From contig NC_052357.1 of assembly GCF_009727055.1 (NCBI RefSeq), positions 90,603,350 to 90,667,349 on the forward strand: a DNA stretch of 64,000 bases. Direction: 5' to 3'. The notes under the pieces are model-generated. The model searched no databases and was not told where the DNA came from. It was given only the letters and a program-made list of their open reading frames with translations. This DNA is from Benincasa hispida (lineage: Eukaryota; Streptophyta; Magnoliopsida; Cucurbitales; Cucurbitaceae). Both the position numbers and the translations under genes were made by a program. Below, piece by piece: positions 1 to 64,000 of the stretch (positions within the stretch are counted from its first letter, which is position 1; the number at the start of each line of letters is the position of its first letter).

Positions 1-1575
1 GTTTGTCAAAAAGACAAATTAATGATATAATAATACAATAAGATGATAATGAATAAAAGATAATTAAAATATAAAAAATATCAAATTTAAATGAAATATA
101 CAGTTTATTAGATGATAATATGTATAAAATATTTCAAAAAATCATAATTAAAATAAAAAATAATCTGAATTTAGAATAATAAAAAATGAATAAAATAATA
201 TAAAATCTAAAGATGTATTATAAATTAAAATCCAAATTTTGATAAACAAATTAAATATTGATTAATTCTGAATATTTTTGAAAAGTGGTTAAATCAAATC
301 AAAATAATAGCTAATTTGAATCAATTAGGGGAGAAAAATGAGAAAGAGATTGGTTTATTTTAGTTATCAAAATCTAATTTTTATATTAAAAATAAATTTA
401 AATTTCAAAAGAGGGAAAAATGAGGAAGAGATTAGTTTATTTTAAATCAAATCATAATGTAAAATTATAACAAAAACAGTAGCTTGTTAAAAAAACCACA
501 AAAAAAAAACCTAAATCGATGAAACCTTTATGTAAATAACAAAAGTTTTTATGGTAATGTAGGGAGCAAAAATATTCTTATATTTTTTTGGAAGTGATAT
601 TTCTTTTCCCAAAACATTAAAATAATATAAAAAAATAGCATATATAATTAATTTATTAAAAATGTGAGAAATATACCGCTAATTCAAAAAATATATGTAT
701 ACAATTATGAAAAACAATATAGAGATTTAAATAAAATATATGGATAAAAGAATTTTTATAATATATGTATATTTCAAATATAAATTTAGTAGAAAATCTG
801 GATATTTTATTAAAGTGAGATAAATTCGAAAAGTGATTAAATAGAATCTAAAATAATAATTAAATATAGAGATTATATTAACTATATGAGCAAAATTAAG
901 AAGGTAGTTGTCCTTGAAATTTCGAAATTTACGGCCATGTACATGTCACATGAGTTGCCATAATTCTTATTCATAAATTAATCTATGGCCCAACCCAGGG
1001 TGAATAAATTGTTGTGAGGGCTCAATGGGCTGTAAATTGCAGGCCAATTCGAAGCCTTGCAATTGTATTATGGGCCATGACATAAAGCCCAACCTAGTGT
1101 GAAGTACCGTTGGATCTCAAGTTCTTTCTTAAGAGAAAAATAGCCATTTTCCTTATTATCACGATCATCATCCATTTGAGACTAGTTCGGGTTTAGAAAT
1201 CAATCACAATTCAAGATACCAAATTCTTCATAAAAATATGAAGAGTTGGGATGAGACCATGGGAAAAGTAACAAATGAAGGGAAGACATGAAATCAGAAA
1301 CCAAATACATCTTCGTAAGTAAGTTGTCAAATTCCATATGCATTTGCCGAAATCTTCCCTTTATAATACAAATTTTAACCTTATTTTGACAAATTCTGAT
1401 TGTTTTGTTGCTTTTGAGTACATTGTATTTATGTGGCTTACTCTAACGAAGGTTTTGGCTTTTTTAGTACATCTTATTTGCATAAGATTAACCTTATTAA
1501 AAATGATTATTTTGTTTGAGCTATATATTTATGTAGCTCAATGACAAAGAGTTTAGTTTAGTTTTTTTTTTTCAG
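1..1575. other. AT-rich intergenic DNA, no gene seen
   Basis: The stretch is rich in A/T runs. Its open frames are short (under 70 codons), start in simple sequence and resemble no family I know. The part from about 900 to 1130 is less AT-rich and has two phrases around 'taggccc/gggcc', but nothing I can assign. I see no RNA gene or complete transposon here. Confidence 0.6.
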
Positions 1576-1730
1576 TATAATGACAATGATTAGTTGTTAG
1601 TTTAGTTATTACAACATATTTTATAGTTATAGTTTTTTTTTAAGTATAACATATTGTTAAGCTTGACAAAAAGTTAATTAACGGGTTTCAAAACAATATA
1701 TTTGTACGAAAAATTTGGACTGATTTCAAG

Positions 1731-3303
1731 AATAGTGCATTTTTAAATTAATAACAAAAATAGGGTAGATGAGAAAGAATTTTAAAAAATAGGTGGGAAT
1801 GGAAAGTATTGACAAAAATATGGTAGTTTTTGGGAGGGAAATCGTGTGTACCCTATACACGATTAGGCTTTAATCCAGTGAACACCATGTCAGCACAGTC
1901 GATGGACTGATCAAGCACATACTCGTGGACCGGGTCTACGATTTTCATAATTGTGTTCCTAGATTGAATAAGAGCACTCAACCAATATGAAAGCTAAAAC
2001 GAAAGCTCTGAATATGATTTCTCCCAATCACCACACTTAGTAATCAATGATTTTATCTTGGCTTGCCACACTCATCTATAATTTAACATTATAGCCACAT
2101 ATTTTTTTTAATTGCTTTCTTGGAATAAGGCCACAGGTACCCCAAGATCAACTCTAACCAAAATTTGAATTTCAATATTCATAAATATTGAATGTCAATT
2201 CTAACCAAAATTTTTTTAGAATAGGGCCACAGGTACCCCAAGATCAACTCTAACCAAAATTTGAATTTCGATATTCATAAATATTGAATGTCAATTCTGA
2301 ATACGAACATGATGTTCCCCTCCAAGTTTGGTGATTTTAAACATCCTATGAGTTTTATGTTGACATGCCCATAATCTCCAATCACAACCATCATTCCACG
2401 GTTTGCATCTCACATACCCATCTACCAAATATCTTGATTTGTTTTGTCACGCAATAGTTTTTTACAACAAGATGTAAATCTTCTTTAGTATTAAATAACA
2501 TTTATTTTTGTATCAAACTAGAATTATCTACACATATACTTCTTTTCTCCAAAGTTGAAAAATTATCTACACATATACTTCTTTCTTCCAAAGTTGACCT
2601 TCATTCATATTCACATGTTGAATTAGTAATTTCCAAATCTATTTGGGTAAACATATTTGACGATACCAACTCAAAATCAAATATTTTCAAAATCTATAAA
2701 GTATACATTACAAAAATTCAACAGTTCAATTACAAAAAAAATAATTAATCCAAATCTAATATTTATACCGTATACATTTAAATCAACCTAGATAAAAACA
2801 TAAAAAATTAAAAAAAAAATTATATTTAATACTAAAGAAGTTGAAAGTTGGAGACGACCACCCAAAATCTATAATGAAACAATCCAAAATCTATAATACA
2901 AAAAAATATACTTAATATTCAATACTAAATTCAACAGCCCAAAATCTATAATGAAACAATTTTTATTTTTTATAAACAAATTCATATATTAGAAAAAATA
3001 AAGAAAAAATTTTACCTATGCAGATGACGACAAAGATTGGAGACGGTAGGTGGTAGATCGATTCATGGCGGCAGCAACAACGAGATTGGAGACGGCGGTT
3101 TAAGGGACCATGGTACATGACTTAGGGTAATCATGGACCCCGTCCACGATTACCTGGTCAAGGTTGAATGACTATCCATGTGGCAGTCTGCGCATGCCAG
3201 GTCATAGGCAGTCGTGTATCGAGTACACGATTCAAACACCTATTTTTGTAAATAATTTCCACTCAATCCTATTTTTGTTAATAATTATTAAAATAACACT
3301 ATT
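1731..3303. mobile_element. Non-autonomous terminal-inverted-repeat element, Mutator-like
   Basis: The left end (from 1731, AATAGTG then a stretch ending in 'aacaaaaatagg') matches the reverse complement of the right end (to 3303) over roughly 70 bp with mismatches. Both arms then reach a motif resembling 'atcgtgta...tacacgatt' (about 1842-1866 and 3213-3233). There is no transposase reading frame inside. The length is about 1.57 kb. Long imperfect TIRs and a non-coding interior fit a Mutator-like derivative. I could not identify a clean 9-bp target duplication, so the superfamily is tentative. Confidence 0.55.
2129..2299. repeat. Tandem duplication, ~75 bp at 96-bp spacing
   Basis: A segment starting GGCCACAGGTACCCCAAGAT at 2129 is repeated almost perfectly from 2225, with one A/G change in the visible core. 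A second small duplication lies at about 2525-2600: 'attatctacacatatacttc' occurs twice 43-44 bp apart. Both are inside the TIR element. Confidence 0.85.
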
Positions 3304-3384
3304 AAAAAAGTATATGGTAATTATATGATGACAATGATTAGTGGTTAGTTTAGTTATTACAAGGTATTTGATAGTTATAGTTTA

Positions 3385-6300
3385 TACGAAAAATTTAAAT
3401 ATATTTTTTTTATTGTAAGGTATTTGTGGGGTATAGTTTGGTGAAGATTTTTATGCATGCATGGCTTGTTCCTCTAATTACCCTGTGTTTAAATGCTAAA
3501 TTATATATATATATATATTTTAAATGGAGAGGTTATTTTTTGCTATTTTATGTGATCAAAATCTATATATATATATATATATATAATGGAGAGATCATTT
3601 TTATTATTATTATTATTTTACGTGATCAACGTAGATTTAGTAAGATTTTCTAGTTGTTTTTAAAATAAAGTTCTCAAATAATAAGATTTCGTTTAATTTG
3701 GTAGTTTTTAATTTTAAATACACAAAAAAAATGTTGGGATTTAATAAAGGTATATTTGTCTTTTACTTGTATTTACCGTTTTTTTTTTTTTTTTTTTTTT
3801 TTGAAAAGGCTACCATGTTTTGGCCCTTTGTCCAAAGTATTCCTTTCTTAACTCATGTCTAGTTAAATTGCCTTTTTAAAAAACTAGAACATAACAGGTT
3901 TTGATGCACGTGAAATTAATAGTTTTATTTCAATACAATTGTTATCGATGTTTTTGTACCTTTTTCTCATTGTTTGACTTAAGTACTTATAACTATTTGA
4001 AAGAGAGGTAAAATAAAAGTTTATGAAAATTTGAAGAGAAAATGACATGATTGTCTGTTAAAACATATATCCACGTTAGATTGTAGTGTTTCATATTTAC
4101 AGCTAAAATCACACCCATTAAATTGTGATGTTTCACATATATAATCACACCCATTAATAGTATAACAATGGAAATGACGTGACTATTTATTCAAACAACA
4201 TTCACCATTAAATTGTGATTTTTCACATATATAATCTAAATTAAATTAATGCCACAAGAGAAATTTCTCTTCAAGAGTGGTCACCCTAACTTGAATAGTT
4301 GTAATGAAAAACAAAATAAGAATTACTAAAAGATGTAAAAACAAAATGGGGACGTAAAGACTCTCCCCTCATAAATATTCGAGCTAACTTATGAGCATCT
4401 CAACTAATTTTACAAGACACTTGGTCTAATTTTGCAACATTTAGGTGTCAAATTTTTTTTTATAAATCCTAAATACTGATCATCATGTATTGAATGCATT
4501 GATCTCTCTAAGATATTTATTATATACACAACTCTTGTTGACTATTAAATCACTTCATAATGATTATAAATATTTAAAAATATCCATTGCCATTCGAACC
4601 ACATATATTCTCTCACATTAGTTAGAAACGGAAAGGTCTTGTGTATATACATAAAAACAACACATTCATAAAAAGTCGATTTTCTAAGAACCTCATCACA
4701 AGAGAATTTGGAATCAAGGTTCACATGGACAAATTAAAAAGAAAAGAAAAAACAACAACAACAAAAGAAAAGGTTTCTAGAAATAATTGAGAGAAAAGAG
4801 AATTAGCTCATACCACATAAACTTGGACCACAAAACCAAGGAGCTATCCTTTAGGCCTCTCTAAACATTTTTCACATTTACCAAACCAAAGAGATAGCAA
4901 AAAGCCGCAACAAGCCTTGGAAAGGTATTCAAAAAGGGAAAAAAAAATTGTTTTTGAATAATTGAAAGGAGATGGACCCCTAAAAAGTAAAATCATTATC
5001 CCACTTTATTTTATCACATAAAAAAGGGGGGAAATTCATGTTCACACATACAATTTCTCAATATATAGTTGTATCTTTTATTTTATAGAACACTTTTTTA
5101 ATTATTTAAAACTAATTTTTATTAAATAAAAATTTATTTATAAGTGTGAAGTTAAATATTAAATTATTTTCAAATCATTAAAGATTTTAATAATTTCAAA
5201 ATCACGCACAAATATGTACTTAATATCCTTTAGCCTTGTATTTTCACAAAATCTTAAATTATTCCCTACTGCTCGTTTATTAATATTGATTTTTTTTTTC
5301 ATTTTTTTATAAAATATTAACTTCACTCTGTACGTTTTGAAACATATTCAAATATAATATTTTCTTACATGAAATTTATTATTAATATTTAATTAATTTC
5401 AGTTTTAAAAAAATTAATTTTGAAAAACTAAATTTAAGATTTATTGAAAATACTGAAATTAAAAAAGTCACTGAATGGTAAGTATCCCTAAAACGGACTA
5501 TGTAATGTAATTTATATGCCGGTTTACGAGTGGACATTTAGTCCACCGTGTAAACATTCATAAACTGCTCTGGCATAATTCTTAACGGATGATCTCAATT
5601 TTGAAAGATAAAATTTAAGATTTATTAAAAATACCAAAATTAAAATTTGACAATTGAAAGTACAATGATTGAATTCGAACCACCGCTAAATGATATTTTA
5701 ACCTACAAAATGAGAAAGAAAGAAACTTGATTATTTCTTCCTTTGGTAGTGGATATATGACTAGTCTTGGATAATGGAAAATTTGTGGCCCCTTGAATGT
5801 TTAAACAATTTCAACATGTGGGAAAATTAATATATGTACATTTTAATATCCCAAATCACTCTACTAGATGATTTGAATTTTATCAACTGTGAGTCATGAT
5901 TAATCATCTTTGTTTGTTTCTTCTTTCTTTTTTTTTTAATATATGAATTTGTTGAATCTTCAAAAAAATGAAAAACTTCGGAACAAATAATTCCAATAGA
6001 GGGAAGTTTTATTGCATCCTCATTCTCTCAAACTCTAATTTATTATGTTCTTGGAGCATCGATCGGTCAGAATCGATTTTCCGACTAAATCACCACCAAA
6101 TCGATTATGGTTGGTTTAGTAAATGTTCAACTCGATCTTGACCATCGAGAATTAAAAGACGGTTGTCGGTTTGGTTGATTTTATTCTTTAATTTTTTTTG
6201 TTTGAAATTTCCCATTTTAGAATTTTTCCAAACCAACCCATCTCCTTCTCCGACCAACCAACGTCGGTTTGGTCGTTCAGCTCAATTTTTCGGCCTTATC

Positions 6301-6420
6301 ATACTCACTCCTACTTGATACTCTGATCTCTAACTTAGACATCATTGGAACCTACTATCAAAATTAGACATCATAGAGAGCCTGTGTGACAACTGACAAG
6401 TACCATATTGGACCAGATAA
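3385..6420. other. AT-rich intergenic DNA with TA microsatellites
   Basis: (TA)n runs lie at about 3498-3519 and 3565-3586, and a long T run at about 3779-3802. At 6055-6290 there is a patch rich in 'tcggtttggt' and its complement, which looks like a decayed transposon end but cannot be assigned. No credible coding frame or RNA gene was seen. Confidence 0.55.
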
Positions 6421-6424
6421 ATCA

Positions 6425-6870
6425 CGATATTCAGAATTTTAATTGGACTATAACTCTAACCCTATAATATTTTAAAAGTTACAGGTCCTTGTACTTTGGG
6501 TTTCATTTTATTTTAGTCCATGTACTTTAAATTAACCAATTTTAACTCTTATACTCTCAATAAATCTTAAAATTAGTCCAAATACTTTCAATAAACCTTA
6601 AATTTAGTCATTAAAAATTATAATTTCTTTTATCAAAATTGATTAAATAGTAATAATAATAACAATAATTTTCATGCAAGAGAAAACGACATATGAACAT
6701 ATTTTTAGAATTAATAAATGAAGAGATAATAAAGACTATATCTTTCTTTATGAAAAAATCAACAAAAACTCATTGTATTTATAAATTTTAAGATTTATTG
6801 AAAGTTCAAGAAATAAAATTAGATATTTGAGAATATGTAAAGTAGAGTAGAGGAGTATTCAAAAGACCAA
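6425..6870. mobile_element. Possible degraded fold-back MITE
   Basis: The left part contains phrases like 'actttcaataaatcttaaaa' and the right part (about 6785-6805) contains the inverted form 'ttttaagatttattgaaagt'. This suggests two decayed inverted arms around an AT-rich centre. The arms are less clear than in the elements at 10.5 kb and 58.1 kb, so this is a weak call. Confidence 0.35.
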
Positions 6871-9800
6871 AATAGTATTTTAAGAAATGAAGATAATTAT
6901 TAAACCATGTCTAAATTGATTTTTTTGTTAAAATTCCAAATTATTAAATTACTTGTAAAACCATGGTTTTAGAATAGCCTAATTGTTTATTTAATGAATT
7001 GAATGTGCTAGTTTCGAAATAAATAAATAAATGTGTTCATTAATTCATTCAATTGAAAACTTTACTTTATCCAACTCAACTTTTTATTTTTTGGAATTAA
7101 TAATTCAATTCAGTTTAATGTTATAGGAAATAAATCCATTAAAAATATTATTATACAAATAACTAATTCTCATAAAAGTAGTATTTTTTTAATAAAAATT
7201 CATATGTCACCATCTTTTTAATCATGTTTTGAGAGAGTTGGAACAACTGGAAAATTAAAAAGAATTTATATTTTATTTTTTTAAAAAAATGTTGGTTGTT
7301 TTCCAGTTTCCAAGTGGGTGGTTGTGCTTTTGGATCTTGAAGATGCCCTTTTAATTCAATTTGTAACATTTTAATCCAAAGTCCAAATAATATATAATAT
7401 TATCACTCCATTCAAGTAAATATGAGAGTCATTTTTCTCCCTATAAACTTATAAAGAAAATGATATTAATTCTCACTCTAAACTTTTAGTTACCATTTTG
7501 TTTTCATTTATTCATCTAATTTTAAATATAACAAATGTGAAATGTTAGAGATTAAAAAAAAATGTAAATTAAATATTGTTGATTTGTGTTCATATGGGAG
7601 GATTATAAGTCCGTTTGGGATTGCTTTTGAAATACTAAAAATTTATTTTAGGAGAATCTTAATTACTGCTATTTTGGTAAAACAACTTATTTATTAATCT
7701 ATCTAAAATCACTTTTAAGCTTTTAGATTTTAGTTTTCCTAAACATTTGGTATCTTTCCTTCATCTCAAATTTTCATTTCATTAATTTATTTTCTCACAT
7801 TTATTCCAAATTTTAATTAGTTCAGATTCTTATAACAATTATTTTTTTAAAAAAATTATTTCATAATTTTTTTTAATTAAACAAAAATGGTTGCAATTCA
7901 AATCATATATATTTTCAAATAGTTGTATAACTAAATTACATTAATTTACCGAATACCTTAACAAGGTTTTTTCTAATTTAAAATTAAAATTTACCAAATA
8001 CTTGTTTACTTCTATCCCCAACCGATTTTTCTAGAACCAACCGTTATTTTAAAAGCTAGATTACCAAACGAAGTCTATGTGAAGATAATTGTTAATATCA
8101 CTCAACTTTTTTTTTTTCCTTTTGAAGATTGACATCGCTAAATTTGATACGTATATTTAATTTTGAATATGTTTGGATTGACTTTTTAAGTGCTTAAAAA
8201 CTTTTTTGTTTATAAACACTTTTTAAAGCACTTAAGAAATCATTGTATAACACTTTAAATTTAGGTAAACGTTTGCAATCAATGCCTTAAATTCAAATAA
8301 GTACTCTAATTTTACTTTTTAATATAAATTTTAAGAAGAATCATTATATATATTTGCAATTATTTATAAAGTATATATGTTTTGTGCAAATTTGATAATA
8401 TTTTAAAGTACAGACATTAGAGCTAAAAAAAGAAAAACATAATGAGGTTTAATCGAGCTATTCAATGATTGATTCCGTAAACAATCAAGCTTAGATTATT
8501 TTTTTTTTCGAAATGGAAAAGAAAAGAAAAGAAAAGAATAAAGAACTATTGTGGGAATAAAAAAATTGAGTAGAAGGTAAAAAAAAAAAAATTATAATAT
8601 TTAATTAAGTCAATAATTCAACTTAAGTCTGTTTGATAGGCAATCGGAGAACAAAATCTTGAAAATAATGAATTTAAATAAATTAAAGTTGTATAAGTTT
8701 TCAATATGTGATGGGTATTAAATTCCAATATAAACAATTTTACAAAACATGTTTAAAAATATATTTATAAGCTATAAAACTAAATATACTTATCCAATAA
8801 ATACTAGGTTTATTATAAACTATTATTAATGTTAAAAAAAATTGGGTAATTATATTATTTTGTAATATCATATATCATATAATACATAATATATTATATA
8901 CTTTAATTTAAAAAAATAATTAAATTTACAACATGAAATATTATATTTATTATCGTTTTTATCCATTTTAATATAATTCTACATTTTAAAATTTTGAATT
9001 CAAATAATAAAAAAAATTATTTTTAGAATTGATACGGTTTGATCACATAATTCAAAAATAATTTGAAAATTAAGACATCTCGATGTGGTAAAGTTTATGG
9101 TAAATTTTATTTAACTTTATTTTCCAATTTTATTATATTAAGATTTTGTTTTTGTAGGGAGGTGACATGCAATCTCGACCCAAGTTTTATGACCACTGGA
9201 TTTGCTTTTCTTTTCATCTTTTTGAAGAAATGACAACTCGATTTTTATTATATTACGATTCTAATTCTAAAGAGACAGTTTTATAAATTAATCCTAAATG
9301 CATTGTATCCATATTTTACTTGTAACATCAATTTCAATGACATTTTTAAATTAAATTAAATTTCTTTTTATATAATTATGAAACAGACAACTTCTATTTA
9401 AATTACAACGGTTTCGATAAGTTGTATGTTTATAAATATAATTATAGGAGATTTTTAAAAATAGAAAATTAAGAAAAATTATTTACATAAAATAGTAAAA
9501 TTTTAATATTTTTATAATCTAATAAAAGTTAATCATGAATAAAAATTAATATAAATCTATCACCGATAAACGTCGATAGAAGTCTATCGTTGTCTATTAG
9601 TGCTTTTTTTTTTTTTGTTATTTTTGTAAATGGTTTGACAATTTTTCTATTTATAAAAATTTTCATATAATTGTCCCTCAACTCTATTCTAACTTAATTA
9701 ATTAAGATATTCAAATCTTTTGTCAAGATCCCATGTAGTAACTGCTTTGTCTTTTAGTTTTTTTTTTTAAAAAAACTTAAGCATATAGGTATTACTCACA

Positions 9801-10540
9801 TTTCTAAATTTCTTTATTTGTTATCTCTTTTTTACCAATATTTTAAAAAAATCAAGAAAAACTAAAAAAGATACCCTTTAAAAAAGTTGTTTTTGTTATT
9901 GAAATTTAGTTAGGAATTCAATCATTATACTCAATAAATATATAAAACATTATAAAAATCGAGATGAAATAGACTTAATTTTAAAAAACCAAGAACAAGA
10001 AACGAATTGGTTATCAAACCGGACCTAAAATTTTCATGCCATATTTTGTTGAATCAAAAAGCAATAATAGTAAATATATATATATATATATAATTTTAGA
10101 AAACATGAATTATTATTAAGCCTGAAAACTATATTGTAAAAATATTAATGTAGGATTAAAAATGAAAATTAGCACATAGAAAGGGAGGAAGGAGATTAGA
10201 TAAAATTAGACAAGTCATTATCCATTAACAATTTAGTTAAATTAAAAATTTAATCCTTAGAGTTTTGAAAAGGTTGGAATTTAGTGTTCTTATTTAAAAA
10301 GCTAAAATTTGAGTCTTTATGATTTGAGAATTTTATCAAACGATAGAGACTACTTTTTAGATTTTTATCAAATTACTGGAATGAAATTCGAACTTTTTCC
10401 AAACCACAAGGACCAAATGAATTAAATTATCATTTTGGTTCTTGAACTTTGAAGCTTGATCTATTCTAATTATTGTACTTTTAAAAGTTAGTTCAAAATT
10501 TGATACTTATAAATAACAATTCAAATACACTTTTAGAAAA
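6871..10540. other. AT-rich intergenic DNA, no gene seen
   Basis: Low-complexity DNA with an (AAAAG)n run at about 8514-8539, a (TA)n run at about 10074-10093 and many A/T homopolymers. A short patch at about 9545-9605 ('gatagaagtctatcg') is the kind of short inverted motif often seen at ends of small plant transposons and resembles the patch at 51.4 kb. Nothing else could be assigned. Confidence 0.5.
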
Positions 10541-10544
10541 AGAA

Positions 10545-10960
10545 AAAAAAATTTTGGTCCTTAGGTTTTCGACTTAGTTTCTATTTCGTCGTTAAGTTTT
10601 AAGATTTATATTTTTAACTGTGATTTTTCACTAAATATTAACTTCCAATTTTTAATGTTAATGCCTATTAATTAATTTAAAAGAATTATAATTAATTAAG
10701 TGTTACTATCTTATCATCATTATTAAAATAATTTCAAATTTTCACTTCATAATTATTTAAATTAATTAATAGGCATAAATGCTAAAGACTAAAATGAATG
10801 TTTAATAAAAAATTGAGGTTAAAAGTATAGGGTCTTGAAATCCAATGACCAAAATGAAACAAAACTCAAATCTCAAAGGTAAAATTGTAAAATTTTGAAA
10901 TTTAAGGATAAAATTGAAATTAACATCAAAACTTAAGGATTAAAAATGTGACTAACTAAA
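10545..10960. mobile_element. Fold-back MITE with long inverted arms
   Basis: Two imperfect inverted arms of roughly 180-200 bp face each other around an AT-rich centre. The left arm contains 'ggtccttaggttttcgac' and 'attaattaatttaaa'. The right arm contains the complementary 'tttaaattaattaataggc' and ends near 'aaacttaaggattaaaa'. There is no coding capacity. A related element with the same internal order sits in intron 2 of the UGT gene (58140-58570). The superfamily is not determined because I could not fix a target duplication. Confidence 0.65.
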
Positions 10961-13365
10961 AATTACACCTAAAATCTATGGGCAAAAAGTAATTTTCCCT
11001 ATACTTTTTCTTAATCTTAATTTAATTTATATTAATACTTTTGTTTTGAAAAACATACCATTAAAAAAAATACAAGAAAAGAGGTTCAACATAAGATTCG
11101 AGATATTAATTATTTGAATATAATTTTGCTTATACACCTCACACATGAGCAGGACCATGTGCACTAAAATTAATCTAAGCTCCATTATTTATTTTTCTTT
11201 TTATAAGAATTTTTGTTGTTAAATATCTAATGTCAAAATATGATTTTGGGTGCTTCAATTTTTAAGTTTGGTTAAATTTCGATCCATATATCTTCAATCG
11301 TCTAAGTTTAATCTCTATACTTTTAATTATTTTAAATTATAAAAAATGATTAAATAATAATTATAACACTCACGAAAAAAAGCATTTTCTAAATATATTT
11401 TTATAGTTTATAAATAAGATGTTCATACAAACTAATTATTTTTTTTTTTTAAAAAAACAATAAACATGAATCAAAATAGAATAAAATTCAAAATATAATG
11501 ACTAAAAGTAGATAGTTAAAAGTACATGAAATGAAATGAATGAAGACCACATTTACCTTTGAAAAATGTAATCCATCAATGGTAATCTAAAAAGTGGATC
11601 CCAATTGCTTGTTTGTTATTATTTATGTGTGTTATGCAATTATAATGAGTTGTAGGCTCACCTTCAAATTTGTAATCCAAATACGTATTCTGATTGAATA
11701 ACGAAAAGTACTCAATCTGATTGTGGTTAAACCTACTACCTTTACCATTATTATTATCTTTACCGTTACAAATATCATTACTGTAACAATATGAAAATTA
11801 TGAATTTACTAGATTTATTGTTACCTTTACCTCTACGTTATTGTTTGACCCCGTTACTGTTACCATTAGGGTCAAACAATAACGATAATGATAATGGTAA
11901 CAGTAAAATGTGACAGATTTATAATTCAAAGTAAACACGATAAAAAAAATCAATTATGTTTGCGATTCATGCCTGTGACGATTCATTCATCATTGAAATC
12001 TCATTTCAGTTACATCAATTTTTATTACGAATGACTAAATGTAGTCGGAATTCAAATTCCGACCATCAATATTTAATATATTCTTTTTGGAATAAATATC
12101 AATGGGTCATTCTAGTGTAGCTTGATAGCCAATAGATGCTATCTTGATTTGTATGACACGTCAAATTTTAAGTCGGTAGCCTACTTAAAAAAAAGTAAAA
12201 TAAAATTTTTGGGGATCAATATAATATTAAATAATTTGAGGGTCATATGGAGCTGGAAAAAGCACAGTTTAATAATTGAACCAAATAATATCTAAAAACA
12301 ATAATAATAAATATTAAATAATTGAAGGTTGAACCAAATATTTAATATAATACATTTTTCATCACGTGTTCCAATTCAAATCCCTGACGGCAAGGCCAAT
12401 TTTTGTTACTATTAACTACAAATAGTACATTTTATTTTTCCTATAGACGCATCATTAAAGATATATTTTAGAGTATTTTTAGAAATACTGATTTAAACGA
12501 AATTGATTTATCAGAAGTAAATTGTTAAAATTCATTTTAATATAATTATTTTAATGTTTGATTTTGTATTTTTAAAAGTACTTTTGTACTATCAAAAGTG
12601 ATAAATTTGCAATCATAGAAAGTGATTTTTTTTAAAAAAAAAAATTTAACCACCTCAAATTATTAATTAACTAAGAGAATAACCTTTTAAATTCTAACTT
12701 GTGAAAGTTGATAGCAGTAATTTTGAAATTATGCTAATTTCTTAACTATTTAAATAAATATATTATAATAATATCATTCCATATTAATATCTTGTTTTTA
12801 CATATTTTCAAATATTAATTTAATTATTTTTCCAAAAATTTTATCAAATAATTTATATGAAACAAAATTAGTTAAAATTCAAATAATATAAAATTTATTA
12901 AAATATATATTATCATAAATTCTAAATTAATTATCAAGGTAAAAACAACAATTAAAATAATAAACCTACTTTGGTCTATATAATTAAATTACACTAGTTT
13001 ACTATTAATTTATCTTACACCGTAACTAGTTTTTAAAGTTCAAAAATAAAATTTACCATACACTATTTTATTTCCTTTCGCGGTTGATTTTTTAGAAATT
13101 AAAATTGATAACAATTATTTTAAAAGTTACAACAACTCCAAACTTAGCCTTAAACATGTTTAAAGTTAACGTTTAGAGTAACTATTTTTATCTAAACTAT
13201 ATAATTATAATCAATAGTTTTGCAAAAGTGTCCTAAATAATGTTAATATTTAGTTTCATATTTATATAAGTGATTTAAATTTAATTAAAAGTATATTAGA
13301 TAATTATGTTTGTTTTCAAAGGCAACTTAGAATGATCATAATATTACATTTGAGATTGAAAATAG
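10961..13365. other. AT-rich intergenic DNA with a strong hairpin
   Basis: No gene was recognised. The notable part is the hairpin at 11819-11901 (separate entry). At about 12043-12063 there is a short perfect inverted repeat (GTCGGAATT / AATTCCGAC with a 2-nt loop), and at about 12400-12430 a phrase similar to one near 12020. A small decayed element may lie between, but the ends are not clear. Confidence 0.5.
11819..11901. repeat. Inverted repeat with a 16-bp perfect stem
   Basis: CGTTATTGTTTGACCC at 11836-11851 is perfectly complementary to 11869-11884 across a 17-nt loop. Outside the stem, pairing continues imperfectly to 'gttacc' at the left and 'ggtaac' at the right, giving arms of about 33 bp. 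The preceding 120 bp also repeat 'ttacc' and 'gttac' phrases. It could be the centre of a decayed fold-back transposon. No terminator or RNA gene role is supported. Confidence 0.85.
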
Positions 13366-13369
13366 TCAA

Positions 13370-13815
13370 AGGTGATAGAGAAAAATTATATAGAGAGAAA
13401 TAAAAGTTTAAGAGAAAAAATAGGGAGCTAAACAAATTTTCAAAGAGAATAAAATATTGGAGACATAGGAGAAATTTAGAGAGAGACTTCATAGAGAAAT
13501 AAAGTTATAGATATATAAAGAGAAACATTTTTTCTTTTAAAGAGAATGACAAAAATTTATGAAGAATAACTTTAAAGAGGAAAAAAACTTAAAGAATGAG
13601 ATCATAAACATTTCAAGAGCAAAAGGTTAGGGGAAGAGGTAAAAAGAATCAAAAGAAAGAGAGAGAGAAATTAAAATTAGAGAGAACTAAAAATCATTGG
13701 GGAGAGAAAATGTGAGAAAAATGATATTTAGAAAAATGAATAAATTAGAGATAAACATAATAAAAATTTAGGAGAGAGTAGAAATTAAAATGAAATAAAG
13801 ATGAAAATGGACAAA
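13370..13815. repeat. Purine-rich tract on the plus strand
   Basis: About 440 bp are strongly biased to A and G, built from irregular phrases such as 'agagagaaat', 'aagagaa' and 'gggagag', and end in an A run at about 13813-13827. There is no fixed repeat period. The bias produces C/T-rich open frames on the minus strand that are not real genes. Confidence 0.7.
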
Positions 13816-13829
13816 AAAAAAAAAAAAGT

Positions 13830-14735
13830 AAACAAAAAAATACAAATTATCTAAAAATTGTAGGACAAAATTGAAAAAAAAAAATTGTATAACCAACCAA
13901 CTGTAAATTATGATGATGGATACAATGATGCTAACAAAAGAAATGACACAAAATAAACAATCAGAGAATAAAGATAACACACAATATGTTAACACAATTC
14001 GGTATAACTTTATTTATATCTGGGGGTATAGAACCCAAATTAAATAGAATTCAGTATAATTCAGAAAGTTTACAAGAGGAATAACTTAAGTGATAGAACT
14101 ACTATCATGTATTATAGTAAACTTTAGATAGACAATTTGTTTAGACTTCCCTAAACTTGTTGTCACCTATCTCAAGATCTTTTCTTAGCCCAGGGTTTTT
14201 TGATCTTGTATGTTAGACTCTTTCTAAACTCAACACTTCTCTTCAAGGACTCATGCATGCATGATAACAGAATTGCAGACCTCTACGTTTCTTTTCTTTT
14301 CAACAACAATCGCATACCATAGAAGAACTACCAACCATTCAGTGTCGTCTCCTAAAAAAACCCAAAAAGACATTCTTAGACTTTCTTTTATAACAATATC
14401 AACAAGGAAGATACAGATAAGAAAACCAGTCAGATCAAAATCATTCAAAAAATAACCAATCGGATAGTCCAAATGAAGTCAATTGAAAAAGATCCAATAT
14501 TCCATAAAAGAAAAATTTACATGCCAAATAAAAACAATAACAAAAATAAAGTGGAATTGGAGTAGATTTTTCTTTAAAAGGAGTTGTTTTTTTAAAATTT
14601 TTTTTTAAGAAGAGTAGAATTCTAAATATTGAAATAATGGAATTTTTAAAATGAAAATCACTCACAATCACATCACAAAATGACTTGAAACAAAATGACT
14701 TGGAAATCATCTTCCAAATGATTGCTAAACACTAC
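13830..14735. other. Unassigned; possible old LTR relic
   Basis: At about 13985-14030 the phrase 'ttaacacaattcggtataac' followed by 'ctgggggta' recalls sequence near the ends of some Copia LTRs. The next 230 bp ('tagactctttc', 'caaggactcatgcatgcatg') are less AT-rich than the flanks. No paired LTR, primer site or protein domain was found, so this stays a suggestion. Confidence 0.3.
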
Positions 14736-14739
14736 AATC

Positions 14740-15060
14740 TTAAATAAAAAGTGATCTTTAGCATGTCAAAAGTGATTGGAAAATGGTAAAAAATAACATA
14801 TTTAAGTTTTTACCTTACAAAACTAGATCTTTTTTGAAAACTCGTAAAAATAGTTTTTATCGGTCCATCTTAGACGAGATCGACCACGAGATTTTAGTAA
14901 AAAATCAACCTTTTTCCAACTTACCGATTGTTTGGGGCTTTCTCACTACATCTCGCTAGATTATACACCAAGATTATATACATCTCAGAGTTAATCTCAG
15001 GCTAAATAACACCAATATTCTATATATTTGAGCTTTTTCGGTGAAATCGCAGACATAATT
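14740..15060. mobile_element. Left half of a TIR element split by the Copia insertion
   Basis: From about 14740 to 14930 the sequence is the imperfect reverse complement of about 41430-41600 on the far side of the nested stack. Shared phrases include 'actcgtaaaaatagttttt', 'gagatcgaccac' and 'aaaaaatcaac'. Next to the insertion point is a unit containing 'attctatatatttgagct' that is repeated on the right side. Joining the halves would give a small non-coding element of about 1 kb. The relative at 49.8-50.6 kb shares the interior of the right half. Confidence 0.65.
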
Positions 15061-15427
15061 TGAAGGATCTCTTAACGAAGAGTTCCATGAGCGCATTTGG
15101 ATCGCTCCAATTTCACAACACCAGATATATTCAAATGCAAAGTTATGCAAACATACAGTAATTAACGGCATGCTTTGAACAAGAAATAACAAGGGAGAGA
15201 GTTCTCATACCAGTTGAAGACAGTCTTCAAACTTTGGAACTCAACGCAGCGGATGACCTCTACCCGATCAACCAACGGCCAACAGATGCGTCGACTATAG
15301 CAGCACGAAAAATAGCAACAACACAAATGCAGCGGGGACGACACCACCAGAAAAGAGCCCCAGGTATTCTCAGAGTGAGAATCCAAAGTGTGGTTGTTGG
15401 TGAGTTTAATAGAGGCAGGAGGAAGAA

Positions 15428-15685
15428 TTGATCGTGTAGGCGATTAGCAAGTGTGAAGGAATATGAAGCTATCGTATAGCAAGATGCTTATCGCTTAGAA
15501 GAAACTACACGATCGTGTAGATTTTACTGAACGATCGTTTAGAAAACAGAAGGTGATCGTTTAGCAAACACGACACACTATACGATCGTTTAGGAAAACT
15601 AACTGATCGTTTAGAACTTAGTGTGCGATCATTTAGGCACTGAGCGACTATCGTATAGGCTCTCGATTTTAAACGATCGAATACA
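15428..15685. repeat. Array of ~10 CGATCG-centred motifs in the LTR
   Basis: Variants of 'acgatcgtttag', 'gatcgtgtag' and 'atcgtatagg' recur every 15-35 bp. The core CGATCG is palindromic. Equivalent arrays occur in the 5' LTR (about 39230-39475), reversed in the solo LTR (about 18135-18425), and in shorter form in the related LTR at about 63595-63715. Conservation in position within LTRs suggests a promoter or enhancer component, which is inference. Confidence 0.8.
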
Positions 15686-16687
15686 TTTTCACACCAACAC
15701 GCTCCTCCGATCTCTTTCCGGACGAACCAAACAAATCAAAATGAAACAAATTTCACTTTTATTCATTGGTTACAAAAACTAATGGTGTTCCCACAAACAC
15801 ACGTCCGAACGTGGTTTTGGGTTAATTATCATATAATTAACCAATTAAAATATTAATAAATATAATCATATTATATTTTAAACCTATAGTTTGATATCAC
15901 ATATTTACTATAGTAATTTCTTCTCTACTTGATATAAATCATATTATATCTAATTTCCTCCAAAATAATGTATCTCATACATTTAGCCAATTATAGCAAA
16001 TATAATTAACTAGTCCAATTATATCATATATAATCGAACTTCCTCTTGTCAATTTGAACATTTCAAATTGACCCAAACATTGATTATCGACTTTATCCAA
16101 GCTACCCAGGGGACCTAATGGACCTGTGACTCGAAGCTCCAATGGTCCGTGAATAGCTGACTAAACTCTTTAGCCACGAGATTCACCATCTGTTAACTGT
16201 CAGGCATTCCATTAAAGACCAACAGCTGAACTCTTCTTACCACAGATATATTTCTGTGTCCATCGAATATAACGAATCATGAGTACGATGACCCTTCACA
16301 GATGCTCGTAAGTACAACTGAGCCAAATTACCGTTTTGCCCCTGTAGTTACATCCCGCTCCTTAAGTACCACTGATTCCTCTAATGAACAATACAACATA
16401 GTCCAACTATGTATGAACACCTCTCGGACCAAGAGAAGGTGTGTGGTGCCACATCGTTCAAGTCCCGGTATCAGCCCTTAAGGGAGCTATCTGTCTACTT
16501 ACCCCTGCCTTGGGGAAGAAGTGAATTCCATCTTGTGTAGCTGAGTTCCCAACTCCCAAATCAGACAAATCCCAAAATGGGTAGGTTTGAATCGGCGACC
16601 TGGCCACTCGCACCCATATAAATCAAAGGACCGCCCTCAATGGCAGGAGTTCCCAACTCACTCAGGATTGAGGTCATGTTACCTATG

Positions 16688-18810
16688 TGTTGAGGTTGAT
16701 GCCCTAAAGTCTCGTGTCCTGTAGTTTGTAAACAGTATGTACGAACACTTGTGTTGTTAACATATGATATTTACTTCACATCTTGTATTTTGCTGATTTA
16801 CTTGTTTTATTTGCTTTACCACAAACCAATAAACACAAAATCCCTGGTTGTATGTATGAGACTCAAACATGTATGTGATGACATACAAGTAAATCAGTCT
16901 TGAGTGATAACCAAAATGGTCTGTTGTATATGGATAAAGGAGGGAAATCTTATCCTGGTAACGCTACGGACGTGGCCCGCTTTGTGGAATGGTCACAAAT
17001 GTTGTGACTTATCACAGATGGTCTGATCCTGATCCTTCGTGTTGAGGACATGCGAGCGGGAGCGTTCTATACAAAGAGTTTGTATAAGACCTGACCACGA
17101 ATTGTTAACGTCTCGTTATATAACACCGTTCATCATTTCACTAGGATGACCATAGGTAACATGACCTCAATCTTGAGTGAGTTGGGAACTTCTGCCATTG
17201 AGGGCGATCATTTGATTTGTATGGTTGCGAGTGGCCAGTTTGCCGATTCAAGCCTACCATTTTGGGGATTCTCTGATTTGGGAGCTAGGAACTCAGCTAA
17301 ACAAGATGAAATTCACTTCTTCCCCGAGGTAGGGGCAAGTAGATAGATGGCTCATTTAAGGGCTGATTCCGGGACTTGAATGATGTGGCACCACGCACCT
17401 TCTCTTGGCTTGAGAGGTGTTCACACATAGTTGGACTATGTTGTATTGTTCATTACAGGAATCAGTGGTACTTAAGGAGTGAGATGTAACTACAGGAGCA
17501 CAACGGTAATTTGGCCCAGTTGTACTTACGAGCATCTGTGAAAGGTCATCGTACTCATGATTGGTCATATCCGATGGAAACAGAAATATATCTGTGATAA
17601 AAAGAGTTCAGCTGTTGGTCTTTAGTGGAATGCTTGACAGTTAACGGATAGTGGATCTCTTGGCTAAAGAGTTTAGTCAGCTATTCACGTACCGTTGAAT
17701 CTTCGAGCCACAGGTCCATTAAGTCCCTTAGGTAGCTTGGATAAAGTCGAGAACTAGTATTTGGGTTAATTTGAAAATTTCAAATTAACAAGAGGAAATT
17801 CGATTATATATGATATAATTGGACTAGTTAATTATATATGGTATACTTGGCTAAATATATGAGATACATTATTTTGGAGGAAATTAGATATAAATATGAT
17901 TTATATTAAGTAGAGGAGAAAATACTATAGTAGATATGTGATATCAAACTATAGGATAAAAATATAATATGATTATATTTATTAATTAATTAGCCGGTTA
18001 ATTATAAAATAATTATGCTAAAGTTTCACGTTCGGACGTGGGTTAATGGGCAACATCGGTTATTGTAACTGATGAGTTAAAATGAAAATAGTTTTCATTT
18101 TTGCATCGTCGGTGATTCGCCCAAAAAGATTTCGTGAAGCGCGTGTAGGTGAAAGAAAACGATCGCTCGAGAGCCTATACGATAGTTGCTTCTCCGTCTA
18201 AACGATCGTCCATCTCGTGCTAAACGATCGCACACTTTCGCTTACATGATCGGATAGCTTCTCTAAACGATCGTCTAGTGTGTCGATTTAACTAAACGAT
18301 CGTATACCTTTTTCTAAACGATCATTCAGTAAATACTACACGTTCGTGTAGCTCCTCCTAAACGATAAGCATTTCTGCTATGCGATAGCGACTTCTTCCC
18401 TCCCACTTGCTTATCGACTACACGATTCGTGTTTCCTCCTTCCTCTACCAAATTCACCAAAGCCCACCCTTTGGGTTTTCACTCCAAGAATACCCGGGGC
18501 TCATAAGTGGTGGTGTTATCCCCATTGTGGTCGTGAGTTCGCATTGTTCATGCTGCTGCAGTCGACATTTTCTACCGGGCGTTGGTAGAACACTTGGAGG
18601 GTTCCGTTGCATTGGAGTTCTGTAGTGTGAAAATTGTCTTCAACTGGTATGGAACTCTGTCCCTTTGTTATATTGTTGTTCGTAGCATGCCGTTAATTAG
18701 AGATTATTTGCATAACTGTATGTGTTGAATGTATAATGTTATATTTCGGTAATGGTGAGATCGGAGTGATCTGAACGCGCTCATGGAACTCATCGATATG
18801 AGATCCTTCA
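16688..18810 (+). mobile_element. Solo LTR of the same Copia family, opposite orientation
   Basis: It begins TGTTGAGGTTGATGCCC and ends GATCCTTCA, the two ends of this family's LTR read in the plus direction. It is 2123 bp, essentially the length of the 5' LTR (2116 bp). It is flanked by CTATG at 16683-16687 and 18811-18815, and the host LTR continues in register on both sides. No primer site or internal sequence is present, so it arose by LTR-LTR recombination after insertion. Short open frames here (for example near 17146-17346) are not genes. Confidence 0.93.
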
Positions 18811-19292
18811 CTATGGTCATTCTAGTAAAGTGAATTCTCTGTCTTGAATGGTGTTATATAATGAGACGTTAACATTTCGTGGTCAGATCTTATACAAACT
18901 CTTTGTATAGGACACCCCCGCTCGCATGTCCCCAACACGAATGATCAGGATCAGATCATCTGTGACAAGTTACAACACTTGTGACCATTCCACAAAGCGG
19001 GCCGCATCCGTAGCATTACCAGGATAAGGTTTCCCTCCTATATCCATATACTACAGACCATTTTGGTTATCACTCAAGACATGATCCACTTGTATGTCAC
19101 CACATACACGCTTGAGTTACATACAGATAACTAGGGATTTTATGTTTATTGGTTTGTGGTAAAGAAAATAAAACATGCAACTGAGCAAAAACAAGATATG
19201 AAGTAAAATATTATATATTATACAACACAAACGTTCGTACAAACTGTTTACAAACTACAGGATACGAGACTTTAGGGCATCAACCCCAATAA

Positions 19293-19330
19293 CTGTCTCT
19301 TATACACATCTAGATGTGTATAAGAGACAG
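19293..19330. other. Tn5 mosaic-end dimer (sequencing-library artefact)
   Basis: CTGTCTCTTATACACATCT (19293-19311) is followed immediately by its perfect reverse complement (19312-19330). This 19-bp mosaic end is the transposase recognition sequence placed in Nextera-type library adapters. A head-to-head pair with no spacer is typical of adapter dimers trapped between fragments. It replaces the expected 3' end of the Copia internal region. Confidence 0.97.
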
Positions 19331-19457
19331 GATCTGTGTGACGATCACGTCCCTTCGATGCACTATCTCGCGAATTAGATGATACTTCCGCTTTATGTGT
19401 TTGTCGCGCCTGTAACTCCCCGGCTCCTTGGAGTTCGCCACAGCACCACTATTGTTC
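19331..19457 (-). other. Second, diverged copy of Copia RNase H 3' end between adapters
   Basis: The minus strand encodes the tail of Copia RNase H (NSGAVANSKEP ... HLIREIVHRRDVIVTQI) and overlaps the fragment at 19496-19612 almost completely. The two copies differ at several bases, for example in the codons after 'NSKEP', so they probably come from different genomic copies of the family. It is bounded on both sides by Tn5 mosaic-end dimers, which points to a mis-joined assembly rather than a biological duplication. Confidence 0.9.
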
Positions 19458-19495
19458 CTGTCTCTTATACACATCTAGATGTGTATAAGAGACAG
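19458..19495. other. Second Tn5 mosaic-end dimer (sequencing-library artefact)
   Basis: The same 38-bp palindrome as at 19293-19330 occurs here: mosaic end at 19458-19476 and its reverse complement at 19477-19495. Its conceptual translation contains VSYTHLDVYKRQ in reading frames on both strands because the sequence is its own reverse complement. That peptide is a known signature of adapter read-through in predicted proteins. Confidence 0.97.
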
Positions 19496-19634
19496 CGTCC
19501 CTTCGATGCACTATCTCGCGAATTAGATGATACTTCCGCTTTATGTGTTTGTCGCGCCTGTCACTCCGCGGCTCCTTGGAGTTCGCCACTGCCCCACTAT
19601 TATCACAATAGAGGGTAATGAGCCTAGACATATC
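19496..19634 (-). pseudogene. Copia RNase H, C-terminal end (displaced exon of pol)
   Basis: The minus-strand translation reads DMSRLITLYCDNSGAVANS and continues to HLIREIVHRRD, the conserved end of Copia RNase H. The catalytic aspartate of the YCDN motif is visible. It should join directly to the fragment ending LRKFLIELEVV at 21323 and is separated from it by a 1.7-kb solo LTR. The last residues (VIVT and beyond) are cut off by adapter sequence at 19495. Confidence 0.85.
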
Positions 19635-21322
19635 TGATAACGGGTAGAAATGCACGTTATTACAGCTCAAAGTCATAAAACAATGTAGGATTGCGATGAT
19701 AAAAATATACAATATTGCGTCCAAAAGTATTAAGTTCACAACATTTCGATCGCATGCATCCATCGCATTAAAACAACTAATTTATGTATTTTTGTGCAGA
19801 AAATGCGTTGACGCAAGGCGGAAATGCGATCCAAAGAAATTAACGTCCGAGTGCATTAAGAGATTACATTGACGCAAGGCTATGCGACCATTTACGCTCG
19901 CGAATATCTACTCAAGAAGGTTGCCACATAGAACCGGTGCATCATGGTTGGCGCATCTGGGTGAAAAGCGTAATAAATCACGATGGGACAGAAAGCTGAT
20001 GACGGTCGATTCTGAATTAAGTTGACAAGCCGTTAACGATCTACTGTAGCAAGTACACTCAACTTTTTGGTGATAAATATTCGGCGCATCAGACAGAGAA
20101 TTAATGTCATCTCATCAGGGAATTCATAAGAGAGAAGAAGCCTTTCACCCTGAAGCTTTATAAATACCGAAGGCCACCTTCAGTGAAGGAGTTTGCTAGT
20201 TTTTAGAGTTCACTATTTAGACGATACTTAGCCTTGTTCTTAGTTTCTGATACTTAGAAGGCGGAGTGAGAGAAGGGAAGAGATGCTGGAAGATTGCCCT
20301 GGTTAGCTCGAGAGAATGTCAGGGAGCCTGGAAAAATAGAGAGAGGGTTGACTCTTGCGAGAGCAAGAATAACTTTTTAGCAAGTAGAGAAGAACAATGT
20401 AAAAGCCTTGGGAAGCAAGAAATTTCTACCAGGCTCTTTATTCTTATTCCACATTGTCATTCTGTATTTTAATTATATATTTATAAAATGGAACTTGCTT
20501 ATCTACATCTGTTCACTCTATTTAAAACACACATGAGTAGCTAAATCTATTGAATGGGTTGAGATGTACTTAGCTAACATGACCTAGGATTTTCATCGCA
20601 TGCGATCATCTTGTCTTATGTTGCGTCCATCACCCCTTTAGAGCTACTCGAGAGAGAGTCTAAAGAAAGAACCTAAGACTTGAGAGAGCTAGGTTAGAAT
20701 CTAGACTCGAGAGAGCAAGATTAGATCTGCATAAGAGATAAAGACTTAGAGATAAGCTCTGTTTGTCAACATGCATCGCAAGCATCCTAGAGATAGGCTA
20801 TGGTATTATGCGGTCACCTTGTATGTGTGTGTGTCAATCATCATCGCATAGACAAGAATAGAGGCTTATGTGTAAGTCCTATAGACATCATCACATATAT
20901 CGCATGCGTTTTAAAACTAGAAGCCGTAGCATTTGCGTTGAGAGATGATTTTCTATTGTATGTGTGTAGCATGATCGCATAACATGAACGCAATCCTAGG
21001 ATGTGTTAGCTAAACCTCTTCTCAACCCGTTCCCCTGTATATTCATCGCATCTTTCGTAATATTAACTCTGTTCTTAACTCCGCCGCATACATTTTATAC
21101 TGTAAACAACAAACCAACCAACTCTTTGATTTATTGTTACCGCAAAGTGATCTAAAAATTACCACCGCATATTGTTTTTCTTAGTCCCTGAGTTTGACCC
21201 TGGGCTTACCAGGCAACTCAATAGGGTTTATACTTGGATCTTACTGAGAAAACTTGCATGTTCAACGCACTTTCCATCAGCGCAATCCCTACCATTATTT
21301 CATCGCATAAAATAACGCATCA
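19635..21322 (+). mobile_element. Gypsy-type solo LTR inserted in Copia RNase H
   Basis: The insert starts TGATAACGGG and ends ACGCATCA. It has a TATA box (TATAAATA at 20159-20166) and, near the 3' end, the phrase 'gtccctgagtttgaccctgg', which is related to the end of the other Gypsy LTRs in this window ('gtccctgtgttcgacctcgg'). It interrupts RNase H between LEVV and the residues before LITLYCDN. No internal coding sequence is present. I could not find a clean 5-bp target duplication (left ATATC, right AACAA), so the exact ends are uncertain by a few bases. Confidence 0.75.
20159..20166 (+). promoter_or_regulatory. TATA box of the solo LTR
   Basis: TATAAATA followed by CC, about 525 bp from the LTR start, is the same TATAAATACC context as in the solo LTR at 28545. 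It is the likely core promoter of this LTR family. Activity today is unknown. Confidence 0.6.
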
Positions 21323-22926
21323 AACAACTTCCAGTTCTATCAAGAACTTCCTGAGCCAGACACCCTTCTTAGTAGCTTCGCAAGCCGCTACGTACTTCGC
21401 CTCCATAGTGAAGTCGGCGATGCACCCCTGTTTAGTGCTTCGCCACACTACAGCTCCTTCGTTAAGAGTAAAGACTGACCCTGATGTAGACTTGCGAGAA
21501 TCCTTATCAGTTCGAAAGTCAGAATCTGTGTATCTTATAAGGATCAAATCCCTAGAGCCATACACAAGCATGTAGTCCCTCATTCTCCGAAGATACTTGA
21601 GGATGTTCTTCACTGCGGTCCAGTGACCCTGGCCTAGGTTAAAATGATACCTATTGACTATGCCTATTGCGTAGCAGATGTCTGGACGAGTACAGAGCAT
21701 TGCATACATCAAACTGCCAACGGTAGATGCATATGGCACTTGCCTCATCTCCTCAACCTCTTGAGGTGTCTTAGGACACATGTCTTTAGACAAAGTGACT
21801 CCATGCATGAACGACAGTAGACCCCTCTTGGAGTCCTGTATCGAGTACTCGAGCAACATCTTGTCAATGTACATGCTTGAGACAGTGCTAGCACTTTGTT
21901 CTTACGATCCCGAAAAATCTGTATACCTAGAACATATTGAGTCTCTCACAAATCTTTCATTTGGTATTAGGTCACTAGCCAGTTCTTAACTGCAGTTAGT
22001 AGACCTACATCATTCCCAATGAGTAGTATATCGTCTACATACAACACTAAGAAGACTATTGAAGCGTTGATGATCTTTTTGTAGACACAAGGTTGATCAA
22101 CGTTTTCGTCAAAGCCATACGACTTGATCGCAATATCAAACTGTATGTTCCAAGATCGAGACGTTTGTCTCAGTCCATAAATGGACCGATTCAGTTTGCA
22201 AACTTTTTGCTCTTGACCTTGGGCTATGAATCCCTAGGGTTGTACCATGTAAATGGTCTCCTCAAGATTGCCATTCAGAAAGGCCGTCTTGACGTCCATT
22301 TGCCAGATCTCATAATTATAATAAGCTGCAATGGACAGGAGGATGCAAATCGACTTTAACATGGCAACAAATGAGAAAGTCTCCTCATAGTCGACTCCTT
22401 CTACCTGGGTATAACCCTTTGCCACAAGTCGAGCCTTGAAGGTCTGTACCTTCCCTCAGCACCCCCGTTGTGTTTATAGATCCCATTGACAATCTCTTAG
22501 TGCTCTTACCATCATCAGGTCCTGATTCTACAAGATCCATTACTGAATGAAAGTACATCGAACTACCATGTCGAGATCCATAGGCCTAATGACCATTCAT
22601 CTCGGTCACATCATCCTCTGTGCCTTCCGATAAGACAATGGACTCGTCAATGCTCGGCCATTTACTACCATAGCCAGGATTTCCTTGAAACCCAGATACG
22701 AATGGGTGGTTCTAACCTTCCCACTACGTCGAGGTTCGCCCTAAACTCTTGAAGGTAACAGACTACTAGATGAAACTCCCATCCTAACAACTCTTGTTTG
22801 AAGTTTCAGTAGCTTCATTTGGAAAGGCTCATTACAAACATGACTTGCTTCGGACTGTGCTCCCTTATATGATCCTCCTCCAGGAAAGTAATGTTTGTTG
22901 AAACAAACACCTGATTTTCATCTAAT
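21323..22926 (-). pseudogene. Copia reverse transcriptase and RNase H (broken)
   Basis: Reading leftward on the minus strand: an RT block with [22 protein letters not shown] sequence and [17 protein letters not shown] (about 22425-22234), the catalytic LYVDDILLIGND motif at about 22055-22010, and an open stretch of 184 codons (21874-21320) with PYASTVGSLMYAMLCTRPD, the RNase H YTDSDF motif and TMEAKYVAACEA, ending at LRKFLIELEVV. Both polymerase aspartate motifs survive, but frameshifts and stops separate the blocks. In TMEAKYVAA, lysine stands where I expect glutamate from the family. From 22450 to 22926, between integrase and RT, the frame is disrupted. The enzyme copied element RNA into DNA. 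It cannot be made from this copy. Confidence 0.9.
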
Positions 22927-23549
22927 TCATAAAAAAACCCCCTCGTGTACCTTTGAGTAGCCTAAAAAGACGCATACCTCAACCGTGTCCAACTTCTTAG
23001 GATTAGCCTCAAGAACATGTGCAGAGCAAACCCAAATGTGAAATGACAAAACTAGCTTTATCCATTCACAAACTCTAGAGGTGTTCTTGATACACTCTTG
23101 GAGGGAACAAAGTTGAGTTATAGTGTATACCGCAGAATCCACTGCGAAACCCCAAAACGAGTCTGGTAGGAAGCATAACTCATCATCGAGCGAACCCATG
23201 TCTAACAAGGTTCTATTTCTCCACTCCGCTACACCATTCTGCTGAGGTGTACCCGACGCTAAGAGTTGGGAAACGATTCCATGTTCTATCAAATAATCCT
23301 GGAATGACGAGTCCAAAAACTCTCAACCTCATCCGATCGAAGTGTTTTATTCTGTCTATCTAATGTGTTTTCAACTTCAGCCTTGAACTCTTTGATCTTT
23401 TTAAAGGATTCATACTTTCGTTGCATAAGATAAACATACCCGTACCTGGAGTAATAATCAGTAAAATTGATAAAACACTTATAGCCCCTTCGGGCTCGCA
23501 CATTCATAGGGCCACAAAGATCAGAATATACTAACTCAAGAGGCTCCAT
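22927..23549 (-). pseudogene. Copia integrase core (broken)
   Basis: Two overlapping frames hold the rve core: first LVYSDLCGPM ... FINFTDYYSRYGYVYLM (23549-23289), then after a frameshift GTPQQNGVAEWRNRTLLDM (about 23260-23200) and the tail VFLGYSKVHEGVFL. The first aspartate (SDLCGPM) and the glutamate (NGVAEWRNRTL) of the D,D,E triad are visible. The second motif reads LRSDEVESF where the family has LRSD-x-G-x-EY, so it is damaged at the frameshift. It lies between the zinc-binding pre-integrase region and RT, as in Ty1/Copia. Confidence 0.9.
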
Positions 23550-24239
23550 GGCTCTATAACATTTTCAGTAAAAGGTCATTTAGTCATCTTATTCTCAAGG
23601 CAAGATTCGCACACTGGTAAAGAATTTTCTTCTAACTCACTTAGAAGTCTATTCTTCATCAATCTCTCAATCCTATAGAGATTGATGTGCCTTAAACGTA
23701 GATGCCAAAGTTAGGCATTTTCTTTTTGGAGAAATTCGTCGATGTTTTGATTGAGTTACGAAAGTTCTAAACAATTCAGTATTATGGAGGGAATTAATGG
23801 CTAACGGCCTTAGTATATATAAATTCGATTCCAGATTTGCTATGAAATAAAAACACCATCTTTATGAATAAACGCTTTATCCACATTAAAAGAGACAGTA
23901 TATTTACATTGCAATAAACACTTTACAGAAATGATGTTCCTTTTTAGTTCGGGAATAATATATACATCATTCAAAATAAGAAACCTATTATGTAAAGCTA
24001 ACTGGAGCCCTCACACTGCCATAGCTGAGATGATGTGTCCGGTGCCTACTCGCATCGTCATCTCACCAGCCTCCAACTGTTGCCAAGATCTAATCCCCTA
24101 AAAAGAAGAACAAACATGATTAGTGGCACCCGAATCAATTATCCAAGCAGAATCATCATTCTCCACTAAACAAGTTTCAAGAACAGGTAAATGACATTTA
24201 CCTTTATCAACCTTGGCCTTAGCCTTGGCTGCTTTCTTC
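23550..24239 (-). pseudogene. Copia protease and GAG-pre-integrase region (broken)
   Basis: The minus strand reads AWIIDSGATNHVCSSF, the retroviral-type aspartic protease active site (DSGAT) followed by H and C of the Copia pattern, at about 24160-24110. A stop follows. Further on, LWHLRLRHINLYRIERLM ... PVCESCLENKMTK (about 23720-23580) is the HHCC GAG-pre-integrase zinc-binding segment. Several stops in between make it non-functional. Confidence 0.8.
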
Positions 24240-25188
24240 TCTTTTAGATATCGAGGACAGGTCCTCTTCTAGTGTCAATCTTGGTTGCAGTGGAAACACT
24301 TTCCCTTTTCATTCTGGACGCCTCCTTGGGCGATAGGCGGTGGGTTAGCAGGCGCCTTCCCTTTTCCCTTACCACCCTTATTCTTCTTCCCCTTTCCAGA
24401 GTTAGAAGTAGAAGGTGCAGACTTCGTTCCTGAGGTCAAACCTCTAAGAAATGTCCTGGACGATGAAGCAACGTTTGCCTCACCTTTCTCCATCTCCTTA
24501 CTTTTCAGTAAAGATTGGTAGGTCTGCAACTCGTTGAGGAGAGTTGTAAGATTATATTTCACTTTGTTAAAAATCACATTGCTAACAAAGTGCAGGAAGC
24601 TCTCCGGCAATGAATGCATGATTATGCTAACCTGGCTGCCTTCATCGATGGTAGACCTATTCAACTCTGCCACATTAAAGTGGACCATCATGTTAAGCAC
24701 ATGTTCACGAACAAAGGTGCCTTCTTCTATTTTGAAGTTGAATATGTATTTAAGAGCCTCATGCATAAGCTGTTCAGACGGTTGTCCAAACATCCTTTGC
24801 AGAGACTCCATGATCTTTCGCGCTGAGACCATAGACTCATGTTTCTTGGCCAAGACTTCAGAAAGGCTTATCAAGATGTAGGCTCGAACCTTCTCATTCG
24901 CCCTTGTCCATCGCTCGTATGCCTCCCGAGCAATTTCGAGCGGCATTAGGAGCTGGAATAGGAGGACAAGCCTTCGTGAGAGCGAACATGAGATCCCTCG
25001 ATGATCAGGATCGTCGTGATCATGTGTTTCCATGTTGCGAAATTATCGCCAGTAAGTTTTTTCGGTGCATAACAAAGCCAACGTGGCTGTTGCCATTTTG
25101 AAAAAATTGCTGAAAATACAAACAAAATTTTATTAGATGTTGCTAATTTCACTTTTAAACCAATCAGTTTTGCAAAAATATTATTCAA
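24240..25188 (-). pseudogene. Copia gag (capsid/nucleocapsid), frameshifted
   Basis: The first part (LTGDNFATWKHMITTILIIE, about 25070-25000) is in one frame. After a frameshift a 252-codon open stretch (25033-24275) continues with AREAYERWTRANEKVRAYIL, HEALKYIFNFKIEEGTFVRE and LPESFLHFVSNVIFN. It ends in a basic GKGKKNKGGKGKGK tract and CFHCNQD, the start of a CCHC zinc knuckle. This is the UBN2-type Copia gag. The end of the knuckle is disrupted by a stop and a changed frame near 24270. Confidence 0.88.
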
Positions 25189-25636
25189 GTACCATAAGTA
25201 TAGACTTCTATTTTACAATGATGCCCCAGTGAGGCAGGACAAATGTCACTGATGGTGTGATTAGTTGCCCTTCGCTGGGATGAGGCATTCTCAACCATTA
25301 AGGCAGAACCAACTTTTGGAACTGAAACATAACAACCACCATTTTTCGGTCCAAAACTGTTAACCTTTAACAATTTCATGTAAGCGTGACCCCTCGCTTA
25401 ACGGTGCCAGAGTCCTGCCCTAATGAGCCCACCTTAGGGAAGAAGCTGATTAGGACAAGAGACTAAAGTTACCTTATCCCTTACAGGAGATCAAAAAAAG
25501 AAATGCGCAAAACTTCCATCCTTTAGGGAGACACTCCCAGGGTACCTCGAGGCGATGCGCAGTAACTTTATTCAACCTAACGAGGGAGACTGAGGGATAT
25601 GCTGTTGCACTTTCCGCTCCCACTTTCTATGAACAC
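25189..25636 (-). other. Copia 5' leader, gag-proximal part
   Basis: This stretch lies between the gag start and the Gypsy insertion. It contains a 64-codon open frame (25379-25185), a non-AUG-type continuation upstream of gag that I do not recognise, and the family leader with phrases 'ccctttaggg'-like turns and 'ggagactgaggg'. The leader continues beyond the Gypsy element from 36943. The last 5 bases (AACAC, 25632-25636) are the left copy of the Gypsy target duplication. Confidence 0.55.
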
Positions 25637-26245
25637 TGTAATGTAAAATTTTTATTGTTTCTATTTTAAGCACACGCACTACGATATATGATGCATGATA
25701 CAAGTCCATGTCCCCGGCAACGGCGCCATAAATTTGTAACCATAATTTTTCCATAAACTTGTTGACATAAAGTTTGAAATATATGCTTGATAACATGAAA
25801 TGTGGTCTTATTATCTCATGTCACACAACGCATGGATGATTGTAATGCAAGTTTAACATAAAATGATACGAATGTATGTGTTATTAATGGAATGCTTGTA
25901 GTACGTTTTGCGTTGTTACAAGTTTTCTTGCGTTGAAACCAAGTATAATTTCACCGCAAGTGTCTCAGAATAAACCGAGGTCGAACACAGAGATTGAGTA
26001 GCTAATGCATTACGTTCGTGATATATGCGACCGAAGGTTTTTCAATTAATAAAAGATTGGTTAATAGAGGTATTTAAAATTGCGGTAAAGTAAAATATGT
26101 GGTAAAGTAAAGTTGCGGTAATAAAATAAAATGCGATAAAAGTAAACCTAAGCTATGATGATACAAGATATAGGTTACATGATACATGATACCGAGTTTG
26201 AGACTGCTGTGAAGATTATACAAAGAATCGTGTTATGTGGTGGCA
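25637..26245 (-). repeat. 3' LTR of the Gypsy element (truncated)
   Basis: The sequence from TGTAATG at 25637 to 'gtggtggcaaggcttta' at about 26240 aligns with 35081 to about 35560 of the 5' LTR in the same orientation. The remaining ~1.4 kb of LTR (the U3 side, starting TGATAACTTG on the minus strand) is absent and replaced by unrelated AT-rich internal sequence. The LTR includes an internal primer-site copy at 25711-25728. Confidence 0.8.
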
Positions 26246-27504
26246 AGGCTTTATGCATTGTTTTCTCTTTTTATATATATATATATATTTATTTTATCTT
26301 TTATTTTTTAATTTAATTTAATTTAATTTTTTATTTTTCTATTTATTTTATTCTTTTTTTTTTCATTTTTTTTAAAGAATGAGGGCATTTTTCTTAATGA
26401 CCGCATACTCTTGATCTCATCTGCTCAGACCTTCCCCACCCCCAAATTTAGAGATGCGTAAGGTCCTCATTGCATTGTTTGGACAGAATAGACAAACACT
26501 TAGATAAAATTTCAAAAAAAAGGTTTGAACAAAATTTTCAAGGATAAAAGGTAAAGTATTGCTAAGCTACGAATTAACTAAGTGTTAGTTAGAAAATACA
26601 AAGTGTGGGAAATGTTTCTAAGTGTATGCATATATACATCATGACAGCGCAATGAATAATACAAAAAGAAATATTAAGAATATCGCAAAGTTGACAAAGG
26701 ATGATAAAGAAGAGGCACAGGCATATGGATAGAATTGTTACTTAGTTGTATTGAAAATTAACTAAGTACACAAATAATTACAATTAACGCAATACAAAAA
26801 TTTTGTCTGTACAAAGAATCAAAGAATTTAGATGAGCATAGAAAAATAATGAATTGTAGTTATCTTTTGAATTTGATTCAGACGGGTGTACGATTAAAAA
26901 TTACACCGCGCTTTCATTAACGCAAATACATTTTTTCTGAGGACGGGCAACAACACATGTACTCCCGCAACACACCCCTTAGCTCAACGCATTTCTGAAA
27001 GATCGGGCACACGGTATTTCTATCAGTGCAACACTACCTCAACATAGTGCATCTTTGCTAAGGACGAGCAAAGAACGCATACGAGCGAAACACACCCCTC
27101 AACGCAGTGCATTTGAGTGTAATGGACGCAAAGTGTATCTGTTATCACGAAATGCACCCACCATCTCGTTATATACCAATTTTTATTTTTCTTTTTAATT
27201 CATCAATAACGCAAGTCGAAAAGACTTTGCAGTGTTCAACTTTTCATCCATTCATTCACGAAAATTTTAAGAACATCGCTACTAATGCCTACGAATTAAA
27301 GGAATTAAACATGACATGGAAAGATACTAATGAATTAAATTGAAGGAAAATACAGAAAACATGAAAGGCTAATTCTAATACGCAGTAAATCACGTAATTT
27401 TAGAAAGCAATAAATAAATGTTGTAAAGAAAGCAAGTAAACATGGATAGGTATACTATCGGATGAAGTTTTTAGAATTACCGCAATAGCATCCCCCGCAA
27501 GCGG
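26246..27504 (-). other. Gypsy 3' non-coding region
   Basis: This lies between the truncated 3' LTR and the end of integrase. It has a T/A microsatellite and T-rich run at about 26265-26380, then a segment with repeated 'aacgca' phrases in a C-rich context ('caacacaccccttag', 'aaacacacccctcaacgc') at about 26940-27110. No protein domain was seen. The short frame at 27107-27343 on the plus strand has no family resemblance. Confidence 0.55.
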
Positions 27505-28003
27505 TTAATCCTGCTTGCCCAGGTCAATGGTATCCATGCGTCGATCCACGTTGCCTCTGTTATAAGGCTTAATCTGTTGACCATTGACTTTAAACGCATT
27601 GTTCCCGTCTTCTGTTGTCAGTTCCACTGCGCCGTGGGGAAAGATGGTCTTGATTCGGAATGGTCCAGACCAGCGAGACTTCAACTTCTCTGGGAACAAT
27701 TGCAAACGTGCATTAAATAATAATACCTGTTGACCTTCGACGAATGTCTAGTCGTTTATGCGGTCATCATGCCACTTCTTGGTTTTCTCCTTATAGATCT
27801 TGGCATTTTCATAGGCATCCCTTCGCCATTCGACCAACTGGTTCAATTGAAGCTTCGGACTTTCCTCGCACTTGCTAAATCAAACTTCAGCTTCTTGCAT
27901 GCCCACATCGCCTTATGTTCCAACTCGAGCGGAAGATGACAAACTTTTCCAAAGACCAGGGCATACGGGGACATGCCAATTGGTGTTTTATAGGCTGTCC
28001 TGT
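27505..28003 (-). pseudogene. Gypsy integrase, C-terminal part
   Basis: Reading from the insertion point, the minus strand gives [19 protein letters not shown] then [18 protein letters not shown]. After a stop/frameshift region comes LQLFPEKLKSRWSGPFRIKT ... AVELTTEDGNNAFKVNGQQIKPY, the SH3-like C-terminal domain of Gypsy integrases. It joins directly to ALWAYR at 29964 once the solo LTR and one CCTGT copy are set aside. Confidence 0.88.
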
Positions 28004-29958
28004 TGATAACTTGTAGAAATACAAGTTATTTATATTGCCTTATTTAGATATTGCGGCCAAAAGAGAAGGAATATGCATCGATTGTATGAAAGTTAGATCA
28101 GAAATACAATAATTATGAATTATCGCAATTACACCCACTAACATCGTCAAGATGGTAGAAGATGATATTTTTACTCTGTTTTGTAGGAAACCAAGTCACC
28201 GCTTGCGGTCAAGGCTCAACGAGAAACTGAATAATGCATCTTTGTTACATTGCGCCCGTCAAACACAATGAAGAGACGATTAATGCAATGACGGCGCAAT
28301 GAGACAGTCGATCCCAAGCTGTATTTCAACCGCATGCGGTAATAAAAATAACACCGCATGCGAACAACCGATCGAAAGATGCAGCTGAGCAACGCAAATG
28401 CGGAGGATTGTGACATGTGTACAACTAACTGTTGTGCAGATTTGACGGTCTGATTGTATAACAGAAGGAATATTTATTCCTCCATCTTCGGAATTTCCAT
28501 AACAAGAAGTGAGGTCCACAAGCCAAGAGTCAAAGCTTTTCACCTATAAATACCCCCATAGAATTCAGAAAAAATATACTTGATATAGGTATATTGATAC
28601 AAGGGCTAATTAATGTTGGATTATTAAGAGAAAAGGTTTAGCTAAGTACTGATCGGAAGAAATCCGGGAAGTGAAGAGACAAAGCCGAGAGGTGAGTCTC
28701 AGTGCAAATCTGCCAGATCCCCACCATGAAGCTCTGTGCTTAGATCCCCGCTACCGGTTGAGCAAGCCAGAGAGGGAAGCTCATCCTTCCACACGATCCA
28801 TCCACGCCAGTAAGAAAATCTCCATCCAGATCGGCACTAAGACGTTGGCACTTATTTGTATTTGTTTTTAACTCTATTTCGTCAAGTGTATTTCATCTTC
28901 TTAATCTCTTCATTCACAAATCATGTATCAGACGCTAAATAGTTTTATTGAATGTCTTGATCACTTTCATTACCATTTTTCTGTCCATTTCCGTTCCTCC
29001 ATTAATCGATTTTTCCACGAAGATTTCTTAATACCTTGGTAATTAATATGGATTAAACGAGTAACTTAATCTATGCTAAAGAGATAAATGTATTTAGCTA
29101 AGGCATGCTAGACGACATCTTCATCTGTGAGAGCAAAAGTGAAGATGTCATTCTGATTTGTCTAGAGAAGGTTAGAAGAATGCGTTAACTAAAGCGAGTA
29201 GTAATTCCAGAGATGGAAGCAACCTTGCGTTCATTACGTTCGTCCCTATTTCACCACTAAGATGTGGAAACGTGGCCGATCACCAATAGGTGTACGTCAA
29301 AGGAAAATCGGAACAGTACTTATACCTTTAACGCCATTAAGGAACTTGCAATGTTTTATATTAATTATCTATGCATAATCTTGACAACCAGCCTTGACCT
29401 CATAAGTGTTATCACTGCATTACATGATCTTTGCATAATCTTCACAACCAGCCTTGACCTCAGTATCTTGTATCATGAAACCTATATCTTGTATCATCTT
29501 AGCTTAGATTTACTTTAATGCAATTTATGTTATTATCGCATTTTTACCACTTTACTTTACTTTATCGCATGTTTAATTACTTGTACACAAAATCTTTATT
29601 AATTTGAAAAACCCTAGTCACATATATCACAAACACAATGCAATAATCTAAAATAGTCCCTGTGTTCGACCTCGGATCACACTGAGAAACTTGCGGTGAA
29701 ATTATACTTGGTTTCAATGCAAGGAAACTTGTGACAACGTACAGCATACTACAAAAAAAACCTTCATTAATAACGCATATCTAGAAGTAGTATCATATAT
29801 CATCGCATAAAATTTGTGTTACAAGTTTATGGCGTGGATTTGAAGTTTAGAGAGAAAAAAAATATGACAACAAGTTTATGGCGCCGTTACCGGGGAACTG
29901 GTAATGGAGACATGGACTTGAACTTTGCTTGCATCATTATATAGTTTTTATCACAACA
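28004..29958 (+). mobile_element. Solo LTR of the Gypsy family inside integrase
   Basis: It starts TGATAACTTGTAG and ends ATCACAACA, with perfect CCTGT duplications at 27999-28003 and 29959-29963. It aligns in opposite orientation with the 5' LTR at 35081-36942 (for example 'atattgcggccaaaag', 'gcatgcggt', 'gtccctgtgttcgacctcgg'). Its length is 1955 bp against 1862 bp for the 5' LTR. It includes the internal primer-site copy at 29879-29896. It is an independent, later insertion that lost its interior by LTR recombination. Confidence 0.92.
28545..28552 (+). promoter_or_regulatory. TATA box of the Gypsy solo LTR
   Basis: CTATAAATACCCC is a good plant TATA box about 540 bp into the LTR. The corresponding site in the 5' LTR (minus strand, about 36385) reads CTACAAATACCC, so the older copy has a damaged TATA box and the solo LTR keeps an intact one. 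Confidence 0.6.
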
Positions 29959-29963
29959 CCTGT

Positions 29964-30720
29964 ATGCCCACAGTGCTTCATCAAATTTGGGCGACCAATC
30001 CTTCCTGGAGGTATTGACTACCTTCTCCCAAATAGTTTTGATCTCTCGGTTAGAAATCTCTACCTGCCCATTAGTCTGTGGGTGATAAGCAGTTGCAACC
30101 CTATGACTGACGTTGAATTTAGTCAACAGGTTGGTGATTATGCGGTTGATGAAGTGAGAGCCCTCATTGTTGATTAAGGCCCGTGGCGTCCCATATCGAG
30201 CAAAAATATTCTTCTTTAGAAACTTCGCCACTGTGATCGCATCATTCTTGGCACATGCGATGGCCTCAACCCATTTTAAGACGTAATCAACCGCGACTAG
30301 GATGTAGTGATGACTTTCTGATGGTGGAAATTGGCCCATGAAGTCGATTTCCCAAACATCAAATAATTCAATCTTTAAGATTGACGTCAAAGACATTTCA
30401 TTTCTTTTAGACATATTCCCGATTCTCTAGCATCTATCACACTGAAAAACGTGGGTATGGGCATCCTTAAATAGTGATGGCTAGAAATAGCCACTCTATA
30501 AGATCTTTGCGGCAGTCCGCTGCCCCCCAAAATGTCCTCCGTAAAGGGACTCATGACAAAGCTCCATAATGTGCTTGACTTCGTGCTCAGGAATGCATCA
30601 ACGTAGAATGTGATCAGGTCCAAGTCGGTATAGGAATGGGTCGCCTCAGAAATAAAATTTGACGTCATGTCTCAGTTTCTTCTTCTGCTAGTAAGTATAG
30701 TCCTCCGGTAATGTGCCCAA
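29964..30720 (-). pseudogene. Gypsy integrase, zinc-binding and core domains
   Basis: The minus strand shows FKDAHTHVFQCDRC (end of the HHCC zinc finger, about 30470-30430), then a stop, then the core: VWEIDFMGQFPPSESHHYIL, YGTPRALINNEGSHFINR and HPQTNGQVEISNREIK, ending EALWAYR at the insertion site. The first aspartate and the glutamate of the D,D,E triad are present. The middle motif reads INNEGSHF, so the catalytic aspartate is replaced by asparagine. Confidence 0.9.
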
Positions 30721-30859
30721 ACTATGAAGTTCATAATGTCTGGCATACCAATGGACATTAATGCCTACTGACATCACCAGCTCATCAGGGAATCGTTCTT
30801 CAATATCTTTCTCTTTCCCTTGAACCTCGCAATTTTCCAATCTTGACAGATGATCGGCG

Positions 30860-32587
30860 ACTTAGTTCTCGGTGCCCTTTTGATCTTTGATTTCTAGGTC
30901 AAGCTCTTGCAGGAGCAACACCCACCGTATCAGCCTCGGTTTTGCATCCTTCTTTGTCATCAGATATTTGATCGCAGAGTGATTGGTATACACCACAACG
31001 TTTGTTCTGATCAAATACCATCGAAATTTCTCCAGTGCAAATACCATTGCGAGCATTTCCTTCTCTGTGGTTATATAATTCTCCTACGCATCAATCAACG
31101 TTTTACTGGCATAGTAGATAAGATGCAATACCTTGTCCATACACTGACTCAACATTGCGCCCACTGCATAATCGCTAGCATCACACATTAACGCAAATGG
31201 TTGCGTCCAATCCGGCGTAATCAAAATGGGTGCGGTGATGATCGCATCTTTCAATATATTGAATGTTTCAGTGCACACATCATCAAAATTATATTCACGG
31301 TCAGCTTCAAGGAACGCACTTAGGGGTCTTACGATCTGGGAGAAGTTGCGAATAAATCTTCGACAGAACCCAGTGTGTCCTAGAAAACTTCTATGTTTTC
31401 ACGTTCACTGGTGGAGGTAGCTTAGAGATTGCGTCAATTTTTGTCTGATCAACTTCCAATCCTGCCTTCGAGATTTTATGACCCAATACAATCCCTTCCT
31501 CAACCATAAAGTGGATTTTTTACCAGTTCAAAACAAGATTCGTTGTCACACATCTCTTCAAGACTTTCTCAAGGTTAGCTAAACAGGAGTCATAATTATT
31601 GCCGAAAACGGAAAAATCAATCATGAATACCTCGACTGACTCCTTCAAGTAATCTAAAAAGATCATCATCATACAACATTGGAAAGTACCTGGCGCATTG
31701 CAGAGTCCAAACGACATGCGACATAATGCAAACTTACCAAATGGGCATGTGAATGTTGTCTTATCTTAATCCTTCGGTGCAATTGCAATTTGGTTGTACC
31801 CTGAATAGCCGTCAAGAAAGCAAAAGAATTCATTCCTAGAAAGTCTGTCTAACATCTAGTCAATGAACGGGAGTGGGAAGTGGTCCTTTTTAGTGGCAAA
31901 ATTTAACTTGCGATAATCCATACAGATTCTCCACCCTGTGGTTGTTCATGTGGGAATTAATTCATTCTTGTCATTGGTGACGACTGTCATCCCCTCTTTC
32001 TTCGAAACACACTACACTGAGCTCACCTAGTTGCTATCAGATATCGGGTAAATGACACTTGTGTCCAGCCACTTCATTATTTCCTTCTGTACAACCTCCC
32101 TCATGGCAGGGTTCAAGTGACGTTGCCTTTCTATCGATCTCGTTTTTCCTTTTTCTAGACGAATCTTGTGTATGCAATACGGGGGAATGATTCCTCGAAT
32201 GTCTGCCAAGGTCCATCCTAAAGCCTTTGCATTGTTCCTTAGGATTTGGATGAGTGCATCTTCCTCCTCCTTACTCAGCGAAGCAGAAATTAGAACCGAT
32301 AACGTGTTGTTACCTCCTAAGTAAGCATACTTGAGGCGCACAGGAAACGACTTCAACTCGAGCACGGGACGTTCTTCCAAGGATGGCTTAGTGCATTGTA
32401 AGGTTCGTTCAGATAACTCGAGTGGTTCAAATTTTGATTCAACGTTAATTGCAGCGCAATCCTCCTCACACATTGCGTCGATTCCGAAATCTACTTCCTC
32501 CAACTCTTCCAGGGGTTCGTGCCAAGGTTCTTCCCGCAGCTCCTCAATATATTGGCAATTCTCCATATCGCTTGGGTACTTCAACAC
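30860..32587 (-). pseudogene. Gypsy reverse transcriptase and RNase H (broken)
   Basis: Order on the minus strand: an acidic spacer, then the RT start (RGIIPPYCIHKIRLEKG ... NPAMREVVQKEIMKWLD, 32200-32040), an interrupted palm region, MSFGLCNAPGTFQCCMM and EVFMIDFSVFG (about 31700-31610), then RNase H with LMCDASDYAVGAMLSQ (about 31190-31140) and the tail [19 protein letters not shown] (about 31000-30945). The polymerase motif should be F-M-D-D. Here it is FMID, so one catalytic aspartate is lost. In RNase H the YTDHS aspartate is also replaced (YTNHS). Several stops add to the damage. Confidence 0.9.
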
Positions 32588-33525
32588 ATTGGAAATTGAA
32601 CTTCACTTCTTGATCGTTAACCCTAATGGTGAGTTCTTCTTTTTGCACATCGATCAGCGCTCGCCCTGTTGCGAGAAATGGGCGACCCAAGATGATAGGC
32701 ACTTCTCTGTCAACTTCATAATCCAATATGATAAAGTCTGTCGGGAAGATAAACTTATCCACTTGCATGAGTACATCCTCTATTTTGCCCTCAGGATGCG
32801 TTATCGATCTATCGGCCAACTGTAGTGTAATTATGGTTGGTCTTGCGTTGCCGATATCCAATTTTTTAAAGATCGATAAGGGCATTAGATTTATGCTCGC
32901 CCCTAAATCGCACAACGCGTTCCCAACCTTCTTCCCTCCTATTGAGCAGAGCAATGTAACTCCCAGGATCCTTCATTTTGGTGGGGATATTGGTTTGAAA
33001 CAGTGCACTACATTCATACGTTAACGCAACTGTTTCATTTTCCCCGATCTTTGTTTTGTTAGCAAGTATATCCTTGAGAAATTTTACATAGCTCGACATC
33101 TATTCCAAAGCTTCTATTAAAAGAATATTGATTTGTAATTGTCGGAGAACGTCCAGGAACCTCTGAAATTGCTTACTATCATCTTTCTTCTTTAGCCTGG
33201 ACGGGAAAGGTAGAGGATCCCCCCTTACTTCTTGTTTAGTTAGCTGTTCATTGAGGTCCTGTTCTTGTTGTGTTTCATTAGCTGGAGATTGCGTTGATTT
33301 AGAATTCAAGTCTTGAAGAGCTTCATCTTTTGTTGGTATACCTACTTCTAGACTGGTAATTTTTCCACTATTGATTGATTGGTTATCATCGACAGTTAGA
33401 TCCACTGGTCTTGTGTTTGAATCTAGTACAGGTGGCATAGGGGCTATTGTTTTACCATTCCTCAATGTCACTGCGTGACATTGCTCTTTACCTCGTGGCC
33501 TCGATGCTTCTAAACTGCCAGGCAA
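32588..33525 (-). pseudogene. Gypsy protease and gag-pol linker (broken)
   Basis: Three short frames follow each other: KEQCHAVTLRNGKTIAPMPP (about 33480-33420), KKDDSKQFQRFLDVLRQLQI and MSSYVKFLKDILANKTKI (linker), then the aspartic protease with [20 protein letters not shown] and [18 protein letters not shown], ending RYGELPIY around 32544. DLGAS with the downstream ILGRPFLAT motif is the usual form in Athila-type elements. Stops at 33100 and frame changes near 32900-32960 make it a pseudogene. Confidence 0.9.
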
Positions 33526-33539
33526 TGTACTAGGAGCTT

Positions 33540-34864
33540 TACTTTTCCACTCAATCGCGAGCTACTCAATCTTCTCTTCCAAACCTCTAAGGAAGGCAGC
33601 TTGCGACTGTCTAATTGCCTCGCTCTTTTCGATATAGTGTTTCAGTGACGTCTCCAGAGATGAGGTACTGCAAGAGGTATCATATAAGAATGGTTGGTCA
33701 TAGGGTGGTATACTTTGAGAGTTACTGGGCTACAGTTCGGATTAATGAAGTCCAGAGGGTAGCCTCGATCTCCTTGATAACTATTCTGATGGAAACTATG
33801 GCTTCTCTGATTGTGATTCCCGTTCCAACTTAAAGTTGGGTGATCCCACTAACCAGGGTTGTAGTTGTTGCCAAACGGTTCATTGCAAACATAGTATGCA
33901 GACTGTTGATTCCATGGGCAGACGTCCACTGAATGTCTCTTTCCACATTGATCGCAATTCATTACGGCCACGTGCGTCAACGTTGCGCTGAACCCTGAGA
34001 GAGATTTCTCTATTGATTAGCCATTGTCTGAAGAAGCGAGGTCATCGTGGTCATTTGATCTACCAGTGTGCTCATTGTATAAGTTGACACATTGGCACTT
34101 TCTACTTTTTCTTGCTCTAGACCACTTTCCTCAAACCCAGCATGAATCCACTCATCAGAATGTTGGGAGATTCGATCTAATATGCTCTTAGCTTCCGTAT
34201 ATGATATGTACATTAATCTTCCTGCTGTGGAGGCATCAGCAACTACTTGCGTTGATTGATCTAAGCCATTGTAAAAAGTCTCCATCAGAATGCTATCGGG
34301 GATCCCGATATGCAGACAACTCTTCACTAACTGTTTGAAACGCACCCAGGCGGTGCTCAAAGTTTCATAACTCTTTATTTCAAAATTCAACACATCCCTC
34401 CGTCTCCTTGAGTTGATGGCTGGAGGGAAGAATCTGTTCATGAACCGGTCAACCAATTATTCCCATGCGTTAATCTCATCCGACTCTAACAACTGAGCCC
34501 ACCTCTTTGCTTTATCCCGCTTTATATACGGGAAAAGATATAACCTAAGTCCTTCTTGAGTCACACCAGGCATAGAGAATGCGCTACACATGTTTACAAA
34601 ACTCATCAAATGAGTATGTGGGTCTTCTCCTTGTAATCCCTTGAATTGTCCCACATTCTGAATCATCTGCAGCATAATCGGTCGTATTTCAAAGCTTACA
34701 TTCTTCTCAACCATAGGTCTTGAAATTCCAGACAAGAATTTGTAAAAATCTGGTGCCGCATAGTTCCTCATAGGAATGTTGTGGTCAGCAGCAAGAAATA
34801 TGGAATCTTGCGCTGGCCAATTTTCCATTTGATTTCCTGCGGGTACCTCATTATTATTAGCCAT
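33540..34864 (-). pseudogene. Gypsy gag with zinc knuckle (broken)
   Basis: It opens at an ATG (34864) with MANNNEVPAGNQ. The retrotrans_gag core includes FKGLQGEDPHTHLMSFVNMC and KRWAQLLESDEINAWE. An in-frame stop follows at 34456, after which VDRFMNRFFPPAINSRRR and LHIGIPDSILMETFYNGLDQ continue the same domain. A CCHC-like knuckle (CDQCGKRHSVDVC) sits at 33918-33956. The product would form the particle core. The stop and later frame changes inactivate it. Confidence 0.9.
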
Positions 34865-35056
34865 GCTTCTTCAACACTTAATTCGGCCCTGATGTTCTTC
34901 TGCGCGAATAATACACTTGATCTCTGGGCCCGCTTAGAATTTCTGGATCACTCAAGAACTCATAAGCCGTCAGACTGCTCTCCGCGACAAAAAGCCAGTA
35001 CAAAGAGATCTGTCCTGCAAAATATCACAAACATATTCAACACTAACCGTTACCAA

Positions 35057-35074
35057 TCCTCGGCAACGGCGCCA
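35057..35074 (-). promoter_or_regulatory. Gypsy primer-binding site (tRNA-Asp type)
   Basis: On the minus strand, 6 nt after the 5' LTR end, stands TGGCGCCGTTGCCGAGGA. Apart from one position it is complementary to the 3' end of plant tRNA-Asp, the primer described for Athila elements. A second, similar site lies inside the LTR (35150-35167). Confidence 0.85.
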
Positions 35075-35080
35075 TAAACT

Positions 35081-36942
35081 TGTAACGCAAAATTTAGATT
35101 CCTTGTTATGCATGCACTGTGATGATAGATAATGTGCTACAAGCTCATGTCCCCAGCAACGACGCCATAAACTTGTAACGATAATGTGTTATTAATTGGA
35201 TGCTCGTCGTATGCTCTGCGTTGTCATAAGTTTCCTTGCGTTGAAACCAAGTATAATTTCACCGCAAGTTTCTTAGAGTGATCCGAGGTCGAACATAGGG
35301 ATTGCATAGTTAATGCATTATGTTCGTGATATATGTGACCAAAAGTTTTTCAATTAATAAAAGATTGGTTTATACAAGTATTTAAAATTGCGGTAAAGTA
35401 AAATATGCGGTAAAGTAAAGTTGCAGTAATAAAATAAAATGAGATAAAAATAAACCTAAGCTATGGTGATACAAGATATAGATTACATGATACATGATAC
35501 CGAATTTGAGACTGACTGTGAAGATTATACAAAGAATCGTATTATGTGGTGGCAAGGCTTTATGTACGAAGCAGAAAGAGAAAAGATAATTAGTACAAAC
35601 ATCGCAAGTTCATTAATTGCGTTAAAGATATAACTACAGTTCCGCTTTCCCTGGTGTACACCTCTCGGTGATTGGCCGTGTTCCCACATATCTGTGGTGA
35701 AATAGAGAGGAACGTAATGAACGCAAGGTTGCTTCCATCTCTGGAAGTACTTCTCGCTTTAGTTAACGCATTCTTCTAATCTTCTCTCGACAGATCAGAA
35801 TGACATCTTCACTTCTGCTCTCACAGGTGAAGATGCCGTCTAGCATGCTTTAACTAAACATATTTATTTCTTTAGCACAAATTAATTTACTTGTTTAATT
35901 TATTCTAATTACTAAGGTATTAAGAAAACATCGTAGAGAAAGCGATTAATGAAAGAACAGAAGTAGACAGAAATATGGAGATGAAAATGATCATGACATT
36001 TAATTATAGAATCAAGCATTTGATACATGGTGTGAATGATTTAGACTAAGAAGATGAGATACAATTGATGATAGAGATAGAAACAAATACAGAAGAGTGC
36101 CAACGTCTTGACACAGATCTGGATGGATAAATCGCCTGCCGGCATATGGAGTGAATGGAAGGATGATCGTCCCTCTCAGGCTTACTCAACCGGTAGAGTT
36201 GATCTAGGTACAGAACTTCACGGCGGGGATTTGGAATGATTCACCCTGAGACTCACCTCTCAGCCTTGTCTCTTTTATTCCCCGATCTTCTCCGATCAGC
36301 ACTCAGATCAACCTCTCTCTCAATATACAAATATCAAAATAGCTCGTATCAAGTATATTTTTCAGTGAATTCTCTGAGGGTATTTGTAGATGAATGCTCT
36401 GACTCTCTGCCGTGTGGTCCCCACTTTATTGTTATGAAAATTCCAAAAATGGTGGAATAAATATTCCTTCTGTTATGCAATCAATCCATCAAAAATGCAC
36501 AACGGTTAGTTGTACACGTGTCAAAATCCTCCGCGATTGCGTTGCTCATTTGCATCTTTCGATCGTGTGCTCGCATGCGGTGTTGTTTTTGATTACTGCA
36601 TGCGGTTAAAGTTGCGTTGATCGCAAAGCTCTTGATCGATTGTCGCATGCGCCGTCATTGCGTTGATCATCTATTCATTCCTGAATGATTGGCGCAATAC
36701 GACGTAGATTCGTTGTTCTTCTTATCTTAAGCCATGAACGCATGCGGTGACTTGATTTCCTGCAAAACAGATTTGAAATATTCTTTTCTACCATCGCAAT
36801 GGTGTCAGTAGGTGTATTGACGACAATTTATAATTCTTGCATTTCTTAGCTAATTTCTATATAATTGATGCAACTTTCCTTTCTTTTGGCCGCAATATCT
36901 AAATAAAGCAGTATAAATAACTTGTATTTCTACAAGTTATCA
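35081..36942 (-). repeat. 5' LTR of the Gypsy element
   Basis: It starts (minus strand) TGATAACTTG at 36942 and ends GCGTTACA at 35081, 1862 bp. The start matches the solo LTR at 28004 and the end matches the 3' LTR at 25637. It contains several palindromic CGCATGCG-type sites between about 36560 and 36745, a mutated TATA box near 36385, and an internal primer-site copy at 35150-35167. Confidence 0.92.
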
Positions 36943-38831
36943 AACACTCTCTCCATCCACCTTGATATTGACCTACCCAAACATCATCCGTTAGGGGGAC
37001 ACGCCAAAGGTGCCATGAGGCCGAGGGTAGATCTCATGGTGTGGACTATTTAGGAGAAACGTGAAAGGTTTAAGTGAAACATCTCATGCCCCAAGTACCT
37101 CCCACTGAATGTTCTACTTAGGGTTCATTAACCTAGACAATCTGGCTACTGATTTTAATCTAAGTCGTCTTTTTAAACTCTGCTCATAAACAACGTTTGT
37201 CTATGAAATATGAACAAGTTCAAGTAGTCACATTTAAACACTTTAATGGACTGTCAACTTGCATTCAGACACTGCATTCAGATATATACTATCAAATTCA
37301 CCTTTGCCTAGGTAATTCAGGTCAGGGTGTACGTTTTCGTCCAACTAAATACCCCGCCTAGACCAGAACCCGCCTTAGACAAAAGGTCCCTTATAGATAG
37401 ATTTGCTACACTTTAACCTTTTATTAGCCAATTTAATCCTATTAAACTGATTAAAAGATTAAAGCCTTAGGGTTGCTAATCGTATTAGAACCGTGATCTT
37501 AGGTCTATGTGATCCAAGTTTTAAACACTTTAAAACTATGTCTTTCTTATTTCTTTAGTTCTAATTTCTCTTTAACTTTTAAAAAGAAACAACTAAAAAA
37601 CATCGAGCACAACGATATAATAATTATAAAGGAACCTATATGTCATGCTTCATGCAATGTCTGGTCATTACTATACATAACTTTTATATACGCATAATAA
37701 CCAAGCAAACATGCTTTCCATTCACCCTTATACTATAACAATTATAATATAAAGATGATGCATGTCAATGCTTTTTATGCATGCATAAATATAACTCTTA
37801 TATTATATGATGCATGAGCATGCTCTTACATAATTAAATCATGTTTCTCTAAGTTATAACAATTACAATAAAGAGATGATGCATGATCATTACATAACCT
37901 AAGGTGGGATTTACTATATGTGCATACCATATGACATATTAAAAACATACATCACATGTAATAAATAAAGAATTAATGGACCGGGATGAGTCTTTACAAA
38001 AAAAAAAAGAGAATGAAATAACCCTATCTATTAGATTTTTCATCGAGCAAACCGGTTCATAGGCGAACCGGGACTTGAACCACTAAGAGGAATCCACCGT
38101 GTAGTAAACGCCGTAGGTAGACGATCGTCCAACGCGCACTAGACGATAGAAGAAAAATTAAACAATTGTGTAGACGATAACGAGGCTGCGAAGCCTGATC
38201 ATCTATGCAATTGCTTAACGCGGCGAAAGGTAAATGATTTACCTTGCGTTACTAAGCGATCGTTTAATCAGTTACTAAGCGATGAAGCTTGCTGACCTAA
38301 ACGATCGTCTAGTGCGCACGTGTATTAAACGATACGCGAGCATCCCATCGTATACATGACCCGACACTCAACGATCGCGTACCCAATCGTCAACACGATG
38401 CGATCAACCTTTGATCGCATATTCCATCGTTTAACCGATGCGATTAATAGCGATCGCGTATCCCATCGTCTGCACAATACGATCATCAGCGATCGCGTAC
38501 TCTATCGTCTGCACGATCCGATCAACCCTTGATCGCCTTCTTCCTCGAAGAAGCACAAAGCTTGCACCGATCTTTATCACAAACGACTTAAAACTCAAAC
38601 AGACTTTGAATACAGACTCGATAACGATTATTAATGCCAAAAAACGCAGGGGCCTTTATAAACAACCACAAAAGTAAAAGAATTAAATCAAACCGAGGCT
38701 AATTATCCACGAAAACATCAATTAATCTGCACATCCACAACAATTTAACCATTAAACAGTGTAGAAATGCACCCACCAAGAACGTAAATGTCATTTCGTT
38801 GCAACATTTGAAATCGGAGTATCAGAACCTG
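36943..38831 (-). other. Copia 5' leader, LTR-proximal part
   Basis: This lies between the Copia primer site and the Gypsy insertion and continues at 25189-25636. It has no protein domain. About 37700-37920 holds loosely repeated 'gatgcatg' phrases. 38100-38560 holds a dense CGATCG motif array. A run resembling the T-arm of a tRNA occurs at about 38065 but no full tRNA folds there. Confidence 0.65.
38100..38560. repeat. CGATCG motif array in the Copia leader
   Basis: About 20 sites of the form 'cgatcgtttaa', 'gcgatcgcgta' and 'catcgtctgcac' occur in 460 bp. At about 38440-38530 they form a loose ~52-bp tandem unit with 'gatcgcgta...tcgtctgcac'. The same core recurs in the LTRs of this family, here outside the LTR in the transcribed leader. 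Confidence 0.75.
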
Positions 38832-38843
38832 ACTCTAATACCA
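38832..38843 (-). promoter_or_regulatory. Copia primer-binding site (tRNA-iMet type)
   Basis: Directly after the 5' LTR the minus strand reads ATTGGTATTAGAGTCAGG. TGGTATTAGAGT matches the standard initiator-tRNA primer site TGGTATCAGAGC except at two positions. This fixes the orientation of the element and the inner LTR edge. Confidence 0.88.
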
Positions 38844-38845
38844 AT

Positions 38846-40961
38846 TGAAGGATCTTTTAACGAAGAGTTCCATGAGCGCGTTCAGATCGCTCTAATTTCA
38901 CAGTGACCGAAATACACTAGATACATTCAAACACACAGTTATGCAAACATACAGTAATTAACGACATGCTTTGAACAAGAAATAACAAGGGAAAGAGTTC
39001 TCATACAAGTTGAAGACGGTCTTCAAACTTTGGAACTCAACGCAGCGGATGACCTCTACCCGATCAACCAACGCCTAGTAGATGCGTCGACTACATCAGC
39101 ACGAACAACCGCAACAACACGAACGTAGCGAGGACGACACCACCAGAAAAGAGCCCCAGGTATTCTCAGAGTGAGAACCCAAAGCGTGGTCTTTGGTAAG
39201 TTTGGTAGAGGTAAGAGGAAGAACTGATGGTGTAGGCGATAAGCAAGTGGGAGGGAATATGAAGCTATCATATAGCAAGATGTTTATCGCTTAGGAGAAA
39301 CTACACGATCGTGTAGATTTTACCGAACAATCGTTTAAAAAACAGAAAGTGATCGTTTAGCAAACACGATACACTATACGATCGTTTAGGAAAGCTAACC
39401 GATCGTTTAGACCTTAGTGTGCAATCGTTTAGGCGCTGAGTGACTATCGTATAAGCTTTCGATATTAAACGATCGAATACGTTTTTACACCAACGCACTC
39501 CTTCGATCTTTTGTCGGATGAACCGAACAAATCAAAATGAAACAAATTTCATTTTTATTCATCGGTTACAATAACCGACACTGTTCCCACTAACACACGT
39601 CCGAACGTGATGTTGGGTTAATTATATATAATTAACCAATTAAAATATTAATAAATATAATCATATTATATTTTTAACCTATAGTTTGATATCACATATC
39701 TACTATAGTAATTTCTCCTCTACTTGATATAAATCATATTTACATCTAATTTTCTCCAAAATAATGTATCTAATACATTAGATACATTTAATCAATTATA
39801 TCATATGTGATTAACTAGTCCAATTATATCTATATAATCGAACTTCCTCTTGTCAATTTGGACATTTCAAATTAACCCAAACACTGATTCTCGACTTTAT
39901 CCAAGCTACCTAGGGGACCTAATGGACCTGTGGCTCGAAGCTCCAACGGTTCGTGAATAGCTGACTAAACTCTTTACCACGAGATTCACCATCCGTAACT
40001 ATCGAACATTTCACTAAAGACCAACAACTGAACTCTTCTTACCACAGATATATTTATGTGTCCATCGGATATAACCAATCATGAGTATGATGACCCTTCA
40101 TAGATGCTCGTAAGTATAGCTGGGCCAAATTACCGTTTTTTCCCTGTAATTACATCTCACTCCTTAAGTACCACTGATTCCTCTAATGAACAATACTACA
40201 TAGTCCAACTATGTGTGAACACCTCTCGGGCCAAGAGAAGGTGTGTGGTGCCACATCGTTCAAGTCCCAAAATCAGCCTGGGAGCTATCTATCTACTTAC
40301 CCCTGCCTCGGGAAAGGAGTGAATTCCATCTTGTGTAGCTGAGTTCCCAGCTCTCAAATTAGGCGAATCCCCAAAATGGTAGGTTTGAATTGGCAACCTA
40401 GCCACTTGCACCTATACAAATCAAATGACCGCCCTCAATGTCAGGAGTTCCTAACTCACTCAGGATTGAGGTCATGTTACCTATGGTCATCCTAGTGAAG
40501 TGAAGTCTCTGTCATGAGCGGTGTTATATAACGAGACGTTAACACTTCGTGGTCAAGTCTTATACAAACTCTTTGTATAGGATGCCCTTGCTCGTATGTT
40601 CCCAACACGAATGATTAGGATCAGACCATTTATGACAAGTCACACACACTTGTGACCATTCCACAGCGGGCCGCATCCGTAGCGTTACCAGGATAAGGTT
40701 TACCTTCTATATCCATATACTACAGACTATTTTGGTTATCACTCAAGATATGATCCATTTGTATGTCACCACATACATGCTTGAGTTACATACAGATAAC
40801 CAGGGATTTTATGTTTATTAGTTTGTGGTAAAGCAAATAAAATATGCAATTGAGAAAAAAACAAGATGTGAAGTAAAATATCATATATTATACAACAAAA
40901 GCATTCGTACAAACTGTTTACAAACTACAAGACACGAGACTTTAGGGCATCAACCCCAATA
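38846..40961 (-). repeat. 5' LTR of the Copia element
   Basis: It is uninterrupted and 2116 bp, with ends (minus strand) TATTGGGGTTGATG at 40961 and GATCCTTCA at 38846. The first dinucleotide has drifted from TG to TA. In the plus-oriented solo LTR the same end reads TGTTGAGGTTG. It carries the CGATCG array at about 39230-39475. The outside flank is TAATT at 40962-40966. Confidence 0.93.
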
Positions 40962-41600
40962 TAATTAACACCAAGATTCTATATATTTGAGCTCTTGGTG
41001 AAATGCTGGGCATAATTGACATCGAAATTCATATATTTGAGGTTTCTCGATAGAATCTCGGATAGAATTAACATCGAGATTCAGTATATATCCCGGGTAT
41101 AATCCACCCAATTTTTCGAAATTTTTTATCTTTCACAAAATTTTAAAATGTTGAATCAATTTGGAAAATCTATTTTGATAATTAGAAAACCCATTTGGAA
41201 TTTTAGAAATTCATATAATTGTGAAAACATAAATTATGCTAAAGATTTAAAAATTATATAATAATTTGATACGATATTTAGTAAACATAACCGAATTTGG
41301 AGAAAATTTGAAAATGATTTGGTATAAGATTTGGGAAGATTACATAAAAAAAATAGCAAATCTTGATGTGTAATCAGGCGAGATATCGAGAAGGCCTCAC
41401 TAATTTAGAAAAAAAAAAGTTGATTTTTTAACTAATTATTGGTGGTCGATCTCACCTGAGATGAACCGAGAAAAACTATTTTTACGAGTTTTTAAAAACC
41501 GTATTAGTTTTTTGTAAAGTGAAAACCTAAACGTGCTATTTTTTTTATAATTTTTCAAAGTGATTTAAAACTTAAACGTGCTATTTCTGATAATTTTCCA
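40962..41600. mobile_element. Right half of the TIR element split by the Copia
   Basis: Next to the insertion are about three copies of a ~55-bp unit with 'attctatatatttgag' and 'gaaatctcgg'-like phrases (40962-41100). These are followed by AT-rich interior and then an inverted arm at about 41430-41600 complementary to 14740-14930. The interior at 41150-41350 resembles that of the element at 49.8-50.6 kb ('gaaaatctatt', 'ggagaaaatttgaaaa', 'ggtataagattt'). Confidence 0.65.
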
Positions 41601-41624
41601 AAGTGATTCTTGGTCAAATATGCC

Positions 41625-42660
41625 CTAAAGGGCCGTTTAATTAAAAGTTTTATAGATGCTTGAGAGTAAATCATACCAGGGAATAGGATGTCTAAGAATC
41701 AAAGATACTGCGTTTGCTTATGTATGGGAATGAGAATAGGATGTCTGAGAGTGTATTATATTTTATGTAATTATAAAGTTTAAATTAATCAAAATTAATT
41801 TCAATAATAAATTTTTGTTTGTCAATTTATTTTTATTGCATTAAGTTATTAGATTAGTTTTAACCCATTAAAATTTAATTAAATTTATCCATTCACCCTC
41901 TAGTTTAATATATTTATTATCAATTAAAATTTTAATAAATTAAAAAAAAATTTGACAATTAATTTTAATATCAATTTCTTTTTTTTTTTTTTAAATTTTT
42001 CTGTAGTTTTGTTAATCGAAGAGTTAACTAGCTAATTGTTTAATGTCAATTATAGGTCTTGTATATACAAAAGAAATTGGTATAAAACTAGTTGATTTTA
42101 AACAATATTTTTAATTTTAGAAAAATAACTATAATTATAGATTAAAACTAGAAGCATAAAGGTATAAGATTGTTTAATCGAAAAAAAATTAACTTATTTT
42201 ATTATTAGTTAATTAATTAATATTTTTTAAAAACTAATTAATAATTCTAATAAATAATTTATGATGTCAATATATATTAAGAGATTTAAGGAAATATAAA
42301 TATGGTTATTCATATTAATTCATAATAATAGAATAAATCATTATAATAACATTATTATTAATAAAATTAATTATATATGTCATTTATAAATTTAATTTAA
42401 ACATATTTATAAAATTAAATAAATTAATCCATATCAAAAAAGAAGTAAAACAAATTAAATAAAAATATAAAAAATAAGAGAGAGAAAATCATTGAAAATG
42501 GAGAAAATCTACATATTTGGATAGTTACGAAAAAAGTGGAAATATGAAATGTTTTAGAATAAAACATTCCCATTGGAAGATTGAAAATTTGTGACAATCA
42601 TAGTGATGAAATATTATTTGTTATTCCCGCCTTTTAATCCGATGTATCAAATGAGCCAAA
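41625..42660. mobile_element. Possible MITE with GGGCCGTTTAAT-like ends
   Basis: The left end, 'gggccgtttaattaaaag' followed by 'gggaatgagaatagg', faces the right end 'ttattcccgccttttaatccgatgtatcaaatgagcc', which is loosely complementary. The interior is AT-rich and non-coding. Such ends with 'gggaatg' subterminal phrases are seen in Harbinger- or hAT-type MITEs. The class is not resolved. Confidence 0.45.
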
Positions 42661-43286
42661 TGATTTGCTACATTCCATGGTAGCATGCAGTAGTATACAA
42701 TACATATTAGAAATTTCCTCAGATGGAGAAAATATTTGGGAAATGGTTTTTTCATATTTTACTTTTAGATAATTTATTTTTTATCTTGTCCATAATTGTT
42801 TTTAATACTCAATTTATTATATTAAAATTCATAATCAACTCCATCAGGTGAAAGTGTTGCTCATAGAGAATTTATGGGTAACTAAATATATTGACACTTT
42901 TGCATCTATATTAAACTAAACCTGTTATTTAAATATGTTATAAAAAAGAAATGAATTTTTGTTGATGGATGAGTCATATATTATAACATGCTAATTTTAT
43001 GTATATGAAATTTCTAGTAGTATGCGTATCTAAACAACTTAATAAAATAAAATATCGAGTTAATTAATGATTAATTGATACTTTTAATCCCTTTTAATAG
43101 CTTTTTAGATACTTTTAACCCATTTTAATAACTTTTTATGGAATGATCTAGTTTGTAAATTCTAAAATATATTAGGACTAAAAGTGAAGACTTTAAAAAG
43201 ATAAATAATTAAATGTGGAGTTTCTCAAAAAGTTGTAGATCCATTAATATTTTCATTAAGAATCTTTTTACGGGAAAATTAAAAGG
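42661..43286. other. AT-rich intergenic DNA, nothing recognised
   Basis: No coding frame, repeat pair or RNA gene is visible. The phrase 'cttttaatccctttt...ataactttttatgg' is loosely duplicated at about 43080-43135. Confidence 0.5.
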
Positions 43287-43659
43287 ATATTGTCCTTTTA
43301 GAAACCATTTAGGAAACTATTGTTGTTTTTTTAAAAAAATAAGTCGAGTGTTGAAAATTCGACCTAGATAGGTTGAATTTTGAACCCTCGACCTTCTTTT
43401 CACTTGTACGTCAAACTTTGAACCCTCGACATTGTCCTTCCTAACATTATTATTGAGTCTGTTTAATTATCATTCCGGAGACCTTCCTCTATCAAAAGAT
43501 CGTATTTCTAAATTTTCATAAAGTCCCCCCTGGAATTCCTTCCAAAGCTTGTTGAATAATTTTTATGGATTCTGTCATCTCAGCAAGTCTGACTAAATAA
43601 CGAGCTAATGAATCTCCTTATTTTTGCCACTGAACTTTCCAATCAAATTCGAGAACGAG

Positions 43660-43735
43660 ATTATGAGAGAGAGTGAGAGTTTGAGAGAGTGGGAGCGAAA
43701 TAACGAGATTTTGATAGAGAGCGAGAATACCATAC
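43660..43735. repeat. gagagcgaga-type repeats near the left MULE end
   Basis: Irregular copies of 'gagagagtgagagt' and 'gatagagagcgagaat' are the reverse complement of the 'tctcgctctctc' arrays at 47195-47670 near the other end. Together they form subterminal inverted arrays. Confidence 0.65.
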
Positions 43736-44082
43736 AAATTTCTTTTTTTTTTTTTTTTTCCTTTTTAATTATTACACATTCCACCTTCTTCTTTCTAATT
43801 TTTTTTTTTTAATTTTTCATTTTATAAAAATAATTTCTAAAAATATTTTATTATTTTATTTAAACTTAAAAAGAATAAATTAAAAAAAAAACTCATAAAA
43901 ATAAAAAAAATGTAAATTAAATATCTCATTTATATAAAAATAATTCATCGATTTCGAGCTGGACGTCGTCGATTTCGAGCTGGTTGTCGTCGTCGACTTC
44001 GAACTTGAGGTTGCTCGAGTTCTTTTTTATGTTGCTCTAGTACCTCTGCAGGCGCTTCATAATATAAATATTCATTATGCTC

Positions 44083-45868
44083 TCAACGACCCCGACCATG
44101 TCCATGCACGTATGAAGACGAAGGACCAGCCCCTGAGTCATAATGTCCTGAACCAAATGCTGGCATCATCATCATCGGGCTAACATAATTAGTTTGACTC
44201 TGTATCTGCGTCATAGGGGGCAACTCCTCCATATTATGTGCAACCTCATCAAACTCATCCTCTTCCCGAACAGGTCCTCTACGTCTAGGAGCTGGTGGAG
44301 GAACAATAGGTATATCGTACATATAATGAATTTCCTCCGTATAGTTTTGGTTGTCACTAAATATAGCAAGAACCTGGTTCGGATCATTCGCAATCTCACG
44401 GAGTCTACTGTTGTTCGATCTCTGTGAATTATAAAACAATTAGACAAAATTTAAATTAAAAAAATAGATAATATTCATTCATTTACCAGATGACCCACAG
44501 CTGCTATCAGACAAGTGACGTAGCGCCTTGTGATATTATTATACCAATGAATATATTTTGAAGTGACATTTGTGTCAAACTGTTCAAGAGAAACCCCCAC
44601 TGTAATAAACCTTGCACGATAGTGCCATCGTACTAACAAATGTGTAACTTTTTCGGACCAATCTCCAGTCCTTAGGTCAATATCATGTAGTACGGGTTCA
44701 GTATTACAAGGCGATGGGACATCCTGCTGAAAACCGAATTGTCTCATCACCCTGTCAGAAAGATGTCACTCACCAATGTGAAAACATATGAGAGGACTCA
44801 TCGTCCGCCATATGTTTTGACCATTCGTAAAAAATTAGGCAAAGTATGCACAATAATTTTGTACGGCTCCCAAATAACCTGAAATACAAAATATTATATT
44901 AAAGAATATTAAAGACAAATACAATAAAAATGTCAATAAAATAATCAATTAGGAATGTAATGTACCTGTTCAGGTTGAAGCAGATCAAACATGTATCTCT
45001 ACTGGTTGACTACATGTGTGGCTGTCCTAGTCACACAAATTTTGTCTCTCCACCTAAAATTTTAAATTGATAATTTAGAATTTAAATTAACTAGATCAGT
45101 GATATAAAAATTAAATTGAATTAAAACAAATATACGAGAACCGTAGGCTCGTCCAACTAACTGAGCATCATTAACATGATGTAGCTGTGGAGCCATTGTT
45201 GGAAATCGCTTCCAAGCCCATAGTTGCAAAAGTATGAGAGGCCCAGCTATCTCTCGAACCTCAGGTCTTGTTGCTTTGCATAGTTGTCTATACAACCATG
45301 CCAAAACATGCTCCACCTCACGAATACCGCCCCGCATCATGGAGTTAAGCTAATAGTGGCAGGAACATCAAGTGAACAAAATGACTTGATTTATCTGAAA
45401 ACAGACTTCCACCCATCATTTGTAGTATATATGCTTGCGCATATCTTATGATGGTTTCCTCGTCTGCATCATCTGTGAGCTCACGAAATTGTGTTCCTAA
45501 CCATATTAAACTTAACCTCGATCCTTTAATCTTTTCGGAAGGTGGGGTCGCACTGAGGTACAGTTGACAAACTTCTAATTAGTCATCGTATATCACTCCG
45601 GTGACCGGCTCACCGTCAACAGGTAACCCCAACAACACTTCTATGTCTTATAGAGTGATAGTGCACTCTCCAACAGACATATAGAATGTATGCGTCTCGG
45701 GCCTCCATCTCTCGACCAAGGCTGTGATCAGATGCCAGTCTAACTGAATAAATCCTGCCTGTCGACGTCTGCAAGATATTTCTCCAGTAGTACGATCTCG
45801 CCATACAACATATGATCGATGAATGGACTAGTCATACAAAACATCGGGATCAACAGGTCCTGGGTTTA
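44083..45868 (-). pseudogene. Plant mobile domain (PMD) gene, four exons, broken
   Basis: The minus strand gives a recognisable PMD (aminotransferase-like; related to 'phosphatase 7 long form' and MAIN/MAIL proteins) in four blocks: about 45868-45130 ([94 protein letters not shown]), 45054-44968, 44880-44488 (VIWEPYKIIVHTLP, VRWHYRARFITVGVSLEQFD) and 44422-44083. Splice signals (GT/AG) are preserved at 44962/44880 and 44487/44423. Nonsense changes (after VLYD, and CTITL-stop), a one-base shift at FLPLLA and others kill the frame. Such genes are usual cargo of plant MULEs and Gypsy elements. The function of transposon copies is not established. Confidence 0.85.
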
Positions 45869-46390
45869 TCTTGACGCGCAAATGCATCCCTTATTTCTGC
45901 TCTTTTTTCTCGAAATAGTTCACGCATTTGAAGAATGTTATCTGAGCAAGAGCATTTATAGGCAACATTCGAGCTCTTTTAAGGACTCCATTTATGCACT
46001 CTGCTAGATTTGTCGTCATCCCCCATATCTGAATCCTTCATCATGTGCTTGAGTCCATTGCTCTAAACTAATATTGTCAAAAAAACTTAGACAACTCCGA
46101 TTTATTCCTTTGATATCTTCAATTGCTTTGTTGAACTTTTGAATTTGAAACTGACACCCGACACGATAAACATAATTTTTCAATGAATTAAATTTATATT
46201 TTTTATTGAAGTTGCTGATGATATGTCGTAAGCAGAAATGATGGTGACATTTCGGTCCCGTCCAACCATTTCCTGGGTTGTTCATTGCTGCAATTATACC
46301 AGCATGTCGATCTGAAATTAAACACACCTCTTCGTGTGTTACAATTTCTCTCAGGTGTTTCATACTTAGTGATCTCGAACAAGCCATCAT
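45869..46390 (-). pseudogene. MULE transposase, central fragment
   Basis: The minus strand has REIVTHEEVCLISDRHAGII, AAMNNPGNGWTGPKCHHHFC, LRHIISNFNKKYKF and WTQAHDEGFRYGG. After a frame change comes MTTNLAECINGVLKRARMLP and INALAQITFFKCVNYFEKK. This is the MULE catalytic-core end with the ISDRH motif and the TTN.AE segment. The fragment stops near FARQD and runs straight into the PMD start. The upstream transposase sequence is absent at about 46390. Confidence 0.88.
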
Positions 46391-46757
46391 ACCGAGCGAT
46401 ACTGTTCGTGTAATAAGTGGCAAGCATTCAATATTCCATGCTCACATTTTATGGCCGTTTGCTCACATTTTAACATGAACTACGAAGATTTTATTAAGGA
46501 CTACTACAAATTGTCAACGTATGCTGAATGTTACTCTCCTCAATTTCAACCTGTACCGCATGAAGATTACTGGATCACGTACCCTAATATGCCTAGAAGA
46601 CCTGGTAGACCGAAAAGTTCACGTTATCACAACGAGATGGATTGGACAGAACCAGCCACTCGACAACGATGTGGATTTTGTAACCAATTAGGATATAATC
46701 GAAGGTAGTGTCCTTCGTTACTAAGACGGGCTCCAGATAGAGGGATTGAATAACAAA
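46390..46757 (+). pseudogene. MULE transposase C-terminus (SWIM + zinc knuckle), inverted
   Basis: On the plus strand, opposite to the rest of the transposase, the frame reads CSCNKWQAFNIPCSHFMAVC (a SWIM-type C-x-C...C-x-H zinc finger), then NMNYEDFIKDYYKLSTYAEC, VPHEDYW and the knuckle RCGFCNQLGYNRR, finishing LLRRAPDRGIE before a stop. A stop replaces the residue after NRR. In intact relatives this segment follows the part at 45869-46390 in one frame, so an inversion with a breakpoint near 46390 has split the gene. Confidence 0.85.
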
Positions 46758-46864
46758 TAATTTTTTATTATATATTCATTTTATTGTATATTCAATTTTT
46801 TTTTATAATAATCTATTGTATATTCAAATTTTTTTTTTTTTGTAATCAATAAAGTTTTACATTA

Positions 46865-47130
46865 TAATAATCTAATATATTCAATTTATAGTATAATAAT
46901 ATTATATATTCAATTTATTGTCTAATGATTATTCAATTATAGTATAACAATCTAATATATTCAATTTTTTGTCTAATGATTATTCAATTATAGTATAATA
47001 ATCTAATATATTCAATTTGTTGTCTAATGATTATTCAATTATAGTATAATAATCTAATATATTCAATTTATTGTCTAATGATTATTTAATTATAGTACAA
47101 TAATCAAATATATTCAATTTATTGTCTAAT
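46865..47130. repeat. Tandem repeat, ~51-bp unit, about five copies
   Basis: A unit made of 'attatagtataataatc' followed by 'taatatattcaatttattg' and 'tctaatgatt' is repeated about five times with few changes. The copies towards the left (46865-46925) are shorter and more diverged. It is inside the MULE, 3' of the inverted transposase end. Confidence 0.88.
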
Positions 47131-47194
47131 GATTATTGGCTTTTTTTTTTTTTAGGTATATATATATTTCTATGGAAAGTTCAAATAAAGTGAA

Positions 47195-47670
47195 GACTCT
47201 CGCTCTCTCAATCTCGCTCTCTCCTAAGATCTCGCTCTCTCCTAGGATCTCGCTCTCGCTCTTTCAAAGATCTCGCTCTCTCACTATTGCTCTCTCTCAA
47301 TATCTCGCTCTCTCTGTTATTTTGTTATTTTTCCATTAATGATATTACTAGCTTTCATTTCTTCTGGAAACAAATCACAAACACTTTTTTTATTATGGAT
47401 CTACTACTAGAAACTCAATGCGTAATCTTAGCATTCAATGTGTATTCTTAGATAATCTCATTTTTCAATTTTATTTACACCATTTCATTTTACCAAGTTC
47501 AATGTTAGTCAGTTAGTCAATATAAACTAAATCTCGCTCTCTCCAACCTTCTCGCTTTGAATCTCGCTCTCTCTTTAAAATCTCGCTTTGAATCTCGCTC
47601 TCTTCTTAAAATCTCGTTCAACATCTCGCTCTCTCCTACTATCTCGCTTGAATCTCGCTCTCTCCTTAAT
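47195..47670. repeat. tctcgctctctc minisatellite, two blocks
   Basis: Irregular 12-20 bp units of 'atctcgctctctcc' fill 47195-47315 and 47530-47670, separated by unique sequence. Inverted versions occur at 43660-43735 near the opposite MULE end. The basic R/F/E-rich open frame on the minus strand (47802-47575) is a by-product of this repeat. Confidence 0.85.
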
Positions 47671-48259
47671 CTGCTTCAGCCCACTTATCTCCTTAATCGC
47701 TTTTGAAGTTTCGACATGTGTGTAAACCTTCGACAACCTAATATACAAAAATTTTGTTCGTAGACAAAGCTTATTTTGGAATTGTCTTTCATTCCAAGGC
47801 ATAACTTGTATCCATGTGCTTCATATTCACTAGAGTTCGCTCCCCGAAATATAGCCATTCCCACCCCTTCACGTCAATCCCACAAGCCTCTGTCTAATTC
47901 GAAATGATAACAAAATGCATAGGTTGTTAGAAGTAGCTCGAGTACACAGATACATATAGTATACCATCTCATTACTTTATTTCCTCTATGAGGAAAAAAG
48001 AAAAGTAATAAACCTGCAATCTCGAGGGTGAATGTGTGTCGAAACTTCAACCTTCAACAACCTAAGTGAGATTCGCGAGATTTTCCTTGTCGAGGGTTGA
48101 AATTTCGGCTTATGTATTGTTTCCAAGTTTTTCTTTGTTCATCGAGTTTTCAACGTTCGACTTTCACATTACTCGAGTTCTCAACGTTCGACCTCTAGCC
48201 TCGAACTCCCAAAACAACAATATTTCTCTAATAAGTTTCAAAACAACAATATTAATATT

Positions 48260-49810
48260 AAATTAGAATTACAAGTTCTCTCTCTTTTTTTTTTTTTAAG
48301 GAATTAGAATTACAAGTATAACTATTGTAATTCAACTATAATAATAATAATAATAAGTAATTAAGGTTTTCAACTAGGTGAAATGAGATTTTGTTTTTCT
48401 CGAGTACAAATAACAATTGCGAGGATGAAAAATCAAATCTTTGACCTTTAGGAAAGAAGATTAAACTCACTTTGACCCTTCAAATAAGGTTAGTTATTGT
48501 CCACTCAATTTTTTTTTTTTTTTTTTGTCATGAATGATTACTAGATGTATCATTTTGGTTAAATAAGTTTAAAAGAACGTTAGTTAAAATTAAATATACT
48601 TAGACCCGGTATGATAATCATTTTATTTTTTGTTTTTGAAAATTAAGTCTATATCTTCTCAATTTCTTACAATGATTTGCAGTTTTTAAGTACAATGATA
48701 GAATTTTTAGCCAAATTCTAAAAAGAAAAAAAAGTTTTTAAAAGCTATTTTTTAGTTTTTAAATTTTGACTTGGTTTTTTAAACCATCGGTAAAGAGTAG
48801 ATAACAAGAAAGAAATTTGAAGATAGAAGTAATGTCTTTAAGCTTAATTTTCAAAACAAAAAACTAAATGGTTACTAAACAAAACCTTAATAAAATACGT
48901 TCAAATTTAATCTATATACTATCAATAAATGTTAACATTAGTCATCAAGTTAGTTTGAAATTATTATTTTCATCGAATTGTAAAATAATAATAGTAAACA
49001 TTTTTAAAAAGCACACAATATTATTAAAATTTCAAAATTTATAAAGGAAAGTGTAATAGAAACTATTTTTGTAAAATAATAATAATAAAAAAAAGAAGTT
49101 AACCATTCATTTATAACCCGATCATAGGAATTAACTTCTAAAATTTATTGAAAATAGTCAAAATGAGCACAATTCAACTGACATAGTGTTCATACTATCA
49201 AACTTAAAGTTAGAAATTCGAGTACCCTTCTCACATATTGTTTAAAAAAAAAAAAGAAATAAAATGAAAAATTTTGAAAATGTAGTGACCAACCATGAGC
49301 CACATTGCCTCATATGAAAATCAAGAATGAATGGTTACCACTTTGCTCTTGTTTGGCAACAACCTTTACTATTTCTACTGTGGAATGTACCATATTGGGC
49401 CTACAAAAAGGATTCAAACCTTTTTTTTTTGGATTCTCTCAATGTATAAATGATTATGGAGAGTTTCACATTGTTATCATTTTGGATATTTTGAAACCCA
49501 AAGACTTGTTCCATCAACCTCTCCCTATTCATGGTGAGAAGAAACTAAAATAATACATGAGAAGAAGCCAAAATGCAAGTTGCCTCATGTTTATTGTGTA
49601 AGAATTTGGTCTACACTACACACTTCTGGTATGAGGGCCTACTTTCATTCATTCATTGCTGCAGAAGTAAAATTTAAGAATTTATAAACGAGACTAGTAA
49701 GTACTATTATAATACAAGAAAATTTTCATATTTCATAGGGTTTAAGATGTGTCTCTTAATCTTTGACAATGTCCTTTTTGTACTTTTTCGAGACTTTTAC
49801 GTGAAAATTT
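48260..49810. other. AT-rich intergenic DNA, no gene seen
   Basis: It has an (ATA)n patch at about 48340-48355 and a T run at about 48509-48527. The stretch 48600-48890 ('cggtatgataatc' ... 'ggttactaaacaaaacctta') is similar to 58600-58850 in UGT intron 2, so it is probably another dispersed small element. The 82-codon frame at 49305-49553 resembles no known protein. Confidence 0.45.
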
Positions 49811-49814
49811 ACAT

Positions 49815-50565
49815 TAAAAAGAGGAAAATTGTCAAAAATAGCATCAAAATGTTTTCTCATTTTACAACTAGCACATTTTTTGGAAAATTGTTTAAATAGT
49901 TTTTCTCGATTTTTTTTTTTGGAGATCAAGCCCCGACACTGGAATAAAAAAAATTAAAATTTTCATCTTATATCCAAACTATCAATTCGTTTGAGTTTTC
50001 TCGGTGAAATCTCAGCCAGGATGAACACTAAAATTCTACATAATTTTTTCTTTAGAATCTTACTTAATCTTTCCAAAATCTTTCAAAAATTTTAAAACCA
50101 CAAGCAATCACTCAAGATTGATTAGAAAATCTATTTGGATAATTGGTAAATCCATTTGAAAATTCAAATAATTACGGAAATAGAAATTGAAAAATTCAGT
50201 TAAGTCTGAAAATAAAAATTGAGTGTAAGATTTGAAAGGTTATATACATAAGATTTGGTAATGGAGAAAATTTGAAAAGATGTAACTTGTAAGGTTTGGT
50301 ATAAGATTTGTAAAGTTTATTTAAAAACATTATATAGCATCTCTGTGTTCATCTTGGGTGAGTTTCATTGAGAATTACCAAAAGAATCAATAGTTTGGAT
50401 AGAAGATGATTTTTTTTAAAAAAAAAAAAAAAAAAAAAATTAAATCTCAGTGATCGATCTCGGTCAAAAAGTACAAAAAAGAAGAAAATTATATCAACGA
50501 GTTCTTTAAAATTATGCTAATTGTGAAAGATGAAACTTTTTAGGGTTATTCTCGACAATTTTTCT
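49815..50565. mobile_element. Non-coding TIR element related to the 14.7/41 kb element
   Basis: The left end ('gaaaattgtcaaaaatagc' ... 'tttacaactagcacattttt') is an imperfect inverted copy of the right end ('attatgctaattgtgaaag' ... 'ctcgacaatttttc'). Inside, 'tctcggtgaaatctcagcc' and 'gagatcgatc'-like phrases plus 'gaaaatctatttggataatt' match the split element at 14.7/41 kb. There is no coding frame. A T run and an A run (about 49911 and 50418) sit in mirrored positions of the two arms. Confidence 0.6.
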
Positions 50566-50569
50566 TTAA

Positions 50570-52895
50570 AAAAAGTGTATTGATAAAAGTAAAATAAGTC
50601 TCAAAGCATATAAATTAAAATAGTATTTTTAATCCAATCTAAAAGTGGATAATTCTCATATCTTGTTATGCCTTACTAGGAATAGTTTTGGTTTGAAAAT
50701 GATATGGATCTATGTAACTACTTGAGCTTCAATTTGCAGTATGAAGTTAGGCTTTTAGTAATTGTAAATTAATAAATTAATGTGAAAAGAATTAGTTATT
50801 AAATATTAAAATGTAAAATAAGCCAAAAGAATCTATGAGTGGCTATATACCTAAACACCAAATCCTTAAAATGGGGATGGTGGTAGTAGTGGGTGTGCAA
50901 GAAAGAGCATTAAAGTAAAAGTGAAATTAATGTATATTTATTATTATTATTTTTTAAGAATAATGAATATTTATTTTCATATTTATACTTTAGAAATAGT
51001 TATATTTTAGTTTATATAGTTTTGAATATATAAATCCTAGAAATAATCTTTATCATTATTTTCTTATTTTTTTTCTTTAATATATACATATCCTACTATT
51101 CTTTGTCTACGTTTTAGAAATATGTTCATATGGTTCTTTTATTGTATTAATATCATTATTAATTTTATATAAAAAAAAAAAAGTCACTCAACTTGAACAT
51201 AAGACATCTTTTGATAATTATTTGATATTTTATTTTTAGTTTTTGATACTTAAGCCTATAAGCACCATTTTATCTCTAAATTTTTTGGCTGGCCATCTAC
51301 TTTTTTCCAATATTTTTAGATTAATTGTTTTAAATGACAAAATTGCTTAAAAATATTTTCAAATATAGCAAAATGTCATTGTTTACTAGTGATAGATGTC
51401 AATCGGTGCTTGTCAATGTCTATCAGTATCAATGATAGACACTGATATAGATACTAATAGACATATATATATCACTATATGTCATTGATAACAGTGACGT
51501 TTTGTTATATTTGTAAATAAATTTACTTATTTTTCTATATTTGGAAGAAACTCATACTTTCAAAATCAAGTCAAGCTACAAAAACTGTAAAAAATAGTTT
51601 AAAAGTTTGTTTTTGTTTTTTGAATTTGACTAAGAATTCATCTCTTTTACTAAAGAAAAATGTAATTTATCGTAGAAAATGAAAAAAAAATTAATTTTTA
51701 AAAACAAAAAATAAAAACCAAATAGTTATCATAAAAATATGCGACTAAAATTGAAGCTAAAAAAGCAATAGATCTTGAGATCTTACATTTTTATTTTTAT
51801 TTCTTTGCATAAACTTCATCATTAAGCATCATATTGCATGATGGTGAAAAGAAAAGTATGTGCTTTTTGATAATGTAGTCATGGCAAACGTGCTTTTTGT
51901 GTTTTATTTACTCTCCCATTATAATAATATATACTTTCAAATTATTAATGGTTTATGATATAGTTTACTTGAAATGTAATGTCCATGTCCAAGATTTAGA
52001 ATTTGGATTGCTTTGATAAAAAAAAAGAAAAGAAAAGAAAACATTAATTTGTTCATTACAACTTCTTACTTATAAATTACACTTAATGTGGGCTCTAATT
52101 AATTATCGTTTGCTAACAATATGTAATCCTAATCAAAGAAAATCGTAATTTTACTTTGTAATCTAATTGTGGATGAGAGAGTGGTTAATGAGATTATCGT
52201 TAATAATTACTTAGGATTTATTCCCTCTTTTTATGTGAACCTTTGAAAATTTTTCGGAATTTACCCTCACACATCATCCATCCTATTCAAATATCGTCCA
52301 TATGATTTTCATTGCATTTAAAATCGAGACCGGTTTTCGTATAAAATGGCTCTATATCTGTACTAATATCGATACCAATACTAATCTAAAGAACAATGAT
52401 GTCGATACACTTTCCGTTACTTTTAATCATGTAGTGTTGATAATGATCAATGTCGATATCAATATGGAATTTGAATACCAATATCGTTATCAATACTGGT
52501 ATTGATTATTGATGTCAATATTTTTATTTTTTAAATATCTATATCATACACAAGATCAAATCTAAGCAAAGTAATGATACCGACACACAATAACTGACCC
52601 ACAGAGCAAGATAGCGACAATAAAGGAAATGAAATGAATGATTGAACAAATAATTAGAAACTCATATACTAAACTTACCAAATATTAGACCAACAATGAA
52701 AGAAGGACATTTGAGCAAGGAATCACAAGAGGAAGACGCTTGAATATCCAAAACAGTCTTTTTTCCTCAATAGAGGAAGAATCTATAATATATAGAAATT
52801 GGCTACAAAGAAGAATCTTCACTTCGCTCTTTTGCCCTCACAATTTTAATTAAATTCATATTTTTCGTTCTCCAAATACTTATGTTGCAATTTAT
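50570..52895. other. Intergenic DNA with small repeats
   Basis: At about 51380-51490 a patch repeats 'tgatagac', 'tatcag' and 'actgatata' in both orientations. At 52355-52535 'aatatcgatacc' and 'caatatcgttatc' phrases repeat irregularly, which creates a spurious open frame. From about 52540 to 52890 the sequence is less AT-rich ('gaggaagacgcttgaatatcc') and may be a piece of an old LTR, but no partner is present. Confidence 0.45.
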
Positions 52896-52899
52896 ACCG

Positions 52900-54195
52900 G
52901 GAGACACTACTATCTAAATAAAGTTGTTACACATTAAATCGACGCATTCATTCACATATGTGCTTGAATAAAACTGCTGAAACATCAAGATCCAATAATA
53001 AGAGTGTGCCTAAAATATTGTTTATAAAGAGATTCTCATATAATTAAAATTTGGTTGATATAATATTCCTTTCTATTTTATTTTTCTCCAAAAACCATAT
53101 ATTTAAAGAACCCACTGAAAATTACTCATCAAATAATAAATTATTTTACAATGTCATTTATTTATCATAAAGTGTTAATTTGTTGTTTTTGGATTGCAAC
53201 ATATAAATAAATCTTAGATTATGGAGCTAGTATTGTTCATGATCTTATTTATGTTTTCCATTTAAACTAAAATGAGATGTTTGTTATTCATATTACTATT
53301 TTTTTCCATTCACGACAAGGTCTCAAAGGAAAATTAAGATAGTATGCACCATTATTGATATCCTTTGACAATTCACGTGAAATGATAAGATTCGACAAGG
53401 TCTCGAAGTATCTCTCACGAACATCACTTTTTTACCACAAGAAACATTGATATAGTTAACAAAATATGATATTTGGACATATATTTTCTACCTTTTATAT
53501 ATTTACTGAATGTTAAATTATGCTGCACTAATAAAAGATGTCTCTAAAATGTTATTTACAAAGAGATTCTCCTAGTAATCAATGTCTTATTTATAGAAGA
53601 CTTCTTTCTCTCTCTCTTTGGATCAATCTAAAATTTAAAAAAAAAAAAAAAATTAACCATGAAATAAAAAACTATCTTACCATGCCACTTCTTTTATCAC
53701 AATTTTAATTTACAACTTTCATTTCACTGCATTATATATATTTTAATAATTTTAATCATCTATGTGTGTGTATATATACATTCAATACCTTTTAATTTTA
53801 TGGTATTTTCTTCTTTTAGCCTTAATTTTAATAAAATTTATATTTTATCTTCCGGCCATTTCTAATAGAATGCAACTCCTCGAATTGAGATATTTGTTGA
53901 GAGAAAAGGGTTGAGATATTTGTTGGAGAATGCCGTTGGACATAATTACACATCGAATTGACTCATCCATAAACTTATGAATGCGATCCAAATAGTAGAT
54001 GTAAAACATCGTGATTTGACAATAAAGATGTACTTAAATAGTGTTTATAAAAATAATCTAATAATCAAGATCCAATTTATTAAAACACTTCTAATTTCTT
54101 TAACTATCTTATTCTATCTCAATTCTTTATCAATTTCAATTTACAAATTTTCCTTCAGTTGCATTATATGTATTTTAATTTTAATCGTCCATGTG
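52900..54195. repeat. Degenerate tandem repeat, ~500-bp unit, three copies
   Basis: A phrase like 'taaaagatgtctctaaaatg..tttacaaagagattctc' occurs at about 53005, 53533 and 54022. The following ~150 bp of the second and third copies match well ('actatctta', 'cattatat.tattttaat', 'ttttaatc.tc.atgtg'). The copies are diverged and AT-rich, and no coding capacity is conserved among them. Confidence 0.6.
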
Positions 54196-54269
54196 TTCCC
54201 TATATCATTTTATCTCTTTCATTATTTTTTAAATTTTATGTCAAATATTTATTATTTGAATTCAACATG

Positions 54270-55610
54270 AGATATATTTATTGCCACCACGAGTATAGTT
54301 GAACTGACATAAATGTGTGTTATTAGTCTCAAGATTAGAGATTCAATTTTTCCATCCTACATTTTATAAAAAAAATAAAATATCTATTGGTTTAAATTCT
54401 AAATATGGAATTACAATTGATATTTTAATTTAAAAAATATTTAAATAAATTAAACCTTCTCCTGAAAAAAAAATTATGTGAATTGAGTTGATAACGGAAC
54501 AAACTTTTACAGAATGCTATCTTTTATTATATTTGTTTGAAATAATTAGACATTCCCCCAATTACAAACATTGAATTTGTATAGGATTTTCGTTAATAAT
54601 TCTGCATAAATAATAATAATATGATGATAATGATAATAATTTTTTTTTTTTAAAAAAAAAAAACCAAGACCCATTCAACCAAACCGGTGAAGAAACAATT
54701 AATTATACAAATGATTGGAAAAAGCAATCATTTTTACATTAAAATTATCACAGTATATTTTATACGTATTTGAACGATTAAACCAGAGGAATACATGAGA
54801 GAATAATGAATTTGGAATTTAATTTATATTTCTAAATTCTTCAATATAAATTAATAATAACTTCAAATTCCATTCAATCAATCAATCAACTAATTTAATT
54901 ATTCCGTGCTAAAAAAAACTACTTTTTGTATAAACCACTTATGTGTCCTGAATTTAATGTTTATGTACATATTCCAAGTTATTTTAACGGTCAACTTAAT
55001 TCATTTAAAACAAAAATAGAATAAAAAAATTTCATCAATCACATAATCATACTCTAAAATAGAAATATATATACAAACCAAAAAATAAAAAATAAAAAAT
55101 AATATATACTTTTTTATTCCATATTTGACACATCATTAACATCTTAACTACTTACTAAAAATTATGAACTCGAATCATAAGGAAAAAATCAATCAAAATC
55201 GGTATGTTATTAATGACCGCGATAGATAACGATAAATACTATATGTATCTAGTATATGATATTTTGCTATTATATGTAAATATTTTAAACAGTTTTGTTA
55301 TTTATTAATTTATCTTATGAAATATCAATAAACGTAGTATTAGTTTTAATTTTAGACTAGTAACTATTTTAATACTCTTTTTTAAATAAAAAGTATTGAT
55401 ATGTAATTTTTTAAGAGATATATATATATGAAAAAAAAAGGTTTAGTTGGAAGCTCTCATTATTTTAATGTAGATATAATAAATTATATTTCATCTTGCC
55501 TTTTACAATTAAAAATATCTATCATTAATTCAAAGTATATTAAAATTTCCATCATGAATCTAAAAGAAAGTTTATTCCACATGTTTGTCACCCAACCCCA
55601 CCCCATCCCA
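54270..55610. other. AT-rich upstream region of the UGT gene
   Basis: No transposon ends or coding frame are recognised. It contains a T/A run at about 54642-54662 and a short 'gcgatagataacgataaatac' patch at about 55218. The last 200 bp before the gene presumably include its promoter, in which only the TATA box stands out. Confidence 0.5.
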
Positions 55611-55614
55611 ATTC

Positions 55615-55623
55615 TATATATAG
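55615..55623 (+). promoter_or_regulatory. Candidate TATA box of the UGT gene
   Basis: TATATATAG lies 75 bp upstream of the start codon in a C-rich context ('accccaccccatccc' just before it). The position leaves room for a 5' leader of about 45 nt. It is supported by position and sequence only. Confidence 0.6.
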
Positions 55624-55697
55624 ACATTTTATGGAGTTCTTGTGCTCCACAAAGAGAAATACCACAAAATTGGATAAAGATATCCAAAGAGTGAGAC

Positions 55698-58600
55698 ATG
55701 AAATATTTTTCAAAAAAGCCCAAGATCATATTGGTTCCTTATCCGGCTCAAGGTCATGTCACTCCTATGCTAATGCTTGCAGCTGTCTTTTATCGTCGTG
55801 ATTTTCTTCCTATCCTTCTCACTCCTAATTATATTCATCGTCATATTTCATCGCAAATTTCGTCTACAGATGAAATTCTCTTCATTTCCATGCCAGATGG
55901 CCTCGACGATAACATGCCACGTGACTTCTTCACTATTGAGACTGCTATGGAGACCATCATGCCAATCTACCTTAGACGAGTTTTGAGCGAGCACAGTTCT
56001 AAAGAAAACAACGATGGTAGTGGAGTTGTTTGTATGGTGGTTGACTTACTTGCTTCTTCCGCCATTGAAGTAGGAAAAGAGTTTGGAGTAACCGTGGTCG
56101 GGTTTTGGCCAGCCATGTTTGCCACCTATAAATTAATTTCAAATATTCCTGAAATGATTCACAATAACTTCATTTCTTCTGATACAGGTTAATAATTTTC
56201 TTTCTTTCATTTTCTTTTTCAAATTAAGTTTTGATGGAAAAAATATATACTCATGGTTTAGGCATCAAAGGTTCTTAATACAATATTCTTATTATACATT
56301 AAAAATAACCCTAATTTTGTAGTCAACCATATTCTTCTCCATTTTTTAGATGATAATTACTTTAATCATTGTACACTTACATCTCTCCTTCTAAAAAACT
56401 AGCTCTTAGATTTAATTTTTAAATAAAAAATTACGAGAAATACTTTATTTACTTAAAAGTTTTGAAAGTTTCATTTCCATTCTATTCTAAACATGTGTCA
56501 ATGAGGATGAGACATTTTTAATTCAAATTCAATGTGAAAAAATATATTATATAAGTTGATGTGACAAATGATATCTTAAATTTTAAAAAAATAAAAATTA
56601 AAAGAAATAATTCTCTGATCAACACAAGCATCTTTCTATATAACTTCAAAATTTTTAGTTCTAAACTATGGTTCACAATTAAAATATAATACTTCTTTTT
56701 ACTTTTTAGTGGAAAAATCAAATTTATAACTTCAAAATTAAGATATAATTGCATTTAAAAAATATATATAATTGAAACCATATGGATTTATTAAATTATT
56801 TTATATAATTATGAAAAGAAAAATAGTTAGGCGCATTTCGAGTGCACCTATATTTATGCATCCTATCAAATTATCCAATCATTACTTGACATGTAGTAAA
56901 TGAACTTTACTTCTTTTATAAAATATTTTAATCATTTTTTTTATATGATAAAAGTGAGATGCATAGAGATGAATGTATTTTACTTTTAAAGAAATGTTTC
57001 AGAATGATTACGAAGTAATTAAAGTAATTTTAAAATCACATCATAACATGATTTTAATAATCTAAAATCACTTTTAACATGTAGCATGAAGATTAATGTT
57101 TCATGATTAGAGAGGAGTTTTCTAAAAATCACCTCATCCTAATTAAGAAGATGAGTGACAGGATGTCCAGAAGAAGGATCAAAAGGGTGCGTTCCGAGCC
57201 AGCCGCTGGTGTCGGCGGAAGAACTGCCGTGGCTGATCGGAACATCGTCGGCAAGAAAAGGCAGATTCAAATTCTGGAAAAGAACCATGGCTCGAGCGAA
57301 ATCCCTAAAATGCCTTCTCGTTAATTCCTTCCCAGAAGAGGTCCCCCTTCAAAAACCCATATCCAAAAGCTCAACCGCCGTGTTCCTGGTCGGACCTCTG
57401 AGCCGGCACTCGAATCCGGCGAAAACGCCAAGCTTCTGGGAAGAAGACGGGGGGTGTGTGGAGTGGCTGGAGAAACAGAGGTTGAATTCGGTGGTGTACA
57501 TCTCGTTTGGGAGTTGGGTTAGCCCAATCAACGAATCGAAAGTGAGGAGCTTGGCTATGGCGCTTTTGGCCTTAAGGAAACCATTCCTTTGGGTTCTCAA
57601 AAGCAATTGGCGAGACGGTTTACCAATCGGATTCCAACAAAAGGTACCGCTACCGGTTTATTATAATCCCAGTTCCTTCAATTTTAGTCCTCTAATCTTT
57701 TAAATGTCCAATTTCAGTGCTACAATTTCAATAAATGTGTTTTTTCTTTTAGAAAAATATTTTTTTTGTCAATACATTTTGAGTTTAAGTTAGGTTCCGT
57801 ATGATTTCTTAATTTTAAAATATTTTTATTTTAGACATAGTTTAATAATTTCTTTTTTTAAATTAAGTTTTTTCTTCTCCATTTTTTACCATGATTTATA
57901 TATTCTTTTAAATACAATGATTGAATTTTTAGCTAAATTTTAGAAACAAAAACAAATTTTTTAATGGGTACTTTTTTTAATTTTCAAATTTTGACTTTGT
58001 TTTTTAAACCATAGCTAAAAGGTAGATATCAAAAAAAAAAAAAAAAAAATTGATAGTGGAACTAGTATCTATAGGTTTAAATTTCAAAAGCAAAAACTCA
58101 AAAACCAAATTGTTACCAAACGAGCCTTAGTTATTAAGTTCTAATTTTGGTTTCAATTTGATCTTTAATTCCAAAATATTATACTCTGAGTCATTTTAAG
58201 TTTCTTTTTTTTTTTTTCAATTCAGTTCCTGATTTTAAAGATTTATACTTTTAACTTTGGGTTTTCACTATATACTCACTTTTATTTTGACTTTAATATC
58301 TATTAATTAATTTATAATAATTATGAACTCAAAATTTAAAATTAATTTTAATATTGATAGAAAAATAGTGAATTTTAGTTACTTATAATTATTTAATTCT
58401 TTTAAATTAATTAAAAGACATCAACTCTAATAATTGAAAGTGAGTATTTGGTGAAAATTTGAGATTAAAAGTATAAATCTCAAAATCTAGAGACTAAATT
58501 GAAACAAAATTCAAACCTCAAGCATCAAATTGTTACATTTTGAAACCTATGGACTAAATTGAAATCAAGCTTAAAAAATTTTTCATTTTTGAAAATTAAA

Positions 58601-59806
58601 CCTATTTTCTCCTTATTTCTTACAATGATTTGCATTTTTCTTAAGTACAATAGTTGAATTCTTAGCCAAATTCTAAAAACAAAAACAAACTTTTAAAAAC
58701 TATTTTTTTTTTTAGTTTTCAAAATTTGGCTTGGTTTTTTAAACCATTGGTAAAAAGTAGATAATAAAGGAAGAAATTTAGAAGTAGAAGTAGTGTTTAT
58801 AGGCTTAAAGTTTCAAAACAAAAAAACAAAATCATATGGTTATCAAATGAGGCCTAAAAGTGTAACATTTTAAAAAACCAACGATCAAAGGGTTATCAAA
58901 CGAGACCTAAAAGTGTAATATTTTAAAAACCAAAGATTAAATGGTTATCAAATGAGGCCTAAAAGTGTAACATTTTAAAAACCTAGAACGAAACTAAACG
59001 AAAAATCTTGGACCAAAAGATAAATTTTCATTTTTTTTAAAAAAAAAAATCAAATTATATATGAAGAGAATTAGATTGTTAATTTGAGTCTCGTAAGACC
59101 CTTTATTAGTATCTAATAAATAGGATATTTCTATCATACAAGTTGAACTAAAATTAAAAATATTAATAATTTATAATTTCATATCTAATTAATTCTTAAA
59201 ACTTTTTGGCCCCAAACCGACCGAACCAAACTGTGAATATTCCTATTTATTTTTTTAATTAAAAAAAATAAAATAAAATTTCATATATGTAACTACAATA
59301 TTAATTAAAGAGGAAACATTCATGTGGTGTTAAAATGTGATTTTAATTAAAGGCATATAAGCATATAAACTTAGTACATTTAATCATTTCATCACATGCA
59401 GACTCAAAGCTATGGGAGGGTAGTTTCATGGGCTCCTCAAATTGAGATTTTGAAGCACAAAGCAGTGGGTTGTTATCTTTCTCACTGCGGGTGGAACTCG
59501 ATCATGGAGGCGATTCAATGTCGAAAGCGACTGCTTTGTTTTCCGGTGGCCGGCGACCAGTTTTTGAACTGTGGTTATGTAGTGAAAGTGTGGAGAATTG
59601 GGGTGAGACTTAATGGTTTTGGAGAGAAAGAGGTTGAAGAAGGAGTGAGGAAAGTGATGGAAGATGGAGAGATGAAGGGGAGGTTGATGAAGCTTCATGA
59701 CAGGATAATGGGGGAAGAGGCTAATTATAGAGTCAACTCTAACTTCACAGCCTTCATTAATGAGATCAACAAGCTTCCAACTAAAGCTGGACATTTCATC
59801 TTGTAA
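55698..59806 (+). CDS. UGT82A1: UDP-glycosyltransferase, UGT82A1-like, three exons
   Basis: A soluble family-1 glycosyltransferase that would transfer sugar from a UDP-sugar to a small acceptor in the cytosol. The acceptor cannot be told from sequence. Exons are 55698-56187, 57162-57643 and 59402-59806, with GT...AG introns (phases 1 and 0), giving 458 residues, close to Arabidopsis UGT82A1. The start ATG has an in-frame stop two codons upstream. The catalytic histidine is in PYPAQGHVTP (H20) and its partner aspartate in VVDLLAS (D116). The GSWVSP loop is in exon 2. The PSPG donor box is residues 334-377, starting WAPQIEILKHKAVG, with HCGWNS, E27 and the final DQ of the box all present; terminal Q usually goes with UDP-glucose. 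No signal peptide or membrane segment is seen. The frame is intact. Both introns are long and AT-rich, and intron 2 contains a MITE. The assignment to the UGT82 group is by recognition, not alignment. Confidence 0.93.
56188..57161 (+). other. UGT intron 1
   Basis: It is 974 bp, begins GTTAAT and ends GTGACAG, splitting a glycine codon (phase 1). It is AT-rich, with no repeat pair or coding frame of note. An ATG just before the acceptor could mislead gene callers into starting a separate short gene. Confidence 0.85.
58140..58570. mobile_element. Fold-back MITE in UGT intron 2
   Basis: The left arm ('tttggtttcaatttgat', 'aaagatttatacttttaac', 'tctattaattaattta') is mirrored by the right arm ('taaattaattaaaagacatc', 'gattaaaagtataaatctc', 'ctaaattgaaatcaagc'). 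Arms are about 190 bp with mismatches. Order and wording match the element at 10545-10960, so both belong to one family. Confidence 0.7.
58836..58990. repeat. Tandem repeat, ~55-bp unit, three copies in intron 2
   Basis: The unit 'ggttatcaaacgaggcctaa' plus 'aagtgtaacattttaaaaacc' occurs three times in a row with small changes. It is a local expansion with no coding meaning. Confidence 0.88.
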
Positions 59807-60870
59807 ATTCTTGTAGTTTTCTAAGTTGGATTTCACAAAAACATGAATTATTTTGATTATGTTCAATTGTGGGAATTGAATTCACCTCACCTACAAATCG
59901 ATATAGTTTGGTTTGCTTTTAAGTAAAAAGTTACTACTCAACTTAAACTAATCAATTTAGTTGGTCTGATTTGATGAAGTTTCTTACCACTAGATTATGC
60001 CAAAGGATTAAACATGACTACTTTTGAATTATGTCCATTTTAATTGTTAAAAGATATTTGTAAGATCACACATCTGCTAAGATCTTGTTTTGTTTACATA
60101 GTTAGAATGAGAATAAGAATAATAGAGTTTTTAAATGTTATAAGGTGATAATGAAAATTGTGAAGAATCGAGAAATATATAGGGTTAATTTTAGATCACA
60201 AGGCTCATGCTTAATAGTTGGGCCTAGGGGGACGGTTAGTTTGAGTCATGGTCCAAATCAACGTGCTTAGCCTCGACCAAGGTCAAGACCGAGCCTAGTA
60301 GAATAGTTAAAGAGACATATCCTATGCATATCCTGGCCAAAAGCATGACCCTAGGACCAAAGTGGGCCTAGGAGAAGGTGCTTGACCTCGGTCTAGCTAA
60401 GTGCGAAACAAGGCCCCTCACCTCGATGAGTTGAAAATTATTCTGAACCGATTTCTAAACCCTATTGGGACAACTCTAGGTCAACCACTCTTATAAACAC
60501 ATCATGATAGCACCAGGGGAAGGTAAATCTATTGTCCACTCACAAACTATTAACCAATTGCATGGTCCACTCTCTGACTTAAGAATCACAATGTTATCTC
60601 TATCAGAGTTTTAGCATCAACACAAAATATTTTATATATTAGACCATAAGTTGCAATTTTGAATAGTTGATAGTAGCCACCTATCTAGGTAGTAACTTAG
60701 GGTCATAGGTTTAATAAAAGACTTTAAAAGAGAATAGGTTCAATTCGTAGTGGCCACTTTTCTAGGATTTAATATCCTATCTTCGAGGTAAGTGTAAACT
60801 AACCCAAATAACTTTAAATTTGTTTGTTTTTATAATTTTTTCTAAAAATTTCTATCAACATATCAATAGT
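59807..60870. other. Unassigned region downstream of UGT, likely TE relic
   Basis: After about 250 bp of plausible 3' UTR and intergenic DNA, 60200-60600 becomes clearly less AT-rich with repeated words 'ctcgac', 'ggcctagg' and 'gaccgagcctag'. This resembles LTR sequence of some large Gypsy elements, but no ends, partner LTR or protein domain are present. A clear polyadenylation signal for the UGT was not identified. Confidence 0.4.
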
Positions 60871-60874
60871 TTAT

Positions 60875-61225
60875 TATGTTGGAAATGACTTTTTAGGCTT
60901 AGGCCCATAGGAAAAGTTAAGAGAGTGGGAAGTTGTATCCCACATGGATAGATTTAGAATTACCTGGAGGGTATAAATCCCAAGGAATTCTAGATGAGAA
61001 TCCAAAGAATTAAATTTTTATTATTTACCCTTTGTTTGTTGGTTTTTGTTCGTTAATAGACCTTTCTTTCCCGTCCATATGTGAGAGAGGACACACAACT
61101 GAATTTCATTCATCGCCTAAATTTGGAGGGTTAGTTAACCTTGGGGAGCAACCGGTTCTTCCACGACGCAACAACTTTCGTGACATCTGTTTCAATAATC
61201 TGAAAGCAAATAACACAAATGTTTA
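60875..61225 (+). repeat. Putative LTR/leader of a decayed Copia
   Basis: It starts TGTTGGAAATGAC and lies directly before the gag-like frame. It holds 'tataaatcccaagg' at about 60972 (TATA-like) and 'gagagaggacacacaactg' further on. The 3' LTR is missing because the element is interrupted at 63244, so LTR status cannot be confirmed by a pair. Confidence 0.4.
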
Positions 61226-63243
61226 TCAAGAATGGTAAGGTTCTCCTTGATTCGTCCAAGCTCGAACCACTGGACGGAGCAAATTATCGCTGCTGGTCTA
61301 AAACACTATTTATGTTCTAGGTGAGCACTATCTCTGATCCTGAACCCTTCGTCCAACCCATTGATGTTTTTGTTCAATCAAAGCAGTCCGCAATTGATTC
61401 TAAGAAGTACGAGAAAGATAACAAAACAGTCCGCAGCCATCTACTGAATCATGTGACAGATTCAATGTTCGATTTGTTCATGGTCCAAAAATCAGCAAAG
61501 GTAATTTGAAGTACATTGGAGTCTCGATATGGAAGAGATAATGTTGATCGTAAAAAGTACGTTGTTGGTAAATGGCTACAATTCCAAATGACGGATAAGA
61601 AACCGGTAGTAGAACAAATACATGAGTATGAAAATTTGGTGGCGAACATTCTGACTGAGGGCATGAAAATGTGTAAGATTCTATAAGCTAATGTGTTGCT
61701 TGAGAAATATCCCCATCTTGAAGCAACTACAGAAATCATCTGAAACATAAAAGGAAGGATCTAACACTCCAAGAGCTGATCAGTCACATGCACATGAAAA
61801 AGCCAACAGGTTAAAAGATAAGTTAATTTCTAGAAATCTAAATTCAATTAATGCTAACTTGGTTGAATCTTTTGCTGTTAACAAAGAAAGGTCCAAAATC
61901 ATAAGAAGCAATCTAGAAAAAATAATTCTTCTCAGAAGAATGGACATCGCAAAACTGCTGGTGGGAAGATTAAGAAGAAAAAACTGATTTGCTATGTCTG
62001 TGGGAAACCAAGACACAAATCCTATCAATGCAGTTAAAGGAAATGAAGGCCAAATCAGCAACCCAAACGACAAGCTAATCTTGCAGAACAAGATGACATA
62101 ATTGTTGTTGTTGTGGAAGAAAACCTGGTGGAAAATAAAATTGACTGGATACTTAACACCGAAGCTTCAAGACATTTTTGTTCAAACCGAGAGCTCTTCT
62201 ATGACTACGAGGACACTGCTGATGGAGAATGTGTGTTCATGGGTAACTTGGCCATAGCAGAAGCGCTTGGAAAAGGGAAGGTTCTTTTAAAATTAACCTC
62301 TGGAAAAACTTTATTCTTAAATAATGTATTGTATGTAACTTTCTTACATAGGAACTTGGTATTTGGGAGTCTGTTGAATCGGGTTGGGCTTAAGATTGTC
62401 GTAGAAGCTGACAAGGTTGTCCTCATAAAAACTGGAGACTTTGTTGGTAAGGGATATCTTGCTGATAGTCTTTTTGTACTGAATACTGTCTCTGTTTCAA
62501 ATATGATGAATGCAAGTACTTCTAATTCTATTTACATAGTTGAGTCTCTTGATACGTGGCATGGTGGACTAGATCATGTAAATATTGCATCGATTAAGAA
62601 ACTTAAGATTTAAAATTGATTAATGCATTTGAAACCCATGAAACTAGTAAATTTCTTGTTTGTGTAGAAACAAAGATTGTCAAGAAACTTTTTAAACCTG
62701 TCACATCTAGAAGTACGGAATTATTAGAATTGATTCACTCTGATTTAGCTGATTTCAAAAACACCATAAGTAGAGGTGGACAAAATCACTACATTTCGTT
62801 TGTTGATGATTTTTCTAGATATAGTAGAATTTATCTTTTAAAGACAAAAGATGAAACTGGTAGTATGTTTCTAAAATATAAAGCAGAAGTAGATAATCAA
62901 TTAAATAAGAGATTAAGAGGTTAAGATCAGATAGAGGTAGTGAATATAGTGATACACTAAAAGATTTTTGTGAATAAAATGGCATTATTCATGAATTTAC
63001 TACTCCTTATTCACCACAACAAAATGGTATAGCAGAACATAAAAACAGAACTCTTAAGGAAATGATGAATGCTATGTTGTTAAGTTCTGGATTGTCTGAT
63101 AACATATGATGGGAAGTTGTGCTTTCTGCCTGTTTTATTCTTAACAATGTACCTCACAAGAAACTGGCTAAGACACCTTACGAACTCTGGAAAGGATATG
63201 CACCTAATATCTTTTTTAAGGAACTCTATTTACAGAGAACCTT
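61226..63243 (+). pseudogene. Copia gag-pol, truncated and full of stops
   Basis: Plus-strand pieces in order: gag start (VLLDSSKLEPLDGANYRCWS), gag body (SRYGRDNVDRKKYVVGKWLQ, EQIHEYENLVANILTEGMKM), a CCHC knuckle (CYVCGKPRHKSYQC, about 61992), a protease remnant (IDWILNTEASRHFCSNRELF, where the family has D-S-G-A), GAG-pre-integrase (SLDTWHGGLDHVNIASIKKL), and integrase (LELIHSDLADF, ISFVDDFSRYSRIYLLKTK, RSDRGSEY, SPQQNGIAEHKNRTLKEMM, TPYELWKGY). All three integrase catalytic residues are visible, but the protease aspartate is lost and several stops and shifts are present. RT and RNase H are absent: the element is broken off at 63243 by another LTR. Confidence 0.9.
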
Positions 63244-64000
63244 TGAACGGAAGTGAATCGTCCAAAACCCACTGTGATTGAACGTATACATTTATAATCA
63301 TACAAGAATAGATTATGCATAAATCTTAAATTACAACATGCTTTGAAATAAAAATAAAGAATCAAGAGACTATACATTTGAAAAATCCTTCTTCAAGTAA
63401 TCCCTCGATTGTACTCGCTCACGAACGTATCGAAAACCTCGAACAAGTAGCAAGCAAAAACTTGATCCTCGAACCAACAGGACACTACCACTTGGTGACT
63501 TTGACATTCTCGGTGTGAGAATCCAGGAGTGGTGGGCTCTGGCTAATTTTGGTTAGAGCGGAAGTTTGGAGTTTGGAGGAGGAAGACGATTGTGCAATGA
63601 ATAATACTATCATGTAGATGAACTAGTCTATCGCATAGATAAGCTTACTCGATCGTTTAGTCTCTCAAAGGAATCGATCGTGTAGTAACTCTCTTTTCAC
63701 TCGATCGTATATCTGATATCTCTCAGAATAATTAGAAAACCATTTTCATTTATCCCACATTTGCCATAAAACCAAATAACTACCCATTAAGGGTAGTTAT
63801 GGAGAAAAAAAAGTTAATTATCAAATAATTAATAAATCATAAATAAATATGATAACTAACTTATCATATTATATTTATAACCTATAGTTTTAATATTGCA
63901 TCATATATAACACATAAACCAAAGTTCTTTTTCTCTATTTTATGGCATTTAATATAAAGCATATTTATATTAAATTTAATAATTATGAATCTTATTCATA
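63244..64000 (-). mobile_element. LTR related to the 15-41 kb Copia family, cut by window end
   Basis: It starts TGAACGGAAG where integrase coding sequence stops. The layout follows the family's LTR: 'catgctttgaa', then 'tctcggtgtgagaatcc' and 'gtgggctctgg', then 'cgatcgtttag'/'gatcgtgtag' motifs at about 63595-63715, then 'gttaattatc' and 'tatatttataacctatagttt'. It is clearly more diverged than the copies at 15-41 kb. The right part and any second LTR lie outside the window. Confidence 0.8.

Follow-up and report, generated by a model that had tools for sequence, protein, structure and literature searches.

The mosaic end, a hybrid of the Tn5 outside and inside ends, is a laboratory sequence. 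Two 19-bp mosaic ends abutting head to head make a 38-mer that we take to be the junction adapter of Nextera mate-pair libraries. The protocol for such libraries, as outlined in PMC6298255, consists of tagmentation with biotinylated junction adapters, strand-displacement fill-in and trimming of the junctions with NxTrim, and a plant example is described in PMC5053417; the passages of these two papers do not carry the letters of the 38-mer. In ordinary Nextera reads, according to PMC11575248, a tail follows the mosaic end. The exact 38 letters are quoted in a passage of PMC7357533 as a biotin-labelled ring adapter for the circularisation of fragments of about 4 kb, where it was ligated to DNA sheared by ultrasound, without tagmentation. 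This paper was the sole match when 5.39 million open papers were searched for the 38 letters.

We analyzed a stretch of 64,000 nucleotides of contig NC_052357.1 of Benincasa hispida (the window). A preliminary description of it, made from the letters alone, had reported two perfect 38-bp palindromes of head-to-head mosaic ends, 127 bp apart, and the window sequence bears this out in every detail. The two palindromes lie at 19293-19330 and 19458-19495 (no strand assigned), are identical and self-complementary, and match exactly the ring adapter of PMC7357533. Each is formed by two mosaic ends with no spacer, in the order CTGTCTCTTATACACATCT then AGATGTGTATAAGAGACAG, so placed that the genomic sides of both ends face outward. 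All four mosaic ends have 0 mismatches, and no mosaic-end match with three or fewer mismatches appeared in 100 dinucleotide-preserving shuffles. The window holds 12 perfect palindromes of at least 18 bp, and the other 10 are AT-rich and no longer than 24 bp. It contains no N. We hold it highly probable that the palindromes are circularisation junctions of a mate-pair library left untrimmed, and that the 203 bp they delimit are a patch made from such reads at a break within a copia retrotransposon.

The same letters could stem from another Tn5-based method, either ordinary tagmentation or whole-genome amplification with Tn5 ahead of sequencing, in which two end-filled mosaic-end fragments had been ligated, since blunt ligation of two filled ends gives an identical sequence. 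We consider this improbable. Ordinary Nextera fragments have tails past the mosaic end (PMC11575248), whereas not one 12-mer of either Nextera tail was found in the window, and PMC7357533 documents the use of the 38-mer for circularisation. The joint without spacer, together with the lack of tail 12-mers, points to a designed mate-pair circularisation product and not to a chance dimer of ordinary tagmentation adapters. The preliminary description was right to place adapter sequence in a plant consensus, although untrimmed mate-pair junction is a more apt name for it than tagmentation adapter dimer. TruSeq, SMRTbell, 454 and Cre-lox adapters or linkers gave no convincing match in the window: single SMRTbell 12-mers occur near 4742, 4745 and 62099, and a palindromic 12-mer of the 454 linker, TTTGAATTCAAA, near 8977, all of them in AT-rich DNA.

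A real plant element of the Tn5 type, a miniature transposon with inverted repeats or transferred vector DNA bearing these ends would also explain a pair of palindromes, as mosaic ends derive from the ends of a real transposon, and the site lies in DNA rich in retrotransposons. Yet each of the four ends is the laboratory hybrid without a single mismatch, the window has no 12-mer from the inside end of natural Tn5, and 12-mers of the Tn5 outside end match just at the four mosaic-end sites. The longest complete stop-to-stop open reading frame lying wholly within the window encodes 255 amino acids, less than the Tn5 transposase, and is a copia gag. The 9-bp target duplication is absent, since just 2 of 9 positions agree at one site and 4 of 9 at the other, and the 38-mer has no match among 20,395 E. 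coli records. As natural ends, a reading frame large enough for the transposase and a target duplication are all lacking, a real transposon was rejected, and we give this reading next to no probability.

The DNA around the site is that of a plant. Pfam matches to a copia gag, an integrase core and a UDP-glycosyltransferase were found in the window; the named relatives of the last come from Euphorbia, Brassica and Heracleum, and for the copia piece melon alone is named in the 120 entries listed out of 827 relatives. That the 38-mers truly stand in the plant chromosome, for example as laboratory or vector DNA with mosaic ends integrated into a copia element, is extremely improbable.

The palindromes sit inside a copia retrotransposon on the minus strand, and their flanks are repeat sequence. 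The identification as copia is given by protein relatives and tblastn rather than by Pfam, which returned nothing for the two 42-residue copia pieces or for the reading frames at 21320-21901 and 55695-56192. Between the junctions lies a 127-bp fragment of copia RNase H (19331-19457, minus strand; translation NNSGAVANSKEP...REIVHRRDVIVTQI), which five copia relatives, of which four bear the name of melon, match at 75-80%. On the right side of the second junction, tblastn with the same five relatives finds another RNase H piece at 19497-19655 (minus strand) with 67-85% identity, and an upstream RNase H piece occupies 21323-21841 (minus strand), about 1.7 kb from 19655. In tblastn the melon protein P0188 matches in the order 21841-21323 (its residues 1-133), 19655-19491 (residues 128-182) and 19456-19337, the last two matches overlapping within the protein; the four further relatives, three of them from melon, follow a similar pattern. 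Elsewhere in the window, for instance past the LTR-type copy at 40481-40961, tblastn did not detect the RNase H piece again. The RNase H is itself split by about 1.7 kb of other sequence at 19656-21322, perhaps a nested insertion.

The overlap in the protein corresponds to a direct duplication in the DNA that was absent from the preliminary description. It extends across the second palindrome, with a first copy of 106 bp at 19348-19453 and a second at 19496-19601 (both minus strand), the latter starting at the first base past the second junction; the copies are 96% identical, with 4 mismatches and 0 gaps. As they differ at 4 of 106 positions, they are not the uncollapsed overlap of one identical sequence. 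The starts of the copies are 148 bp apart, that is 110 + 38, the distance expected if a single tiny circle of some 110 bp had been read round more than once and had thereby given rise to both the second palindrome and the duplication. Such a circle is disfavoured by the 17 bases of in-frame copia sequence between the first junction and the start of copy 1, by the four mismatches and by the divergence beyond the copies, and we regard it as very improbable.

Copia relatives continue past the place at which copy 1 abuts the first junction by a median of 35 amino acids, with a range of 1-42 that reflects the fragmentary state of many of them (motif found in 81 of the 120 relatives listed), so that the tail of RNase H is missing here. 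Its place, between RNase H and the LTR, is taken by the first junction. The repeat that ends at this junction (18811-19292, minus strand) has a 91% identical copy at 40481-40961 and an inverted copy of 87% at 16690-17155, and we presume it to be the LTR from its position and letters. A long LTR-type repeat is present three times in two segments that differ in order or orientation (15061-16687 with 16690-17155, 17001-18810 with 18811-19292, and 38846-40644 with 40481-40961). Inverted repeats of about 160 bp were noted at 17001-17155 and 18811-18976, and short CTAAACGATC-like repeats, several of them spaced at 22 bases, cluster within the LTR-type repeat at 18198-18367. The triple repeat (15061-19292 and 38846-40961) may reflect a rearrangement of repeats, a segment capable of inversion or additional misassembly.

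We looked for the same 38-mer in other sequence collections. An exact scan of prokaryote genomes gave at least 120 stretches, with at least 19 organism names in the titles of the matches, from cyanobacteria to enterococci and streptomycetes. Drafts make up most of these matches, but three contigs are titled chromosomes (CP051244.1, CP017948.1 and NZ_CP051236.1). Seven stretches with the 38-mer were found on six viral contigs of IMG/VR and none in 50,697 phage records. It was present in 5 of 72,556 plasmid records (NZ_KY978628.1, NZ_CP032357.1, NZ_MT039157.1, NZ_MF589339.1 and NZ_MF918372.1), at 14 places, the palindrome matching on both strands; these five records probably hold the same artefact. 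Such a scatter across assemblies would be accounted for better by carry-over from libraries than by a mobile element found in nature. Among the 19 organism names, a mate-pair library is confirmed for one, Scytonema tolypothrichoides VB-61278, and is of 3 kb according to PMC4384490. Literature searches on plants or cucurbits sequenced with such a library, on contaminated assemblies, and on five contaminated species and three strains led to PMC5053417 and, by way of PMC6595405, to PMC4384490.

The flanks of the 38-mer in these assemblies resemble those in the window. The 127 loci fetched, which include the seven viral-contig stretches, contain 154 dimers, and 17 of the loci have more than one; where dimers follow one another in a locus, 13 of the 27 intervals that separate them are shorter than 130 bp. 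After removal of 11 dimers with a flank below 100 bp and 13 with an N within 20 bp, 130 usable sites were left. At 36 of the 130 a 20-mer next to the joint is found again on the opposite side within 600 bp. The sites fetched are not independent, as many come from few assemblies and above all from two of Enterococcus. For random positions in the same loci the mean recurrence was 0.43 of 147.6, with a maximum of 2 in 100 rounds. The recurring 20-mer was free of adapter pieces in 35 of the 36 cases and included one in the remaining case, and at 17 sites the two sides overlap cleanly over 20 to 158 bp. Sequence next to the adapter is thus often doubtful too. The relation of dimers to gaps was also inspected: 30 of the 154 lie near runs of N, against a random mean of 20.4 and a maximum of 28 in 200 trials. 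This is only a slight excess, so that the link to closed gaps is weak in these loci. For seven of the 154 the distance to a locus edge is no more than 50 bp, and each of the seven is also that close to the true end of a contig.

The preliminary description had further predicted that proteins called at this place would carry a contaminant peptide. One frame of the palindrome indeed translates into VSYTHLDVYKRQ, which occurs in 4 of the 7 stop-to-stop reading frames of at least 25 amino acids over 19293-19495. The 79-residue reading frame at 19379-19618 was compared with 5.8 billion proteins, and 209 of 377 candidates had E values of 10 or less. The peptide VSYTHLDVYKRQ is present in all 120 listed of these 209 matches, in part a result of selection since candidates are picked by shared short words; 33 of the 120 have Pfam domains, 15 contain two copies and just 16 reach an E value of 0.001 or less. 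This count is evidence that proteins with the peptide are frequent; it does not mean that a protein taken at random would have it. The peptide-bearing proteins listed come nearly all from short ENA contigs, a point in favour of the other Tn5-based preparations discussed above. A search of the same 5.39 million open papers for the peptide SYTHLDVYKRQ returned zero papers.

The simplest account of the site starts from mate-pair reads. In such a preparation a mosaic end is put on both ends of each long fragment, and after fill-in the fragment is closed by ligation to a circle, whose joint reads as two head-to-head mosaic ends with the genomic sides outward, as in the window. Reads crossing such junctions would have been used without trimming. 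The assembly would have broken at the edge of the LTR, between it and the RNase H end of the copia element, where an assembler or gap closer would have built the 203-bp patch at 19293-19495 out of a junction, 127 bp of copia sequence and a second junction. The copia sequence of the patch would stem from another copy or allele of the element, leaving a second RNase H stretch, 4% different from the first, and no true tail. The gap-closing step and the use of a mate-pair library for this plant are what we infer; the adapter and its geometry, the copia sequence duplicated and missing beside it, and the same 38-mer with similarly duplicated flanks in unrelated assemblies are what we observe. These observations comprise four marks of a mate-pair adapter left in an assembly, namely the exact letters, an outward geometry with neither spacer nor tails, recurrence elsewhere and the flanks of a faulty join.

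The feature is most likely an assembly artefact and not a biological one, at a place that is difficult to assemble because of a repeated mobile element. Because copia sequence is both duplicated and missing at its flanks, the patch probably hides a false join, which the pair of palindromes would mark, rather than being merely an insert; the sequence beside the 38-mers is very likely misassembled as well. The value of the finding is for quality control only: 19293-19495 should be masked, the surrounding join treated with suspicion and protein predictions that include VSYTHLDVYKRQ removed. The 38-mer or its peptide can serve as a cheap screen for assemblies made from untrimmed mate-pair reads.

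Compared with other systems, the window shares the exact 38-mer with the assemblies of Enterococcus sp. 10A9_DIV0425, Ideonella sp. MAG2 and Scytonema tolypothrichoides VB-61278. The duplication of the flank across the joint, seen at the prokaryote sites counted above, has the same anatomy at the second site of the window. The host is prokaryotic or viral in those assemblies and contigs, whereas here it is a plant retrotransposon. Tn5, or IS50, is the parent of the mosaic ends of the window in the form of a laboratory hybrid, but its natural inside end, a reading frame of transposase size and the 9-bp target duplication are all missing here. The Nextera mate-pair junction adapter shares its letters with the 38-mer of the window, and the protocol described in PMC6298255 would give such a head-to-head joint. 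That adapter is meant to be trimmed from reads, whereas the window carries two in its consensus, one on each side of a copia fragment.
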